Of a stretch of DNA of 64,000 nt, positions 1-64,000 are shown piece after piece. Below the pieces are notes generated by a model, which was not told the origin of the DNA, ran no database searches, and saw only the letters and a list, made by a program, of their open reading frames with translations. Each line of letters opens with the position of its first letter. Within the stretch, counting starts at the first letter, position 1. Made by a program: the position numbers and the translations under genes. Source of the stretch: Candidatus Accumulibacter aalborgensis (GTDB lineage Bacteria; Pseudomonadota; Gammaproteobacteria; Burkholderiales; Rhodocyclaceae); contig NZ_FLQX01000159.1 of NCBI RefSeq assembly GCF_900089955.1, positions 1 to 64,000 of the forward strand, read 5' to 3'.

Positions 1-240
1 GCTACCCGCGATCTGACCGCTTCGGCGGCCAAAGCAGGCGTTACCGGCAAACGGGCCCGATTCCACTGGGTCATGCGTCAGGGCTGCGCGCGGGCGGTAA
101 GGGTTTATCGCGAGGCTGATCTGGGCGACAATAGCGGCTTTCGTGCTGTCGGTTCCAGACCATCGGCGCGGGCTGGCCATGGCAATGGCGGATACCCGAG
201 CGAGTATCAAGACAGCCTATCTGGAAACGGTCCCGCATAA
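1..240 (+). CDS. 3' end of an unidentified gene (partial)
   Basis: Frame 1 is open from the window edge to a TAA at 238-240, giving 79 codons without a start inside the window. The C-terminal stretch reads [15 protein letters not shown], which resembles the NxGFR end of formylglycine-generating-enzyme (SUMF1-like) domains. The preceding RGGSW-type motif is not visible, so this assignment is weak. The residues after it are low-complexity and poorly conserved-looking. It is not trpE, the usual upstream partner of trpG: no chorismate-binding C-terminus is recognisable in any frame. It ends 20 bases before trpG. It may be a decayed gene. Confidence 0.3.
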
Positions 241-260
241 TCCGAATGGATGGACGCACC

Positions 261-833
261 ATGCTGCTGATGATCGATAACTACGACTCCTTTACCTACA
301 ATCTCGTCCAGTACTTTGGCGAACTGGGGCAGGAGGTCAGAGTGTTCCGCAATGATGCCATCACCGTCGCCGAGATCGCTCGCCTGAAGCCGGCCTTGCT
401 GGTCATCTCACCCGGCCCCTGCGCGCCGGCACAGGCGGGCATCTCATTGGCGGCGATTCGCGAGTTTGCGGGCAGGATTCCGCTACTCGGAGTCTGCCTG
501 GGCCATCAGGCGATCGGCGAGGCCTTCGGTGGCCGCGTCGTCCACGCCCGCAAGCTGATGCACGGCAAGGTGTCGCCGGTGCAGCACACCAACCAGGGAG
601 TTTTCCGGGGGCTGCCCAATCCGCTGACTTGTACGCGTTACCATTCGCTGGCCGTCGAGCGCGACTCCTTGCCGGCATGCCTGGAGATCACCGCCTGGAC
701 CGATGATGGCGAGATCATGGCCTTGCGTCACCGTACGCTCGCTGTCGAGGGCCTTCAGTTCCATCCGGAATCTATCCTCACCGAATGCGGTCATGAGCTG
801 TTGCAGAACTTCCTCGAGGAGCACGTCAAATGA
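261..833 (+). CDS. trpG: Anthranilate synthase glutamine amidotransferase subunit
   Basis: This subunit supplies ammonia from glutamine to TrpE for anthranilate synthesis, the first committed step of tryptophan biosynthesis. The 190-residue protein is a standard class I glutamine amidotransferase. The N-terminus [14 protein letters not shown] is diagnostic of TrpG/PabA, the nucleophile lies in GVCLGHQ, and the His-Glu pair lies in FHPES near the C-terminus. The open frame extends upstream to 246, but homologues begin at the MLLMIDN start used here; a start three codons later (270) is also possible. The stop overlaps the trpD start by four bases (ATGA), so the two are translationally coupled. 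TrpG can also serve folate synthesis as PabA. trpE is not in the window. Confidence 0.97.
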
Positions 834-1855
834 AACCGCAGGACGCGCTGGCGCGGGTCATCGAACACCGCGAGATTTTTCATGACGAAATGGTTTCCCT
901 GATGCGCCAGATCATGGGTGGCGAAGTGACGCCGGTGATGATCGCGGCGATCATCATTGGCCTGCGCGTCAAGAAGGAGACCATCGGCGAGATCGCCGCT
1001 GCGGCGCAGGTCATGCGCGAGCTGTCCACCAAGGTCGTGGTCAGCGACCGCGCGCACCTGGTCGACACCTGTGGCACCGGCGGTGATGGTGCGCAGACCT
1101 TCAACATCTCGACCGCTGCGATGTTTGTCGCCGCCGCTGCCGGAGCGCGTGTCGCCAAGCACGGTGGGCGCTCAGTATCTTCGCAATCGGGCAGCGCCGA
1201 CGTTCTCGAAGCGCTTGGAGTCAATATCAACCTCACCCCGGAGCAGGTCGGACGGAGCGTGGACGAGGTCGGCATCGGCTTCATGTTTGCGCCCAATCAC
1301 CACAGTGCGATGAAGCACGCCGCGCCGGTGCGCCGCGAACTGGGCGTTCGCACGCTGTTCAATATCCTCGGTCCGCTGACCAATCCGGCCAGCGCGGCCA
1401 ATCAGGTGCTTGGCGTCTTCCATCCCGACCTGGTCGGCATCCAGGTGCGCGTCTTGCAGCGCTTGGGCAGCTCGCACGCACTGAGTGTTTTCGGCCGCGA
1501 AGGGCTCGACGAAATCTCGATCTCCGGCGATACCCTGGTCGGCGAGTTGAGGAATGGACGCGTCGCGGAATACACGCTCCACCCCGAGCAGTTCAACCTC
1601 GCAGTGCACGACCCACGGGTGTTGCGCGTCGCCAATGTCGAAGAATCGAAGGCCATGTTGCTGGCTGCACTGGAAAACCGGGGCGGCGCTGCGCGTGACA
1701 TTGTCGCGCTCAACGCCGGCGCCAGCATCTACGTCAGCGGTCTGGCCGAAACCCTGGCCGATGGCGTCGATAATGCCTTCGAAGCGATCGCCTCGGGCGC
1801 TGCGCGCGCCAGGCTCGACGCGTTCGTGGCCTTTACACGCAGCTTTGTGGCTTGA
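830..1855 (+). CDS. trpD: Anthranilate phosphoribosyltransferase
   Basis: It transfers the phosphoribosyl group of PRPP to anthranilate, the second tryptophan-specific step. The 341 residues match the family length. The PRPP-binding glycine-rich loop is seen as [14 protein letters not shown] (about residues 80-93). Further family motifs are [21 protein letters not shown] and the anthranilate-binding segment around [21 protein letters not shown] good ribosome site (GAGGAG) lies at the end of trpG, with which it overlaps by four bases. It is followed after 33 bases by a Uma2-type gene rather than directly by trpC. Confidence 0.97.
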
Positions 1856-1888
1856 GCGGTGGTTTCACCTTCGTTCGGGAGATAGCAT

Positions 1889-2491
1889 ATGGCATCGCTG
1901 CAGGTTGAAAAGCGCTTCGACGCGGCCGCGTATGTGGCCTGGGAGGAGACGCAGTCCGAGCGTCACGAATACCTCGCCGGCGACGTATTCGCCATGGTCG
2001 GCGTGCGCCAGGCGTACAATGTCGCGAGCGGAAATCTCTACAGCCGCTTGCGACGAGAACTCAAGGGCAGTCCGTGTCGTGTCTTCATCGAGTCGGTCAA
2101 GACGCACATTGAAGCTGCCGACTCCTTCTTCTATCCCGACGTCCTGGTCACCTGCGATCCGCGTGATCGCCTGACGCCGAACTACGTCAGCCATCCAGTG
2201 CTGGTCGCCGAAGTCCTCTCCGAATCGACTGCAGGATTCCATCGCGGCGGCAAGTTTGCTGCCTATCGCAAGCTCGACAGCCTGCAGGAGTATGTCTTGA
2301 TCGACGTGGCGGCGCAGTGCATCGAGGTTTTTCGTCGCGATGCCGGGAATCATTGGGTGCTCTACGACTATGGCCCGGACGACGATGTCGAGTTCTCGTC
2401 TCTGGGGCTGCGCGTGCCGATTGAGGACCTGCTCGAAGACACCCGCGAAGACGGCACGGAGCAGCTTGTAGCAGCGGCTGAGCGGCCATGA
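1889..2491 (+). CDS. Uma2-family (DUF820) putative restriction-like endonuclease
   Basis: The 200-residue protein has the Uma2 layout. An N-terminal '[19 protein letters not shown]' segment is followed by a PD-(D/E)XK-like core, with the acidic residue in [10 protein letters not shown], the VAEVLSEST segment (Glu), and the [14 protein letters not shown] lysine region. The family is widespread in Cyanobacteria and scattered in other bacteria, and its substrate is largely unknown. It sits between trpD and trpC and overlaps the trpC start by four bases, so it should be co-transcribed and coupled with trpC. No link to tryptophan metabolism is known. It looks like a passenger gene that landed without breaking the operon. 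Confidence 0.85.
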
Positions 2492-3279
2492 GCGACATCC
2501 TGAAGCGGATTCTTGCCGTCAAGCGCGACGAAGTGGCTGCTTCCCAGGCCGCCGGCGCGCCTCTGGCCAGCGTGCGCGCAGCGGCCGAAAAGCAGCCTGC
2601 GGCACGCGATTTCCTCGGCGCACTGCAGAACACCATCGCCGCCGGGCGACCGGCGGTGATCGCCGAAATCAAGAAAGCCAGCCCGTCGAGGGGAGTCCTG
2701 CGCAGCGATTTTCGCCCAGCCGAAATCGCCGTCAGTTATGCGCGCCATGGCGCTGCGTGCCTGTCGGTGCTCACCGACCACCAGTTCTTCCAGGGGGCGC
2801 CGGCGTATCTGCAGGCAGCACGCGCCGCCTGTGCTCTGCCGGCGTTGCGCAAGGATTTCCTGGTCGACGCCTATCAGGTCCATGAAGCGCGCGCCATGGG
2901 TGCCGACGCCATCCTGCTGATCGCCGCGGCGCTCGACTTGCCGGCGATGCGCGACTTCGAAGCCATTGCCGATGCTCTTGGCATGGCCGTGCTGGTGGAA
3001 GTGCACAATGGCCACGAACTCGACCTCGCGCTGCAACTCGGCACACCGCTGGTCGGCATCAACAACCGTAACTTGCGCAGCTTCGAAGTCAGTCTGCAGA
3101 CCACCCTCGAACTCCTGCCCTATATCCCGGCTGATCGCATCGTCGTCACCGAAAGCGGTATTCTCGCCACGCGGGACGTGCAGTTGATGCGCGACCGCGG
3201 CGTCAACGCCTTTCTCGTCGGCGAAGCCTTCATGCGCGCAGCGGAGCCGGGCGAGGCACTGGCCGAGCTGTTTCACTGA
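2488..3279 (+). CDS. trpC: Indole-3-glycerol phosphate synthase
   Basis: It closes the indole ring by converting carboxyphenylamino-deoxyribulose phosphate to indole-3-glycerol phosphate. The 263-residue protein is a single-function TIM barrel without a fused TrpF. Visible family motifs are [12 protein letters not shown] (catalytic Lys of beta-strand 1), [30 protein letters not shown] and VTESGI. It overlaps the preceding Uma2 gene by four bases. It is the last gene of the trp operon here, and no trpF, trpB or trpA follows. The next 550 bases are decayed DNA leading to the attachment site of a mobile element. Confidence 0.97.
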
Positions 3280-3493
3280 CCTCCGAAGGGCGGTCGTACT
3301 TTCCGGGTCTTGAACAGGGATCGGTATAGCTTGGGTCTGTCGGTCGAGGCACTGTGGACCCTGCGCAACGGTTACGCGCAATGCACCCGTGCCGGGCTCG
3401 ACGCGATCTCGGCATACGTAGCCTGGCGGAAGCCGGAGGAGGTCGATGCGCCGCGCGGCAAGCTGCGCGTTGGGGTCCATCGCAGAGATCAAA

Positions 3494-3755
3494 ATGCACT
3501 ATTCCGTGATCACTGAGCAGCAAGTCGCAGCCCGCTGGACAGTCCGCCTGAAAACCATGCGGCGCTGGCGGCACGACAAAGTTGGCCCGACGTGACACAA
3601 ACTTTTGATACAGAGCGAGCCTCTCGCACAGCCAAGTTGCCGACGCGATCACTGAATCGATACGGCGCATCGGATACGGGAACTTCAAGAACCAGGTGGC
3701 CGAAGGTGACCGGCACGGCGCCTACTTTGACGTGTGGCGAGTTCCAGGGGGCTGA
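3494..3755 (+). pseudogene. Decayed AlpA/excisionase-like helix-turn-helix gene
   Basis: A short frame from 3494 reads ITEQQVAARW...KTMRRWRHDKVGPT and stops at 3593. This is the usual helix-turn-helix start of small AlpA/MerR-like excisionase or regulator proteins ('TTKEAAxxLxVSxKTLxRWRxxGxGPxxxK'). The stop codon falls where that family often has Trp, and the next residues, HKL, continue the pattern, so the TGA may be a nonsense mutation of TGG. Another frame is then open from 3609 to a stop at 3753 (segment SQVADAITESIRRIGYG). I read this as a broken gene with one stop and at least one frameshift. It lies just outside the 45-bp attachment repeat. Confidence 0.4.
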
Positions 3756-3797
3756 AATTTGCCTACCATCGACCTGCCGTCTTTGCAGAAAACAAAA

Positions 3798-3819
3798 AGC
3801 CAGATCATTTGACCTGGCT
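3798..3819 (-). terminator. Intrinsic terminator of the tRNA-Ala (chromosomal side)
   Basis: The arms AGCCAG and CTGGCT enclose a ten-base loop. On the minus strand the hairpin is followed by a T-rich run. It lies 16 bases beyond the 3' end of the tRNA fragment and probably terminated the original uninterrupted tRNA-Ala gene. The intact tRNA copy at 28889-28964 has a different hairpin in the same place. Confidence 0.6.
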
Positions 3820-3834
3820 AACTGTTTGTTTTCC

Positions 3835-3879
3835 TGGTGGAGACAGGCGGGATCGAACCGCCGACCTTCTGATTGCGAA
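3835..3879 (-). repeat. attL: 45-bp tRNA-Ala 3' fragment
   Basis: This copy is identical over 45 bases to 28889-28933. On the minus strand it covers the anticodon region through CCA of tRNA-Ala. Beyond 3879 the sequence no longer matches a tRNA, so this is a leftover 3' end and not a functional tRNA gene. It defines the left junction of the integrated element. Confidence 0.9.
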
Positions 3880-3974
3880 TCTGAACTTCTAGGCATTTTT
3901 CGACGTTGAAGGGGATGCGCAGGAAGAAGAAAAAATAAACAAAAACAGTAAATTGATGCAAATAGGCGTGGCTT

Positions 3975-4018
3975 GACGTTGAATCGGATTGCCGTAAAAT
4001 GGCTACATGGTGGCTACA
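3975..4018 (+). repeat. Putative integrase arm-type sites, left end
   Basis: The segment starts GACGTTGAA and ends TGGCTACATGGTGGCTACA (itself two TGGCTACA units). It is closely matched at 28789-28832 inside the right end. A further GACGTTGAA copy followed by GGGGAT lies at 3902. These repeats sit between attL and the integrase start, where tyrosine recombinases of temperate elements usually have arm-type or excisionase binding sites. The function is inferred from position. Confidence 0.5.
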
Positions 4019-4064
4019 CGGAAAACCCGCTGCCACCTTCTGACTACAGCAAGGAGCCGACCAA

Positions 4065-5393
4065 ATGAACCGCGAACGCCTGACGCCTGATCGAATTCGC
4101 CGCCTGACGCTACCCGAGGGCGCCGGGCAATCCTTCCTCTGGGACACCGACGCGCCCCGCCTTGCCGTTCGCGTGACCGCTGGCGCAAAGGCGTTCATCT
4201 TTGAATCCAAGCTGAACCGGCAAACTATCCGCGTGACCATCGGCGATGTTCGCACGTGGACACTCGCCGCCGCCCGCGACGAAGCGCGCCGGCTGCAAGC
4301 GATGACCGACCAAGGCACCGACCCGCGCCAGGAGAAGCGCGACCGCATCGCCGCTACCGAGGCCAAGCGCGCCGAAGACGAGGCCAAGCGGATCGAACTG
4401 GAGCGCACCGCCACGCCAGCAATGAAAGCCTGGCAGAAGTACATCGAAGCGCGCCGCCCGATCTGGAGTGCCCGCCACCTCCTCGAACACGAAGCCGTCA
4501 TCAAGGAAGGAGGGAAGCGGCGCACCCAAGGACGCCGGCCCGGCGAGAGTGACAAGACGCTGCCGGGCATCCTGCGCCCGCTGCTGGTGCTTCCTCTTGA
4601 ACAGATCGACGCCGACCGGGTACGCGTCTGGCTCAAGGACGAGGCGACGCACCGCCCGACCTATGCCCGCCTTTCCTTCGCCCTGATGCGCGCGTTCCTG
4701 AACTGGTGCAGCGACCGCCCCGAGTACCGCGATCAGGTACAGGCGGGCGCTTGCATCACCCGACTGGCAAAGGACGAACTGCCGAAGAAGATCGCCAAGG
4801 ATGATTGCTTGCAGCGCGAGCAACTGCCGGCATGGTTCGCCGCCGTGCGCCAGATCGGTAACCCGGTCATCGCCGCCTATCTCCAAGCCGCCCTGCTGAC
4901 TGGCGCGCGCCGCGAGGAAGTGGCCGGCATCCGGTGGGAAGACGTGGACTTCCAGTGGAAGGCCATGACGATCCGGGACAAGGTAGAAGGCACCCGGAAT
5001 ATCCCGCTGACACCCTACGTTGCCACGCTGCTGGCCGGCCTGCCGCGCCGTAACGATTGGGTATTCAGCAGCCCCGCCGCAGCATCTGGACGCCTGCAGG
5101 AGCCGCGCATCATGCACAACAAGGCCCTGACCGCTGCTGGCCTGCCTGCGCTGTCTATTCATGGCCTGCGCCGCTCGTTCGGCACCCTGGCCGAATGGGT
5201 AGAATGCCCCGCGGGAGTCTCGGCGCAAATCATGGGGCATAAGCCATCGGCGACCGCTGAGAAGCATTACCGCGTGCGCCCCCTCGATCTGCTGCGCCAG
5301 TGGCACACCAAGATTGAAGGCTGGATTCTCAACGAAGCCGGTATCGAGCAGCCTGCCGAAGATCGAGCGCCCGGCTTGCGAGTCGTCACCTGA
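4065..5393 (+). CDS. int: P4-type tyrosine integrase
   Basis: This site-specific recombinase probably integrates and excises the surrounding element at tRNA-Ala. It has 442 residues. The N-terminal DUF4102 arm-binding domain (about residues 1-95) is clear from LRLTLPEG-like and YTIGD-like segments (LTLPEGAGQSFLWD, VTIGDVRTWTLAAARDEA). The catalytic domain shows Arg282 in TGARREEV, His366 and Arg369 in HGLRRSF, a further His in MGHKPSA and the nucleophile Tyr402 in EKHYRVRP. All expected catalytic residues are present, so the enzyme looks active. It is the first gene inside attL and reads into the element. A ribosome site (AAGGAG) precedes the ATG. Confidence 0.93.
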   Translation: MNRERLTPDRIRRLTLPEGAGQSFLWDTDAPRLAVRVTAGAKAFIFESKLNRQTIRVTIGDVRTWTLAAARDEARRLQAMTDQGTDPRQEKRDRIAATEAKRAEDEAKRIELERTATPAMKAWQKYIEARRPIWSARHLLEHEAVIKEGGKRRTQGRRPGESDKTLPGILRPLLVLPLEQIDADRVRVWLKDEATHRPTYARLSFALMRAFLNWCSDRPEYRDQVQAGACITRLAKDELPKKIAKDDCLQREQLPAWFAAVRQIGNPVIAAYLQAALLTGARREEVAGIRWEDVDFQWKAMTIRDKVEGTRNIPLTPYVATLLAGLPRRNDWVFSSPAAASGRLQEPRIMHNKALTAAGLPALSIHGLRRSFGTLAEWVECPAGVSAQIMGHKPSATAEKHYRVRPLDLLRQWHTKIEGWILNEAGIEQPAEDRAPGLRVVT

Positions 5394-5421
5394 ACTGCGC
5401 TTTGCCCTCGTGCTGAACTTA

Positions 5422-5439
5422 TGTAACATATACGTTACA
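5422..5439. promoter_or_regulatory. Inverted repeat upstream of the toxin-antitoxin pair
   Basis: TGTAAC and GTTACA are separated by six bases, six bases before the toxin ATG. Toxin-antitoxin operons of this kind are usually autorepressed by the antitoxin binding a palindrome at the promoter. This is the only clear palindrome in the 50-base gap after the integrase. The role is inferred. Confidence 0.5.
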
Positions 5440-5444
5440 AACCC

Positions 5445-5771
5445 ATGTTTGAACTTCTCGATTATCAGACGGCAAGCGGACACGACCCGTTCAAGGAATG
5501 GCTGGCAGACCTTGCAGACAGGCAGGCGCGTGCAAAGGTGGCCGTCCGGGTGCAAAGGATGGCCGCCGGCAATTTCGGCGACCACAAGCCCTTGAGCGAT
5601 GGCGTATGGGAATTGAGGATAGACCACGGCCCCGGCTACCGCGTGTATTACGCCCAAGCCGGCCAGCGAGTGCTGTTGTTGCTGATCGGTGGCGACAAGC
5701 GCCGCCAGCAAGCCGACATTGAAACCGCCGTCCGCTACTGGCAGGACTGGCAAAGGAGGAATGCACGATGA
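5445..5771 (+). CDS. RelE/HigB-type toxin (phage Gp49-like family)
   Basis: The 108-residue protein belongs to the Gp49-like/HigB branch of the RelE superfamily. It shows FKEWLADLADRQARAKVAVRVQRM near the N-terminus, then GDHKPLSDGVWELRIDHGPGYRVYY and LLLLIGGDKRRQQADIETA, the standard order of the fold. Members cleave mRNA at the ribosome. It overlaps the downstream antitoxin gene by four bases; toxin-first order is typical of higBA. A palindromic operator candidate lies just upstream. It probably stabilises the integrative element. Confidence 0.87.
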   Translation: MFELLDYQTASGHDPFKEWLADLADRQARAKVAVRVQRMAAGNFGDHKPLSDGVWELRIDHGPGYRVYYAQAGQRVLLLLIGGDKRRQQADIETAVRYWQDWQRRNAR

Positions 5772-6085
5772 AAGCCGCTCGCTCCCACGATGACGCAATG
5801 GTGGAACTGCTGCGCGAAGACCCGGCTTTTGCCGATGAGTACCTCGCCGCAGCACTGGAGGAAGCAGAGGAACCCGGCGGCAGGCAAGCCCTGCTGCGCG
5901 CCTTGCGCCACGTCGCCCATGCCCAGGGAATGCAAGAGGTAGCGGCACGCGCCGGCCTGCGCCGTGAGAGCCTTTCCCGCGCCCTTTCGCCCAAGGGAAA
6001 CCCGACACTCGAAACCTTGCTGGCCATTCTGTCGGCCGCCGGCCTGCGCCTGGCCGTGGCCCGACGAGAGGAACACCCGGCCTGA
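5768..6085 (+). CDS. HigA-type antitoxin with helix-turn-helix domain
   Basis: The 105-residue protein is the antidote partner of the preceding toxin. The N-terminal half (DPAFADEYLAAALEEAEEPGGRQALLRALRHVAHAQG) is characteristic of putative addiction-module antidote proteins. The C-terminal half is a Cro/C1-like helix-turn-helix (MQEVAARAGLRRESLSRALSPKGNPTLETL split over residues ~58-87). It is expected to neutralise the toxin and repress the pair's promoter. It overlaps the toxin gene by four bases. Confidence 0.87.
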   Translation: MKAARSHDDAMVELLREDPAFADEYLAAALEEAEEPGGRQALLRALRHVAHAQGMQEVAARAGLRRESLSRALSPKGNPTLETLLAILSAAGLRLAVARREEHPA

Positions 6086-6181
6086 CCAAGTTTCGCCGCG
6101 CCTATCTCGACGGGGAGAAAACCGGAATCCTTCACCGGCTGGCGCGGCACCCTACTTTGAAGATCGCAGAGAAGGAGCGAC

Positions 6182-6814
6182 ATGAACAATAGCCGTCGAA
6201 AAATCGACGCTTCCGATTTCAAAGAATTATGCAAGGTCAAGAACCTGACGAACTTCGGCGGGTTCCGCCTTGAGTGTGACGGCGTTTACCTGAACAGGCT
6301 TGACGACGCGACGTTGCAACTGCTGGGCGAGGAAGAAAAAAAGGCGGTCCAGGGATGGCACCCGACCGGCGGTTACCATGAGCCTGCGCTCCGCTTTCCT
6401 TGCGACGTGGACGAGTTTCTCAACTTTATTAATGAGTCTGGTTTTGCGGGCTGCATTCACGGCCCCACTCTCGTCGAATGGTTGCAACTAGCCGCCCCCG
6501 TCACAGACCCTTCTGGATCGCGAGAGGTAGCTCCGCCCGATGTAGAAATAATACGAAAGCGAAGCGCGCTCATTGCAGAGTTTGCGGGTATGTGGCCATC
6601 AATCGAGAACGACCTATACGAAGGTTCTGATAACGGCCTATCTGAGGCTGCCAGAACCAAGAAACACGGAATTTGGAATGTCTGCGAGGCGCTAAAGTGG
6701 GCAGTAGTGCAAGGGAAAATTCACCAAGAGAAAGCCGAGGCATTTGTTCAAGCCGAAGGGGATAGCGACCTATCCTTTTTCATCGGTGGCTTGCTCAAGC
6801 AAGGAAGAAAATAA
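6182..6814 (+). CDS. Hypothetical protein, lower-GC accessory gene
   Basis: The 210-residue soluble protein matches no family I recognise. It starts MNNSRRKIDASDFKEL and has no signal peptide, membrane segment or clear catalytic motif. The central part has scattered aromatic and acidic residues, and the C-terminus ends in a helical stretch. The ATG has a good ribosome site (AAGGAG). Its base composition is noticeably lower in GC than the flanking genes, which suggests separate acquisition. It lies between the toxin-antitoxin pair and the replication/regulation operon of the element. Confidence 0.65.
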   Translation: MNNSRRKIDASDFKELCKVKNLTNFGGFRLECDGVYLNRLDDATLQLLGEEEKKAVQGWHPTGGYHEPALRFPCDVDEFLNFINESGFAGCIHGPTLVEWLQLAAPVTDPSGSREVAPPDVEIIRKRSALIAEFAGMWPSIENDLYEGSDNGLSEAARTKKHGIWNVCEALKWAVVQGKIHQEKAEAFVQAEGDSDLSFFIGGLLKQGRK

Positions 6815-6945
6815 CCTTCCGGAATTACGGCAGTTCTTCGGCAGTTTTTCGCGCAATTTCGGAAGCCTGAATCTTCATTCGCCAGCGTTGATTAACCTAG
6901 CAAGTCGCGAGGAAATCAGGGCAGGTTCCTTTCAAGGAACAGCGA

Positions 6946-7332
6946 ATGATGCAAATAACCCCCCAAGCCGCACCCAAGTCGAGCCGATCGGATTGGCAGA
7001 AAGCAGCGGAGTCAGTAGCCCGAAACTTCTCGACTGAAGAATTCGCCGCGCAGCTGAAAGTCAAGCCGCAGACCATCCGCGCCGCGTATTGCCGCGACGG
7101 CGTTTATCTCGGCGTGGCGCCGATCAAGTTGCCGAATCGCCGCCTGTTGTGGTCCGCTGACGAAGTTGCTGCCCTGATCGCTGGCCGGCCCGTGAAAGCC
7201 GACGCCGAGAAGATCGACGAGCACTTTGCACGCAAGGCCGCCGACGCATCGAAGGTTCTTCCGCACATCCGCGCCAAGGCCGAAGCGAAGGCTAAGCGCC
7301 TGGCCGCAGTGACCGCCGGTGAGGTGGCGTAA
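6946..7332 (+). CDS. Small putative DNA-binding (helix-turn-helix) protein
   Basis: The 128-residue protein contains a helix-turn-helix-like segment, FSTEEFAAQLKVKPQTIRAAY (about residues 28-48). This is followed by a strand-rich wing, VAPIKLPNRRLLWSADEV, as in excisionase/MerR-like proteins of integrative elements. A basic, Ala/Lys-rich C-terminus may be helical. It could be the excisionase or control protein of the element; that is inference. An equally good start lies one codon downstream. Its TAA overlaps the next ATG (TAATG), starting a chain of overlapping genes to 11845. Confidence 0.6.
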   Translation: MMQITPQAAPKSSRSDWQKAAESVARNFSTEEFAAQLKVKPQTIRAAYCRDGVYLGVAPIKLPNRRLLWSADEVAALIAGRPVKADAEKIDEHFARKAADASKVLPHIRAKAEAKAKRLAAVTAGEVA

Positions 7333-8060
7333 TGACCGCAGCTTCCAATATCGTTGCTGTCGCCCACGGCGACCCCACCACCACATCCGTTCTCATCGCC
7401 GATCTTTTCGGCAGACCACACAAGAACGTCCTGCAATCGCTCGACGGACTGATCGTGGACGGCACGATAGATCGGCTAGATTTCAAGCCGATCTCCTACT
7501 TCGACGAGATGAACCGCGAGCAGCGCGCATATCAATTGAGCGAGCGCGCCGCGCTGATCTCCATGCCGTTCATTGGCGGAAAGAAATCACGCGAAGGCCA
7601 GCGCGTCCTGGTCGATGCATTCCTCGCCGCCCGCGACGAAATCAATCGCCTGCGCCGGATGCGCGCATCACCCGACTGGCAGCAGGCACGCATCGAAGGC
7701 CAGACCGCGAGGCGAGACGAAACCGACGCCATCAAGGCGTTCGTCGGCTACGCGCAGTCACAAGGCAGTCACAGCGCTGGCAAGTATTACCTCGCCATCA
7801 CGAAAGCGACGAATCGAGCGTTGTTCTTCGTCAATGCAGCCGTCGGCAAGGATTTCAGGCAAGGACTTTCGGCGCAGCAATTAGCCGCGGTGGCGATGGC
7901 CGAGAGGATCTTGGAGCGCTCGCTGCTGGAGTCGATGAGCGCGAAGACCTACTACAAAGACGCCTACCGCGCCGCCGCCGAGCGCGTTCGCCAGTTCGCT
8001 ACGCTGATCGGGCAGTCAGTACCGGGAAAAGCGCCGGCAATGCTGGAGGGCGGCAAATGA
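7332..8060 (+). CDS. Rha-family phage regulatory protein
   Basis: The 242-residue protein has the pRha domain at its N-terminus: TTTSVLIADLFGRPHKNVLQ, then FKPISYFDEMNREQRAYQLSERAAL and a MPFIGGK segment. Rha proteins are phage-encoded regulators named from phage phi-80/P22 relatives, and their exact action is poorly known. The C-terminal half (about residues 100-240) is a helical extension, commonly found with Rha domains in prophages and phage-like islands. It overlaps the genes on either side by one and four bases, so it is part of one operon with the primase-helicase. Confidence 0.8.
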   Translation: MTAASNIVAVAHGDPTTTSVLIADLFGRPHKNVLQSLDGLIVDGTIDRLDFKPISYFDEMNREQRAYQLSERAALISMPFIGGKKSREGQRVLVDAFLAARDEINRLRRMRASPDWQQARIEGQTARRDETDAIKAFVGYAQSQGSHSAGKYYLAITKATNRALFFVNAAVGKDFRQGLSAQQLAAVAMAERILERSLLESMSAKTYYKDAYRAAAERVRQFATLIGQSVPGKAPAMLEGGK

Positions 8061-8419
8061 AAAACGCTCCCGATCGCAAAAAAGCAATCGAGAGCGCCTT
8101 GGAACCGCGCCCCGATTCTATCACCCCCGACACGCTGAAGGCCCGCCTTCAGGCCGGCGAGATCATCGCAGCACTCGACTACCCCGAAGCCGACCGCCCG
8201 CTGTTCTGGTCCGCCATCACCCTCGTTCTCGACGATCTGCCGCGCGTCCGCCAGGTCTGGCGCACGATCGCCGAGCAGCACGTCGACGGCATCCGGACTC
8301 GGCAGAGGATGTTCCGGATTTGTCCGCGCCAGCGAGGCGTTATTGACTCGACGTTGGCCGGGTGGATCGTCCTGGCCGTGACGTGCGCCGCGTTGCTGGC
8401 TGGAGGGTTGCCGGTATGA
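8057..8419 (+). CDS. Hypothetical protein with one C-terminal membrane segment
   Basis: The 120-residue protein has no family I recognise. The N-terminal two thirds are soluble and charged; the C-terminus (LAGWIVLAVTCAALLAGGLPV, split here as residues ~99-119) is hydrophobic enough to span a membrane. The ATG start overlaps the Rha stop (ATGA) and its own stop overlaps the next start. This overlap chain is the main evidence that the frame is real. Confidence 0.55.
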   Translation: MKNAPDRKKAIESALEPRPDSITPDTLKARLQAGEIIAALDYPEADRPLFWSAITLVLDDLPRVRQVWRTIAEQHVDGIRTRQRMFRICPRQRGVIDSTLAGWIVLAVTCAALLAGGLPV

Positions 8420-8553
8420 GCCGCTCGAACGAATGGGACGCCGCGCATCGCCTGGCCGGCGAGATTCCGACGTGCACAGGCCCCGCGAAGCATCGGGCAA
8501 TCTCGGCACTGCTGGCCAAACTTCTCGACCTGCTGCGGACGGGGGCATCATGA
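8416..8553 (+). CDS. Small hypothetical protein in overlap chain
   Basis: The 45-residue frame starts MSRSNEWDAAHRLAGEIP and ends LLDLLRTGAS. It overlaps the genes on both sides by four bases, in the same ATGA arrangement as its neighbours. No function can be assigned. It is supported by gene spacing alone. Confidence 0.5.
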   Translation: MSRSNEWDAAHRLAGEIPTCTGPAKHRAISALLAKLLDLLRTGAS

Positions 8554-10550
8554 ACCGCGACCCTATCGCCGAACTCGAACGCGCCCGCTCTGCGCTTTGG
8601 AGTCTCGACGCCGGCACCGACCGCGAAACCTGGGTGAAGGTCGCCATGAGCGCGAAGGCTAACGGGCTGGCCTTCGAGGACTTCCACGAGTGGAGCGCGA
8701 CCGCCGGCAACTACCGCAATGAGGCCGAATGCCGCTCTGTCTGGCAGAGCATCAAGGAGGGCGGCATCGGCGCCGGTTCGCTGTTCCATGCCGCTCGCGC
8801 CGCCGGCTGGACTGATGACGGAGAAGCGCCGGCCAGTCGCCCGCAATCGCACCAGGAACGGCCCCGGCAACCCGAGCAACCCAAGGCCCCGCCGCATGAC
8901 CCGCGCGCCGTCTGGGACGCCTGTGAGCCGGCGACCGCCGACCAAGCGTACATCGCCCGCAAGGTGGGGCTGCCCGATGGCCTGCGCGTCTATCACGGTT
9001 CGCTGAAGATTGCCGGCATGGCCTGCGCCGGTTCGCTGGTGCTGCCGATCCGCACTCTGGCCGGCGAAGTCGTGGATCTTCAGCTCGTCATTCCCAAAGC
9101 CAACGTACTGCCGGGCAAGCAGGACAAGATGCTTTTGCCTGGCGTGCAGGTTTCACAGTGGCCGGACGCCTGCCTGACCATCGGCGGACCGCTCAAGCCC
9201 GAGAGCATCGTCTACATCGTTGAGGGAGTCGGGCAGGCATGGAGCGCGCATCAGGCGACGCGCCGGCCTGCGGTAGTGGCCTTCGGAGTCGGACGCATGG
9301 CATCGGTGGCCGCCGCCCTGCGCGAGCGTTACCCTGCCGCCCGGCTGGTGCTGGTGGCGGACGCCGGCAAGGAAAACCAGTGCGCCGCCATCGCCAAGTT
9401 CGTTTCTGGCGCCTGGGTGGAGATGCCCAAGGGCAGCCCGAGAAACTACGACTTGAACGACATCCACCAGGCCGAAGGACTCGCCGCCGTGCGTGATCTG
9501 CTGGAGGGCGTCAAGGAGCATCCGCAGCGCTTCAAATTTCAGGACGCCGAGCAGTTCGCCGAGCAGCCGCCCCTTGAATGGCTGGTGAAGGGATTGATCC
9601 CGCGCCGCGGTGTCGTGGCAGCCTACGGCCCGAGCGGATGCGGCAAGAGCTTTCTCGTTCTGGACCTGGTAGGCGCGATCGTCGAAGGCCGGGAATGGTT
9701 CGGCCGCCGCACGGTCCGCACGCCGGCGCTTTACATCTGTCTTGAGGGTTCAGCCGGGTTCGGCAAGCGGCTGGCCGCGTACCGGCGGGAAGTTGGCGGT
9801 CTGGCGGGAATGAAGGTACTCGCCGCGCAGTTCGTGCTGAACAGCCGGCAGGACGAGAACGACATCATCGACGCCATCGTCGGCCAAGGCATGAAGGGCG
9901 GAATCCTCGTCCTCGACACGCTGGCGCAGGCAACGCCCGGACTCGACGAGAACAGTGGCGAGGGCATGACCGCAATTATCGCCGCTTGCCAGCGGATTCA
10001 GAGAGCGACGGATACGGTGCTCCTGCTGATTCACCATTCCGGCAAGGATGTTGCCCGAGGGCTCAGGGGGCACAGTTCGTTAATCGGCGCCCTCGACGCC
10101 AGCATCGAAGTGTCAGGCGGGATCGACGGCGCCGCGCGCCAGTGGTCTGCGATCAAGGTCAAGGACGACGCGGCCGGCGAGGCGCATCCTTTCGACCTGC
10201 GCAGAGTGGTGCTGGGCACCGACGACGACGGCGACGATATCACCTCGTGCGTCGTCGATTTGGCAAGCCCTCCCGCCGAGGCATTCAAGAAAGCGCGCCT
10301 GCCCGGTGGCGGAAACATGAGGATCGCCTGGGACCGGCTCTGCGAGCTTTTGCGCACGGGCGGAATTTTCGGCAAAGCATCCGCGCCAGAAGGACGGCCA
10401 TGCTTCAGCCTGGAAAGCGCTCTGACAGACATTGCCGGCCGCCTGACCTGCGACCAAAAGCGCCGCAGGGAACGTGCCGAGCAAGCGGTCACCTCGCTGG
10501 TCGCCCGCGGACTTGTGGTTCACGAGGAAGGTTGGCTATGGCTGCGCTGA
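8550..10550 (+). CDS. Primase-helicase (PriCT-2, Toprim, RepA-like ATPase)
   Basis: The 666-residue protein probably initiates replication of the element's circular form. An N-terminal PriCT-2-like domain (about residues 1-80, WVKVAMSAKANGLAFEDF...SVWQSIK) is followed by a Toprim-like region (about residues 150-320, including VYIVEGVGQAW and RLVLVADAG). A RepA/AAA_25 hexameric helicase domain starts near residue 345, with Walker A in YGPSGCGKSF, Walker B in GGILVLDTLA and a conserved LLLIHHSGK strand. This combination is typical of satellite prophages and integrative plasmids. It overlaps its upstream neighbour by four bases. A repeat array lies directly downstream. Confidence 0.85.
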   Translation: MNRDPIAELERARSALWSLDAGTDRETWVKVAMSAKANGLAFEDFHEWSATAGNYRNEAECRSVWQSIKEGGIGAGSLFHAARAAGWTDDGEAPASRPQSHQERPRQPEQPKAPPHDPRAVWDACEPATADQAYIARKVGLPDGLRVYHGSLKIAGMACAGSLVLPIRTLAGEVVDLQLVIPKANVLPGKQDKMLLPGVQVSQWPDACLTIGGPLKPESIVYIVEGVGQAWSAHQATRRPAVVAFGVGRMASVAAALRERYPAARLVLVADAGKENQCAAIAKFVSGAWVEMPKGSPRNYDLNDIHQAEGLAAVRDLLEGVKEHPQRFKFQDAEQFAEQPPLEWLVKGLIPRRGVVAAYGPSGCGKSFLVLDLVGAIVEGREWFGRRTVRTPALYICLEGSAGFGKRLAAYRREVGGLAGMKVLAAQFVLNSRQDENDIIDAIVGQGMKGGILVLDTLAQATPGLDENSGEGMTAIIAACQRIQRATDTVLLLIHHSGKDVARGLRGHSSLIGALDASIEVSGGIDGAARQWSAIKVKDDAAGEAHPFDLRRVVLGTDDDGDDITSCVVDLASPPAEAFKKARLPGGGNMRIAWDRLCELLRTGGIFGKASAPEGRPCFSLESALTDIAGRLTCDQKRRRERAEQAVTSLVARGLVVHEEGWLWLR

Positions 10551-10978
10551 CCAACCCTTCCCGGCCTTTCCCGTTTCCCGCTCCCTGTATACAGGGAACG
10601 GGAAAAACGGGAAAACAAGAGGCCCCGAAATTCCCGCCACCGGGAAAAACGGGAAAAACGGGAAACCACGACAGAAGCATACTTTGGGTGCGCTGTATGG
10701 TTCTTTGGGACAACTTCGGCGATGGTGTGTGCAACGTTGAAGTGGTCCGGCATCCAGCGACCGTGAGGTATCAGCAAACCTTTTCAGATGGCGCCTGCTG
10801 GATAGATTGGTCGACCGGGAAGCGCCGACCAGCCGATCTGTTCGGAGCACTTCTGGCCCAAGGGTTCGCCAATGGTGCCGAGTTGCGCCGCACACTGGCG
10901 GAATTCGGCACAGTGACCGGTTGCGGATGGGCTGGCCGGATGCTGGCCGGGTTGAAAGCATGGGAGGGCGAAGCATGA
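10538..10978 (+). CDS. Hypothetical protein with Gly-Lys-Thr repeat N-terminus
   Basis: The 146-residue frame overlaps the end of the primase-helicase gene by 13 bases. Residues 20-40 are a low-complexity GKTGK repeat produced by a 9-bp DNA repeat (CGGGAAAAA), so the repeat may matter as DNA more than as protein. The conserved-looking part begins at an in-frame ATG at 10697 (MVLWDNFGDGVCNVEVV), giving a possible 93-residue product. The function is unknown. The stop overlaps the next start by four bases. Confidence 0.55.
   Translation: MAALTNPSRPFPFPAPCIQGTGKTGKQEAPKFPPPGKTGKTGNHDRSILWVRCMVLWDNFGDGVCNVEVVRHPATVRYQQTFSDGACWIDWSTGKRRPADLFGALLAQGFANGAELRRTLAEFGTVTGCGWAGRMLAGLKAWEGEA
10558..10665. 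repeat. 9-bp repeat array around a 14-bp palindrome (origin-like)
   Basis: Units of CGGGAAAAA or slightly shortened forms occur at 10599, 10608, 10641, 10650 and 10659, spaced nine bases within each cluster. Inverted copies TTTCCCG are at 10567 and 10574. Between the inverted and direct copies lies the perfect palindrome CCCTGTATACAGGG (10583-10596), so the whole can fold into a long hairpin. Iteron-like repeats beside a primase-helicase gene suggest a replication origin. Low-complexity coding is the alternative, since nine bases keep the frame. Confidence 0.55.
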
Positions 10979-11285
10979 GCGCCGCGACCTGCCACGAATG
11001 CGGTGACCGATTCGAGAAAGGCGCGCCGTGGAATAAACCTGCATGCTCTGCTGAAAGGAATCGAAGCGCGCCGAGCATGACGAGCTTCTGGAGTTGCGCG
11101 AGGAGGTCGCCGATCTGCGCCAGCGCCTGCGGGAAGCAACGGCCGCTTCAGCACCGGCAGCGATTCCAACCGAGATGCTGAAGCGCCTGATCAGCCTGGG
11201 CCATCCGGACAAGCACGGCAGCAGCGAGCCCAGCAACGTCGCCACCGCCGCCTGTCTGCTGCAGCAGCGCCAGGAGCGCCGATGA
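10975..11285 (+). pseudogene. Zinc-motif/coiled-coil small protein, apparently frameshifted
   Basis: A frame from 10975 starts MSAATCHECGDRFEKGAPWNKPAC, a two-Cys zinc-like motif, then continues as Arg/Ser-rich noise. In another frame the downstream sequence reads sensibly: AEHDELLELREEVADLRQRL, a coiled coil, then EMLKRLISLGHPDKHG and a final glutamine-rich stretch ending at 11285. A stop at 11052-11054 blocks the second frame upstream. The simplest reading is one gene broken by a frameshift between about 11045 and 11070. Two overlapping genes, or a sequencing error, are alternatives. The ends fit the overlap chain with the neighbours. Confidence 0.45.
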
Positions 11286-11845
11286 CCCGCGCCGCCCGCC
11301 GCCCGCAGCAGGCCGCGTTGTTCCCCGACCTGCCGGCAGCGCCGCCGGCCTCTCGAGTCAATAACCGCCCCGAAGCCGCCGCCTTGGCCGAAGTGCTCCG
11401 GGCGTTACGCTGTAACCCGGCTGTGGCGTGGTGCGAACGGCAGAACAGCGGAGTCGCCGGCATCGGTGGCCGGTTCGTTCGCTTCGGCTGGCCGGGTTGC
11501 AGCGACATCATCGGCCAACTCAAGGGCGGTCGGCTGTTGGCGGTCGAGGTCAAGGGGCAGCACGGACGGCTACAGCCGGAGCAGCGGCAGTTCCTCGCCC
11601 TGGTGCACCGGTTCGGTGGCGTGGCCTTCCTGGCGCGTGACTGCCCACACGTACACCGATGGTTCAAATCCCTTCGTCTCCGCCAGGACACCGGCAGCAA
11701 ACTGTCTGCACCAAAAACGAACACCCCGCACAACGCCTTGTTTTGCGGGGTTTTTCGTTTGAACCTCCTGACTTCGCTACCCCCACAAATGTCATATCTG
11801 ACGAATTTTGGCGTCTTACGGGCCGTTTCTCTCGAAACCTCCTGA
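11282..11845 (+). CDS. VRR-NUC nuclease, C-terminus replaced by a tRNA scar
   Basis: The 187-residue frame starts with a VRR-NUC domain, a PD-(D/E)XK nuclease type common in phages. The catalytic pattern is GCSDIIGQLKGG (Asp) then LLAVEVKGQHG (Glu-x-Lys) and LQPEQRQFL. The domain should end around residue 125 (VHRWFKS). From there the frame runs through a 25-base tRNA 3' end and its terminator and out into the intergenic region. The last ~60 residues are therefore probably not native. The true C-terminus was likely lost or changed when the element recombined at that tRNA site. It is the last gene of the overlap chain. Confidence 0.75.
   Translation: MTRAARRPQQAALFPDLPAAPPASRVNNRPEAAALAEVLRALRCNPAVAWCERQNSGVAGIGGRFVRFGWPGCSDIIGQLKGGRLLAVEVKGQHGRLQPEQRQFLALVHRFGGVAFLARDCPHVHRWFKSLRLRQDTGSKLSAPKTNTPHNALFCGVFRLNLLTSLPPQMSYLTNFGVLRAVSLETS
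11661..11685 (+). repeat. tRNA 3' end (Ser-like), probable attachment-site scar
   Basis: The 25 bases contain a T-loop TTCAAAT, the second half of a T-stem, an acceptor strand CGTCTCC, discriminator G and CCA. This is the 3' end of a tRNA, most like tRNA-Ser, without the 5' portion. A strong terminator follows 39 bases later, as behind a real tRNA gene. It lies inside the VRR-NUC reading frame. The best explanation is an attachment site of a former integration into a different tRNA gene from the tRNA-Ala that bounds the element. Confidence 0.65.
11724..11755 (+). terminator. Strong intrinsic terminator behind the tRNA scar
   Basis: CCCCGCA (11724-11730) pairs with TGCGGGG (11744-11750) and is followed by TTTTT. 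This is the form of terminator usually found behind tRNA genes, which supports reading the preceding 25 bases as a tRNA 3' end. It would also end the operon that finishes with the VRR-NUC gene. Confidence 0.75.
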
Positions 11846-12254
11846 CTTCGGGAATTTGGTACGGATTTTTCAAGCTGTTGTTTTTGCTTGAGAATTGCGG
11901 TGTGGTTGACGTGTTTCGCGATGGCGTGTGCTTTGGTTTCGTGAGGTACGCCATCGCGAAATTGCTGGTTGGTGAGGGGCAGTGGATAGCGCCGGGGCCA
12001 TAGGCGCAATGCCTTAGCGAGGGTTCTCACAGACTCCACCAGGAAACGAAGGATGCGAATGGCGTTGGCCTGAGAAAGCGGGTACGGCAGGTTTGTCTGC
12101 TCAAATGCCTACTTTATCCAAGGAGCTCTCACGAAAAACTTGATCTCGATGTGCACCATGACGGCATATCAGCGTCAAGAGTCTGTTAGCCTTGTGGCCG
12201 ATTCAGCCGGCCTCCCTCAACGAGCTTTCCTTCAATCGCCTTCGACGACGATCC
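11846..12254. other. Intergenic region before the defence island
   Basis: No gene is supported. A 15-base direct repeat (AACCTCCTGACTTCG) occurs at 11762-11776 and 11836-11850, just before and at the start of this stretch. Base composition is lower in GC than the flanking genes. It should hold the promoter of the downstream operon, but no convincing -35/-10 pair stands out. A small minus-strand frame crosses it but has no recognisable family. Confidence 0.5.
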
Positions 12255-15200
12255 ATGACCCTCAAGACTCTTTGCAGTCCCCGTGCCTCGGTCTTTGCCG
12301 CTGACCGTCGGGCCACAGTTCTCAGCCTCGATACCTTCCTCAAAGCTCAGGTTCACGGTTCCGAATTCTTCGATGAGAACTACTTCACCAACGGCATGGT
12401 GACCCTGGTTGACCGTGCGTTTCGGCACCTTTCAGGCTCCGGGGCCGGTTCGTCGGTCTTTCTGCTGTCCCAGGCGATGGGGGGCGGCAAGACGCACAGC
12501 ATGATCGGCCTTGGCTTGCTGGCGCGCGATCCACAGTTGCGCCGTCGCGTCCTGGGCGACCAGGACCCGGCTCCCAGGTTGGGACGCTGTCGTGTGGTGG
12601 GCTTCAATGGGCGCAACACCGACGCTGCCGGGGGAATCTGGGGTTCCATTGCCGAACAACTCGGCAAGGCGCTCCAATTTGCCCGCTATGTATCCCCGCT
12701 GCTCAGCGCCCCCGGCCCGGAAGCGTGGAAACAGTTGCTGGGCGGTGATCCATTGGTACTCTTCCTGGATGAGTTGCCGCCCTACCTCGAATACGCGGTG
12801 ACGGTTCCGGTCGGCAATGGTGATCTGGCTGTGGTCACGACCACGGCACTCGGTAATCTTCTGGTCGCTGTAGCCGAGATGGACAACGTCTGCCTGGTTA
12901 TCTCCGATCTTGCGGGAACCAATTTCAGTCTTGGCCAGGCGAGTTTGCAGGCGGCGTTCGAACGAGCCGTGCAAGGCATCACCGCAGAGTCTCGCCGTAT
13001 CGCCGTCCCGATCACCCCGGTGAATCCAAATGGTGACGAGCTTTATCACATCCTTCGCAAGCGGCTATTTCAGAATGTCGCTCCTTCGGCGGAAATCGAG
13101 CGGGTTGCTGCTGCCTACCGGGAAGCGCTGCGCGAGGCGGTACGCATGAACCTGACTTCCACCACGCCGGAATCCCTCTATACCCGGGTGATCGATGCTT
13201 ACCCGTTTCATCCCGATTTGCGTGAGCTTGTCGGCAAGTTCAAGGAGAACGAAGGTTTTCAGCAGACTCGTGGCGTTATCCGTCTGATGCAGATGGTGGT
13301 CTCCGATTTCTGGAATTCCGGGAAGGCTGCGGAAAAGGATCTGATCAGTCCCTACGATATCGATTTCAACGTCGACGAGATCGCTTCCGAGATTCGCACG
13401 ATCAACCCTTCCCTGAGTGAAGCCATCGCGCACGACATCGCTCACGGTGGCGACTCCGAAGTTGAGCAGATCGACCTGGCCAATGGGAACGCCGACGCCT
13501 CCGAAGCCGCGCGAGTCATTCTTGTTGCCTCCCTCTCCAGCACGCCGGGCGCCATTCACGGGCTGCGCGAACATCAACTGGTCGATTGTCTCCAGCGGCC
13601 CGGCCGCGACCTCTCCACCTTCAAGGCCAACGTCCTCGACAAACTGGCGACGCGTGCCTGGTACCTCCACAATTCATCGGACGGCCGCCTGTTCTTCAAG
13701 AACCAGCAGAATCTAGCCGCCAAGCTGCGTTCAACGGCACTCTCGCTGCATGCCGAAACCGTTGACCGGATGCTTCGCGAACATCTGGAGTCCTGTTTTT
13801 CCGCTTCGCTCCGCGACTGTTACCAGATCATCAAAGTCCTGCCCCCGCCCGATGAAGTTCAGGTCGAGCAGGACAAGACCACTCTGGTCATCGTGAGGCC
13901 GGGTGGCCAGGCAAACCAGTTGCCCATCTCCGCTGACTGGCAGGCATGGTGGGGCCAGCAGCAGTACAAGAATCGCGTCCTCTTTCTCACCGGCTCGCGG
14001 GACACTTTCCAGAAGGTGCTCGATTCGGCGCGGCAGACGCGCGCGCTGCAAAGTATCGACGACGAACTCAGATCGGAGAATACGCCGGCGAACGATCCGC
14101 AGTGGCGGGCGCTCGATGTGCTCCGCGACCGCGTCGGTCTGCAATTCACCGCCGCCCTGAAGGAAGCCTTCGACCAGATCGTCTATCCCTCGATCGGCGC
14201 CGCATTGCGCGCCACAGGGACCGATCTGGCTTTCGCCGGCAACCAGAGTGGCGAAGCCACCATCCGCAAGACCCTTGAAGGCGCGCAGAAATTCACCACC
14301 AAGATCGACGACGAGAGCTTCCGCACGCGGGCGGAAGTCCGCCTGTTCGGTTCGGCACAGAGCAAAGTCGTTCTGTGGTCGGACTTCAAGCGTGCCGCGG
14401 CGGTCAACACCAACTGGCCTTTGCACAAAATCTCAGCGTTCGATGACCTCAAAGCGGAGTGTCTTCGCCGCGGCCTGTGGCGCGAAGAAGGCAATCACAT
14501 CCGCCGCGGCCCGTTTCCCCCGCCGGTCCCCGAAGTTTCCGTTCGCGAACTCTCGGTGCAGGAAGACGGCGACGGCCACACCTACCTGAAAATCGAACCG
14601 CTGCATGCGCCGTCTCTCGTGTATGAGACCGGTGACTCGGACCCCACCAGCGCTTCCAGTCCGGTACCGACGCCAATGCGCTTTGCCGCAATCGGTCTGC
14701 GTTACCGTTTCCTCGCCTTCGATCCCGACGACATGGTCCGCGTCAGTGCGGTGAAGGAATGGACCGCGAAGCTGCGGCTCAAGTATCAGCTTCATAACCG
14801 CGGTAGTCATCACGAAGTCGAACTGCTGGCCCTGCCCAGAGCCAACGGGGTCACTATTCGCTACAGTACGGATGGTTCCTCGCCAGGCAGTGCGGGCGCG
14901 GCGACTTACGACGGCCCATTCCGCGTGCCGGGCAATTGCCGCGTGGTGTGCGCCATGGCGGTATCAGGGGCGTATGACCTGAACTCCGAGACGCTGCGCA
15001 TCAACATCCCGCAGCGAGGAGCAGCGGTACGCCCGCCGATAGATCCCGGACTGCCGGCCCGCTGGATCCAGCAAACGAAGCTCGACGACGCCGGCGCGGT
15101 ATGGGATTTCATCCAGCGACTGGCGTCCGCCAGCGGTGTCCGCGCCCATGACCTCAGCCTCACGGCAGAGAGCAGCGATGGCCAGCAGAACGTCGACTAT

Positions 15201-15389
15201 TCGGGTGCGCTGGAGGACGGCTACGATGCGGCGGCAGCGAAATCGGTCGCCGAGAAGCTGCAGGAGATCGTCCAGGGCGGCAGCCTGCGCATGACGGCGG
15301 GCTCGCTCGCCTTTCCGACCGGGCAGGCGCTGCTCGACTGGCTGAAGACCACCAATCAGCCGTTCGACGTTGCCAGAGTGAGCCAATAA
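12255..15389 (+). CDS. DUF499-family ATPase, defence-island type
   Basis: The 1044-residue P-loop protein belongs to the DUF499 (COG1483) family. The Walker A motif is AMGGGKTH (residues 74-81) and the Walker B is LVLFLDELPP with Asp172. Residues ~860-920 (TIRYSTDGSSPGS...ATYDGPF) look like a chitobiase C-terminal-type beta-sandwich. The ATG at 12255 begins the conserved MTLKTLCSPR; the frame is open 63 bases further upstream. Such ATPases co-occur with DUF3780 and DUF1156 proteins in predicted phage-defence loci. The biochemical role is unknown, but ATP-driven remodelling of DNA or of a complex is plausible. DUF3780 follows after three bases. Confidence 0.85.
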   Translation: MTLKTLCSPRASVFAADRRATVLSLDTFLKAQVHGSEFFDENYFTNGMVTLVDRAFRHLSGSGAGSSVFLLSQAMGGGKTHSMIGLGLLARDPQLRRRVLGDQDPAPRLGRCRVVGFNGRNTDAAGGIWGSIAEQLGKALQFARYVSPLLSAPGPEAWKQLLGGDPLVLFLDELPPYLEYAVTVPVGNGDLAVVTTTALGNLLVAVAEMDNVCLVISDLAGTNFSLGQASLQAAFERAVQGITAESRRIAVPITPVNPNGDELYHILRKRLFQNVAPSAEIERVAAAYREALREAVRMNLTSTTPESLYTRVIDAYPFHPDLRELVGKFKENEGFQQTRGVIRLMQMVVSDFWNSGKAAEKDLISPYDIDFNVDEIASEIRTINPSLSEAIAHDIAHGGDSEVEQIDLANGNADASEAARVILVASLSSTPGAIHGLREHQLVDCLQRPGRDLSTFKANVLDKLATRAWYLHNSSDGRLFFKNQQNLAAKLRSTALSLHAETVDRMLREHLESCFSASLRDCYQIIKVLPPPDEVQVEQDKTTLVIVRPGGQANQLPISADWQAWWGQQQYKNRVLFLTGSRDTFQKVLDSARQTRALQSIDDELRSENTPANDPQWRALDVLRDRVGLQFTAALKEAFDQIVYPSIGAALRATGTDLAFAGNQSGEATIRKTLEGAQKFTTKIDDESFRTRAEVRLFGSAQSKVVLWSDFKRAAAVNTNWPLHKISAFDDLKAECLRRGLWREEGNHIRRGPFPPPVPEVSVRELSVQEDGDGHTYLKIEPLHAPSLVYETGDSDPTSASSPVPTPMRFAAIGLRYRFLAFDPDDMVRVSAVKEWTAKLRLKYQLHNRGSHHEVELLALPRANGVTIRYSTDGSSPGSAGAATYDGPFRVPGNCRVVCAMAVSGAYDLNSETLRINIPQRGAAVRPPIDPGLPARWIQQTKLDDAGAVWDFIQRLASASGVRAHDLSLTAESSDGQQNVDYSGALEDGYDAAAAKSVAEKLQEIVQGGSLRMTAGSLAFPTGQALLDWLKTTNQPFDVARVSQ

Positions 15390-15392
15390 CCG

Positions 15393-16019
15393 ATGACCGG
15401 TGCTAGCGCATCATCCGCTCGTAAGGTCGTCGGTCTGGGCTTTCTCCCGGACGAAGCCCGCCACGGTTTCCTGATCGACATCCCGAGGGGCGGGGGCGCC
15501 AGTGAACTCGTCTGCATCAGCGAGTACCGCGGCAATGAGCTCGACCATCTCGGGGCGCGTGCCGTGGTCGCGCCGTCCCCCAACGACCCGTCGCTGCGCG
15601 TCGTCATCGACCGCGCGCGCTGGCTGGCGCTTGCCCCGGCCTTCTGGGAAGAGGCCAACCGCCGTCTGCGGGCCAACGGCCTGCCCGTCGCGAGGTTTCA
15701 GAAGAATTCCGTCAAGCCGGTGCCGGTGCATCCGTCGCTGGGCAAGGAACTCTGCATCCTCTGCTGGGCGGTCGAAGACGCCTCGCCCGATGACATCCCG
15801 AACGCGCTGCACAACTGGGAAGCGCTGGCCCCCGAAGAGCGCTGGTGGCTCTATACCATGACCGTCGCCACCACCGGTCAGGCGATGCAGAAGGGTGTCG
15901 GCTGGCGCAAGGCGCTGCGCGCCGCCATTGCGGACAACCCGTTCGTCAAAGGCGATGGCCTGTCGCCCAAGGCGCGCCGCGAGCTGCTCGGGCATTCCCA
16001 GCTTTCACTTTCCCTCTGA
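15393..16019 (+). CDS. DUF3780-family protein
   Basis: The 208-residue soluble protein fits the DUF3780 family, which I know mainly from its position next to DUF499 and DUF1156 genes. The start (KVVGLGFLPDEARHGFLIDIP) and the middle (RWLALAPAFWEEANRRLRANGLP, ~residues 75-97) are the best-conserved-looking parts. The region EELCILCWAVE-like (KELCILCWAVEDA) precedes a helical C-terminus. No catalytic motif is evident; a structural or DNA-binding subunit role is a guess. It follows the ATPase gene by three bases, so both are in one transcript. A 95-base gap with a palindrome then precedes vapB. Confidence 0.8.
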   Translation: MTGASASSARKVVGLGFLPDEARHGFLIDIPRGGGASELVCISEYRGNELDHLGARAVVAPSPNDPSLRVVIDRARWLALAPAFWEEANRRLRANGLPVARFQKNSVKPVPVHPSLGKELCILCWAVEDASPDDIPNALHNWEALAPEERWWLYTMTVATTGQAMQKGVGWRKALRAAIADNPFVKGDGLSPKARRELLGHSQLSLSL

Positions 16020-16088
16020 AATCCTTGATGACTCGCTGAAGCATTCCTCGATCTTCGGCTGACACTGCGACAAGAAGTAGCTATCATT

Positions 16089-16098
16089 GGTAATTACC
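16089..16098. promoter_or_regulatory. Palindrome upstream of vapB, operator candidate
   Basis: GGTAATTACC is a perfect 10-bp palindrome 17 bases before the vapB start, within the only real gap of the upstream half of the island. VapBC complexes generally bind such palindromes to repress their own promoter. A TATCAT hexamer immediately upstream could be a -10. The role is inferred from position. Confidence 0.4.
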
Positions 16099-16114
16099 TT
16101 TTTCGGAGCTTCAC

Positions 16115-16348
16115 ATGGATACCGCACGCCTTTTTCAATCGGGCCGCAGCCAGGCCGTTCGGCTACCCAAGGAATACCGGTTTGCCGGCACCGAAGTGGT
16201 GGTGCAGCATTTCGGCAATGGCGTCCTCCTGCTACCGGTGGATGACCCCTGGCAAACGCTGGAAACCGCGCTCTCGTCCTTCGAGCCTGGCTTTGTCATG
16301 ACACGGGAGCAGCCGGCGGCGCAGGTTCGTGCCGAGATTACCGCATGA
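16115..16348 (+). CDS. vapB: VapB-type antitoxin (AbrB-like)
   Basis: The 77-residue protein has an N-terminal SpoVT/AbrB swapped-hairpin DNA-binding domain (TARLFQSGRSQAVRLPKEYRF, the classical VapB opening) and a short C-terminal tail that would wrap the toxin. It neutralises the PIN-domain RNase encoded next and probably represses the pair. The stop overlaps the vapC start by four bases (ATGA). It is placed inside the defence-like operon between DUF3780 and the methylase. Confidence 0.92.
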   Translation: MDTARLFQSGRSQAVRLPKEYRFAGTEVVVQHFGNGVLLLPVDDPWQTLETALSSFEPGFVMTREQPAAQVRAEITA

Positions 16349-16746
16349 TTCTGCTTGACACCAATATCTGCATTTACATCATCAACACCAGACCGCCCGA
16401 AGTGCTGGCGCGTTTTCATCAGTACCGACTGGGTGACATCGGGCTGTCGAGTGTGGTGGCTGCGGAACTTGCCTTTGGCGTTGCCAAAAGCGCCTCGGTG
16501 CGCAATCGCCAGGCGCTGGAAATGTTTCTGGCTCCGCTGGAAGTCCTCCCTTTTGATAGGGCGGCCATGTGGGCTTATGGTGATTTGCGCGCTGACCTGG
16601 AGCGCCGGGGGGAACCGATTGGCTCCCTGGACACCCTGATTGCTGCGCACGCACTGAGCGTCAATGCCGTGCTGGTCACCAACAACACTCGCGAGTTTTC
16701 CAAAGTCCGGGGCCTGCAACTGGAAAACTGGGCGGCTACCGAATGA
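16345..16746 (+). CDS. vapC: VapC-type toxin (PIN-domain RNase)
   Basis: The 133-residue PIN-domain ribonuclease opens with MILLDTNICIYII (first catalytic Asp). It has the conserved Glu in SSVVAAELAFGV and the Asp pair region IGSLDTLIAAHAL, followed by LVTNNTREFSKV. The order matches plasmid-borne MvpT/VapC proteins that cut initiator tRNA or other RNAs. All acidic residues are present, so it should be active. Its stop overlaps the start of the DUF1156 methylase by four bases. That overlap couples toxin translation to methylase translation, which is unusual for a stand-alone toxin-antitoxin module. Confidence 0.93.
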   Translation: MILLDTNICIYIINTRPPEVLARFHQYRLGDIGLSSVVAAELAFGVAKSASVRNRQALEMFLAPLEVLPFDRAAMWAYGDLRADLERRGEPIGSLDTLIAAHALSVNAVLVTNNTREFSKVRGLQLENWAATE

Positions 16747-19616
16747 GCACCTTCATTGAAACGCAGTTCCCCATCGCCCGCCTTTCGGCCGAGTCGTACA
16801 AGGAGCGCAAGGCAAATAATGGTCAGACGCTCACCCGTCTGGGTAAATGGTGGGGGCGCAAGCCGCTGATTCTCGTCCGGGCAGCCATTCTCGGCATGCT
16901 GATGCCGGCATCCAGCGATGCACGGAAAGACCGTGAGATCTTCCTCCGGATTCTCACCATGGACGACGAAGGCGTATGGGAGCGCCTCAAGGAAAAAGGG
17001 GCAGGTGTGCCGTGGCGCCACGAAGATCCCGACATAAGCCGGAGGAGCTTCGATGCGCTGTCCTACGCAGAGCGACTGCGTTACTGCGAACGGCCGGAGA
17101 ACATCCCCGGTCCGACGCTGGCAGCCTGGAGGGAGATCAACGCCCACCTCGGCACCACCGCCACGAGCCTTGGCGAACTGGTCGAACAACTTGGTCAGCG
17201 TACGTTCGGCCACACGCCGCGCGTCGGAGACAGCTTCTGCGGCGGTGGCTCCATCCCTTTCGAGGCGGCGCGCATCGGATGCAATGCTTTCGGGTCCGAC
17301 CTCAACCCCGTTGCCGGACTGCTCACCTGGGCCAGCCTCAACCTGCTCGGCGGTGGCAGGGAAGTGCAGGAAGATGTCATGCGCGTGCAGGCGGAGGCCC
17401 TGGCTGTTGCCGACCGCCAGGTTACGGAATGGGGCATCGAGCACAACGCACTGGGTGAACGGGCCGACGCCTACCTCTACTGCGTGGAGGTCAAGCCGGA
17501 GGGTTGCGATTACTTCATTCCGCTGGCGCCCAGTTGGCTCATTGGCGAGAAATCCAGGGTCGTGGCGCGCTGGATCCGTGTCGCCAACGCCGATTTTCTT
17601 GCGCCGGAGATCGCCGTGGTTTCAGATGCCGAACTGAAACGCTACAAGGAAAAGGAAGGGGCGACGGTGGCGGATAGCCGCGTCGTTGATCCCTTCGACG
17701 CCACCCGTACGTGGTCGGTGGAAGCCTTGCGCGGCCCGGAAGGTCTGCGACGCTGGAGCAACGACGACCTCGTGCCCCGCCCAGGTGATGTGTTTCAGGA
17801 ACGGCTTTACTGCATTCGCTGGGTAAAGACGGTGATCAGGAATGGCCGGCCCAAAGAAATCCGCCGCTATGCCGCCCCCGATGCGGCCGACCTTGCCCGC
17901 GAAGCCAAAGTGCTCGAACTGCTGCGCGAACGATTTGCCGACTGGCAACGCGAGGGCTTCATCCCGTCCAGGGCGATTCCTGAAAGTGGCGCAGAAACCG
18001 ACCGCCTTTTCCGCGAACGCGGCTGGACCCACTGGCATCACCTCTTCACGCCGCGGCAGTTGTTGACGCATGGATTGCTGGGGGAATCTAGCCAACGCCT
18101 AGCTGTCTCGAAGCAAGCTTGCGTCGCATGCCTGCTTGGCCTTGGACGCATGGCGGACTGGAACGCTCGGCTCAGTGCCTGGATGTTTCACGCCGGGAAC
18201 GAGAAGGGTAATCAAGTATTCTATAACCAAGCTTTGAACTGTCATTTCAACTACGCTACAAGAGCGCTTAGCAAGTTGGGGGATACTTTTTCGATCCTTG
18301 CTGACGCCAGCGAAAACAACGTCGGTCTGCTTGGAAAGTTAACGCAAGCAGACGCCCGCGACCTCCGAGAAACCTGCGACCTGTGGATCACCGATCCGCC
18401 CTACGCCGACGCAGTCAATTACCACGAACTCGGCGACTTCTTCCTTGCCTGGTACGACAAGCAACTGGCCAGAGCCTTCCCCGAATGGACGCCCGATGCC
18501 CGCGCCGAACTCGCCGTGCGTGGTGATGGGGAGGACTTTCGTCGCTCAATGGTCGAAATTTACCGCAAACTCGCCCGCCACATGCCGGACAACGGCTTGC
18601 AGATGGTCATGTTCACCCATCAGAACCCGGCGGTCTGGGCCGATCTTGGCATGATCCTCTGGGCTGCTGGTCTCAAGGCTACCGCGGCCTGGACAATCAG
18701 CACCGAGACCGAAGCCGCCGGGATCAAGAAAGGCAACTACGTGCAAGGCACCGTCTGCCTGGTCCTGCGCAAGCGGATCGCCAGCGAGCCTGGTTTTCTC
18801 GACGAGGTCTATCCAATGGTCGAGGACGAAGTGAAACGCCAGATCGCGTCGATGCTGGCCCTCGACGAAGACGGCGAGCCCAACTTCAACGACGCCGACT
18901 ACCAACTCGCGGCCTACGCCGCGGCGCTCAAGGTACTCACCCAATATGGCAACCTCGATGGCAAGGACGTGGAGCACGAAGTCTTTGCCGTGCGCGCCAG
19001 GAACGAGAAAAGCGACTTCCAGACCGTCATCGAGCGCGCTCTTGGCATCGCCTGCGACACCCTCGTCCCGCGCGGGCTGGACACCTCGTGGCGCGAGCTG
19101 TCGCTCGTCGAGCGCTACTATCTGCGGGCGCTGGACATCGAGAGCCGGGGAGAGCGCCGCAAGGGTATGTATGAAGAGCTGGCGCGCGGCTTCGGCGTCA
19201 CCGACATCCGTCCCCTGCTGAAGAGCGACAAGGCCAACGGCACCCGTATGTTCACCCCCGCTGGCCTGGCAGCGAGCTTGCTTGCACCCGTCCTGGGAGC
19301 GGAGTCCAATCACGCGGCACTGCCGGCACGCCGTGGCCGCGTGGGTGCCGGCGCGCCCCACCCGTTTGCCGTTTCACCGCTGCGGCACCTGATGTTCGCC
19401 ATCCGCGAAACCGCTGCCGCCGACAACAGCCCGGAGCCTGGCCGGCAATACCTACGCGATACCTTTGGGCAAGGCTACTGGGGCAAACGTGAAGGCTTCG
19501 TCGCGCTACTCGAATGGCTTGCTGCGCTGGCCCACGCCGAGGGAATGAACGAATGGACCGCCGACTCGGAAGCCGCCCGCATCCTTGCCGGACGCCTGCG
19601 TAATGACCACGCCTGA
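16743..19616 (+). CDS. DUF1156-family DNA methylase (predicted N6-adenine)
   Basis: The 957-residue protein belongs to the DUF1156/COG1743 adenine-specific methylase family. The N-terminal DUF1156 segment includes FPIARLSAESYKERK and the LGKWWGRKPL motif (about residues 7-45). The SAM-binding motif I region is GDSFCGGGSIPFEAARIGC (about residue 160). The catalytic motif IV is DPPY at Asp551. It probably marks host DNA in a defence system with the DUF499 ATPase and the PLD helicase. The start overlaps vapC by four bases. Codon use changes between about 18085 and 18350, just before DPPY, to a more AT-rich style, as if a recombined block is present. Confidence 0.87.
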   Translation: MSTFIETQFPIARLSAESYKERKANNGQTLTRLGKWWGRKPLILVRAAILGMLMPASSDARKDREIFLRILTMDDEGVWERLKEKGAGVPWRHEDPDISRRSFDALSYAERLRYCERPENIPGPTLAAWREINAHLGTTATSLGELVEQLGQRTFGHTPRVGDSFCGGGSIPFEAARIGCNAFGSDLNPVAGLLTWASLNLLGGGREVQEDVMRVQAEALAVADRQVTEWGIEHNALGERADAYLYCVEVKPEGCDYFIPLAPSWLIGEKSRVVARWIRVANADFLAPEIAVVSDAELKRYKEKEGATVADSRVVDPFDATRTWSVEALRGPEGLRRWSNDDLVPRPGDVFQERLYCIRWVKTVIRNGRPKEIRRYAAPDAADLAREAKVLELLRERFADWQREGFIPSRAIPESGAETDRLFRERGWTHWHHLFTPRQLLTHGLLGESSQRLAVSKQACVACLLGLGRMADWNARLSAWMFHAGNEKGNQVFYNQALNCHFNYATRALSKLGDTFSILADASENNVGLLGKLTQADARDLRETCDLWITDPPYADAVNYHELGDFFLAWYDKQLARAFPEWTPDARAELAVRGDGEDFRRSMVEIYRKLARHMPDNGLQMVMFTHQNPAVWADLGMILWAAGLKATAAWTISTETEAAGIKKGNYVQGTVCLVLRKRIASEPGFLDEVYPMVEDEVKRQIASMLALDEDGEPNFNDADYQLAAYAAALKVLTQYGNLDGKDVEHEVFAVRARNEKSDFQTVIERALGIACDTLVPRGLDTSWRELSLVERYYLRALDIESRGERRKGMYEELARGFGVTDIRPLLKSDKANGTRMFTPAGLAASLLAPVLGAESNHAALPARRGRVGAGAPHPFAVSPLRHLMFAIRETAAADNSPEPGRQYLRDTFGQGYWGKREGFVALLEWLAALAHAEGMNEWTADSEAARILAGRLRNDHA

Positions 19617-19651
19617 TGTGACCCATCCCAGCCTGCTCAAAGGAGACCCAC

Positions 19652-19906
19652 ATGACGCAAGTAACCCTTGACCTGCCCGAATCGGCATTCGCCACCTTGC
19701 ATCAAGCGCCCAAGGAATTTGCGCAGGAGATGCGCGTCGCCGCCGCCGTCAAATGGTATGAACTCGGCCGGCTTTCCCAAGGCCGCGCCGCCGAGATCGC
19801 GGGCCTGACTCGGGCGGGTTTCATTGATGCCCTCTCGCGCTATAAGGTCAGCCCTTTCCAATACACGGCGGAGGAAGTCAGCGAGGAACTGCGCGATGCG
19901 GATTGA
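19652..19906 (+). CDS. UPF0175-family putative antitoxin
   Basis: The 84-residue protein matches UPF0175: an opening beta strand (QVTLDLPESAF), then AAAVKWYELGRLSQGRAAEIAGLTRAGFIDALSRY, a helix-turn-helix-like core. UPF0175 genes are regularly followed by DUF3368 PIN-like genes, and the pair is regarded as a probable toxin-antitoxin system. A strong ribosome site (AAGGAG) precedes the ATG. It overlaps the next gene by 11 bases. It sits 35 bases after the methylase gene. Confidence 0.85.
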   Translation: MTQVTLDLPESAFATLHQAPKEFAQEMRVAAAVKWYELGRLSQGRAAEIAGLTRAGFIDALSRYKVSPFQYTAEEVSEELRDAD

Positions 19907-20381
19907 TGCGGTGGTGATCAACGCCTCACCGTTGATCACGCTGTTCCGTAGTGGCCAGGGTGGCTTGTTGCCGAGCTTGTTCAAGCACATCGTGGTGCCG
20001 GAAGCCGTATGGCGGGAAGTGGTCGTGCAGGGGCAGGGAGACCGCGCCGCGCGAGAGCTGAGTGAGCAATCCTGGCCAGTGCGTGCGGACGTTGTGAGTT
20101 CGCCTCGGGTTGCCGCATGGGATCTCGGCGCTGGCGAGACGGCGGTCTTGAGCCATGCGCTGGCAAACCCGCCGCTGCGCGCCGTGATTGATGATATGGA
20201 CGCCCGGCGCTGTGCTCGGACGCTGGGAATTCCGATGCTGGGTACGGGCGGGTTGTTGGTACTCGCCAAACGTCGCGGTTTGCTGACTTCTGTCGGCGAC
20301 GGAATCGAAAAACTGCGAAATTCGGGGTTGTGGCTTTCCGACGACATCGTTCGGATTCTGAAAACCCAGGCGGGCGAATAG
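19896..20381 (+). CDS. DUF3368 PIN-like putative toxin
   Basis: The 161-residue protein is a DUF3368 PIN-like ribonuclease. It has VINASPLITL at the N-terminus, where Asn-Ala-Ser replaces the usual Asp-x-Ser/Asn. It also has VVPEAVWREVV, LGAGETAVLSHAL (acidic) and VIDDMDARRCARTLGI (two Asp). It would be the toxin partner of the UPF0175 protein. With VapBC this makes two toxin-antitoxin-like pairs flanking the methylase gene. The start overlaps the preceding gene, and a 61-base gap separates it from the helicase gene. Confidence 0.85.
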   Translation: MRIDAVVINASPLITLFRSGQGGLLPSLFKHIVVPEAVWREVVVQGQGDRAARELSEQSWPVRADVVSSPRVAAWDLGAGETAVLSHALANPPLRAVIDDMDARRCARTLGIPMLGTGGLLVLAKRRGLLTSVGDGIEKLRNSGLWLSDDIVRILKTQAGE

Positions 20382-20442
20382 GATGCGTCGACCTTGGCCT
20401 TCCATGACGGTTTGGCATTGACCTTCAGCCCTGCCTGTGCCA

Positions 20443-23238
20443 ATGCTCACGCGCCATTCCAGCCGCCGTAGCCGGCTCGACCAGACGGTCCTGAACCAGC
20501 GTCTGGACGGGGCCGTTGCCTACGACCGCATCGCCGGTTACTTTCGCTCCAGCTTGTTCGAGGTGGCCGGGGAAGCCATCGCCAGTGTGGCGGGGCCGGT
20601 GCGCATCGTCTGCAACTCCGATCTCGATCCGCAAGACCTAATCACGGCGGCGGCGGCGCAAGCCGCGCTGCGCCGAAGCTGGTGTTCCGGCAAGCCAGAG
20701 GAAGCGCCACCCGCCGCACTGCCGCGTTACCGTGCCCTCTACGCAGCCCTGACCAGCAAGAAGGTTGAAGTGCGGGTGTTGCCCGATTCGGCGTTCGGCC
20801 TGATCCATGGCAAAGCCGGGGTCGTGCGGCGTGCTGACGGATCGGCGACGGCTTTCTTGGGCAGCGTCAACGAAAGTGCATCGGCTTGGAAGCTGAACTA
20901 TGAGTTGCTGTGGGAAGACAGCGACCCGCAAACGATTGCGTGGGTGCAGGAGGAGTTCGATGCGCTGTGGAACGATGCCCGCGCCGTGGATCTCGCCTGT
21001 TGCCCGTTCATCGCGCAGGACGTACGGCGCATCATTGCACGGAAGGTCATCGAACCAGCGGACATCAAGGCTATCGCCGACCCCACCGGCGCCGCAGCCG
21101 CTGCTGCGGTGGAAACGCCGGTCTATCGTCGCGAACAAGGTCTCTGGCCGCACCAGAAGTATTTCGCCCACCTGGCCTTGGAACGGCACCGGCTAGGAGG
21201 TGCGCGTCTGGTTCTGGCCGATCAGGTCGGTCTGGGAAAAACCGTTCAGCTTGCGATGGCCGCGCTCCTGATGGCGCTCGACGAGCCTGACGGCGGCCCG
21301 ATTCTGGTCCTTGCCCCCAAGCCGCTTCTTCAGCAGTGGCAGGATGAGTTGATGGAACTGCTCCTGCTGCCTTCGGCCCGCTGGAATGGCCGCGCCTGGG
21401 TTGACGAGAACGATCTGGAATACCCGTCTGAAGGGGCGAAGTCGCTCGGCAAATGCCCGCGTCGAATCGGTCTGGTTTCGCAGGGTCTGGTGGTGCGCGG
21501 TCTGCCGGAAGCGATCAATCAACTGCTCGGCCGGCGCTACACCTGTGTCATCGTCGATGAAGCCCACCGCGCTCGCCGCCGCAAGGTGCCGAAGGTAGAC
21601 GCCGACGCCGATGAAGTCGACGAACGGGCCGACCCGAACAAGTTGATGGCGTTTCTGCGGCAGATCGGCCCGAAGACGAAAAGCATGCTGCTCGCCACCG
21701 CGACCCCGGTACAACTGCACCCGGTCGAGGCATGGGATCTGCTGCACGTTCTTTCCCACGGCAACGAGGGTGTGCTCGGCGGCTGGACGCATACCAGCCC
21801 CTGGTTTCAGCCGAGTCATTGCCTCGCCATCGCTACCGGCGATGCCGCAGTGCCAACGCGTGACGTGCGCGATGGCTGGCAATACGTTCGCGACCCGCTG
21901 CCGTCGCGGTTCGAAGATCCCGCATTCGACCGCATTCGCCGGAGCCTCGATGCCAGCGACACGCGCTGGCAATTCAGCCCCGAGAGTCTGGAAAAGCTGT
22001 CGCTCGCGATCCGCCGCGTCCAGCTTCAGAACCGCCTGCTCCCGCACTACGGCGAGAACTTCAATCCCTTGCTGCGCTGCATCGTGCGCCGAACCCGTGC
22101 CTATCTCGAAGCGACGATCAATCCGGCCACGGGCGCCTATCTCTTACCCAAGGTCGCGGTGAAGCTGTTTGGCGAGGAAGACCAGGGCGCTCTCGCTCTC
22201 GGTGGCTACCTGCGCGAAGCGTATCAGGAGGCGGAAGCGTTTTCGTTGCTCCTCCAGCAACGGGTCAAAGGGGCGGGTTTTTTCAAGACGCTGTTGTTGC
22301 GGCGCATGGGCAGCTCGATGGAAGCGGGGCGCCGCACCGTGAGCAAACTCCTTGGCGAAGAACCCGACACCCCCGATGACGAGGATGAAGATGATGCCGA
22401 AGAAGAAACGCCTGCTCAGGTTGGCCGACCACCTCAGGGCAGCAGCGATTTCAAGAACTTTACTGATGGGGAATTGAAATCGCTACGCCGCTGCCTCGAC
22501 CTGCTGAAACAGGGCGGCAATAACGACCCGAAGTTGGAAGCACTGATCGGCTATCTTCGCGGTACCCATCCAGGTGTCACGCGTCGCTGGCTTGATCTCG
22601 GTTGCATCCTGTTCTCGCAGTATTACGACACGGTGCGCTGGATCGGCGATGAACTGGCAAGACGCGCCGAGTTTGCCGGGATGGAAATAGGGCTTTACGC
22701 GGGAAGCAACCGCTCAGGCGTCTGGCGCGAAGGCAGGTTCCAGCGCTGCGGGCGAGAAGTACTCAAGGCGCGTGTCAGGGCCGGAGAACTCAAGCTGCTG
22801 CTGGGAACGGATGCGGCTTCCGAGGGCTTGAATCTGCAACGACTCGGGACGCTGATCAATATCGACCTGCCGTGGAACCCGACGCGCCTGGAGCAGCGGA
22901 AGGGCCGTATCCAGCGCATCGGCCAGGCCCGTAGCGAAATCTGGATCGCCAATCTGCGTTACCGCGACTCCGTGGAAGACCGAGTGCATCAGGTGTTGGC
23001 CGACCGGCTGGAATCCATCCATCAACTCTTCGGCCAGATCCCTGACACATTGGAAGATGTGTGGGTCAAGATTGCGCTGGATGAGGAACAGGAAGCCCAG
23101 CAGCTTATCGATCGAGCCGCGGCTACCCGCAATCCGTTTGATGCGAAATACAGCAAGGTTGAGGATGCCGATTGGGAAAGCTGCTCTTTGGTTCTTGATC
23201 CTCAAGCGGTGAAGGAGCAGCTTTGTCGGGGGTGGTGA
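20443..23238 (+). CDS. PLD-domain SNF2/SWI2-type helicase
   Basis: The 931-residue protein has an N-terminal phospholipase-D-like domain: GYFRSSLFEVAGEAI, then the HxK residues in LIHGKAGV (His122) with GSVNESASAW. The superfamily 2 motor follows: Walker A in ADQVGLGKT (about 260-267), DEAH in VIVDEAHRARR (Asp372), LLATATPVQLHP, and motif VI QRKGRIQRIGQ (about 818). An acidic spacer of Asp/Glu lies near residue 650. This is the helicase of the DUF499/DUF1156 locus and probably its effector or translocase. A GTG two codons upstream is an alternative start; no ribosome site decides between them. It ends the island's first operon. Confidence 0.88.
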   Translation: MLTRHSSRRSRLDQTVLNQRLDGAVAYDRIAGYFRSSLFEVAGEAIASVAGPVRIVCNSDLDPQDLITAAAAQAALRRSWCSGKPEEAPPAALPRYRALYAALTSKKVEVRVLPDSAFGLIHGKAGVVRRADGSATAFLGSVNESASAWKLNYELLWEDSDPQTIAWVQEEFDALWNDARAVDLACCPFIAQDVRRIIARKVIEPADIKAIADPTGAAAAAAVETPVYRREQGLWPHQKYFAHLALERHRLGGARLVLADQVGLGKTVQLAMAALLMALDEPDGGPILVLAPKPLLQQWQDELMELLLLPSARWNGRAWVDENDLEYPSEGAKSLGKCPRRIGLVSQGLVVRGLPEAINQLLGRRYTCVIVDEAHRARRRKVPKVDADADEVDERADPNKLMAFLRQIGPKTKSMLLATATPVQLHPVEAWDLLHVLSHGNEGVLGGWTHTSPWFQPSHCLAIATGDAAVPTRDVRDGWQYVRDPLPSRFEDPAFDRIRRSLDASDTRWQFSPESLEKLSLAIRRVQLQNRLLPHYGENFNPLLRCIVRRTRAYLEATINPATGAYLLPKVAVKLFGEEDQGALALGGYLREAYQEAEAFSLLLQQRVKGAGFFKTLLLRRMGSSMEAGRRTVSKLLGEEPDTPDDEDEDDAEEETPAQVGRPPQGSSDFKNFTDGELKSLRRCLDLLKQGGNNDPKLEALIGYLRGTHPGVTRRWLDLGCILFSQYYDTVRWIGDELARRAEFAGMEIGLYAGSNRSGVWREGRFQRCGREVLKARVRAGELKLLLGTDAASEGLNLQRLGTLINIDLPWNPTRLEQRKGRIQRIGQARSEIWIANLRYRDSVEDRVHQVLADRLESIHQLFGQIPDTLEDVWVKIALDEEQEAQQLIDRAAATRNPFDAKYSKVEDADWESCSLVLDPQAVKEQLCRGW

Positions 23239-23560
23239 TCTTGTGGTTACCATGATAACTTTACAAGATTCCCGCCACCATCGATGCGCAAACTGCGCTC
23301 GCTACCCCGACCACTCTACCGGAACTGCTGCTATCAAGTCTTTCAACATCAGATACGCCGGCTGGTTGCGCGCCAGTGTAACTTCCACGAGGTCTGCTCG
23401 TCGGATATGTCCTCGCCTTGCGTGGGCAAGCTGGTGAGCGAGCGTAAGTGGCAGAACAACAGATGCGCGCGATGTTCGCAGAGAGGTGAGGAATTGCTCA
23501 ACACCTTCTTAGTTTTTTCGCCTAGCATGCTCTATCTTTTCACCTGCGAAAGCTTGTGCC
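23239..23560. other. Junction between helicase and DUF262 genes
   Basis: This 322-base gap holds a decayed minus-strand gene fragment (listed separately) and, to its right, a lower-GC stretch that must contain the promoter of the DUF262-HEPN pair. No clear promoter hexamers or terminator were identified. Confidence 0.5.
23260..23460 (-). pseudogene. Decayed copy of the recombinase-associated helix-turn-helix gene
   Basis: Translating the minus strand here gives LVEVTLARNQPAYLMLKDL followed by IAAVPVEWSG and a stop. It lines up codon for codon with IVEAILAGKQPASLTLKDL...MAPFPVEWAG encoded at 25557-25868. DNA similarity continues for about 150 bases. The N-terminal part is unrecognisable and no start is present. 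It is a broken homologue of the gene that lies on the other side of the DUF262-HEPN pair. Confidence 0.65.
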
Positions 23561-24682
23561 ATGCCATTGTCTGATGAGATCGAAACCCGACGACGCGCCA
23601 TAAAGACTGATTCATATGCCATGTCGATCGGGGAGATCATGAATCTCTACAGTTCGAAAGAGCTGAATATTAATCCAAACTTCCAACGAATGTTCCGCTG
23701 GAAGCCTGAGCAGAAAACGCGCTTTATCGAATCAATCCTACTTGGCATCCCCATACCCTCGATCTTCGTTTCTCAGGGTGAAGATGGTGTTTGGGATCTC
23801 ATCGACGGACTCCAGCGGCTGTCCACAGTCTTCGAGTTCGCGGGTATGTTGGTAGGTCTTGACAAACAGAATGCTCCACCGTCCAGACTCACGAAGGCGA
23901 AGTACCTACCGTCCCTAGAGAACAAAGTTTGGCAGAACGTCGACGATGAGAAAGATCCAGATAGCCTAACGCTTCGGCAGCGCATCGACATCAAGCGCGC
24001 CAAGATAGACATCAACATCATCATGCGCGAGAGCGACAGCGCCGCTAAGTATGATTTGTTCGAGAGGATAAATACAGGTGGCAGCAGACTATCGGAGCAA
24101 GAGGTTCGGAACTGCCTCCTGATCATGGCTAACGTCAAGTTTTTCAATGCCTTTGAAAAATTTGCCGAAAACCCTGACTTCGAAGAATGCATCGCTATCA
24201 CGGACCGCGCGAAGGAGGAGCGTTACGACTTGGAACTCGTAGCACGCTTTATCACCCTTCGTACGGCCGACATGCAAGTGGTACGGAGTCAGATGTTTGA
24301 CGTGGGCAACTTCCTCTCTGAGTCACTCGTCGAGATCGCCACAAGTACAATGGATCTCGCGCAGGAGCGCGAGGTGTTCGACCGTACCTTCAAGCTCATC
24401 AATGCGGCATTGGGAGCGAACGCCTTCCGCAGATACGATGCAGTTAAGGGTCGATTCCTGGGCATGTCGCAGGTCTCCGCTTTCGAGGCCATTGCTATCG
24501 GTCTCGGGCACAATATTTCTGCGTGGAACCCTGACGATCCCAATGAATATATCGAGTTTAAGCAACGCGTCGAAAGTATGTGGGAGAAGCAGGAGTTCAA
24601 GAACAAGCAGGGATCTGGAGTGCGCGGCACGGACCGCATCGTGAACATCATCCCGTTCGCTCGAACCCATTTCCAGCGATGA
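23561..24682 (+). CDS. DUF262-domain protein (GmrSD/ParB-like nuclease fold)
   Basis: The 373-residue protein starts with a DUF262 domain: SIGEIMNLYSSKELNINPNFQRMFRWKPEQK, SILLGIPIPSIFVSQ and the core motif LIDGLQRLST (Asp82, the [DE]GQQR-type motif with Leu at one position). DUF262 occurs in GmrSD type IV restriction enzymes and many uncharacterised defence genes, where this motif serves NTP binding or hydrolysis. The remainder is helical and lacks the C-terminal HNH (DUF1524) domain. It overlaps the HEPN gene by four bases, so the two form a functional pair. GC content is clearly lower than in the methylase island. Confidence 0.85.
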   Translation: MPLSDEIETRRRAIKTDSYAMSIGEIMNLYSSKELNINPNFQRMFRWKPEQKTRFIESILLGIPIPSIFVSQGEDGVWDLIDGLQRLSTVFEFAGMLVGLDKQNAPPSRLTKAKYLPSLENKVWQNVDDEKDPDSLTLRQRIDIKRAKIDINIIMRESDSAAKYDLFERINTGGSRLSEQEVRNCLLIMANVKFFNAFEKFAENPDFEECIAITDRAKEERYDLELVARFITLRTADMQVVRSQMFDVGNFLSESLVEIATSTMDLAQEREVFDRTFKLINAALGANAFRRYDAVKGRFLGMSQVSAFEAIAIGLGHNISAWNPDDPNEYIEFKQRVESMWEKQEFKNKQGSGVRGTDRIVNIIPFARTHFQR

Positions 24683-25326
24683 CCAAGTATGTGACTGCGG
24701 AGCAGTGTCTGGACGCCATCCAGTCAGACAGCGCATGGCGAAAGAAAGAGATTTCTTCATTCAAGCAACGAGTGGCAGGATCCGATGGTGAGGCGCGCGC
24801 GATTATGATGCGCGCGGGGATCTTGATCCTGTATGCGCATTGGGAAGGGTTTGTAAAGTTTTCCTCAGAAACCTACATTACCCACATTAACGAAAGAATC
24901 GCTCGCTTTAACGCTCCCCTGAACGAGCACTACCAGACACTGCGCATGTGGCGCTGCATTCAGCGCAAAGGGGATTATCCTCACTCGAAAACGCCGGTGG
25001 GCTTTCTAGACGTGATGCAAGCCTGGAAAAGCAGGCCGGACAAGAAACTTTCGGATGATATGATCGACGCAGAGTCAAATCTGAATTCTATCGTGCTCAG
25101 AAAGATTCTCCGCATTATCGACATTCCCTTTGGCGACTTTGAGTCGAAGCAGAATCTGATTGACGAGAAACTGCTCGGGCGCCGGAATCCCATCGCGCAC
25201 GGCGAGAAAATGGTAATTAATTTTGACGAATACAACGAAGCCGACCGAGAAGTTCGCATGCTTCTCGAAACCTTCCAGCAGAAAATCGAGGGTTGCATCC
25301 AGAATAGTTCTTTCGTAGAAAAGTAA
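24679..25326 (+). CDS. MAE_28990-like HEPN-domain putative RNase
   Basis: The 215-residue protein resembles the MAE_28990/MAE_18760 HEPN family. The N-terminal half has RAGILILYAHWEGFVKFSSETYI, and the conserved HEPN RNase motif RNPIAH (Arg169 to His174) lies near the C-terminus inside LLGRRNPIAHGE. HEPN toxins act in toxin-antitoxin and abortive-infection systems by RNA cleavage. It is translationally coupled to the DUF262 gene, which may sense phage or restrain the RNase; that division of labour is inferred. Low GC content is shared with its partner. Confidence 0.82.
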   Translation: MTKYVTAEQCLDAIQSDSAWRKKEISSFKQRVAGSDGEARAIMMRAGILILYAHWEGFVKFSSETYITHINERIARFNAPLNEHYQTLRMWRCIQRKGDYPHSKTPVGFLDVMQAWKSRPDKKLSDDMIDAESNLNSIVLRKILRIIDIPFGDFESKQNLIDEKLLGRRNPIAHGEKMVINFDEYNEADREVRMLLETFQQKIEGCIQNSSFVEK

Positions 25327-25556
25327 GGCCCCGCGACACAGGGAAGGACCGAAGGAACTGCCCAAGGCTGGCGTATTGAGCGAGAAGGGCCAGAATAGAG
25401 ACATCTACCGTAATTTCATGTCAAGGAAATATCCAAGGCAGGAAAAGGTCATATGGGTCGTCTCTATTAGGCAATGAATTGCTCTTTTATGATGTACCCA
25501 TTGGGATTTCGAGCGTCAAGCATTTCTTTAGCCAGCTATCCGAACCGACGGCAGGA

Positions 25557-25868
25557 TTATCTCACCATCCCAAACACCGTCCGCTGCCCCGCCCACTCCA
25601 CCGGAAACGGCGCCATCAGATCCTTCAAGGTCAGGGATGCCGGCTGCTTGCCCGCCAGGATCGCTTCCACGATGTCCGGTGCCAGCAGCGCCAGCCGCAC
25701 CACACGGCTGACGAACGACGCACCGATCTTCTCCGCCCTAGCGATCTCTTCCAGGCACCCGTAGGTCCCGTTCTCCAGCAACTTCTGCCACCGAAAAGCC
25801 CGAGCAATCGCCTTGATCATCGTGTTGTCGATGGTCGCCATCGGCGCCGGGCTGCCCTCGATTGCCAC
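25557..25868 (-). CDS. Recombinase-associated helix-turn-helix protein (likely truncated)
   Basis: The 103-residue product contains VKAIARA-like (IKAIARAFRWQKLLENG), CLEEIARAEKIGASFVSRVVRL (helix-turn-helix) and APDIVEAILAGKQPASLTL motifs. These are typical of small proteins encoded next to serine recombinase and DUF2924 genes in mobile elements. Homologues usually have a longer N-terminus, so the gene is probably cut off around 25868. No recombinase remains nearby. A more decayed copy lies at 23260-23460, and the two flank the DUF262-HEPN pair. Confidence 0.6.
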   Translation of the reverse strand: MAIEGSPAPMATIDNTMIKAIARAFRWQKLLENGTYGCLEEIARAEKIGASFVSRVVRLALLAPDIVEAILAGKQPASLTLKDLMAPFPVEWAGQRTVFGMVR

Positions 25869-26098
25869 TGAGCACCGCGCGCAGGTGCTACCCTTGTGGA
25901 AACCTTGCTATGCCCGACTCCCTGCGAGGAAAGCGCGACATCCTAAAATAGGATGCGGCGCGCAAGAAAGGGAGGGAGTGGAACCGAGCGACCCGCGTTC
26001 GGGCGGACCTTCCCGGAGCCCTTGAGGTAAGTCGTTGATTAATTGAAAGAAATCCGAAAATCGGCAAAAATGTAGGCATGTAAATAGAATAATAGTGC

Positions 26099-26128
26099 TT
26101 GACAAACAATTGGATAAGTGCTTTTATT
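26099..26128 (+). promoter_or_regulatory. Possible promoter of the transposase gene
   Basis: TTGACA (26099-26104) is followed after 18 bases by TTTATT (26123-26128), ending six bases before the transposase ATG at 26135. The -35 is perfect and the -10 is poor. The very short leader would leave little room for a ribosome site, so translation may start from a near-leaderless mRNA or the promoter call may be wrong. Confidence 0.3.
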
Positions 26129-26134
26129 GTCGGC

Positions 26135-27751
26135 ATGTACATCGCCCGCGTCCCCAACCGCAAATCCAGGCCGGCCATCCTGCTTCGCGAGTCCTATCGC
26201 GAGGGCGGCAAAGTCTGCACACGAACCATCGCCAATCTGACGAACTGGGCACCGGAACGAGTCGTGGCCATGGAACGTCTGGTGAAGGGCGAATTCGACG
26301 ACTGGTCGGGAGAGATGACCAGCGGCGAGATTTTTGGGGTGCTGTTGGCCCTCAAGCAGTTGGCCGACCAAGTGGGCATCACGCGGGTGCTGGGTAGCGC
26401 TGCGGAAAGCAAGCTCAACCTGTTCCTGATTCTCGCGCGTATCGCGCATGGGGGGTCGCGGTTGTCGGCGGTACGCTGGGCGAAACAGCACACGGTGGCC
26501 GATGTGTTGGGGGTGGAGGGCTTTGATGAGGACGACCTCTATGCCGCGCTGGACTGGCTGGCGAGCCAGCAGGAGCGCATCGAGCGAGAACTGTACCAGG
26601 CCTACGTCAAGGAGCAGGGCCAACCACCGGTCCTGGTGCTGTACGACGTGACCTCCAGCTATTTCGAAGGGGAATGCAACGAGCTGGGGCAATACGGCTA
26701 CAACCGCGACGGCAAGCGCGGCAAGCAGCAAATTGTCATCGGTTTGTTGACCGCCGAGGACGGCGAGCCTCTCGCGGTGCGCGTCTTCGAAGGCAACACC
26801 GCGGACCCGACGACGGTGGCCAGCCAGATCACGATCCTGAAGGAGCAGTTCGGGATTGCCGAGGTGGTGATGGTGGGCGATCGGGGAATGATCAAGGCCA
26901 AGGGGAAGGCCGCGCTGTCGGCGGAGGGCTTCCGTTATATCACGGCCTTGACTGACGCTCAGATACGCACCTTCCTCAAGGAGGGCGTGTTGCAGACGGA
27001 TCTGTTCGATACCCATCTGTGCGAGGTGGAGCACGACGACAAGCGCCTGATCGTGCGCCGGAACGAAACCGTGCGGGTGCGCGAGAGGCGGCGGCGAGAG
27101 GACAAGTTGGCGCAGTTGCAAGCGAAGATCGCCGAACGTAACGCCTTCGTCAAGAACTCCAGGCGCGCCAGCGCGGCGGCAGGCCTGGCCACCTTGCAGC
27201 GCTGGGCCAAGAGCCACAAGCTCAGCGCGTTTGTCACCCTGACGCTGAAAGAACGCGCCATTGTCTGTACCCTCGACGAGGAGGCCAAAGCGCAAGACGC
27301 CCTGCTCGACGGCTGCTATCTGCTGGAAACCGATGTGCCGCTGACCTTGATGGACGCGAAGACGGTCGATGCGCGTTATCGCGATCTGCAAAAAGTCGAG
27401 CGCAACTTCCGTACCGTGAAAACCACCTTCCTGGAGATTCGCCCGATCTTCCTGCGCAAGGCCGAGCGGACCAAGGCGCATGTCTTCGTGGCGATGCTCG
27501 CCTTGAAGATCACGCGGCGGTTTGAAGCCGATCTGCACCGGACCTTCGGCAGCACCGAAGACGACCCCGCAGCCATCACTCCGGACGACGCCCTGGTGGC
27601 GCTCGGACGATTGACCTATCTCTACAGCACCGACCGCAACGGTCAGCGTCACCCTCACCTGCCACGCCCGGACGAACAACAGGCCAAAATCCTCGAGGCC
27701 ATCGGCCTGTCCTTCCCGCTCAAGCCAAAAGCCGACAAGCGTGCCGTGTAG
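26135..27751 (+). CDS. IS1634-family transposase
   Basis: The 538-residue DDE transposase has the IS1634 opening (MYIARVPNRKSRPAILLRES). The first Asp is in VLYDVTSSYFEGE, the second in VVMVGDRGMI, and the YREK signature is YRDLQKVERNFRTVK. The gene looks complete. I could not find convincing terminal inverted repeats or a target duplication by eye in the AT-rich flanks (about 26030-26130 and 27752-27810), so the IS ends are left open. It sits between the decayed recombinase-linked gene and the element's decayed right end. Confidence 0.9.
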   Translation: MYIARVPNRKSRPAILLRESYREGGKVCTRTIANLTNWAPERVVAMERLVKGEFDDWSGEMTSGEIFGVLLALKQLADQVGITRVLGSAAESKLNLFLILARIAHGGSRLSAVRWAKQHTVADVLGVEGFDEDDLYAALDWLASQQERIERELYQAYVKEQGQPPVLVLYDVTSSYFEGECNELGQYGYNRDGKRGKQQIVIGLLTAEDGEPLAVRVFEGNTADPTTVASQITILKEQFGIAEVVMVGDRGMIKAKGKAALSAEGFRYITALTDAQIRTFLKEGVLQTDLFDTHLCEVEHDDKRLIVRRNETVRVRERRRREDKLAQLQAKIAERNAFVKNSRRASAAAGLATLQRWAKSHKLSAFVTLTLKERAIVCTLDEEAKAQDALLDGCYLLETDVPLTLMDAKTVDARYRDLQKVERNFRTVKTTFLEIRPIFLRKAERTKAHVFVAMLALKITRRFEADLHRTFGSTEDDPAAITPDDALVALGRLTYLYSTDRNGQRHPHLPRPDEQQAKILEAIGLSFPLKPKADKRAV

Positions 27752-28759
27752 GCAGACGCCGCTTTTGCAGCATTGGCTATTTTTTTAACAAAAACAGATA
27801 GTTCTAGCATAACTGCGCTTGCTGGCTGGGGGAAGATCCGTCGGGGGGCACGATGGCGCCGACCAAACCGAATTGTTTAGGTCTTTTAGGTCCGGCATAT
27901 GGGGTATTGGAAAAAATACAGGCCCTCGAATGAGCCTGAAGGGCTTGACCTGCACCTGTGCCCCGAGTCCATGAACCTGCGCGGCTTCGATGACCAGGGC
28001 GGCGGCTGCCTGACTGCGGGATGGAGCGACTGACGACCAAGGCGGTGCTGTCGTACCTGAACGTCGGCGCTCCCCTATTCCGCAGGCCGGCGGCGGGGGC
28101 CACTGAAACAGTCGGCGAGGCGTCCGGCGATGGTTGCAGGCAGGTATCCACTGACGGGTGTTGCCGGCGGTGCAAACCCGCACAAATTTGGCGGCAGAAA
28201 TGCTCAGTTTGCATGGCAGTAAGCGCGATACTGCCGCACTTACTGCCACGCATCAGCATATCGCCCCTACGCCGCGTAAAGGGTGCGCTACGCCAGGCTG
28301 CATAAGGCCGCAGCCTGCCCTTGACCCGGCTACGGGACGCCGCTTCCGTGCAGCGCAAAAGCAATTCTTGCGCCTGGGAAAAGTTCGACGCCAGAATTCC
28401 ACGTTTTTTGACCGCCACCGACAACGGGCCATGGTCGCGGACGGCGCGATGGTGTCCGTCACTGCCGCGCTTTCCGGGCCGATGTTTTCCAGCCTACGGG
28501 GCCGGAGTGAGCCGGGGGTATGGGGATCAGCCGGTCAGCTTGATCGTTCGCTGTGGCGCGTTCCTGTGGCCTTGTTGGGGGCATCCGGGCCGCTGCACAG
28601 GGCAAGGGTATCGGAATATAGGATGAAATAGGATGCCATTTGGGACAACCCCTCGATGGGCGAGGATGGTGAGGTTTTGGCTAGGGCGCGGGCAGGCGAT
28701 AGCAACGTTTCAGCAAGGGTGCGGGGGTTACCGCGTAACCGGCAACACGACCAGACCGA
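27752..28759. other. About 1 kb of decayed DNA at the element's right end
   Basis: No intact gene is supported. Minus-strand translation gives suggestive scraps such as ALVIEAAQVHGLGAQVQVKP around 27970, but no family can be named. The stretch looks like remnants of genes damaged by insertions. It contains an inverted repeat at 28214-28248 and ends with an intrinsic terminator at 28760. Confidence 0.5.
28214..28248. repeat. 10-bp inverted repeat with 15-base spacer
   Basis: TGGCAGTAAG (28214-28223) is matched by CTTACTGCCA (28239-28248); the spacer itself includes another ACTGCC. No T-run follows on either strand, so it is not an ordinary terminator. It may be a protein-binding site of the decayed region. 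Confidence 0.45.
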
Positions 28760-28781
28760 CCCGGCACCGCGCCGGGTTTTT
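28760..28781 (+). terminator. Intrinsic terminator inside the right end
   Basis: CCCGGC (28760-28765) pairs with GCCGGG (28771-28776) and is followed by TTTTT. It would stop plus-strand transcription from the element before it reads antisense into the tRNA-Ala gene. Confidence 0.7.
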
Positions 28782-28788
28782 CTTTGGC

Positions 28789-28832
28789 GACGTTGAAGCG
28801 GATTGCCCGTATTTGGCTACATGGTGGCTACA
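28789..28832 (+). repeat. Putative integrase arm-type sites, right end
   Basis: This segment closely matches 3975-4018 at the left end, including GACGTTGAA, CGGATTGCC and TGGCTACATGGTGGCTACA. The orientation is the same at both ends. It lies 56 bases inside attR. Matching sites inside both junctions fit binding sites for integrase or excisionase in the excised circle's attachment region. Confidence 0.5.
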
Positions 28833-28851
28833 TGAAGGCCAGACAACAAAA

Positions 28852-28873
28852 AGGCCACCCTAAAGAGTGGCCT
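28852..28873 (-). terminator. Intrinsic terminator of the intact tRNA-Ala
   Basis: AGGCCAC and GTGGCCT form a hairpin; on the minus strand it is followed by TTTTTG. It lies 15 bases after the tRNA 3' end. The element brings this terminator along with the 3' part of the tRNA and so replaces the chromosomal one, now stranded at 3798-3819. Confidence 0.65.
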
Positions 28874-28888
28874 AAGTGCTTGATTTCT

Positions 28889-28933
28889 TGGTGGAGACAG
28901 GCGGGATCGAACCGCCGACCTTCTGATTGCGAA
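28889..28933 (-). repeat. attR: 45-bp repeat within tRNA-Ala
   Basis: This copy is identical to 3835-3879 and covers the anticodon loop through CCA of the tRNA. It marks the right junction of the element; integration has rebuilt the full tRNA here. Confidence 0.9.
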
Positions 28934-28964
28934 CCAGACGCTCTCCCAGCTGAGCTATGCCCCC
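28889..28964 (-). tRNA. tRNA-Ala, anticodon CGC
   Basis: The 76 bases read on the minus strand fold as a complete cloverleaf: acceptor GGGGGCA/TGTCTCC with the G3-U70 pair that identifies alanine tRNAs, D-arm GCTC/GAGC, anticodon stem TCTGG/TCAGA with loop TTCGCAA (anticodon CGC, reading GCG), T-arm GGCGG/CCGCC, and encoded CCA. The 3' 45 bases are shared with attL, so this tRNA is a hybrid of a chromosomal 5' part and an element-borne 3' part. Confidence 0.95.
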
Positions 28965-29051
28965 CAAACCGCATGGATTCTACGCGTCGTGCGTTCACGC
29001 GTCAATCCCGAGGGTCGGGCGCATGTCTGCCCGCCGCTCGAAAGGCCTGGG

Positions 29052-29654
29052 CTACTTCTTCGCCTTGGCGTGCGCCGGTACGACAGAGACGGCAACGGCT
29101 TCGGCAAAAACGCCCTCGACCTGGTCACCCTTCTTGATCAGCTTGAGTTGCTCGAGGTCGTTGATCTTCAAACGAACGATCCTCGTTGCACCACGCAAGG
29201 TGATGGTCTGATGCTTGAGGTCAACCTGCTGCACATCAGCGACGAAGGTCACTTCTTTCACTTCGTAACCAGCAGGCTTTTCACCCTTCGCTGCGGAGCC
29301 CGTCTCCGAGCTGTCGATCCGCTCGCGAAGTGCGCCGCCGCCCTTCTTGAGCGTCATCACCAGTCCCTGGGTATAGGTGACGACGAGATTGTCGCCGACC
29401 TTGATCTGGTCGAAATTCTTGACTTTGTCGCTGGCAACGACCTTCGTCGTCTCGCCCTTGGCATTCCTGAGGACCACGCTACGCGTCGCCTTGTCGATCG
29501 AGTCGACCACCAGGGTGCCCCGGGCTTGGATCATGCCGGCAAACTTGCCGGGGGCGACTGCGGTCAGGCCTTCGCTCATCGGGGCTTGTTGTGCCGATGC
29601 GGCAAGTGGCAAGAGGACAAGCGCTGCGGTTGCAAGCGCGATACGAATACGCAT
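29052..29654 (-). CDS. Secreted protein of unknown function
   Basis: The 200-residue protein has a clear signal peptide (MRIRIALATAALVLLPLAASA then QQAP). The mature part is strand-rich with two similar segments: GTLVVDSIDKATRSVVLRN and TFVADVQQVDLKHQTITLRG. Each is followed by a 'V-x-D/N-x-x-x-K/Q' stretch ending in an IKVGDNLVV or IKKGDQVEG motif. That pattern suggests repeated OB-like or DUF5666-like beta domains in the periplasm. No enzyme motif is visible. It lies just beyond the tRNA-Ala, in chromosomal DNA. Confidence 0.7.
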   Translation of the reverse strand: MRIRIALATAALVLLPLAASAQQAPMSEGLTAVAPGKFAGMIQARGTLVVDSIDKATRSVVLRNAKGETTKVVASDKVKNFDQIKVGDNLVVTYTQGLVMTLKKGGGALRERIDSSETGSAAKGEKPAGYEVKEVTFVADVQQVDLKHQTITLRGATRIVRLKINDLEQLKLIKKGDQVEGVFAEAVAVSVVPAHAKAKK

Positions 29655-29759
29655 GGGTAACTCCGATCTAGAGGGTTTTGGCTACAGGATGTGGATTGAC
29701 GGCGAGGAAGAAAAGGCATTGGTCATGGCCGAGTGTTCCTCGGTTGCTGCGGGGAGACT

Positions 29760-30044
29760 TTACTCGCTTTTGGCAGAAACCCTCGCCTTGAAGGTTGCTC
29801 CGGCGGCAAACTTTGGCACGGTCGTCTCGGGGATCTGGATTTTTTCGCCGGTTTTCGGATTCTTTCCTTCGCGGGACGCGCGTGCGCTGGCCTTGAAGGA
29901 GCCGAACCCGACCAGGGTCACGGTTTCACCCTGAGCCACACGGTCAACGATCGTCTCGATGACTGCGTCCAGTGCTTTTGCCGAGGCGGCCTTGGAGAGT
30001 TCGCTGCGGGCGGCGATCGCGTCGATCATTTCAGACTTGTTCAT
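29760..30044 (-). CDS. HU-family DNA-binding protein
   Basis: The 94-residue nucleoid protein bends and compacts DNA as a dimer. The start MNKSEMIDAIAARSELSKAAS, the core GFGSF and the DNA-binding arm region with the family signature (GRNPKTG-type, here GKNPKTGEKIQIPE) are all present. An AGGAG ribosome site precedes the ATG. It could be HupB or an IHF-like paralogue, but the sequence around the arm fits HU better. It is a single-gene unit by spacing. Confidence 0.93.
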   Translation of the reverse strand: MNKSEMIDAIAARSELSKAASAKALDAVIETIVDRVAQGETVTLVGFGSFKASARASREGKNPKTGEKIQIPETTVPKFAAGATFKARVSAKSE

Positions 30045-30226
30045 GGTAGCTCCTATGGTGGTTGAAGGCCTTCCTCGATCTGAATTCGGGCATTTCGAGG
30101 GCGTATAGGGAAAGGGGCGATGATGCCTGTAAAAAGCTGGATTCTGTCATGGATTTCCTCGTCGCCAAACAACTTTTTGCCCTTGGTGGGCTTCGCGTAC
30201 CCAGCCTGGTCGCCATCCAGGGGTGT

Positions 30227-33124
30227 TCAGCCGTCGGGGCCGGTTTTCTCCCGCGGCGAGAGGACGGCAGCCTGTGCTCCGCCCTGGCGTGCCAGCAGAG
30301 GAGCCAGGAAGCGTCCGCTGTGACTTTCCGCCACTTCCGCGATTCGTTCCGGGGTTCCGGCGGCCAGGATGCGGCCGCCGCCAGCGCCACCCTCGGGCCC
30401 AAGGTCCAGCAGCCAGTCAGCCGTCTTGATGACGTCAAGATTGTGTTCGATCACCACCACGGTATTGCCGTGGTCGGCGAGACGGTGCAGTACGGTGAGC
30501 AGCATCTCGATATCCTGGAAATGCAGTCCGGTCGTCGGCTCGTCGAGGATGTACAGTGTTCTGCCGGTGTCGCGTTTCGACAGTTCGAGTGCCAGCTTGA
30601 CGCGCTGTGCTTCGCCACCCGAGAGGGTGGTCGCCGCCTGGCCAAGTGTGATGTAGCTTAGGCCCACGTCCACCAGTGTCTGCAGCTTGCGCGCCACGAC
30701 CGGCACGGGGTCGAAGAATTGACGTGCGAGCTCGACGGTCATCTGCAGAATCTCGTGAATGTTCTTGCTCTTGTACTGGACTTCGAGAGTCTCCCGGTTG
30801 TAACGCTTGCCGTGGCAAACGTCGCAGGGTACGTAGATATCGGGCAGAAAGTGCATCTCGACCTTGATCACGCCGTCGCCCTGGCAGGCCTCGCAGCGAC
30901 CCCCCTTGACGTTGAACGAGAAGCGGCCGGGGCCGTAGCCGCGTGAGCGGGATTCGGGAACGCCCGAGAACAATTCACGGATCGGCGTCAGCAGCCCGGT
31001 GTAAGTGGCCGGATTGGAGCGCGGCGTGCGGCCGATCGGGCTCTGGTCGACGTTGATCACCTTGTCGAAGTGATCGAGGCCGACGATCCGGTCGTGCTCG
31101 GCGGCCTCGGCGCTTGCCCCGTAGAGGTGCCTGGCCGCCGCCGTATAGAGCGTGTCGTTGATCAGCGTTGACTTGCCCGATCCGGAAACGCCGGTGACGC
31201 AGGTCAACAGCCCGAGCGGGATGTCGACCGAGACGTTCCTCAGGTTATTGCCGCGCGCGCCCATGATCCGCAGCCATCGTTCGGGGCTCGGCTGGCGTCT
31301 CTCGCTGCGCATGCCGATGCGCCGGCGGCCGGCCAGGTAGTCGCCGGTCAGCGAAGCGGGGTTGTCGATGATCGCCTCGCAGGTGCCCTCGGCGACGATG
31401 AAGCCGCCGTGAACGCCGGCGCCGGGGCCGATGTCGACCACGTAATCGGCGCTGCGTATGGCTTCCTCGTCGTGTTCGACGACGATCACGGTATTGCCGA
31501 TGTCGCGCAGTTGTTTCAGCGTCTGCAGCAGCCGCTCGTTGTCGCGCTGATGCAGACCGATAGACGGCTCGTCGAGCACGTACATGACGCCGGTCAGCCC
31601 CGAGCCGATCTGCGAGGCCAGACGGATGCGCTGCGCCTCGCCGCCGGACAGCGTTTCCGCCGAGCGGTCGAGTGACAGGTAGTCGAGGCCGACGTTGATC
31701 AGGAACTGCAGGCGGCTGACGATTTCCTTGAGCACCTTCTCGGCGACCTGCGCCTTGTTGCCGGGGAGTCGCAGCGCGAGAAAATAATCGCGTGCTTCGG
31801 CGAGTGGCTGACGACTGATTTCGTGCAGCGTGCGCGCCTCTGCACGCGTGCCGACGCGCACATTGCGTGCCTCTTCGCGCAGGCGACTGCCGTGGCAGGA
31901 CGGGCAGGTCTTGTTGCTGATCAGACGGGCCAGTTCCTCGCGAACGGCGTTCGAGTCGGTTTCCTTGTAGCGACGTTCGAGATTGACGACGATGCCTTCG
32001 AAAGCATGCTGGCGAACGGTAGCCCGGCCACGTTCGTTGGCATAGCTGAAGGCTAGCTCCTCGCGCCCGGAACCGTAGAGGACGATGTGCCGGACGCTGT
32101 CCGGGAGTTCGCTGAATGGGGTGTCAAGTGCGAAGCCGTAGTGCGCTGCCAGCGAGCAAAGCATTTGAAAGTAGAAGGGGTTGCGCCGGTCCCAGCCGCG
32201 GATCGCGCCGGCAGCCAGCGAAAGCTCCGGCCGCGCGACGATGCGCTTCGGGTCGAAGAACTGGATCACGCCGAGACCGTCGCATTTCTGGCAGGCACCC
32301 ATCGGACTGTTGAAGGAAAAAATCCGCGGCTCCAGCTCCTGTATCGAGTACGAGCATACCGGGCAGGCAAACCTGGCGGAAAAGAAATGCTCGCGCTCGC
32401 TGTCCATTTCGCAGGCGATGGCGCGCCCGTCGGCGTGGCGCAGCGCCGTTTCGAACGATTCGGCGAGGCGTTGGCGCAGGTCTTCGCGCACTTTCAGCCG
32501 GTCAACGACGACGTCGATGGTGTGCTTGTGCGTCTTGGCAAGCTTCGGCAGAGCGTCGATCTCATGGACCTGGCCGTCGACCCGCAATCTGGCAAAACCC
32601 TGCGCCCGAAGTTCGGCAAAGAGGTCGATCTGCTCGCCCTTGCGGTTGGCGACCACGGGCGCCAGAATCATCAGCCGGGTGCCTTCCGGCAGCGCCAGGA
32701 CATGATCGACCATCTGCGAAACCGTCTGCGCTTCAAGTGCCTGTTGGTGTTCAGGGCAGTACGGTGTGCCTGCGCGCGCGAAAAGCAGGCGCAGGTAATC
32801 GTGGATTTCGGTGACCGTACCGACGGTCGACCGCGGGTTGTGGCTGGTCGCCTTCTGCTCAATGGAAATGGCTGGTGACAGCCCCTCGATCAAATCGACG
32901 TCAGGCTTCTCCATGCGCTGCAGGAACTGCCGGGCGTAGGCGGACAAGGACTCGACATAGCGGCGCTGCCCCTCGGCGTACAGCGTGTCGAAGGCGAGTG
33001 AAGACTTGCCGGAACCTGAAAGGCCGGTGATCACGATCAGCCGGTTGCGCGGCAGGTCGAGATCGATGTTCTTCAGATTGTGCGTGCGCGCACCGCGGAT
33101 GCGTATGGTTCGTATCTCTTCCAT
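30227..33124 (-). CDS. uvrA: Excinuclease ABC subunit A
   Basis: It is the damage-sensing ATPase of nucleotide excision repair, working with UvrB and UvrC. The 965 residues are typical of the family. Both ABC modules are intact: Walker A motifs [10 protein letters not shown] and [10 protein letters not shown], signature sequences LSGGEAQRI and LSGGEAQRV, and the DEP Walker B sites. Two zinc modules are present (CPVC...CQKCDGLG and CEACQGDG...CDVCHGK). It is divergent from the MFS gene, with a 70-base shared upstream region. I see no convincing LexA box there. Confidence 0.97.
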
Positions 33125-33194
33125 TGGCTGCAGGCCAGGGGGCCTTGGGCAAACCTGCTAATATACGCAATTCCGCAGTCCGCTACCAAATTCC

Positions 33195-34400
33195 ATGTCC
33201 GACTCAAGCACCGACCGTATGAGCAGCGAAGAAAAACGCTCAGGAATCGGCCTGTCCGCCGTATTTGCCTTGCGCATGCTGGGCCTGTTCCTGATCCTGC
33301 CGGTCTTTTCGATCTATGCCAGGGAATTGCCATCCGGCAATGATGTGGCGCTGGTCGGGATCGCGCTGGGTGCCTACGGATTGACCCAAGCCTGCCTGCA
33401 GATTGCCTACGGCGCCGCTTCGGATCGTTTTGGCAGGAAGCCGGTGATCGTTTTCGGGCTCGTTCTGTTTATCGCCGGCAGCTTCGTTGCCGCCTTTGCC
33501 GACGACATCTACGTCGTCATCGCCGGTCGTGTGCTGCAGGGTGCCGGAGCCATTTCGGCGGCGGTCACCGCGCTCGCCGCCGACCTCACGCGCGAGCAAC
33601 ACCTGACCAAGGTGATGGCGATGATCGGCTCGTCGATCGGTCTGGTTTTTGCCATCTCGATGGTCGGCGCGCCGCTGCTCTATGTCACCATCGGCATGCC
33701 CGGAATCTTCGCGCTGACCGGGGTGCTGGCCATGCTGGCCATCTTCGTCGTGCTCAAGGTCGTCCCGGCAGCACCCGCGGTTCCGCGCCAACCCACCTGG
33801 CGGAGCTTTGTCGAAGTCCTGTCGGATCGCCAGTTGCTGCGCCTGAACTTCGGTGTCTTTGCCCTGCACCTGATGCTGACCGCGATGTGGGTCTTGCTGC
33901 CGGCACAACTGATCAGCACCGGCGGTCTGCCGGTCGCCGAACACTGGAAGGTCTACCTGCCTGCACTACTGCTGTCGTTCGTCATCATGGTGCCAGCGAT
34001 CGTTCTTGCCGAGCGATTTGCGCGCATGAAACTGGTCTTCAATGCCGCCATCGTCGTCCTGCTGGTCGTTCAGGCCGGTTTCGGCCTGTTTTCCGCCGGG
34101 CTCTACGCGCTGTCCTTGTGGCTGATGCTGTTCTTCGTTGCCTTCAACATCCTCGAAGCGACGCAACCATCGCTGATTTCACGGATGGCCCCAGCGCACG
34201 CCAAGGGCGCAGCACTCGGCGTGTACAACACGACGCAAGCGCTGGGACTCTTTCTTGGCGGCGTATTCGGTGGCGTGCTGGCCAAGTATGCCGGCCCGGG
34301 TGCCGTCTGGGCCGGCGGCGCCGTGCTGACCATCGTCTGGCTGATGCTGGGGCTGACGATGACCATGCCGCCCCTGCGAAGCCGGCAACAGAAGGCATAA
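33195..34400 (+). CDS. MFS drug/sugar exporter (YajR-like)
   Basis: The 401-residue protein has twelve predicted membrane helices and the MFS signature loop after helix 2 (YGAASDRFGRKPVI). The helix 5 region, VGAPLLY, and the overall length fit 12-helix drug:H+ antiporters related to YajR, without YajR's C-terminal soluble domain. The substrate cannot be read from sequence. It is transcribed divergently from uvrA and followed by ssb after 51 bases. Confidence 0.88.
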   Translation: MSDSSTDRMSSEEKRSGIGLSAVFALRMLGLFLILPVFSIYARELPSGNDVALVGIALGAYGLTQACLQIAYGAASDRFGRKPVIVFGLVLFIAGSFVAAFADDIYVVIAGRVLQGAGAISAAVTALAADLTREQHLTKVMAMIGSSIGLVFAISMVGAPLLYVTIGMPGIFALTGVLAMLAIFVVLKVVPAAPAVPRQPTWRSFVEVLSDRQLLRLNFGVFALHLMLTAMWVLLPAQLISTGGLPVAEHWKVYLPALLLSFVIMVPAIVLAERFARMKLVFNAAIVVLLVVQAGFGLFSAGLYALSLWLMLFFVAFNILEATQPSLISRMAPAHAKGAALGVYNTTQALGLFLGGVFGGVLAKYAGPGAVWAGGAVLTIVWLMLGLTMTMPPLRSRQQKA

Positions 34401-34451
34401 GCCCCTTATAATCGCGCTCATCTCTTCTCGCATACCATTAAGGGAGGCAAC

Positions 34452-34934
34452 ATGGCTTCGGTCAATAAAGTGATTCTCGTCGGCAACCTCGGTGCTGACC
34501 CGGAAACCCGCTACCTGCCGAGCGGCGACGCCGTCTGCAACATCAGGATGGCGACCACCGATCGTATTCGCGACAAGGCGTCGGGCGAGTACAAGGAGAG
34601 TACCGAGTGGCACCGGGTCGTCTTCTTCGGCAAACTGGCCGAAACCGCTGGCCAATACCTGAAGAAAGGACGTCAGGTCTACGTCGAAGGGCGCATCAGG
34701 ACCAACAAGTGGCAGGACAAGGACGGTAACGAACGCTATACCACCGAAATCATCGGCAACGAAATGAAGATGCTCGGCAGCCGTGAGGGGATGGGCTCGC
34801 CGGCCAGCGGCGAAAGCGAATACGGAGGCAGCATGCCGTCGTCGTCGGCCGGGTCCGGAACCGGCGCCGCGCGCCCGGCACCGGCCAAGAAGACGCCGAG
34901 TTTCGACGACATGGACGACGATATTCCGTTCTAA
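34452..34934 (+). CDS. ssb: Single-stranded DNA-binding protein
   Basis: The 160-residue protein has the SSB OB-fold ([21 protein letters not shown], then [14 protein letters not shown] and [11 protein letters not shown]). A Gly/Ser/Pro-rich linker follows, and the acidic tail ending [10 protein letters not shown] is the universal partner-binding tip. It protects single-stranded DNA in replication and repair. A TATAAT-like hexamer and an AGGGAGG ribosome site precede it. Neighbourhood with uvrA is common in proteobacteria. Confidence 0.97.
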
Positions 34935-34952
34935 CGTGGTGAGGAGGCGATG

Positions 34953-35900
34953 ATGAACTGGCCAATTTTTCTCCGGGGCTGGATTTTTCGCTGTATCAGC
35001 CTCTGTTTGATCGGTGTTTCGCTCGGTGTCGGCGCGAAGCCCTTGCCAGAAGACCCCTTGCAACGGCGCTGCTGGCTGAAATATACCGTGGAGAGAACCT
35101 CGCTCAGCCTGGTTCCTGACTCGACCCCGGTGACATTTTCCAACCTGGCCAACGGCTATACGGTGCGCAGCCCCTTGTGGGTCGAGTTTGGCATTCGCGG
35201 CATGGGAGTGATGCCGGCCGGCAACCAGAAGGACAACACCGGCCATCATCACCTGTTGATCGATACGCCGTTGCCGGCGGCTGTTGCTGATCCGCTTCCC
35301 TTCTCGGATACGCATCGGCATTTTGGTAAAGGACAGACCGGTACGGTGCTCGATTTGTCGCCTGGGGAACACACGCTACGCCTGCTGTTTGCCGACCATC
35401 AGCACCGCCCGTATTTCGTTTTCAGCCCGGAAATAAAAATCACCGTTGCCGGCAAGCGTGACCAGGCGCCGGCACCGCAGATCGACGCCGATCGCTTCGA
35501 CAACACCTGCAGCAAGTGGTATCAGGACGAAATCACGACCCCGCCAGGCACCGGCAAGGCTGTTTATGTAAAGAACATCCGCAGCGGCGAGCCGGTAGGG
35601 ACACCGCTGCTGGTGAAACTGGGCGTCATTGGTTTCGGCGTTGCGCCGGCCGGGAGTCCGGTCAAGGACGCCGGCTATTTTGTCCTGAATGTGAGCAAGA
35701 ACAAGGTTCCCGTGAGCACCGTTGCGCTCAAGGATGGCGAGACGGAAACCGTCGTCGATCTGCCTCTGGGTGACTACGAGCTTGAAGTCGTTTTTATGGC
35801 GGTGGATGGCAAGCGCTTGTTGAAAGACGAATTGGCGATCTCGGTAGTCAGGAAACAAAGGGAAACCGTCGGGAACAGTCGCAGCAAGGCGCCGAAATGA
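34953..35900 (+). CDS. Exported protein with tandem DUF4399-like domains
   Basis: The 315-residue protein has an N-terminal hydrophobic leader (FLRGWIFRCISLCLIGVSLG) and then a DUF4399 domain at ~residues 65-155, with GMGVMPAG, GHHHLLID, DTHRHFGKGQT and LSPGEHTLRLLF motifs. A second, diverged copy at ~205-290 repeats the order (IGFGVAPAGSPVKDAGYF, DLPLGDYELEVVF) but lacks the histidine cluster. The first copy's His-rich motif may bind metal; that is inference. The ATG at 34953 has better ribosome-site spacing than one codon upstream. Confidence 0.8.
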   Translation: MNWPIFLRGWIFRCISLCLIGVSLGVGAKPLPEDPLQRRCWLKYTVERTSLSLVPDSTPVTFSNLANGYTVRSPLWVEFGIRGMGVMPAGNQKDNTGHHHLLIDTPLPAAVADPLPFSDTHRHFGKGQTGTVLDLSPGEHTLRLLFADHQHRPYFVFSPEIKITVAGKRDQAPAPQIDADRFDNTCSKWYQDEITTPPGTGKAVYVKNIRSGEPVGTPLLVKLGVIGFGVAPAGSPVKDAGYFVLNVSKNKVPVSTVALKDGETETVVDLPLGDYELEVVFMAVDGKRLLKDELAISVVRKQRETVGNSRSKAPK

Positions 35901-36129
35901 GCGCAGCAGCGTGGTCCTGGGTGGCTTGGCTCGTGCCGCCGGCGAGGCGTTTCCGTTGCACGCGCTTGGCATTGCGCTTCTGCGCCCGCTCGGCGGCTGC
36001 GGCGGTGTCGCAACGGGTTTCGGCGATTTCGGAAAGGGTGCTATAGTCCTTGAAGACTTCCTTCAGGCCGAGCGATTCGTGGATCGGGGGGACGAAGAAT
36101 CTTTCGCGCAGTCGAAATTTTTTTGGCAT
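35848..36129 (-). CDS. Possible small hypothetical protein
   Basis: The 93-codon minus-strand frame reads plausibly in its first 65 residues (MPKKFRLRERFFVPPIHES, then LKEVFKDYSTLSEIAETRCD and a basic helical RAQKRNAKRVQRK stretch). The tail is low-quality and overlaps the 3' end of the DUF4399 gene. It faces convergently towards that gene and divergently from cioA. No family is recognised; it may be a real conserved small protein with a later true stop eroded, or a chance frame. Confidence 0.35.
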   Translation of the reverse strand: MPKKFRLRERFFVPPIHESLGLKEVFKDYSTLSEIAETRCDTAAAAERAQKRNAKRVQRKRLAGGTSQATQDHAAALISAPCCDCSRRFPFVS

Positions 36130-36177
36130 TCGCCCGCGACCGGGGGGTGTCTAAACTTCAGTTAAATGGAATTGGCA

Positions 36178-37596
36178 ATGGCACTTGACCCGGTCATCCT
36201 GTCGCGAATTCAGTTCGCGTTTGTCATCAGCTTCCACATCATCTTCCCGGCCTTCACCATCGGGCTGGCGGCGTGGTTGGCGACCATCGAAGGCGCGCGG
36301 CTATTTACCGGCAACACCCTGTACCGGCGCGTGTTCGACTTCTGGCTCAAGGTCTTCGCGGTATCCTTCGGCATGGGCGTGGTCACCGGCATCGTCATGG
36401 CCTTCCAGTTCGGCACCAACTGGAGCGTGCTGGCGGCGAAGACCGGTTCGATCCAGGGGCCGCTGCTCGGCTACGAAGGTTTCACCGCCTTCCTGCTCGA
36501 AGCCACCTTCTTCGGCGTGATGCTGCTCGGGCGTGAGCGTGTGTCGCCGCGCTTCTACTTCTTCGCCTGCTGCATGGTCTCGCTGGGCACCATGTTCTCG
36601 TCGTTCTGGATTCTGGCCAACAACAGCTGGATGCAGGTGCCGCTGGGCCACACCATCGTCGAAGGCAAGATCATTCCCGCCGACTGGCAGCAGATCGTGC
36701 TCGGCCCAGTGATGATGGTGCGCTGGCCGCACATGCTGCTCGCCGCCTTCCTGACCACCGGAATGTGCGTCGCTGCCTCCGGCGCCTGGTACACACTGCG
36801 CGACGTGCATCGCGATGAAGGCCGGGTGATGCTGCATTGGGGTCTCGCGCTGGTGGCGCTGATCATTCCGGTGCAACTGTATTTCGGGCACCTGACCGGT
36901 CTCTATGTTCTGAAGCACCAGCCGGCCAAGTTCGCCGCCATCGAGGCGCGCTGGGAAAACGAGCAACCGGCCAGCGAGGTGCTGCTTGCCATTCCCGACG
37001 AAGCCAGTGAGCGCAACCTGTTCGCCATCACCGTTCCCAAGCTCGGCAGCATGATCGCCTCGGGCAACTGGACCGCGGCCGAAGTCGGGCTTGAATCCTT
37101 CCCCAAGGAAGATCGTCCGCCGGTGGTGATCCCGTTCTTCGGTTTTCGCATCATGGTCGGCATGGGCCTGGTGATGCTCGCCGTGTCGTGGTTCGGCAAC
37201 CTTCTGCGCTGGCGCGGAACGCTCGAAACGAAGCGCTGGTTTCTTTGGGGCACCTTCCTGTCGTTCCCGAGCGGCTTCGTCGCCGTGCTCACCGGCTGGT
37301 TCACCGCCGAGGTCGGCCGCCAGCCCTGGGTGGTCTATGGCTTGCTGCGCACCAAGGACGCGGTCACCCCGTCGCTGACCACCGGTGACGTGGCGTTCTC
37401 GCTGGCCGGCTATATGGTGGTCTATGCGGTGGTATACAGTTTCGGGCTGCACTACATCTACTGCTTGCTGCGTGACGGCCCCGGCGCGGACGCCAAGCCA
37501 GGCAGCGGCGTCACCGGCGCCACCGGCAAGCGGCCACTGGCCTTTGCCGGCCATCCCGACACCGCCACCGGCGGCAGCCGGAGACAAGAGCCATGA
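36178..37596 (+). CDS. cioA: Cytochrome bd-type quinol oxidase subunit I (CioA-like)
   Basis: This membrane subunit oxidises quinol and carries the haems. The 472-residue length and short Q-loop fit the cyanide-insensitive CioA branch rather than the long-loop CydA of enterobacteria. The haem-ligand His near residue 19 (SFHIIFPAFTIGL) and the conserved GRQPWVVYG segment are present. An in-frame ATG four codons upstream is possible, but GGAA spacing favours 36178. It overlaps cioB by four bases. Subunits of this type work at low oxygen or under cyanide or NO stress; no CydX-like small subunit is visible. Confidence 0.93.
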   Translation: MALDPVILSRIQFAFVISFHIIFPAFTIGLAAWLATIEGARLFTGNTLYRRVFDFWLKVFAVSFGMGVVTGIVMAFQFGTNWSVLAAKTGSIQGPLLGYEGFTAFLLEATFFGVMLLGRERVSPRFYFFACCMVSLGTMFSSFWILANNSWMQVPLGHTIVEGKIIPADWQQIVLGPVMMVRWPHMLLAAFLTTGMCVAASGAWYTLRDVHRDEGRVMLHWGLALVALIIPVQLYFGHLTGLYVLKHQPAKFAAIEARWENEQPASEVLLAIPDEASERNLFAITVPKLGSMIASGNWTAAEVGLESFPKEDRPPVVIPFFGFRIMVGMGLVMLAVSWFGNLLRWRGTLETKRWFLWGTFLSFPSGFVAVLTGWFTAEVGRQPWVVYGLLRTKDAVTPSLTTGDVAFSLAGYMVVYAVVYSFGLHYIYCLLRDGPGADAKPGSGVTGATGKRPLAFAGHPDTATGGSRRQEP

Positions 37597-38600
37597 GCGA
37601 GCTGCAAGCCAGCGACCTGGCGCTGTTCTGGGCCGGCGTGATCGCCTTGGCGATCATGGTCTATGTGATCCTCGACGGCTTCGACCTGGGCGTCGGAATT
37701 CTGTTTGGTAGCACCGCCGACGAGGCCAAGCGCGTGTCGATGATGAACACCATCGCGCCGTTCTGGGACGGCAACGAGACCTGGCTGGTGATCGTCGGCG
37801 CCGGCCTTTTCGCGACCTTCCCGACGGTCTATGCGGTCTTCCTGAGCGCCTTCTACATCCCGGTGCTGTTGCTGCTTTTCGGTCTGATCTTCCGCGGCGT
37901 CGCCTTCGAGTTCCGCTACCGTAGCCAGCGCATGCGCTGGCTGTGGGACTGGGGTTTCTTCATCGGCTCGGTCGTTGTCGCCTTCGTGCAGGGCGCGGCC
38001 GTGGGCGCGATGATGCGCGGTATCCGCGTCGCCGACGGTCAATATGTCGGCGGCTCGTTCGACTGGCTGCACCCGTTCGCGGTGCTCACCGGCGTCGGCC
38101 TGGTTTTTGGCTATGCGCTGCTCGGCGCCGGCTGGCTCGTCCTCAAGAGCGACGGCGCGCTGCGCGACTGGGCCTATACGCGCATCGGCTGGCTGGTGGC
38201 AATCGTCTTCGTGATCATCGCCGCGGCCTTCGCCACCGTGCTGAGTGTCGATACCGGTGCACTGGCACAGGGCCACCTGGCCGATCGAGCCTGGGGCTGG
38301 GTCTTTCCGCTGCTCGGCGTGGCCGCATTAATGTCGGCGGCATGGGCTGCGCGGGCGCGGCGCGACGCCTTGCCGTTTGCGTGCACCGCTCTGTTTTTCG
38401 TCGCCGCGTTCCTCACCCTGGGGGTGATGTTCTGGCCGTACATGGTGCCCTATGCCCTTACCGTGGCTAACGCCGCCGCACCGGACGTCTCGCTGCGCTT
38501 CCTGTTCTATGGCGGCGTAGTGGTGCTGCCGGTGGTCGCCATCTACACCATCGGCGTGTACTGGGTGTTCCGCGGCAAGGTGCGCGGCGGCTACGGTTGA
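37593..38600 (+). CDS. cioB: Cytochrome bd-type quinol oxidase subunit II (CioB-like)
   Basis: The 335-residue integral membrane protein pairs with CioA. Family landmarks include YVILDGFDLGVGILFG near the N-terminus, PFWDGNETWLVIVGAGLFATFP and FRGVAFEFRY. The ATGA overlap with cioA couples their translation. The downstream GH63-type gene follows after 51 bases on the same strand, and the whole block to 46372 is co-directional with short gaps. Confidence 0.93.
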   Translation: MSELQASDLALFWAGVIALAIMVYVILDGFDLGVGILFGSTADEAKRVSMMNTIAPFWDGNETWLVIVGAGLFATFPTVYAVFLSAFYIPVLLLLFGLIFRGVAFEFRYRSQRMRWLWDWGFFIGSVVVAFVQGAAVGAMMRGIRVADGQYVGGSFDWLHPFAVLTGVGLVFGYALLGAGWLVLKSDGALRDWAYTRIGWLVAIVFVIIAAAFATVLSVDTGALAQGHLADRAWGWVFPLLGVAALMSAAWAARARRDALPFACTALFFVAAFLTLGVMFWPYMVPYALTVANAAAPDVSLRFLFYGGVVVLPVVAIYTIGVYWVFRGKVRGGYG

Positions 38601-38651
38601 TCGGGAAAGCGGACCATGATCCAGACTGATCCACCGCCAGGAGCGACAACA

Positions 38652-41390
38652 ATGCCCGCTGAAAAGCAACGCCTTGCCGACGACAAGGCGGGCCGGACCG
38701 ACTGGCGTCACTGGGGTCCCTACGTTTCCGAGCGGCAATGGGGTACCGTCCGCGAAGATTACAGTCCCGACGGCAACGCATGGAGCTACCTGCCGCACGA
38801 GCATGCGCGCAGCCGGGCCTATCGCTGGGGCGAGGATGGCATTGCCGGCTTCAGCGACGACCGGCAATATCTCTGTTTCTCGCTGGCCCTGTGGAACGGC
38901 CACGACCCGCTGCTCAAAGAACGACTGTTCGGCCTGACCAACAGCGAGGGCAATCACGGCGAGGACGTCAAGGAGCTGTACTACTACCTCGACGCGACGC
39001 CGACGCATTCCTACCTGAAGATGCTGTACAAGTATCCGCAGGCGGAATTCCCTTACGCCCGCCTGCTGCAGGAGAACCAGCAGCGCGGCGCGGAGCAAGC
39101 CGAGTTCGAGTTGCTCGACACCGGTTTGTTTGACGACGATGCGTACTTCGACGTCTTTGTCGAATACGCGAAGGCCGCCGCCGACGACATCCTGATACAG
39201 GTGAGCGTGCACAATCGCGGCGCCGAGACGGCGCCGCTGTCGCTGCTGCCGCAACTGTGCTGCCGCAATACCTGGTCATGGCGCGCGAAGCCCGAGAAGC
39301 CCACGCTCTCGGCCGCTTCCGGCGGCGTCAATATCGACCATCCGGAGCTGGGCAAATACCGCCTGGACTGCGAGGCTGATGGCGATGGCGTACCCACTCT
39401 GCTCTTTTGCGAGAACGAAACCAATGCCCGGCGGCACTTTGACCAGCCCGACGCGACAGGGTTTTTCAAGGACGCCTTTCACGAGTACGTCGTCGAGGGC
39501 AACACGTCGGCGGTCAATCCCGCACAAACCGGAAGCAAGGCGGGCGCGCTTTACTCGCTGAGCGTGCCAGCGGGCGGCAGCGTGCGTGTGCGGCTGCGAC
39601 TAGCCCGTACCGCAACAGCCGGGAAACCCGCGCAGCCCTTTGCCAACTTCGATGCGCTATTCGCCCGCCGCCACAGCGAAGCAGATCATTTCTATGCCGA
39701 CTTGCAGCGCGAGATCGCCGATGCCGACGAGCGCCTGGTACAGCGCCAGGCCTTCGCCGGGATGATCTGGAGCAAGCAGTTCTTTCACTACGATGTCCAC
39801 AAGTGGCTTGACGGCGACTCCGGCGAGCCGCAGCCTCCGGCGGCGCGAAAACGGGGCCGCAATCGCGACTGGAAGCATTTCGCCGCCGCCGAGGTGTTGT
39901 CGATGCCGGACAAGTGGGAGTATCCGTGGTTCGCCGCCTGGGACCTCGCATTCCACTGCCTGCCGCTGGCGGTGATCGACGCCGAGTTCGCCAAGTCGCA
40001 ACTGATTTTGTTGACCCGCGAGTGGTACATGCATCCCAACGGTCAGCTACCTGCGTACGAGTGGGAGTTCAGCGACGTTAATCCGCCGGTGCACGCCTGG
40101 GCGGCATTTCGCGTCTTCCAGATCGATCGCCGGCAGCGCCGCGAGGCGGACCATGGTGACCCATCCGATCCCGGCGACCTGGTGTTTCTCGAACGCGTCT
40201 TTCAGAAGCTGCTGCTCAACTTCACTTGGTGGGTCAATCGCAAGGACGAACAGGGACGCAACATTTTCCAGGGTGGCTTCCTCGGACTCGATAACATTGG
40301 CTGCTTCGACCGCAGCAAGCCCTTGCCGACCGGCGGCTTCATCAACCAGGCAGACGGGACCAGCTGGATGGCGATGTTCTGCCTCAACCTGTTGCGCATC
40401 GCGGTCGAGCTGGCGGTCCATAACCACGTCTACGAAGACCTCGCGAGCAAGTTCTTCGAGCATTTCCTCGCTATCGCGGGCGCCATCAACGGCGTTGAAG
40501 ACGAATCGTCAGGCCTCTGGGACGAGACCGACCAGTTTTACTATGACCACCTGAGTCTTCCCGACGGACGCAGCATCCCCTTGCGTGTGCATTCCATCGT
40601 CGGCCTGATTCCGCTGTTTGCCGTGCAGCCTGCGGACGTCGAACTGGTCGCGCAACTGCCCGAATTCTCCGTACGCATGCAATGGTACCTGGAGCATCGT
40701 CCGGCACTGGCCGCCCTGATCTCGAACTGGCGTGTCCCTGGCTGCGCCAATCGCATTCTGCTTTCGCTGCTGCGCGGCCACCGCACCAAGGCCTTGCTGC
40801 GTCGGATGCTCAACGAGAGTGACTTCCTTTCTCCCTACGGCGTGCGCGCGCTTTCGAAGTTCCACGAGCGCGAACCCTTCCGCGTCGACGTCGGCGGTGC
40901 GAACTACGAGGTCGACTACTGGCCGGGCGAGTCGCGCAGCGGTCTGTTCGGAGGCAACTCGAATTGGCGCGGACCCGTCTGGATGCCGATCAACTATCTG
41001 ATCATCGAGTCGCTGCAGCAGTTTCACCACTACTACGGCGATGATTTCAAGGTCGAGTGTCCGACCGGGTCCGGGAAGTTTATGACGCTCAAGCAGGTGG
41101 CGGATGAATTGAGCCGTCGCCTGACATGCCTGTTCCTCAAGGGCGAAGATGGTCAGCGACCGGTGCTCAAATCGCATCCCAAGCTGGCGACCGACCCGCA
41201 TTTTCGCGACTACATCCTGTTTCACGAGTATTTTCATGGCGACAATGGCTGCGGTCTGGGTGCGTCGCACCAGACTGGCTGGACGGGCCTGGTTGCGAAA
41301 CTTCTGCAACCCGGCAGCGGGCCGGCGGAGCAACTGCCGGCCGCCCAAGCAACAGCAAAGCCGGCGCTGCCGAGCGAGGACAAGCCATGA
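38652..41390 (+). CDS. GH63-like (MGH1-type) glucosidase
   Basis: The 912-residue cytoplasmic protein (no signal peptide) resembles bacterial GH63-like glucosidases with an (alpha/alpha)6 toroid in the C-terminal half. An N-terminal beta-rich region opens with RLADDKAGRTDWRHWGPYVSERQWGTVRED. The catalytic-domain segments include FAAWDLAFHCLPLAVIDAEFAK, PAYEWEFSDVNPPVHAWA and NWRGPVWMPINYLI. Family members hydrolyse glucosyl-glycerate, mannosyl-glycerate or alpha-glucosides; the substrate here is unknown. The ATG at 38652 has an AGGAG site; an upstream in-frame ATG at 38616 is less likely. It overlaps the GMC gene by four bases, so both belong together. Confidence 0.83.
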   Translation: MPAEKQRLADDKAGRTDWRHWGPYVSERQWGTVREDYSPDGNAWSYLPHEHARSRAYRWGEDGIAGFSDDRQYLCFSLALWNGHDPLLKERLFGLTNSEGNHGEDVKELYYYLDATPTHSYLKMLYKYPQAEFPYARLLQENQQRGAEQAEFELLDTGLFDDDAYFDVFVEYAKAAADDILIQVSVHNRGAETAPLSLLPQLCCRNTWSWRAKPEKPTLSAASGGVNIDHPELGKYRLDCEADGDGVPTLLFCENETNARRHFDQPDATGFFKDAFHEYVVEGNTSAVNPAQTGSKAGALYSLSVPAGGSVRVRLRLARTATAGKPAQPFANFDALFARRHSEADHFYADLQREIADADERLVQRQAFAGMIWSKQFFHYDVHKWLDGDSGEPQPPAARKRGRNRDWKHFAAAEVLSMPDKWEYPWFAAWDLAFHCLPLAVIDAEFAKSQLILLTREWYMHPNGQLPAYEWEFSDVNPPVHAWAAFRVFQIDRRQRREADHGDPSDPGDLVFLERVFQKLLLNFTWWVNRKDEQGRNIFQGGFLGLDNIGCFDRSKPLPTGGFINQADGTSWMAMFCLNLLRIAVELAVHNHVYEDLASKFFEHFLAIAGAINGVEDESSGLWDETDQFYYDHLSLPDGRSIPLRVHSIVGLIPLFAVQPADVELVAQLPEFSVRMQWYLEHRPALAALISNWRVPGCANRILLSLLRGHRTKALLRRMLNESDFLSPYGVRALSKFHEREPFRVDVGGANYEVDYWPGESRSGLFGGNSNWRGPVWMPINYLIIESLQQFHHYYGDDFKVECPTGSGKFMTLKQVADELSRRLTCLFLKGEDGQRPVLKSHPKLATDPHFRDYILFHEYFHGDNGCGLGASHQTGWTGLVAKLLQPGSGPAEQLPAAQATAKPALPSEDKP

Positions 41391-42928
41391 GCAACGACTA
41401 CGACGTTATCATCATCGGCAGTGGCGCGGGCGGCGGCACGCTGGCGCTCAAGCTCGCGCCATCGGGTAAACGAGTTCTCATCCTTGAACGGGGTGACTAT
41501 CTGCCGCGCGAAAAACAGAACTGGGACGTGAACGAGGTCTTTGTCAGGAGCCGTTACGTTTCCAGCGACACGTGGCATGACCTGAACGACAAGCCGTTCC
41601 AGCCGGGAGTCCATTATTTCGTCGGCGGCGCGACCAAGATGTACGGTGCGGCGCTGTTCCGCCTGCGTGAGAACGACTTCACCGCGCACCGAACGGCCGA
41701 CGGCATGACTGCCGATTGGCCGATCGGCTACCGGGAGTTTGAGCCGTATTACACGCAGGCCGAGCAGCTGTATCAGGTGCACGGCCAACGGGGCGACGAT
41801 CCGACCGATCCGCCGGCCAGCGCGCCTTACCCGTTTCCGCCGGTCAGCCACGAGCCGCGCATCGCGGAAATCGCCGATGGCCTGCGCCGCGCCGGTTATC
41901 ACCCGTCGTATGCGCCGAGCGCGATCATGCTCGACGAGGCCGACCGGCCGAACAGCCGCTGCATTCGTTGTGACTCCTGCGATGGCTACCCCTGCCTGGT
42001 TCACGCCAAGGCCGATGCCGAGATCATCGCCGTTCGTCCCGCGCTGAAGTATCCGAACGTGACGCTGCTGACCAAGGCGCACGTCCACCGCCTGGAGACC
42101 AGCGCCAGCGGCCGCGAGGTCAGCAAGGTGATCGTCGATCGCGACGGCCGGCGCGAGGAATTCACCGCCGGCTTAGTCGTCGTTTCCTGCGGCGCGGCCA
42201 ACTCGGCGCGGCTGCTGTTGATGTCGGCTGACAGCAAACATCCGCGCGGCCTGGCCAACGGCTCGGATAGGGTCGGCCGTCATTACATGTTTCACAACGC
42301 CATTGCGCTGGTCGCGCTTTCCCGGCGCGAGAACACCACCGAGTTCCAGAAAACGCTGACCGTCAACGATTTCTATCTCGGCGCCACCGACTACGAGTTT
42401 CCTCTCGGCAACATCCAGATGCTCGGCAAGTCCAAGGGGCCGATGTTCCGGGACGACGCACATGGTTTCGCGCCGGGTTTCACGCTCGATCAGATGGCCA
42501 AACACGCGGTGGACTTCTGGCTGACCAGCGAAGACCTGGGCCTGCCACAGAACCGCGTGACGCTGACTGCACAGGGCGAGATCAAGCTGCATTACGAGTT
42601 CAGCAACCTCGAACCACTCGATCGTTTGCGCCACAAGCTGCAGTCCATGCTCGAGCACATGGACATGCACCCGCACCTTGTCCCGAACAATCTCTACCTC
42701 GGGAAACACATCCCGATCGCCGGTGTTGCCCATCAGGCGGGTACCTGCCGGTTCGGTGCCGACCCCGCCACCTCGGTGCTCGACGTGAACTGCAAAGCGC
42801 ACGAAGTCGATAACCTCTATGTCGTGGACACCAGCTTCTTTCCCAGCATCGGCGCCGTCAATCCGTCGCTGACGGCGATCGCCAACGCGTTGCGCGTCGG
42901 CGACCACCTGCTCGAGCGCCTGCGCTGA
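41387..42928 (+). CDS. GMC-family FAD oxidoreductase
   Basis: The 513-residue flavoprotein has the N-terminal dinucleotide fold (DYDVIIIGSGAGGGTLALKLA), the GMC-type substrate domain and the C-terminal signature VDTSFFPSIGAVNPSLTAIA. The catalytic His is in GVAHQAGTCRFG. A Cys-rich loop, RCIRCDSCDGYPCLVHAK, resembles that of sugar or polyol dehydrogenases of this family. It likely oxidises a sugar or sugar alcohol and passes electrons to quinone rather than oxygen, which would suit the neighbouring quinol oxidase; that is inferred. Translation is coupled to the GH63-like gene, and the MFS transporter follows after 12 bases. Confidence 0.88.
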   Translation: MSNDYDVIIIGSGAGGGTLALKLAPSGKRVLILERGDYLPREKQNWDVNEVFVRSRYVSSDTWHDLNDKPFQPGVHYFVGGATKMYGAALFRLRENDFTAHRTADGMTADWPIGYREFEPYYTQAEQLYQVHGQRGDDPTDPPASAPYPFPPVSHEPRIAEIADGLRRAGYHPSYAPSAIMLDEADRPNSRCIRCDSCDGYPCLVHAKADAEIIAVRPALKYPNVTLLTKAHVHRLETSASGREVSKVIVDRDGRREEFTAGLVVVSCGAANSARLLLMSADSKHPRGLANGSDRVGRHYMFHNAIALVALSRRENTTEFQKTLTVNDFYLGATDYEFPLGNIQMLGKSKGPMFRDDAHGFAPGFTLDQMAKHAVDFWLTSEDLGLPQNRVTLTAQGEIKLHYEFSNLEPLDRLRHKLQSMLEHMDMHPHLVPNNLYLGKHIPIAGVAHQAGTCRFGADPATSVLDVNCKAHEVDNLYVVDTSFFPSIGAVNPSLTAIANALRVGDHLLERLR

Positions 42929-42940
42929 GGTACGACTGCG

Positions 42941-44140
42941 ATGGTACAACGCAGCGAAATCGCGGCCGTCTATCTGGCGGGCGTCGTGCAGGGCGTCGCG
43001 CTGGTGACCTTCCCGGCGGCCAGCGCGGTGTTCACCGGCGCCGGTGAATACGGGCTGTCGAGTACCGAGTACGGCGGCATGTTCGTGCCGCAGGCGATCA
43101 CCGCCATTAGCGCCTCGCTGCTCGGTGCCGGCCTGGCGCGCCGGCTCGGCGCCAAGCGCATTTACCTGCTTGGCCTGGTCGCCAACTTGCTGGCGATGTC
43201 ACTGCTGATCGTCAGCAGCCTGGTCATGCGCCAGCACGCCCTGGCCTACGGCCTGCTCTTGGCCGCGACGGCGTCTCTGGGTGTGGGCTTCGGGTTTACG
43301 GTGCCGACGCTGAACACCTTTGCCGCGGCCTTTTTTCCACAACGAGTCGACCGAGCTGTGCTCGGACTGAACGCGCTGCTCGGGCTGGGTACCGCGCTGG
43401 CGCCCCTGTTCGTCGCGCTATTCGTCGGGCTGGGAATCTGGTGGGGCCTGCCGGTACTGGTTACGGCTTTGATCGTCGGGCTGTTGCTTTTCAGTCGGCG
43501 CTTGCCCTTAAGCGAGGGTGCACCGGCGCTCGCCGAGGGCGGGCAGGAGGCGCGAAACGGGCTGCCGGCGCGCTTCTGGCTGTTCGCTGCCTTCGCACTC
43601 GTGTACGGTATCTGCGAAACGATCAATGCCAACTGGGCGACGGTGTATATGACCCGCGAGCTTGGCGCGAGCGCGACCATGGCGTCGCTCGCGCTGACCG
43701 TATTCTGGGGCTCGGTAACCGTCGGGCGCATGATTATCGCGGCCATCGAGAAGTACCTGTCGCCGCAGCGAACGTGCCAACTCCTGCCCTGGCTGGTCGC
43801 TGGCGCACTGGCCGGCACCGCCTTGCTGCCGAAGGGCGACCCGCTGTTGGGCATTGCGATTTTCGCGCTTGCCGGCCTTGGCTGCTCGGCGCTGTTGCCG
43901 CTGGCGATCAGCTTCGGCCAGCAGCAACTGCCGACCATCGCCAGTTCGGTGGCCGGCGGGCTGATTGCTTTCTACCAGATCGGTTACGGGATCGCGGCAT
44001 TCGGCGTCGGACCGCTGCAAACCCGGGCCGGCCTCGACCTGAACGTCATCTATGGCACGACGACGTTGGTCGCGCTGAGCATGGCGGTGCTGGCTGTCTT
44101 TGTCGTCCGGAGCCCGCAACGCTTGCCGACCGGGCCGTAA
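42941..44140 (+). CDS. MFS transporter
   Basis: The 399-residue protein has twelve predicted membrane helices. The N-terminal half includes AGVVQGVALVTFPAASAVF, typical of FucP/GlcP-like or other sugar MFS transporters, and the middle loop is short and charged. The C-terminal half carries SSVAGGLIAFYQIGYGIAAFG. The substrate is unknown. Its position between a GMC oxidoreductase and a glucose-dehydrogenase-like SDR suggests it moves the sugar or its oxidised acid. Confidence 0.83.
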   Translation: MVQRSEIAAVYLAGVVQGVALVTFPAASAVFTGAGEYGLSSTEYGGMFVPQAITAISASLLGAGLARRLGAKRIYLLGLVANLLAMSLLIVSSLVMRQHALAYGLLLAATASLGVGFGFTVPTLNTFAAAFFPQRVDRAVLGLNALLGLGTALAPLFVALFVGLGIWWGLPVLVTALIVGLLLFSRRLPLSEGAPALAEGGQEARNGLPARFWLFAAFALVYGICETINANWATVYMTRELGASATMASLALTVFWGSVTVGRMIIAAIEKYLSPQRTCQLLPWLVAGALAGTALLPKGDPLLGIAIFALAGLGCSALLPLAISFGQQQLPTIASSVAGGLIAFYQIGYGIAAFGVGPLQTRAGLDLNVIYGTTTLVALSMAVLAVFVVRSPQRLPTGP

Positions 44141-44222
44141 AACGTCGAGCGCGCTGCTCATGGAATTCCGGATTTCGACACTTCGTACAAACAATGACCA
44201 TCATCAGAAAAGGAAGACGAGC

Positions 44223-44990
44223 ATGAACCTCAAAGGAAAAGTCGCCATAGTCACTGGCGGCAACAGCGGTATCGGCATGGCCATCGTCCTCGAACTCGCT
44301 CGCCAGGGCGCCAACATCGTCATCGACTACGTGGCCAATCCGGAGGCCACCGACGCGCTGGAGGAGCAGGTCCGCGCCCTCGGTGACCAGGCCATCGGCG
44401 TGCACGCCGACGTCAGTCAGGTGGCCGAGCTGGAAACGCTGATCGCCGCCGCAGTCAAGGCCTTCGGTCGCGTCGACATCATGGTCAATAATGCCGGCAT
44501 CGAGACGCGCACTTCAGTGCTCGAAACGACGGAAGAGCAGTACGAAAAGGTGCTTTCGATCAATCTGAAGAGCGCCTTTTTCGGCACCCAACTCGCCGCG
44601 CGGCAGATGATCAAACAGGGCGGCGGCGGCAGCATCATCAACATCACTTCCGTTCACGAAGACTGGCCGATGCCCAATAACACGCCCTACTGCGTTTCCA
44701 AAGGCGGCATGCGCATGCTCACGCGCACGGCGGCGGTCGAACTCGCGCCGCACAACATCCGGGTCGTCGGTGTTGGCCCCGGCGCAATCGCCACGCCGAT
44801 CAATACCGCCACGATGAACGATCCCGCACTGCTCAAGAAACTCGACGATGCAATTCCCATGGGGCGTATGGCGCAGCCCGCCGAGATCGGCACCGTCGTA
44901 GCCTTCCTTGCCAGCGAAGGAGCCAGCTATATCACGGCGACCACCATTTTCGCCGACGGCGGCATCATGCAAGGAAGCCCCGGGCTGTGA
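44223..44990 (+). CDS. Short-chain dehydrogenase, glucose 1-dehydrogenase-like
   Basis: The 255-residue classical SDR opens with GKVAIVTGGNSGIGMAI (cofactor motif TGxxxGIG). The catalytic Ser is in IINITSVHED, and Tyr-Lys is in YCVSKGGMRML; NNAGIETR is the NNAG motif. The C-terminal FADGGIMQ is shared with bacterial glucose 1-dehydrogenases and 3-oxoacyl-ACP reductases. In this context oxidation of glucose or a related sugar with NAD(P)+ is likely, though SDR substrates are hard to predict. An 82-base leader precedes it. The stop overlaps the NDH-2 start (TGATG). Confidence 0.87.
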   Translation: MNLKGKVAIVTGGNSGIGMAIVLELARQGANIVIDYVANPEATDALEEQVRALGDQAIGVHADVSQVAELETLIAAAVKAFGRVDIMVNNAGIETRTSVLETTEEQYEKVLSINLKSAFFGTQLAARQMIKQGGGGSIINITSVHEDWPMPNNTPYCVSKGGMRMLTRTAAVELAPHNIRVVGVGPGAIATPINTATMNDPALLKKLDDAIPMGRMAQPAEIGTVVAFLASEGASYITATTIFADGGIMQGSPGL

Positions 44991-46372
44991 TGGCAAGCGG
45001 GGCAGGGCTGGATCTGCCGGTGGCTGCCGGGAGGAAGCGTATTCTCATTCTCGGCGGTGGATTTGCTGGCGCCTACGCGGCCTTGCATCTCGAAAAGCAG
45101 CTCGGCGGCGCGCCGGACTTCGAAGTGGCGGTGGTGTCAAAAGAGAATTTTGTACTCTTCACCCCCATGCTGCACGAGGTGGCAGGTAGCGATCTGGGGG
45201 TGACCGACATCGTGCAGCCACTCCGCAAAATGTTGCGTCATACGCGCATTGCGATTGCCAATATCGAGGCCATCGACCCGACAAGAAAACAGGTGCGTGT
45301 TCGCCACCCCGATCTGCCGGAAGCGTATGACGTAGTTTATGATCATCTCGTGCTGGCGCTCGGGGCAGTGACGAACTTTTATCACACACCCGGTCTCGAG
45401 GAGCACGCTTTCACGATGAAGACTCTGGGCGACGCGATCCGCGTACGCAACGGCGTCATCAATGCACTTGAGTTGGCGGACAATCAGTCTGATGAAACCC
45501 GGCGTCGAACAACGCTGACAGCGGTAGTGGCGGGTGGTGGATTCGCCGGGACGGAAACCGTCGGCGCCATCAATGATTTCATGCGCGAAGGATTGCAACT
45601 GTATCCCCATCTCACGGAAGACATGATCCGCGTGGTGCTGGTGCATCCCGGTGCCGTCATCCTGCCGGAATTGGGTGAAAGTCTTGGGCGTTATGCGCAA
45701 AAAAAACTCGGCGAACGAGGCGTGGAGATTCTGCTGAACAGCAAAGTTTCCAGTTTTGACGGCGAAACGGTGACCTTGGGCGATGGCACGACGATCAGCT
45801 CGCGCATGCTGATCTGGACAGCCGGCACTACCCCGGCACCGTTGATCGCCAACCTGCCCTGTGCGCTTGAGCGGGGGCGCGTGGTGGTCAATGAGTATCT
45901 GGAAGTGCCGGACTTTCCGGGCGTCTGGGCGCTCGGTGATTGTGCGCTCGTGCCCGACCCATTGCATCCCGGCAAGTTTTATCCGCCGACCGCGCAGCAC
46001 GCCGTTCGTCAAGCCGATGTGCTCGCGAAGAACGTCGTGGCGACCTTGCGCGGCGAACAGCGGCAGCCTTTCAAATTCAAGGTCATCGGCTTGCTGGCGT
46101 CAATCGGGCGACGTTGCGGTGTCGCGGAAATTCTGGGAATGAGATTCTCGGGAATCATCGCCTGGTGGCTATGGCGCGGGATCTACCTCAGCAAGCTTCC
46201 CGGGTTTCCCAAAAAAGTCCGCGTGGCACTCGACTGGACGCTCGATTTATTCTTCTCGAAGAATATCGTCCAGTTGCCAACGCTGACTTCGCCAACAATT
46301 TCGGTAACGGAAAAGACATCGGCTGCCACGAGATCTTCGGCCCCGGAGGCGAAAGCGTCGCCGAAATCCTGA
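44990..46372 (+). CDS. ndh: Type II NADH:quinone oxidoreductase
   Basis: The 460-residue FAD protein feeds NADH electrons to quinone without proton pumping. FAD motif RILILGGGFAGAYAALHLE and NADH motif AVVAGGGFAGTETVGA are both present, with the conserved LIWTAGTTPAPLI and WALGDCALVPD segments. A C-terminal amphipathic region (SGIIAWWLWRGIYLSKLPGF) fits monotopic membrane attachment. It can regenerate NAD+ made by the upstream dehydrogenase and reduce quinone for the CioAB oxidase in the same block. An alternative GTG start lies one codon upstream. Confidence 0.92.
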   Translation: MASGAGLDLPVAAGRKRILILGGGFAGAYAALHLEKQLGGAPDFEVAVVSKENFVLFTPMLHEVAGSDLGVTDIVQPLRKMLRHTRIAIANIEAIDPTRKQVRVRHPDLPEAYDVVYDHLVLALGAVTNFYHTPGLEEHAFTMKTLGDAIRVRNGVINALELADNQSDETRRRTTLTAVVAGGGFAGTETVGAINDFMREGLQLYPHLTEDMIRVVLVHPGAVILPELGESLGRYAQKKLGERGVEILLNSKVSSFDGETVTLGDGTTISSRMLIWTAGTTPAPLIANLPCALERGRVVVNEYLEVPDFPGVWALGDCALVPDPLHPGKFYPPTAQHAVRQADVLAKNVVATLRGEQRQPFKFKVIGLLASIGRRCGVAEILGMRFSGIIAWWLWRGIYLSKLPGFPKKVRVALDWTLDLFFSKNIVQLPTLTSPTISVTEKTSAATRSSAPEAKASPKS

Positions 46373-46540
46373 GCGGAACAAATTTCGATAGCGAATTCTT
46401 GAATCAGCGCTGCCGGAACCACCGCCGCAGCGGGGCAGCAAGATCCGGGTCCTGGGGAAGGTCCTGGCGGCCAAGGGTATTCAACCCGCACTGGCCGAAA
46501 TATGTCATGACTGTAGCCCCCGCAGGGCTGGCGTCCCCGT

Positions 46541-49500
46541 TCAGCCACGAATCTTCCTCTTCAAGGCTCCGAACAAGCCGCCTTTCAGTTGCGGTTGCGC
46601 TCCCGGTTCTGCCTCGGCGAGGGTTTGCGGCGCGGCTACGGCTGCCGTGCCGGTCGAGGCACTCTGGGCCTTGTCTTTCGCCATCTGCCGTTCCTCGCAA
46701 ACGGCTGCCAGTTGGGCAAGGGTCTGGAACATGATTTCGCGCGGGTTGAGGACGATGCCGTAAGCGGACTTGAGGCGAGCGATGACGTCCATCAGCAGCA
46801 GCGAGTCGCCGCCCAGATCGAAGAAGTTGTCCTGCACCTCGATGTCACTGACACCCAGCGCGCTTCTCCAGATGCCGGCAATCGCGGCCTGCATTTCGCT
46901 GGCGTAGGCGACGCCGGGTGCGATGCCCGTGGTCGCCTGCGGGCTGGACGCGGCGCGCGGTTTGCGCTTGACCCACTGGGCGATGCGGGTGGATAGATCG
47001 GTGGTGGACACGATGATCTGTTGTCCCGCGTCGGCGGCGAGCATCCGGCGAAAGGCATCGACACCCTCCTCGGATGACAGGGCAAGATCGCTGACGATCG
47101 CTCCCATGCTGCGCTGGTCGGTGCGGGTGGCCGCCGGGATCCACGCGTCCCAGCCGATGGTCAACCACGCCGGACCGGGCTGGCCGGATTGATGGGCTTG
47201 ATGGGATTGGTGGGCAGCGTAGGCGTCCAGGTAAGCGTTGGCGGCCGCGTAGGCGGCGTAGCCCAGGCCGCCCAGTACTGACGAAATGGACGACAGGAGA
47301 ACGTAGAAGTCGGGCGGCTCGGCACGCAGCAGGTCGTGGAGGACCAGCAGCCCTTCCACTTTTGGCCGGAAGTGTTCGCCGCAGTGCTCCGGCCGGGTGT
47401 CCTGAACGGCGAGGAAAGCTTCCTCGGCGATGATGCCGGCGCCGTGGATGACCCCGTCGATACGCCCGAAGCGGCTCCTGGCCTGGTTGACCGCCCTGGC
47501 CATGGCGCCGGCATCGGCAACGTCGGCGGCGACGACCAGCACTTTCGCGCCAAGGGCCTGCAATGCGCGCACGCGGGCGATTCGCTGGCTGCCGGGGTCA
47601 CTGCTGGCGTGCGTGGCGATCCAGTGATCCCACTCGCCGGGATCGGGCAGGGCGCTGCGGCCGGTCAGGATCAGGCGGGCTTGCACGCTGCGGGCGAGTT
47701 CCTCGGCGAGGGCGTAGCCGATCGCACCGAGGCCGCCGGTGATGAGGTAGACGCCCTGCTGGCGCAAGCGACCCGGGGTGCCAGCCAAAGGTTCCAGGTG
47801 CAGCGGACGGTAGTCCTGAACCCAGCGTATGTTGTCGCGGTAGGCGACCATCGCATCGGCGGCATCGCTGCCCATCTCGATCCGGATCTGGTGACCGAGC
47901 CACTGCTCGGCCGCAGAACCGGCGGCGGGTGGCAGCAGGTCGAAGCAGCGGGTGTCGAGAGACGCGTATTCCTGCGCGATGACGATGCACGCAGCGATCA
48001 GTGTGCTCCGTTCGGGGAGAGGCAGTTCGGTCGCTGTCAGCGCGTGGATGGCGGTGCCGAGCACGCCGATCCGCAACGGTTCGCTATGGTTGCGGCTGCC
48101 CAGCGCCTGCGCCAGGTAGAGCAGGCTGTTGAAACCGAGATCCTGGGCGCGGGCAAAGTCTTCCGGATTCGGAGAGTGGTCGGGTGGCGGCGTCAGGTTC
48201 CAGGTATGCAGCGCGCTGTGCGGCAGCTTGCCGGCGCCAGCCAGGGCCTCGACCAGGGCGTCGTAGTCGGCACGCCGGGCCGGGTTGACGGTGAAGCAGC
48301 GCGCGCTGCTCCAGCCCGCCTGGCTGCCTGGCAGGACGCGGATCACGTTGTCGCCGGCCTGCTCCAGCTCGCCGGCCAGGTATTCGCCAAAGCCATCGCC
48401 AAGAGTGAACACCAGCCACGGCCCGCTGGCTGCCGGGCCACCGTCGCGCAGCGGGGTCTGCTGCCAGAACGGCTGATAGAACCAGTCGGCCAGGGGGCGT
48501 TTGCTGGCTGCGGCGCGGGGCGCGGGGCGATCATCGGTGACCGCCTGGGCCAGCAGTCGGCCAGGCTCGACCCAGTGCCGCTGACGTTCGAAGGGATAGC
48601 CCGGCAGGGGCACGCGGCGGCGTTTTTCATCGGCGTAGAAACCGGCCCAGTCCACCGTCACACCGGCCAGCCAGAGCTTGCCGAGGGTGGCCAGGAGCAT
48701 GGCCTGGTCGGGTTCCTCTTGCTGCGGGTGGCGCATCGACCACAGCGCGCCCTTGGCGCCGGACGTCGCGCTACAGAGTTGGGCGAGGGTGCCGAGAGTC
48801 CGGCCGGGGCCGACCTCGAGCAACAGCGGGTCGCCGTCGGCGATGACGGTGGCGATGCCGTCGGCAAAGCGCACGGTACGGCGCAGGTGCTGGACGTAAT
48901 AGGCAGGATCAGTGGCCTGGGCGGCAGTGAGCCAGGTTCCGCTGAGGTTGGAGACGACCGGGATGCGCGGCGCTTGCAGCCGAATCGCGGCGACCTCAGC
49001 GGCGAAGCGCGCCAGTATCGGGTCCATCATTGCCGAATGGAAGGCGTGCGAGGTATGCAGCGGCTGACATTGCCGTCCCTCGGCGGCCAACTGTCGCTGC
49101 CAGGCGGCGACGGCTTCCGTCGGTCCGGAAAGCACACAGCGACCCGGTGCGTTCACTCCGGCCAGCGCCAGGCCACGCGCGTCCAGGTCGGCGAGGACGC
49201 TTTCCGGCTGGTCTACGGCGAGCATACTGCCGGGAGGCATCTCCTGCATCAGACGGCCGCGGGCAGCCACCAGGCGGAGGGCGTCGGCGAGGCTGAGCAC
49301 GTCGGCCAGGCACAGGGCAGCGTATTCGCCGATGCTGTGGCCGATCATCGCCGTCGGTCGGACACCCCAGCTCATCCACAGGCGGGCGAGCGAGTATTCA
49401 ATGACGAACAGCGCCGGCTGGACGATCCACGTCTGCTGCAAGGGTTCGGCGTCGGCGTCGGCGTCGGGAGCTGACCACATCAGGTGGCGCAGGTCGTGTC

Positions 49501-51217
49501 CCAGGTGCGGAGCGAGAAGTTCGACGCAGAGGTCCACCTCGGCGCGAAACACGGGCTCGGAGTCGTACAGCTCGCGCCCCATGCCGAGATACTGGGCGCC
49601 CTGACCGGGGAACATGAAAACCACCGGTCGGTCGTTCAGTTCGCAGACCGACCCGGCGCTCCGCTGGGAGTCAGCGGTCAGCAGCGTCCGGGTCAGGCTG
49701 CTCTGCTCGGCGCACACCCATATCCGCCGCTGCGCAAAGCGTTGGCGACCGGTCTGCAAGGTGAAGACGATGTCGGCGAGCGTCTGCTCCGGATCGTGGC
49801 TGAGGTGAGCGGCGAGCCGTTCGCGCATCCGTTCGAGGGCGGTTGCCGTGCGCGCCGACAGGACGATCAGTTGCCAGGGACGCGACGGCGCCGCAGCCGC
49901 GCGGGCCGGCGCCTCTTCAAGGACTACATGGGCGTTGCTGCCACCGAGCCCGAACGAACTGACGCCGGCCCGGCGCACCGCCTGCGTCCAGTCGGCAAGG
50001 GCGGCATTGACGTAGAACGGGCTGTGGGCAAAGTCGATTTCCGGATTGGGGCGGCGGTAGTGGAGCGACGGTGGGATGCGGCGGTGTTCCAGCATCAGCG
50101 TCGTCTTGATCAGCCCGGCGACGCCCGAGGCCACGTCCATGTGGCCGATGTTCGTCTTTACCGACCCGATGGCACAGTAGCCCTGGCGATCGGTAGTCTC
50201 CCGGAAGGCCTGGGTGAGGGCCTTGATCTCGATCGGGTCGCCGATCGGCGTGCCGGTGCCGTGTGTTTCGATGTAGCCGATCTCGTCGGCGTCCACCGCG
50301 GCCATGGCCAGGGCTTCAGCCACCACCGCCGCTTGTCCGTACACGCTGGGAGCGGTGTAGCCGACCTTGGCGCTGCCGTCGTTGTTCACCGCCGAACCCT
50401 TGATCACCGAGTGGATGTGGTCGCCATCGGCGAGCGCGTCGGCCAGGCGCTTGAGGACGACGATGCCGACACCGCTGCCGAGCACCGTCCCGCGGGCGTC
50501 AGCGTCGAAGGCCCGGCAGTGCCCGTCGGCAGAATTGACGCCGCCTTCCTGGTAGCGGTAGCCGACCCGGTGCGGTACGGCAACGGAAATGCCGCCGGCC
50601 AGCGCCAGGTTGCACTCGCCGTTGAGCAGGCTCTGGCAGGCCACATGCACTGCCACCAGCGAGGTGGAGCAGGCCGATTGAATGTTGATGCTCGGGCCGG
50701 TGAGGTTGAGCTTGTAGGAGACACGAGTAGTCAGGTAGTCCTTGTCGTTGCCGATCTGGATCTGGAAATCGAACAGGGCAGGGGCGACGTCGGGGCGGCT
50801 GGCGAGGTTGTAGATCAGGTAGCCGTTCATCGCCGAGCCGGCAAAGACGCCGATCGCCCGGCCGTGCGAGGCGGGGGTGTAGCCGGCCCGTTCGAGGGCT
50901 TCCCAGGCGCACTCGAGAAAGATACGTTGCTGCGGTTCGATCAGGCTGGCTTCGCGCGGGCTGTAGCCGAAGAAGGTGGCGTCAAAGCAGTCGATCGGGT
51001 CGATGACCGCGCCGGCGCGGACGTAGGCGGGATCGGCGAGGAGGGCAGGATCGACGTGGGCGGCGAGGAGCTCGGCTTCGGAAAAGAAGCTGATCGATTC
51101 GACGCCCTGTTCGAGGTTGCGCCAGAAGGCGGTAACGTCGTCGGCGCCGGGGAAGCGGCAGCTCATGCCGACGATGGCGATAGCGGCCTCGTTTCGGGCG
51201 GGATCGGGCGGGTTCAT
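46541..51217 (-). CDS. Modular polyketide synthase, KS-AT-KR-ACP
   Basis: The 1558-residue type I PKS has one extension module. The KS holds its nucleophile in QSACSTSLVAVHVA (about residue 182), with HGTGTPIGDP and TNIGHMDVASG following. The AT has GHSIGEYAA (about 624) and HAFH, which indicates malonyl-CoA. After a structural half, the KR has TGGLGAIGYALA (about 1157) with the catalytic Ser-Tyr region SSISSVLGGLGYAAYAAAN. The ACP serine is in GGDSLLL (about 1468). There is no DH, ER or thioesterase, so the expected extension leaves a beta-hydroxyl. It overlaps the NRPS stop by four bases (ATGA) and is last in the operon. The frame remains open far upstream, but homology starts here. Confidence 0.92.
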   Translation of the reverse strand: MNPPDPARNEAAIAIVGMSCRFPGADDVTAFWRNLEQGVESISFFSEAELLAAHVDPALLADPAYVRAGAVIDPIDCFDATFFGYSPREASLIEPQQRIFLECAWEALERAGYTPASHGRAIGVFAGSAMNGYLIYNLASRPDVAPALFDFQIQIGNDKDYLTTRVSYKLNLTGPSINIQSACSTSLVAVHVACQSLLNGECNLALAGGISVAVPHRVGYRYQEGGVNSADGHCRAFDADARGTVLGSGVGIVVLKRLADALADGDHIHSVIKGSAVNNDGSAKVGYTAPSVYGQAAVVAEALAMAAVDADEIGYIETHGTGTPIGDPIEIKALTQAFRETTDRQGYCAIGSVKTNIGHMDVASGVAGLIKTTLMLEHRRIPPSLHYRRPNPEIDFAHSPFYVNAALADWTQAVRRAGVSSFGLGGSNAHVVLEEAPARAAAAPSRPWQLIVLSARTATALERMRERLAAHLSHDPEQTLADIVFTLQTGRQRFAQRRIWVCAEQSSLTRTLLTADSQRSAGSVCELNDRPVVFMFPGQGAQYLGMGRELYDSEPVFRAEVDLCVELLAPHLGHDLRHLMWSAPDADADAEPLQQTWIVQPALFVIEYSLARLWMSWGVRPTAMIGHSIGEYAALCLADVLSLADALRLVAARGRLMQEMPPGSMLAVDQPESVLADLDARGLALAGVNAPGRCVLSGPTEAVAAWQRQLAAEGRQCQPLHTSHAFHSAMMDPILARFAAEVAAIRLQAPRIPVVSNLSGTWLTAAQATDPAYYVQHLRRTVRFADGIATVIADGDPLLLEVGPGRTLGTLAQLCSATSGAKGALWSMRHPQQEEPDQAMLLATLGKLWLAGVTVDWAGFYADEKRRRVPLPGYPFERQRHWVEPGRLLAQAVTDDRPAPRAAASKRPLADWFYQPFWQQTPLRDGGPAASGPWLVFTLGDGFGEYLAGELEQAGDNVIRVLPGSQAGWSSARCFTVNPARRADYDALVEALAGAGKLPHSALHTWNLTPPPDHSPNPEDFARAQDLGFNSLLYLAQALGSRNHSEPLRIGVLGTAIHALTATELPLPERSTLIAACIVIAQEYASLDTRCFDLLPPAAGSAAEQWLGHQIRIEMGSDAADAMVAYRDNIRWVQDYRPLHLEPLAGTPGRLRQQGVYLITGGLGAIGYALAEELARSVQARLILTGRSALPDPGEWDHWIATHASSDPGSQRIARVRALQALGAKVLVVAADVADAGAMARAVNQARSRFGRIDGVIHGAGIIAEEAFLAVQDTRPEHCGEHFRPKVEGLLVLHDLLRAEPPDFYVLLSSISSVLGGLGYAAYAAANAYLDAYAAHQSHQAHQSGQPGPAWLTIGWDAWIPAATRTDQRSMGAIVSDLALSSEEGVDAFRRMLAADAGQQIIVSTTDLSTRIAQWVKRKPRAASSPQATTGIAPGVAYASEMQAAIAGIWRSALGVSDIEVQDNFFDLGGDSLLLMDVIARLKSAYGIVLNPREIMFQTLAQLAAVCEERQMAKDKAQSASTGTAAVAAPQTLAEAEPGAQPQLKGGLFGALKRKIRG

Positions 51218-54200
51218 GCGGGTAACGGCCGGCGGACGCGAATCGCCTGGCGCTGCGCGGCTCGGTCCCTTCCGGCCTGGGCCGAGGAAGGGGCAGCAGC
51301 GGAAGAAGCGGCAGAAGCGGCAGAAGCGGCAGATGACGCGCCGCTGGTCGGGGCGAGCGAAAGCGCCAGGCTGCTCACCGTCGGGTGCTGATACATTTGC
51401 ACGATCGGGATGGCGCGCTGCAGGTGCTCGCACAGGCGGCGATTCACTTCGACCAGGCGCAGGGAGGTGCCGCCAAGGTCGAAGAAGTTGTCGTTCTTGC
51501 CGACCCGGGGCAACTGCAGCACTGCTTGCCAGATGGCCGCGATGGCTTGCTCGGTTGCGTCGGTCGGGGCGACGTAGGGCGTATCGAGGGCCGCGAGACC
51601 GGCCACCGGAGCGGGCAGCGAGAGTCGGTCTACCTTGCCGCTGGGCGTCATCGGCAGTTCGGCGAGGATGGTGCAACTCGCCGGCACCATGTAGTCCGGC
51701 AAGCGTTCCCTCAACCAGGACTGGAGGGAAGCGGTCGTTGGCGGTGGGATCTGCCGCGCGACGACGTAAGCCGCGAGGGTGAGTTCTCCCGATTCGCCAG
51801 CGGGACGGGCGACGACCACTGCCGCGACGATCTCGGGGTGGCTGCGCAGGACGGTGCCGACTTCGTCCGGCTCGACGCGGAAGCCGCGGATCTTGACCTG
51901 GTGGTCGGCGCGACCGAGATAATCGATCAGTCCGTTCGCTCGGTAGCGGGCCAGGTCACCTGTGCGGTAGATGCGGGCCCCCGGCCGGTCCACGAAGGGG
52001 TTGGGAATGAACTTCTCGGCGCTCAGTTCAGGGCGTCCGAGGTAGCCGCGGGCAAGTCCGGCGCCACCGACGTAGAGTTCGCCGACGACGCCGACCGGCA
52101 CCGGCTGGCGGTGGGCGTCGAGGACGTAGGCCTGCACATTGGCGAGGGGGCGGCCGATGGGCACCAGGGTGTCCGTTGCAGTGAGCCGGCCGGCGTCGAA
52201 GAAACAGGCGTCGAAGGCCTCCGACAGTCCGTAGAGGTTGAGCAGCAGACGCCCCGGCATGGCCTGGGCAAAGCGCCGCGCAAGTTCCACCGTCAGCGGC
52301 TCGCCGCCGATGCACCACTCGCGCAGCAGCGGCAACTGGGCGGCGAGGTCGTTGTGCCTGTTGTGCGCTGCGAGCGTCTCGTGCACCTCGTGCGCGTCGA
52401 GCAGCATGCGCAGCAGCGACGGGACGAGCATCATCCGGCTGACCCCGTACTCCGCCAACAGGGCCACGAGAGCGTGCGGGTCGAGCAGCGTGGCCTGCGG
52501 TACGACGACGCTGGGCACGCCGCGCAACAGCGGGCCGAGAAGTTCCCACAGGGAATCGACGAAGTTGAGTGCGGTCTTGCACGCCGACACGTCGCCAGCG
52601 GCAAAGGGATATTCCCGCCACATCCACGCCAGGCGGTTGAGCAGTTGGCGCTGCTCGATCAGCACGCCCTTTGGCCGTCCGGTAGAGCCCGAGGTGAACA
52701 CCACGTAGGCCAGACTGCTGGCGCCGGCGCGGCTGGCCGGCCGAGTCGCGGGTTGCGCGGCGATCGCCGGCCAGTCGCGGTCGAGGCACAGCGTGCGGGC
52801 GTCGTGGGCGGGCAGCCGATCGAGCCAGCAGGTCTTGGTGAGGAGCTGGCCGACGGCGCTGTCGGCGAGCATTGCGCTCAGGCGCTGGGCCGGGTAAGTG
52901 GGGTCGAGGGGGACATAGCAGGCACCCGCCTTGAGGATGGCGAGGACAGCGACGAACAGCTCCGGCGAGCGCTCCAGCGCCACGCCGACCATCGTCTCGT
53001 GCCCGACACCGATCCTGACGAGGTGATGGGCGAGCCGGTTGGCCTGCTCATCGAGTTCACGGTAGCTCAGTCCGCCACCGGGGTCGAGGACTGCCGGTGC
53101 GTCCGGACTGCGATCCGCCTGTTGCTCGAAGAGACGCGCCAGGGACGAGTCAGCGGGATACTCGCCGTCGGTCGCGTTCCACTCATGCACCGTCCGCTGC
53201 CATTCGGCATTGGTGAGCAGGCGCAGCGTGGCCGCGGGTTTGCGGGTGTCTTCGGCCAGGTCGCCAAGCAGGCTCAGGTAGTGGTCAGCCATGCGCCGGA
53301 CGGTGGCTTCGTTGAACAGCGCCGGATCATAGATCAGGCGGGCGCTGAGAGCGTCACCACCATCGCCGCCGCCGCTATCGTCGACGCGCAGGCACAGGTC
53401 GTGCGGCGAAGTGTCGAGATCGACGGCGAAGGGGCGCAGCGCGCTCGGGCCGGCGCGCAAGGAGCGCGGCTCCGGTGCCTTGCGGTAGTCGAAGAGGACC
53501 TGGCAGATCGGCGCGTAGCTTGTATCGTGGTGCTCTGCAAGCGCTTCGATGAGCCGCTCGAAGGGCATCGCGGCGTGGGTGTGGGCATCTTCCAGGGCCG
53601 CGTTGGCGAGGCCAAGAAGGGCGTCGCTATGCACGTCGGCGGCGAGATCCAGGCGCAGCGCGAGGGTGTTGTCGAGTGCTCCGACGAGACTGGAAAAGCG
53701 CGCTTCGCTGCGGTAGCTGCTGCGCAGGCCAACGATGAGGTCGCTCTGGCCGCTGTGGCGCTGAAGCAGGGCGGCAAGCGCGGCGAGGAGGACGCTCTGG
53801 AGATGGTCTCCGCGTTTTGCGGCCAGGCCACGCAGGCGCGCGACGAGGTCGATCGGCAGCGTCAAACGCAGGCTGGCGCCTGCGTAGCGCTGGCTTGCCG
53901 GCCGCGCGTGGTCGGCCGGCAGTTCGAGCACGGCTGCGGCACCGGCGAGACGTTCCCGCCAGTGGGCAAGGAGCGCGGGCGGCTGGTGGCGTTGCCAGGC
54001 GACGAAATCGGCGAAACTGCCCGTGCCGGGGGCGACGGGCTGGTCGCCGTCAAGCTGACCGGCGATCTCTGCGATGAGCAAGCCGAGGGATTCCTCGTCG
54101 CACACGTAGCGGTGCGCGCAGAGCAGGAGCAGGTGCTCGTCATCAGCGAGACGCAGCAGCCGTGCCCATAGCAGGGGGCCGCGGCCCGGGTCGATGCGAG

Positions 54201-54624
54201 CGCCGGCAGTGTCGGCGATCCAGCGCGCCGTCGCTGCTTCATGGGCGGGGGTGCCGCGTCGCTCGGTGAGCGTGTCTACGCTCAGTGCGGCGGGCGCGGC
54301 CACGGCATCGGCCGCCGGGCCGAATCCGCAGCGGAGCGCGTCATGACGGGCAAAGACTCGGGCCAGGGCGTTGCGCAGAGTTTCGACATCGAGGACGCTG
54401 CCGGCGATGCGCGCGCCCATCGCGACCCGGAGCCAGACCTGGCCGGGATAGGCCAACTCCAGGAACCACGTTCGTTCCTGGCCGCAGCTCCGGACAGGAG
54501 CCGGCGAAGGATGTAAAGGATGGGCAGCGGGCGGCGCAGCGGTGAGCACGGGAGGCAGGTGGTCGCTGATCACCGGTCGCCGGTCGCCGGTAGACCGCGG
54601 CGCGTCTGTGGATGCGTTCAACAT
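51214..54624 (-). CDS. Nonribosomal peptide synthetase, C-A-PCP
   Basis: The 1136-residue single-module NRPS starts with a perfect GGAGG site upstream of the ATG at 54624. The condensation domain (to about residue 470) carries HRYVCDE where HHxxxDG is expected, so two conserved positions differ. The adenylation domain has FTSGSTGRPKG (about 638), NLYGLSEAFD (instead of NxYGPTE), YRTGDLARY, QVKIRGFRVE and the A10 lysine in PSGKVDR. In the A4 segment NFVDSLWELL, Val stands at the place of the Asp that normally binds the amino group. The PCP serine is in FFDLGGTSL (about 1046). No thioesterase is present; the chain should pass to the PKS encoded next. Confidence 0.92.
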   Translation of the reverse strand: MLNASTDAPRSTGDRRPVISDHLPPVLTAAPPAAHPLHPSPAPVRSCGQERTWFLELAYPGQVWLRVAMGARIAGSVLDVETLRNALARVFARHDALRCGFGPAADAVAAPAALSVDTLTERRGTPAHEAATARWIADTAGARIDPGRGPLLWARLLRLADDEHLLLLCAHRYVCDEESLGLLIAEIAGQLDGDQPVAPGTGSFADFVAWQRHQPPALLAHWRERLAGAAAVLELPADHARPASQRYAGASLRLTLPIDLVARLRGLAAKRGDHLQSVLLAALAALLQRHSGQSDLIVGLRSSYRSEARFSSLVGALDNTLALRLDLAADVHSDALLGLANAALEDAHTHAAMPFERLIEALAEHHDTSYAPICQVLFDYRKAPEPRSLRAGPSALRPFAVDLDTSPHDLCLRVDDSGGGDGGDALSARLIYDPALFNEATVRRMADHYLSLLGDLAEDTRKPAATLRLLTNAEWQRTVHEWNATDGEYPADSSLARLFEQQADRSPDAPAVLDPGGGLSYRELDEQANRLAHHLVRIGVGHETMVGVALERSPELFVAVLAILKAGACYVPLDPTYPAQRLSAMLADSAVGQLLTKTCWLDRLPAHDARTLCLDRDWPAIAAQPATRPASRAGASSLAYVVFTSGSTGRPKGVLIEQRQLLNRLAWMWREYPFAAGDVSACKTALNFVDSLWELLGPLLRGVPSVVVPQATLLDPHALVALLAEYGVSRMMLVPSLLRMLLDAHEVHETLAAHNRHNDLAAQLPLLREWCIGGEPLTVELARRFAQAMPGRLLLNLYGLSEAFDACFFDAGRLTATDTLVPIGRPLANVQAYVLDAHRQPVPVGVVGELYVGGAGLARGYLGRPELSAEKFIPNPFVDRPGARIYRTGDLARYRANGLIDYLGRADHQVKIRGFRVEPDEVGTVLRSHPEIVAAVVVARPAGESGELTLAAYVVARQIPPPTTASLQSWLRERLPDYMVPASCTILAELPMTPSGKVDRLSLPAPVAGLAALDTPYVAPTDATEQAIAAIWQAVLQLPRVGKNDNFFDLGGTSLRLVEVNRRLCEHLQRAIPIVQMYQHPTVSSLALSLAPTSGASSAASAASAASSAAAPSSAQAGRDRAAQRQAIRVRRPLPA

Positions 54625-55475
54625 GATCCCTCCTGGGTCTTTGTGGGTTGTCGAAGCATGCCGCCGCTGGCCGCGAGGCTTGCGCCACCGACCTGAAAGC
54701 AGCGGACTTGCGCGCGGCTGATGAGCGTGAGGGCCGGGATAGCGGCAGCGATGACGTGGTCGGCGTCCGGACAGGCGGAAAACAGCGTCCAGCGACCTCC
54801 CGCTCTGGCCACCGCTCCGGCCACTGTTGCGTTCCCGATCGCTCCCTTCCGAAGGCTGACCGAGACGCTCTCCGGCGCGGTGGCAAGGCCCGTCCCGAGG
54901 CTCTTGAGAACAGCTTCCTTGCCCGCCCAGAGGCGGAAGAAATCCCGCTCCTGCTGCTGCGCCGGCCGGCTCGCCAGCCAGTCCCGTTCGACGCTGCTCA
55001 GACAGTGGGCGATGAGCGCGTCCCGGTCGGGAAGGGGGCGGATGCGCTCGATGTCCACGCCCACCGGCAACCCTCGGGTCACGCCGATGAGCGCGAGGTC
55101 GTGGCACCGGGAAAAGTTGAAGTACAGCCCTTCGGTGTGGCACAGCTCGGGTTTGCCGTAGTCGTTGGCGACGAAGGCGAGGCTTGCCGGTGGGCGGCCG
55201 AGGTAATTCCCGAGCACGAGCCGCAGCAGGCCGCGACCGTGGATCTGGCGTCGGCGATCGACGGGGAATACGAGACGTGCGGCGCGTGCGCGCTCGGCCG
55301 GGTCGGGGAGCGCTTCCACCGTCCGTCGCAGATCGTCGTCGGGAACTGGCAAAGGGCATAGCCAGAGGTGAATTTCGTTGCCGGAGAGGTCCGGCACGCT
55401 GCTCCCCCCACCGAGCAGAGGCGTCGGGCGTTCCGGCGCGACAGGAAAGCGCGCTTCAGCCGGCGAAGCGTGCAT
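54618..55475 (-). CDS. Sfp-type 4'-phosphopantetheinyl transferase
   Basis: The enzyme moves the phosphopantetheine arm of CoA onto carrier proteins, here most likely the PCP and ACP of the adjacent NRPS and PKS. The 285-residue length and motifs GVDIERIRPL and FFRLWAGKEAVLKSLG (magnesium and CoA-binding) are those of the Sfp/Gsp group. The segment LYFNFSRCHDLALIG matches the usual N-FNxSHs region with Cys-His order kept. It overlaps the NRPS start by seven bases and the hydrolase before it by 20. A start 12 codons upstream (55511) is possible. Confidence 0.92.
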   Translation of the reverse strand: MHASPAEARFPVAPERPTPLLGGGSSVPDLSGNEIHLWLCPLPVPDDDLRRTVEALPDPAERARAARLVFPVDRRRQIHGRGLLRLVLGNYLGRPPASLAFVANDYGKPELCHTEGLYFNFSRCHDLALIGVTRGLPVGVDIERIRPLPDRDALIAHCLSSVERDWLASRPAQQQERDFFRLWAGKEAVLKSLGTGLATAPESVSVSLRKGAIGNATVAGAVARAGGRWTLFSACPDADHVIAAAIPALTLISRAQVRCFQVGGASLAASGGMLRQPTKTQEGSC

Positions 55476-56343
55476 CGGCCCAGCGGCGCAGAACGGCCAC
55501 CAGTGCGTCACGGCTTTGGCGCGGGGTGAAGGTGTGATCTGCCGCGGCCAAGTGGACCTCGGTGAAGTTCCGGTGCGCAGCGATCTTCTTCATCTCCTTG
55601 CCGAACATCATTTGCATGTAATCGATGGCCGGGTCACTTTCGGAATAGACCATCAGCAACGCGGTGCCGCGGCCGAGTACCGCGTCGAAGGCGTCGCGCA
55701 ATTCCCTCGCCGCAGCGGGTACTTGTTCATGGGCGATGAAGCGGCGCATGAGCGGTCGCCCGATGACTCCCAGGAGTTCGAGAGGCTTTACCTGGCCGCT
55801 GACCAGCTTGCGCCAGCTAGCCGGGTTGAAAAGCGCGCTCTTCCAGAGGTAGTGCGCCGAGGTGGTTGCGCCAAGAGCACTATCGACGGCGGCTTCGAGG
55901 GCATCGCCGGCGTCGTCGGTAACCCCATGCAGGGCGCGGCCGTTGATCAGCACCGCACCGACTACCGTCGGCTGGTCGCGGGCGGTGAGGAAGGAGATGT
56001 CGGCGCCGGAGCAGATGCCGCACAGAATGAAACGGGTCGCGCCGCTCTCCCTGCCGACGGTGGCCATGGCGGCAGAGGTTTCGCTGATCGCGGCCTGCTC
56101 GAAGCCAAGGGCGTCGCTGCGCGGGCTGCTGTCGCCGATCGACGAGAGGTCGAAGCGCAGCACCGGATAGTCCGCGGCCGCCAGTTGGCGCGCCAGGTTC
56201 ACGTACAGGCGGTTGGGTCCGACACGATGGACCACCCCCGAATTCACCAGAACGATCGCGGGACGCCTGCCGCGCGTGGCGGCGGGAGTGTAAATTCCGA
56301 TCAGGCTGTCGTCGTCGCCAAAGCAGAGGACGCTCTCGTTCAT
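55456..56343 (-). CDS. Alpha/beta hydrolase with GxCxG elbow (exosortase-associated type)
   Basis: The 295-residue alpha/beta hydrolase resembles the hydrolases that accompany exosortase-A polysaccharide loci. The strand-plus-oxyanion region is AIVLVNSGVVHRVGPNRLYVNLA, followed by VLRFDLSSIGDS. The nucleophile elbow reads LCGICSGAD, so by position the nucleophile is Cys, as in dienelactone hydrolases, with Ser next to it. The C-terminal His is likely in AADHTFTP. It may release or edit the NRPS-PKS product in place of a thioesterase; this is inference. The start overlaps the preceding hydrolase gene by four bases. Confidence 0.8.
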   Translation of the reverse strand: MNESVLCFGDDDSLIGIYTPAATRGRRPAIVLVNSGVVHRVGPNRLYVNLARQLAAADYPVLRFDLSSIGDSSPRSDALGFEQAAISETSAAMATVGRESGATRFILCGICSGADISFLTARDQPTVVGAVLINGRALHGVTDDAGDALEAAVDSALGATTSAHYLWKSALFNPASWRKLVSGQVKPLELLGVIGRPLMRRFIAHEQVPAAARELRDAFDAVLGRGTALLMVYSESDPAIDYMQMMFGKEMKKIAAHRNFTEVHLAAADHTFTPRQSRDALVAVLRRWADARFAG

Positions 56344-57125
56344 GGTGTCCCTGTCTGCGCCCATGCGATCATTGCTTGCAGGACGCGGGCAGGGGGCATC
56401 AGGACGTCGCCCAGATCGGGCGCTTCCGACCAGAACTCGGGCCAGAGCACATGTTGCCGTTCCGCAGTCAGGCCGAGGGCGGCGAGCCGCTCGCCGAAGG
56501 CATCGGGGTCAGGCTGCGGGCTGCTGCTCATCAGCAGGGCGCGCGGGGCTGGCGCGCGCGACAGCTTGCCGAGGTCGATGGCGCGCAGGCCGGCTTCAAG
56601 CCGCGGCGAGAGAAGGAAACCGACGATTTCGCGGGTCCCGTCTGCCGGCGGGGGAGGGTCCGTCCGCCAGAGCTGCAGGCGCCGCCAGCGTTGGTGGGCG
56701 CTGATCAGGGTGTCGACGTAGCGATTGCCGTCCACCACCGGGTCCCACAGGATGAGGCCGTCCACATCCTGGTGCTGCGCCGCATGCAGGGTGGCCAGGC
56801 TGGCGCCGACGCGGAAGCCGGCAAGGCAGACCCGCGTGCCGGCGGTGACCTTGCCGAAGGTGCTCACCGCTGTCGCGATGTCGTCGAGCCACTGCTCCAC
56901 ACTGCCTTCGTCGTCGCCACCGGCCGAATCGCCGCTGCCGAAGTAGTCGAAGCGCAGAACCGGGAAGCCGGCGCGTGACAGGCGAACAGCCCATTGCCGG
57001 AAGCTGCGGTGGGCAAAGATGTATTCGCGGCCAAATGGCGGGCAGAGAACGAAACCTAAGGGGCGGACTGTTGCCCCCTGCGGCGTGTGGACGCGGTAAA
57101 AGAGCTGCCGGTCGGTTGCCCCCAT
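56340..57125 (-). CDS. Alpha/beta hydrolase fold protein lacking a Ser nucleophile
   Basis: The 261-residue protein resembles exosortase-A-associated hydrolases. The oxyanion strand is GFVLCPPFGREYIFAHRSFR, followed by VLRFDYFGSGDS. Where GxSxG is expected it has CLAGFRVGAS, so Arg sits at the nucleophile position. That is known for some members of this associated family (GLRLG-type) and suggests a non-hydrolytic or altered role. It is the first gene of the minus-strand operon leading to the PPTase, NRPS and PKS; 31 bases separate it from sodB upstream. The open frame continues upstream of 57125 into sodB, but that extension has no homology. Confidence 0.78.
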   Translation of the reverse strand: MGATDRQLFYRVHTPQGATVRPLGFVLCPPFGREYIFAHRSFRQWAVRLSRAGFPVLRFDYFGSGDSAGGDDEGSVEQWLDDIATAVSTFGKVTAGTRVCLAGFRVGASLATLHAAQHQDVDGLILWDPVVDGNRYVDTLISAHQRWRRLQLWRTDPPPPADGTREIVGFLLSPRLEAGLRAIDLGKLSRAPAPRALLMSSSPQPDPDAFGERLAALGLTAERQHVLWPEFWSEAPDLGDVLMPPARVLQAMIAWAQTGTP

Positions 57126-57156
57126 GTAACCGGCAGCCCCCGGCTCTCGCCTGGCG

Positions 57157-57744
57157 CTAGCCAGCGAAGTTCTGCTCGGCGAAGCCCCAGTTGGCCAGGT
57201 TGGAGAGGAAGGTCTCGACATACTTCGGGCGCAGGTTGCGATAGTCGACGTAGTAGGCGTGCTCCCAGACATCGATGCACAGCAACGCCTGGTCGCCGGT
57301 GGTCAGCGGGGTGCCCGCGGCACCCATATTGACGATGTCCACCGAGCCGTCTGCTTTCTTGACCAGCCAGGTCCACGCCGAGCCAAAGTTGCCCACTGCG
57401 GAAGCCTGGAAGGCCTTGCTGAACTCGGCGAACGAACCCCAGCGGGCATCGATTGCCGCCGCCAGCGCGCCACCGGGAGCACCGCCGCCATTTACGGTCA
57501 GGCAATTCCAGAAGAAGCTGTGGTTCCACACCTGCGCCGAGTTGTTGTACACGCCGCCCGCCGGCGCCTTCCTGATGATCGACTCAAGGTCGAGCGCTTC
57601 GTATTCGGTCCCCTTGATCAGGTTGTTCAGGTTGGTGACGTAGGCCTGATGGTGCTTGCCATGGTGGTATTCCAGCGTCTCCCTGGACATGTGCGGAGCG
57701 AGGGCGTCGAGGGCAAAAGGCAGTTGCGGCAGTTGATGTTCCAT
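57157..57744 (-). CDS. sodB: Iron (or cambialistic) superoxide dismutase
   Basis: It disproportionates superoxide in the cytoplasm. The 195-residue protein has the metal ligands in HHGKHHQAYV (with an earlier His), the QVWNHSFFWN strand and DVWEHAYYVDYRN with its Asp and His. The N-terminus EHQLPQLPFALDALAPHMS is typical of proteobacterial SodB. The Gln in QVWNHSF-region and GSAWTWLV pattern favour iron. Adjacency to xseA is common in betaproteobacteria. The downstream alpha/beta hydrolase operon starts 31 bases later and may share its transcript. Confidence 0.96.
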   Translation of the reverse strand: MEHQLPQLPFALDALAPHMSRETLEYHHGKHHQAYVTNLNNLIKGTEYEALDLESIIRKAPAGGVYNNSAQVWNHSFFWNCLTVNGGGAPGGALAAAIDARWGSFAEFSKAFQASAVGNFGSAWTWLVKKADGSVDIVNMGAAGTPLTTGDQALLCIDVWEHAYYVDYRNLRPKYVETFLSNLANWGFAEQNFAG

Positions 57745-57840
57745 GGGTGTTCTCCGTGAGGGTCGTGATGGGGCGGAATGGGCCGAAAAGGGTCGACGCG
57801 AGGCTTCGCGGTGACAAGCTCTTCGTCTGGCTGCTAGATT

Positions 57841-59250
57841 CTAGTCGGGGCGTGCGGTGCTGGCAATGGCCGGCGAAGCGAGCGCTGCGCCATGGTCATC
57901 AAAAACCGCCAGCACCGTGGCCTCGACGTGCCCACTCTGGAAGAAGGCGGTGATCGTCTGACTGGCTGCCAGGGCTTTGCTCTCGCGCACGATCTGTCCC
58001 TGGTCGCTGGTGACGATACAGTAACCGCGTGTCAGCACCGCGTGCGGGTTCAGGTGTGCGAGACTGGCTGCCAGGCGGGTGAGGTCGGCGGACTGGCCTT
58101 GCACGGTGTGCTGCCAGCCGCCGCGAAGCCTCTGCGCCAGCACCTCGATGCGGCCGGCGTGGCGCGCCGCATCCGGACGGACCAGGAGCAGGCGATGGCC
58201 GAGGCTGGCCAGCGCATGGCGCGCCAGGCTGCTGGTCTGCAGCACGCCGGCGGCGAGTTGGTGCTGCAGCCGGCGCAGGCCGTCGCGGTGAGCGGCAAGG
58301 TACTGCGCCGGGTGCTGGAGGCGGCGCGTCAGCCAGTCGATTTGTTGGCCACGCTGGTTGAGGTACTGTTCCATGCTGCGCTGCAAGGCAAGCTGACGGG
58401 CGGCCAGGCGAGCGAGCAGGACGGCCTGTTCAGGAGCGGCCAGTTCGGCTGCTGCGGTGGGCGTCGGCGCGCGCTGATCGGCGGCGAAGTCGGCGATCGT
58501 GAAGTCGGTTTCATGACCAATGCCGCTGATCACCGGCAGCGGACAGGCGCGGATGGCGCGTGCCACGACCTCTTCGTTGAAGGCCCACAGGTCTTCCATG
58601 CTGCCGCCGCCACGACAGACGATCAGCACTTCGCATTCCATGCGCTCGCCGGCGACGCGAATGGTGTCGGCGATCTGTGCCGCAGCGCCTTCACCCTGCA
58701 CCAGGGTCGGGTAGACAACGATGCTCACCTGCGCTGCGCGGCGTCCGAGCGTGCTCAGCACGTCGCGCAGGGCTGCCGCCTGCAGTGAGGTGACGATGCC
58801 GACCCGGCGCGGAAAAAGGGGCAGAGGGCGCTTGGCAGTGCTGGCAAACAGTCCTTCTCGTTCGAGCCCTTCCTTGAGGCGAATGAACTTTTCATAGAGG
58901 TTGCCGACGCCGGCCCGACGAGCAGCTTCGACGTTGAGCTGGAAATCGCCGCGCGCTTCATACAGCGTGACCAGCACGCGCGCTTCGATGTGCTGGCCGT
59001 TCTCCAGTCGCCAGCCGAGCAACTGCGTGCGGCTGCGGAACATGACGCAGCGCACCTGCGCGGCGGCGTCCTTGAGCGAGAAGTAGACGTGTCCGGAAGC
59101 CGCGTAGCTGAGGTTGGAAACCTCGCCCGCCACCCAGCACAGCGGAAAGGCCGCTTCGAGTCGCTCACGGGCGAGGCGATTGAGCATGGAAACCGCGATC
59201 ACCGGGACCAGCGTCGGCAGGCCGGTGCCTGCACGGGGAGTGTCTGACAT
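57841..59250 (-). CDS. xseA: Exodeoxyribonuclease VII large subunit
   Basis: It degrades single-stranded DNA with XseB. The 469-residue protein has the N-terminal OB-fold (CWVAGEVSNLSYAASGHVYFSLKD) and the catalytic domain with PRRVGIVTSLQAAALRDVL, VYPTLVQGEGAA, CRGGGSMEDLWAFNEE and GHETDFTIADFAAD, followed by a long coiled coil. All motifs are intact. xseB is not adjacent. The gene is followed by sodB after 96 bases. Confidence 0.96.
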   Translation of the reverse strand: MSDTPRAGTGLPTLVPVIAVSMLNRLARERLEAAFPLCWVAGEVSNLSYAASGHVYFSLKDAAAQVRCVMFRSRTQLLGWRLENGQHIEARVLVTLYEARGDFQLNVEAARRAGVGNLYEKFIRLKEGLEREGLFASTAKRPLPLFPRRVGIVTSLQAAALRDVLSTLGRRAAQVSIVVYPTLVQGEGAAAQIADTIRVAGERMECEVLIVCRGGGSMEDLWAFNEEVVARAIRACPLPVISGIGHETDFTIADFAADQRAPTPTAAAELAAPEQAVLLARLAARQLALQRSMEQYLNQRGQQIDWLTRRLQHPAQYLAAHRDGLRRLQHQLAAGVLQTSSLARHALASLGHRLLLVRPDAARHAGRIEVLAQRLRGGWQHTVQGQSADLTRLAASLAHLNPHAVLTRGYCIVTSDQGQIVRESKALAASQTITAFFQSGHVEATVLAVFDDHGAALASPAIASTARPD

Positions 59251-59328
59251 GGCCTTGTGTACTTTAGTGTGGCGAGCGGCCAGTGGTCGTCGCCGAACGA
59301 ATCGGATCGAGCATCAGGATAACGGCGG

Positions 59329-62300
59329 TTACGCTGGGTGTCGGTTCGAGGAGCTTCCGCCAGCCCAACCCATCCAGGTTAGCAGCAAGAACAACAGCAG
59401 GAAGCGTGGGGTATCGATCACGGTGTCCAGCGCTGCGATCACCAGGACACCCGTCAGCGACGCCAGTGTGGCGCCGGCCAGCGGATCGCCCCGCAAGGCG
59501 CTCCGCGTCGTGCGCTTGATTCCCAGCCCCACCAGTGCCCCAAAAGCGGCCAAACCGAACCAGCCCTGGTCGAACAGGATGGCCACCGGCATGGTCTTGG
59601 CGTGCCACGGCAAATGCTCGTCGACACTGAAAAACCACCGATCCAGGTTTTGTGCGAAGTCGCCGTTGCGGGTGATCTGTTCTCCCTCCGCTGTCAGTAA
59701 CTGAACATTGTCGATATCAACGCGGGTCCGTGATGCATTGTGAAGCGAGAACTTTACCGGCCGCCACGCGCCCCTGCCGATGTCGCCACTGGCCAAGCGC
59801 AACTCATGCGATTGCCATTGCCGCCCCTCCCCGGTAACCAGGGCAGTCTTTGCCGCGCAGCGCCCCGAAGTCAGCAGCAGTTTCTCACACAGTGACGTTG
59901 AAACCGACGCGCCAGACTGAGGGCTTCGGATATCCAGATGCACCACATATTCCTGACCAGGCTCAATGGAGACGAACTGCTCCATGTACATCGCGTCACC
60001 CGTACCGAGCCGCAGGAACGTATTGCCGGCCTCCGTCTCGAGGCGGTAGTTGCTGGCCTTTGGTTCGGTACTGCGCCAGTAGTGGGTTTCCGGGAACCGG
60101 CCGATCCCCATGCCGAAGAGGGTTGTGGCGAGCCCGGGGTCGCGCATGGCCAAGGCGTCGGTCCAATGGGCTTGGCGCGTAGCCAGATCCGCACCGATCC
60201 TTGACATACGTTGCTGCGCAAAGGAGCCGCTGTAGATTGGCAGCGCCACTGCAACAGCCAGTGCTATTAGCACCAATGGTACGCTCCATCGATAAACGCT
60301 GGAACGTGAAGTACCAATATTCGAAGCTAACCCAACTTCCACTGGTGCCTGTGCAGATCCTCGTCCGGAGCGTGCAGCGGTCGTTGCAGGCTGTGGCAGC
60401 AAAGTAGCCAAGGCGGCGATGATCAGCGCTACACTAGAGCCGGCATAACCCCCCCGTGAGTAAGTCACCGCGAGGGCGTAGCTGGCACCCATGAGTAGCA
60501 ATCCTCCCGCCAGGCGTGTCGCCAGCGAGCGGGCCCGTATCGTCAGCACCACGGCGAAGGGCAAAGCAGCCGTCAAGTATGTTTCAATTTCTGCCCCACC
60601 TGTATGCATCTGGGAGAAGGGGCCGGTAACCCGGTAGTCGTCTGTGAAATTCAATAGCCCGGGAAAAACGAAGCGTTCCCAGATCACTACAGCGATAGTT
60701 CCGGTGAGTCCCACGACCATGCCGCTCGCAAACCAGCCGCGGATATTCCTACCATGCAAGGTGAACCGGCGCGCCAAGACGAAAATTAGCAGTGCCCACA
60801 GCGCGCCTTTGGCTATGCGCAAGGCGTTGTAAGGGCTGTAATAGTTGGTGAAGCTGTTGGCATCCGGCGGGGTCAGGGGCAGCATGCCATGTAGTGTGCT
60901 GATGGCGAAGGTCAACGCCAGCAGGCAGGCGACCGCCAAACCGACTACATCTGGATTGGAACTCTTGGGCGCTGGTCTCGTGCGGGCATAGCCGACAACC
61001 AGGCTGACGATGATCAGAAAATCGAACTCATCCAGGTAAAAGCGCCCGCTCCACGGAGCCAGATCGAGCAGCGGGATGGCGGCGGGAATGGCTACCCAGA
61101 GCAATGGCGGCCGGAACCAGAGCAGCGCCGCGTAGCACAAAAGCAACAGCCCGATAAGCAGCGGGCGAAACGGAAAGTCGATCACCACCCATGCCGTCAG
61201 CATCAATGTCGCCGCCAGGGCAGGCCAGGCCTGTGGCGGCGAGCGGCCACTCGTGGAGGACGATGCCTGCCCGGCTGGCTGCACCACAGGCCGGGCGGCC
61301 GATACAGGGCCAAGCTCCCCGGTCAGAGTGGAAGCCTCCTCCAGTCGTTGCAGAAGCTTGATCACTGACCAGGCCGCCATAGCGCCAATCAGGACGTTGG
61401 TCGGGTCCGGATGGAGGCCGGTGAGAAAAAGCTTGCTCGACTCAATGCTGGTAGCCGTCAGGGCTGCAGCCCAGAACGCCATGGCCGGCGGCCACCAGCA
61501 CAGCCAGGCCAGCACCCCAACGGGGGCATACATCATCACCACCGATAACAGGCTAAGCAGGGCCGCCTGCTCGGTGGTGTAGTAATGGTAGTAAAAGGGC
61601 AGAAAGCGGGTTTCCGCCAGGGTCTTGCCGGCGAGTTCCACTCCGTGCCATGAATGATCGAAGAAACCATTTACCGCCACCAAAGCGAGCAGGTAAAACA
61701 GGCTCAGCGAGAAGATCAGGCGTCGGCTTCTGGCATGGAGATGGAGGTCGCGGAGCAGCATCTGTTGACGCCAGAGACGAGCACCGCCATATATGCCAGC
61801 GGCTCGGGTCAGCAGGGAGGCTCCCTGGCTAATACCCGAGAACATGAAGAATTGAACCGCTTCTATCGCCAGGCCGAGGAGAATCCCATAGAGCACGGCA
61901 TGGCGCGTCGCAGGCAACTTCCTGGTCGCGTTTCGGCGGGCCAACATGAGGCCAAGGGGCACCACCGCCAGGATTTCAGCGAGGATCTTGGCCACCAGGA
62001 TGACCGGACCCCGGCTAGTGCTGCTCGCGGCAAGAAACCAACCCCAGGTATCGGAATGCGCTTTGGCCGCCAGTTCGGCCAACGACAGCACAAAGTCGAA
62101 GGGGAGCAAACTCAAGGCAATGTAGACCACAGCGTAGGCCTGCAGCACGCGAGTCAACAGATGGCCCAGCTTTCCTAGCACGGTGGCGAGCACTTCACGG
62201 AACCAGTGCGACCAATAGACCGCAAAGATGATCCCCAGAACACTGCCGATGGACTCGGCAATCACGTCGTTTTGTGACACGGTCCGGGGAGGAAAGAACA

Positions 62301-62664
62301 GCTGCGTAAACTCCACCGCCACTGCCAGCGCGAAGCAGAAAAGCGCCGCGGCGACAAGCAATGACAAGCGCGCCAGCCGAGTCTTGTGGTCGGCAAACAG
62401 CACTGCGGTCAGAAAACCGACAGGAAGAAACAGAAACCCGTTGGCCACCCAGTCGGCTCGCCCCTGGGCACCGACCTGCAACATGCGCAAATGCTGGAAA
62501 GCGGCCCAAGCCTGATCGAGGGGGCGCGGATGGAAGTCCAGCGGTACCAAACTGCCATAGACAACGAAAGTGATGTAGGCGAGCCAGACGACCGCGTGAT
62601 GGGGCACACCGATGCTGGAACTGGAACCGCTTGCTCGATGACTCATGGATCCAACGTGGGGCAT
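59329..62664 (-). CDS. VanZ/O-antigen-ligase-like membrane protein
   Basis: The 1111-residue multi-helix protein has a VanZ-like N-terminal part (VANGFLFLPVGFLTAVLFAD and VEFTQLFFPPRTVSQNDVIAE, about residues 55-170). A second VanZ-like block follows near residues 230-460 (EAVQFFMFSG, ESSKLFLTG), and then an O-antigen-ligase/Wzy-type domain with ALAVTYSRGGYAG. Before the last helices sits a soluble beta-rich domain (about 915-1040: NTFLRLG...VDIDNVQL), resembling a carbohydrate-binding jelly roll. It probably polymerises or ligates an exopolysaccharide at the inner membrane. The ATG at 62664 is chosen because the upstream extension has no hydrophobic or conserved content; 62646 is an alternative. 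Confidence 0.75.
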   Translation of the reverse strand: MPHVGSMSHRASGSSSSIGVPHHAVVWLAYITFVVYGSLVPLDFHPRPLDQAWAAFQHLRMLQVGAQGRADWVANGFLFLPVGFLTAVLFADHKTRLARLSLLVAAALFCFALAVAVEFTQLFFPPRTVSQNDVIAESIGSVLGIIFAVYWSHWFREVLATVLGKLGHLLTRVLQAYAVVYIALSLLPFDFVLSLAELAAKAHSDTWGWFLAASSTSRGPVILVAKILAEILAVVPLGLMLARRNATRKLPATRHAVLYGILLGLAIEAVQFFMFSGISQGASLLTRAAGIYGGARLWRQQMLLRDLHLHARSRRLIFSLSLFYLLALVAVNGFFDHSWHGVELAGKTLAETRFLPFYYHYYTTEQAALLSLLSVVMMYAPVGVLAWLCWWPPAMAFWAAALTATSIESSKLFLTGLHPDPTNVLIGAMAAWSVIKLLQRLEEASTLTGELGPVSAARPVVQPAGQASSSTSGRSPPQAWPALAATLMLTAWVVIDFPFRPLLIGLLLLCYAALLWFRPPLLWVAIPAAIPLLDLAPWSGRFYLDEFDFLIIVSLVVGYARTRPAPKSSNPDVVGLAVACLLALTFAISTLHGMLPLTPPDANSFTNYYSPYNALRIAKGALWALLIFVLARRFTLHGRNIRGWFASGMVVGLTGTIAVVIWERFVFPGLLNFTDDYRVTGPFSQMHTGGAEIETYLTAALPFAVVLTIRARSLATRLAGGLLLMGASYALAVTYSRGGYAGSSVALIIAALATLLPQPATTAARSGRGSAQAPVEVGLASNIGTSRSSVYRWSVPLVLIALAVAVALPIYSGSFAQQRMSRIGADLATRQAHWTDALAMRDPGLATTLFGMGIGRFPETHYWRSTEPKASNYRLETEAGNTFLRLGTGDAMYMEQFVSIEPGQEYVVHLDIRSPQSGASVSTSLCEKLLLTSGRCAAKTALVTGEGRQWQSHELRLASGDIGRGAWRPVKFSLHNASRTRVDIDNVQLLTAEGEQITRNGDFAQNLDRWFFSVDEHLPWHAKTMPVAILFDQGWFGLAAFGALVGLGIKRTTRSALRGDPLAGATLASLTGVLVIAALDTVIDTPRFLLLFLLLTWMGWAGGSSSNRHPA

Positions 62665-62767
62665 AGAGACTCTCGTGTAAGATCTACCATCTTTTCGGGC
62701 GCTATTATCCAGGGTCGCCGACTGGCCTACTGGCCTCTTCAGAATTGACCCGGCAGCCAAGAACCGT

Positions 62768-64000
62768 CTATTCCACGGAACCAACCTCAGATGGCACATG
62801 ATCGTTATCGGCCAGACGGGTGGCGATTGACTCATCTCGACTCTGGAGTTCGGTTTGCTCAGTAATTCCCTGGCCGCACAGCCATTGCTCGAGCATCGTC
62901 AGGATCCAGACCATTTCGCCGTAGTAGCCAGGGTGCGCGGGAAGGTGCTCGGTGAGCAGTTGATGAATGAAGTCAGGACGGACGATTCCTCGCCGGGCAA
63001 GACTGTTCAGCGAATCCTCGGCGAGTTGACGTAGCGCCGGATTGCGTGTCGCCCAAACGCCAAAAGGCAGTCCGAAGCCCTTTTTCTTTTTGGTAATGAT
63101 TTCGTCGGGCAGGAAACCGCGTAGCGCCTCCTTGAAGAACCAGCGCAGCTTGAAGCGGCGCAGCTTCCAGTCGGGTGGCAGGGCCATCGAAAAGTCGGTC
63201 AGGCGGTCGGACAGCAAGGGATAGCCGACCTCGATTCCGGCCATCCGGGTCGCGCCGCGCACTTTTGGCAGATCACTGTCGGCCAGCGTGTAGCGCCAGT
63301 CGTAGGCGAGCATGCGATTGATCAGGCTCGGCGCCTGACACTCGTTCCAGGTGGCCTGCATGTGTCTGGTCGGCTCGCTCAGATCAATCTGCGCCAGAAA
63401 ATCGGCGGTGAGGACTTCGGCCAGGTCCAGTTGCATGAGCAGGTTGAAACTCTGCAAACGATCCGGCATCGGCACTTTCGAATGACGGACATAGCCAGTA
63501 GCTTGCTTGAGGCCGGGTATCCGTCGCAAGGGGCTATGGTCGCCGCACATGGGCTCGATCAATTGCCTGATTCTGTTGGGCACTCGGTGGTAGAACTCGA
63601 ACACGCGCTGCATCGCGTAGCGGGAATTGCCGCCAAACAGTTCGTCGCCACCGTCGCCGGCGAGCATCTTCGTGCAGCCGTCGGCCTGGGCGATCCTGGC
63701 GCAGTAGTAGGCAGGCAGGGCGGACGAGTTGCCGAACGGTTGATCGTGATGCTGGGCGACCGCCGGCATGCTGGCCACCAGGTCAGCCGGTGTCACGTAG
63801 TACTCGTGATGCTCGCAACCGAAGTGCCGCGCGGCGATGCGGGCATACTCCATCTCGTCATAGCCCTCGGCGTCGAAGCCGATCGAGTAGGCGGGGGCTG
63901 GTTTGCCGCTTAGCTGGCAGAGCATTCCGGCGACCGTCGAACTGTCGGTGCCGCCGGACAGGAAGGCGCCGACGTGGTCGTGCCCGGCGATCTGTTCGAC
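62768..64000 (-). CDS. Asparagine synthetase-type amidotransferase (partial)
   Basis: The 410 residues seen are the C-terminal synthetase part; the N-terminal glutaminase lies beyond the window edge. The ATP pyrophosphatase loop is FLSGGTDSSTVAGML at the start. MLAGDGGDELFGGNSRY follows, and KVRGATRMAGIEVGYPLL with KKKKGFGLPFGVW closes the synthetase domain. This form is typical of amidotransferases in exosortase-A (XrtA) exopolysaccharide clusters, which fits the VanZ/ligase-like gene downstream. The substrate is unlikely to be free aspartate in that context. The frame is open to position 64000. Confidence 0.88.
   Translation of the reverse strand, partial: VEQIAGHDHVGAFLSGGTDSSTVAGMLCQLSGKPAPAYSIGFDAEGYDEMEYARIAARHFGCEHHEYYVTPADLVASMPAVAQHHDQPFGNSSALPAYYCARIAQADGCTKMLAGDGGDELFGGNSRYAMQRVFEFYHRVPNRIRQLIEPMCGDHSPLRRIPGLKQATGYVRHSKVPMPDRLQSFNLLMQLDLAEVLTADFLAQIDLSEPTRHMQATWNECQAPSLINRMLAYDWRYTLADSDLPKVRGATRMAGIEVGYPLLSDRLTDFSMALPPDWKLRRFKLRWFFKEALRGFLPDEIITKKKKGFGLPFGVWATRNPALRQLAEDSLNSLARRGIVRPDFIHQLLTEHLPAHPGYYGEMVWILTMLEQWLCGQGITEQTELQSRDESIATRLADNDHVPSEVGSVE

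Follow-up and report, generated by a model that had tools for sequence, protein, structure and literature searches.

A compact, mobile NRPS-PKS cassette in Candidatus Accumulibacter aalborgensis and its putative split release enzyme

The window analysed here is a stretch of 64,000 nucleotides of Candidatus Accumulibacter aalborgensis (contig NZ_FLQX01000159.1). Its minus strand carries, from position 57125 down to 46541, five genes encoding in this order two alpha/beta-hydrolase-fold proteins (H2 and H1), a 4'-phosphopantetheinyl transferase (PPTase), a non-ribosomal peptide synthetase (NRPS) and a polyketide synthase (PKS) (Table 1). ORFs, Pfam domains and start sites agreed on this layout, and all junctions between the genes overlap, by 4 to 20 bases. 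The gene set, its coordinates, the domain order and the overlaps were thus as claimed in the original prediction made from the same DNA, and so was the presence of a PPTase within the operon. The nearest NCBIfam model of this PPTase was HetI, with a score below the cut-off. In the Pfam search, the NRPS showed Condensation, AMP-binding and PP-binding domains, and the PKS showed KS, malonyl-type AT, KR and PP-binding domains. Active-site motifs of the PKS were intact (SACSTS in KS, GHSIGE and HAFHS in AT, GGLGAIG and YAAAN in KR), as were the carrier motifs of the PCP and ACP, serines included. With catalytic domains in module order and intact carrier serines, the two proteins belong to the type I modular NRPS-PKS systems. 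This domain content and the intact KS, AT and KR motifs support the predicted use of one amino-type unit and one malonate extension followed by ketoreduction only. Motif inspection gave no clear diagnostic motif for KR stereochemistry. The Pfam search of both synthases revealed neither a thioesterase nor a terminal reductase domain. Such a domain is optional for modular NRPS-PKS systems, and release in trans is known.

Table 1 Features of the five-gene cassette in the window
Feature	Position	Strand	Evidence
H2, alpha/beta-hydrolase-fold protein without nucleophile	56340..57125	-	Weak TIGR03101 match, elbow Arg, structure model
H1, alpha/beta hydrolase with candidate Cys111 and His270	55456..56343	-	Weak TIGR03100 match, residue conservation, structure model
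Sfp/HetI-type 4'-phosphopantetheinyl transferase	54618..55475	-	PF01648, 2.4e-18
NRPS, C-A-PCP	51214..54624	-	Pfam domains; start from orthologue comparison and ribosome-binding site AGGAGG
Condensation domain, HRYVCDE replacing HHxxxDG	53200..54480	-	PF00668; motif in all orthologues
Adenylation domain	51634..53130	-	PF00501 and PF13193; aligned to LgrA and to 57 A/ligase domains
Peptidyl carrier domain, motif DLGGTSLRL	51364..51549	-	PF00550
PKS, KS-AT-KR-ACP	46541..51217	-	Pfam domains, motifs intact
Basic C-terminal PKS tail GGLFGALKRKIRG, after variable linker	46544..46582	-	Conserved across copies

The operon was present, at different sites, in four of 28 genomes of the genus Candidatus Accumulibacter and in Zoogloea oleivorans. 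Protein identity among the orthologues was 55-80% and gene order was the same, with different flanks. In the window the cassette lies after an XseA-SOD gene pair, in two relatives it lies after a tRNA-Ser gene, and in the third relative and in Zoogloea it is found elsewhere. One Zoogloea copy is complete (L035), while the other is cut by a contig end within the NRPS gene (L036); a contig end also cuts the PKS of one Accumulibacter copy (L033, genome G026). The occurrence of the same five genes in the same order between differing flanks indicates that the boundaries are real and that these genes travel as one unit. The G+C content of the cassette is 68.3%, compared with about 62.5% in the flanks. 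Taken from these comparisons, the cassette appears to be a horizontally moving unit; the NRPS-PKS pathway is real, mobile and compact, and its product is a predicted one. The XseA-SOD pairing is kept across the genus; the other three genomes with a cassette have SOD at a separate locus. Short H2 matches at SOD loci came from the part of a long H2 ORF that overlaps SOD. An IS1634-family transposase gene lies at 26099-27751 of the window, about 19 kb from the cassette. In one Accumulibacter copy (L028:8271-11610, genome G019) the NRPS gene is split over two reading frames, by a frameshift or an assembly error. NRPS clusters of Accumulibacter were counted in earlier surveys (PMC9765116, PMC10681181), and our literature search on Zoogloea NRPS and Accumulibacter clusters returned general surveys only.

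The leading C domain had been proposed to acylate the amino unit. Its active site reads HRYVCDE, whereas nearly all other sampled C domains have the active condensation motif HHxxxDG. The second catalytic His is replaced by Arg in every cassette orthologue (pattern HRxxxDE), which argues against the proposal: the domain is probably an inactive remnant, and N-acylation by it is doubtful. Another His-to-Arg change at this position was seen in an NRPS-H2 fusion discussed below (L092:9560-13525, HRLAADY).

Alignments to LgrA and to 57 A/ligase domains gave the A-domain signature V235, D236, W239, M278, C299, G301 and L322 (VDWMCGL). In A domains, Asp235 anchors the alpha-amino group of the substrate. 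All cassette copies have Val in its place, whereas Asp is kept by nearly all other NRPS A domains sampled; Val at 235 was exclusive to the cassette copies among the 57 domains, several of which are the same gene in overlapping loci. The loss of Asp235 favours a beta- or omega-amino acid as starter. Furthermore, the signature resembles what we take to be the NRPS beta-alanine code, agreeing at V235, D236, W239 and L322 and differing at 278, 299 and 301; a literature search yielded no confirmation of this code. The A domain is therefore likely, judging from its signature, to load a beta- or omega-amino acid, with beta-alanine as the most likely one. The cassette domain differs from the beta-amino A domains of known structural basis, those of the VinN type, which keep Asp at 235 (review PMC11253843). 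The beta13-beta14 loop, one residue shorter in the VinN type, was gapped by one aligner and ungapped by the other. Beta-alanine, one malonate and one ketoreduction would leave 5-amino-3-hydroxypentanoate on the carrier, not a gamma-amino statine unit.

The C-terminal tail of the PKS (GGLFGALKRKIRG) differs at one residue near its end among the three Accumulibacter copies and Zoogloea, and the preceding linker varies. It is a possible docking element. Loosely similar basic tails end the synthases of four other loci (L076, L077, L087 and L090) and are absent from those of L075 and L097; given these two loci, a general docking tail was left as an idea.

The two hydrolases had been described as exosortase-associated. 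They do match the hydrolase 1 and hydrolase 2 models of the exosortase A system, but with scores that fall far short of the curated cut-offs (H1 against TIGR03100, 102.9 bits, cut-off 168.5; H2 against TIGR03101, 81.1 bits, cut-off 202.8), which places them outside both families. A genuine hydrolase 1, with a score above the cut-off, is encoded elsewhere in the same genome, on contig C94, and no exosortase A or EPS genes were found among the cassette neighbours examined. In H1, Cys111 (at about 56011-56013) and His270 (at about 55534-55536) are invariant in 19 diverse relatives, and all 54 sampled H1-type domains have an elbow Cys and a His near the C-terminus. The position of the triad acid is not conserved across relatives. 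The elbow of H2 reads GFRVGA, with Arg105 at about 56811-56813; at this place no sampled H2-type domain has a nucleophile, the residue being Arg or, in a subgroup, Gly. By these residues, H1 looks like the catalytic protein and H2 like its conserved dead partner. Structure models built from shallow alignments gave the alpha/beta-hydrolase fold for both (pLDDT 70.6 for H1 and 75.5 for H2). Fold matches of the H1 model included dienelactone hydrolases and the thioesterase DcsB (Z about 19-21.5), with ordinary esterases scoring equally. In a genome-wide profile search for PF00975, the family of classical thioesterases, there was no match for H1 or H2 nor on the window contig, and the five matches in the genome were all on other contigs. 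The window contig continues for only 857 bases beyond the window, to 64857, so that the location of these matches also speaks against a trans-acting thioesterase encoded nearby.

Relatives of the pair were collected by H1 similarity alone, at class and phylum level, and are spread over the Pseudomonadota. At six loci in five genomes (L078, L079, L080, L084, L088 and L092, with L080 and L092 from one genome), an NRPS carries H2 as a C-terminal fusion directly behind A-PCP, H1 is the next gene, and the synthetases have no thioesterase domain. H2 thus occupies the terminal thioesterase position of other synthetases. The description of the cassette as thioesterase-free holds for classical domains within its synthases, but it is misleading, since H2/H1 are the leading release-enzyme candidates. 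Three of the fused synthetases (L078, L079 and L088) share an unusual signature, DIEH(V/I)TA, and adjoin a class III aminotransferase gene; in L088 a PPTase gene follows H1. Elsewhere, NRPS, H2 and H1 are separate genes, or the pair occurs with an exosortase A ligase and a PLP decarboxylase, or a single H2-H1 protein is encoded beside an ACP, an acyl-CoA dehydrogenase, an amino acid:[carrier protein] ligase, DUF1839 and GH2 (L038, L039, L041, L099, L100, L104-L106, L108, L109 and L111). When plasmids were searched with H1, no relative exceeded about 32% identity; those retrieved lay in amino acid:[carrier protein] ligase and EPS contexts.

A carrier-system gene (adenylation enzyme, amino acid:[carrier protein] ligase or carrier) was present within about 10 kb at 19 of 29 profile-found phylum-level loci, compared with two of 20 controls drawn from the remaining alpha/beta hydrolases of these genomes (Fisher's exact test: p = 1.2e-4; p = 5e-4 with 3/20 controls when a weak edge match is included). 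These values are indicative, as the criterion was set after the first loci had been seen, the loci are partly non-independent and some contigs are short. Seven of the 29 loci had no carrier system within reach. In the class-level set, 16 of 18 loci had such a context. In seven NRPS loci, a DILQ-type signature, presumably the glycine code, is found in the final A domain ahead of H2; a literature search on this code yielded nothing useful. Together with the malonate-derived last unit of the cassette, this suggests that the acyl group handled by H2/H1 may often be without an alpha side chain. Two single proteins of about 1100 aa (L039:9571-12882 and L108:7164-10496) have a polysaccharide flippase domain (PF13440) fused to H2-H1, a fusion that would tie the pair directly to glycan export. 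Polysaccharide deacetylase, flippase, glycosyltransferase and sugar-nucleotide genes were found beside several NRPS-H2-H1 loci. An open frame of 1597 aa without Pfam match (L087:14596-19386) adjoins an NRPS-PKS-H2-H1 locus and sugar genes.

We consider the cassette, with a probability of roughly 0.55 for the reading as a whole, to be a self-contained mobile pathway for one small amino acid that is released by H2/H1. For this pathway we infer the substrate, the step order, catalysis by H1, the role of H2, the acceptor and the product as follows. The PPTase would arm both carrier domains, and the A domain would place a beta- or omega-amino acid on the PCP, with the C domain standing idle. The KS would accept the PCP-borne unit and extend it with one malonate, and the KR would reduce the ketone. 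The carrier would then bear a delta-amino-beta-hydroxy acyl group (5-amino-3-hydroxypentanoyl-S-ACP in the case of beta-alanine). The Cys of H1 would take the acyl group off the ACP, and H2, with Arg at the nucleophile position, may dock the carrier or shape the acceptor site. The likeliest acceptor would be a surface polysaccharide, at one of its hydroxyl or amine groups, and water or the product's own amine would be less likely. We tentatively rank such surface-glycan transfer above hydrolysis and lactam formation because sugar genes recur among the relatives, both in the flippase fusions and beside the NRPS-H2-H1 loci. Sugar genes are absent from the cassette itself, so the choice of a glycan acceptor comes from these relatives.

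H2/H1 could instead be editing hydrolases that clear mis-primed carriers like type II thioesterases, the product leaving through a distant thioesterase or by spontaneous closure of the 5-amino-3-hydroxyacyl chain to a 4-hydroxy-2-piperidone. Type II thioesterases are indeed stand-alone alpha/beta hydrolases, and the five PF00975 proteins encoded elsewhere in the genome could supply the distant enzyme. We regard editing as unlikely, given that fused H2 takes the place of a terminal thioesterase in synthetases that have no thioesterase domain, and that the pair also serves loci with a carrier for a single aminoacyl group. A role in polysaccharide metabolism, with the two genes in the operon by chance, would fit the relatives in exosortase A and polysaccharide loci. 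This is very improbable, because the mobile unit consists of exactly these five genes, with H2 and H1 among them, and because PCP-H2 fusions exist in other genomes. As to the substrate, the original prediction was a statine-like gamma-amino-beta-hydroxy acid made from an ordinary alpha-amino acid, and such units are usually made by the order C-A-PCP followed by KS-AT-KR-ACP. The V235/D236 pair of the A domain, found in all cassette copies, makes it a distinctly poor candidate beside a beta- or omega-amino starter.

The exosortase A system itself is among the closest known parallels. Its hydrolases 1 and 2, which accompany an ACP, an AMP-forming ligase and a PLP decarboxylase, likewise form a tandem H2-H1 pair, with a GxCxxA elbow and a His in H1 and no nucleophile in H2, and an adenylating ligase and a carrier are encoded nearby. 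The YGLxEAF motif is common to the ligase and the cassette A domain (YGLTEAF in the ligases of L116-L120, L122 and L123; YGLSEAF in the cassette; usual NRPS A domains have YGPTE). In contrast, the cassette pair scores far below the family cut-offs and is partnered with a modular NRPS-PKS and a PPTase, and the genuine pair is on another contig. The amino acid:[carrier protein] ligase loci of Azospirillum, Rhizobium and Mycetohabitans similarly have a fused H2-H1 next to a carrier protein and the enzyme that aminoacylates it, but an aminoacyl-tRNA synthetase-like ligase, an acyl-CoA dehydrogenase, DUF1839 and GH2 take the place of the NRPS-PKS. According to PMC9437257, the biological role of these ligases is unknown. 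Like H1/H2, the thioesterases of NRPS/PKS systems, both C-terminal and type II (PF00975), have the alpha/beta-hydrolase fold, and H2 stands at the same terminal position in the six synthetases. Unlike them, H1/H2 do not match PF00975, comprise two chains, one of which has no nucleophile, and have Cys for the usual Ser. Dienelactone hydrolase and DcsB resemble H1 in fold, and the nucleophile of wild-type dienelactone hydrolase is likewise a Cys (the matched entries are C123S mutants); however, they are single chains of about 15% identity, and many ordinary esterases match as well. Finally, beta-amino acid-primed PKSs of the vicenistatin, incednine and fluvirucin type (PMC11284099) extend a beta-amino starter by a type I PKS, as would the cassette. 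The cassette differs in extending only once, in having its A domain inside C-A-PCP with Asp at 236 instead of 235, and in having no macrolactam thioesterase.

The H2/H1 pair, most likely a split release enzyme of carrier-bound chains, is a more interesting result than the pathway itself. Our literature search found no paper on H2/H1 as a release module, with most subscription journals outside the search, and general surveys only on the exosortase hydrolases. It is conceivable, though we put it at somewhat less than even odds, that H2/H1 is a widespread, unrecognised split release enzyme in which a Cys-His hydrolase and a regular dead partner transfer aminoacyl or peptidyl groups from carriers to surface polysaccharides, alike for loading by NRPS/PKS systems, by aminoacyl-tRNA synthetase-like carrier ligases and by the exosortase A ligase. 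This would give a testable role to the two exosortase A hydrolases annotated as hypothetical equivalogs and to the amino acid:[carrier protein] ligase loci. If true, H2/H1 would also explain chain release in some NRPS/PKS clusters described as thioesterase-free, and annotators should list the pair among candidate release modules. Accumulibacter and Zoogloea play important roles in phosphorus removal and in the formation of flocs, so that a mobile pathway with a possible part in decorating their surface would be relevant to wastewater treatment.
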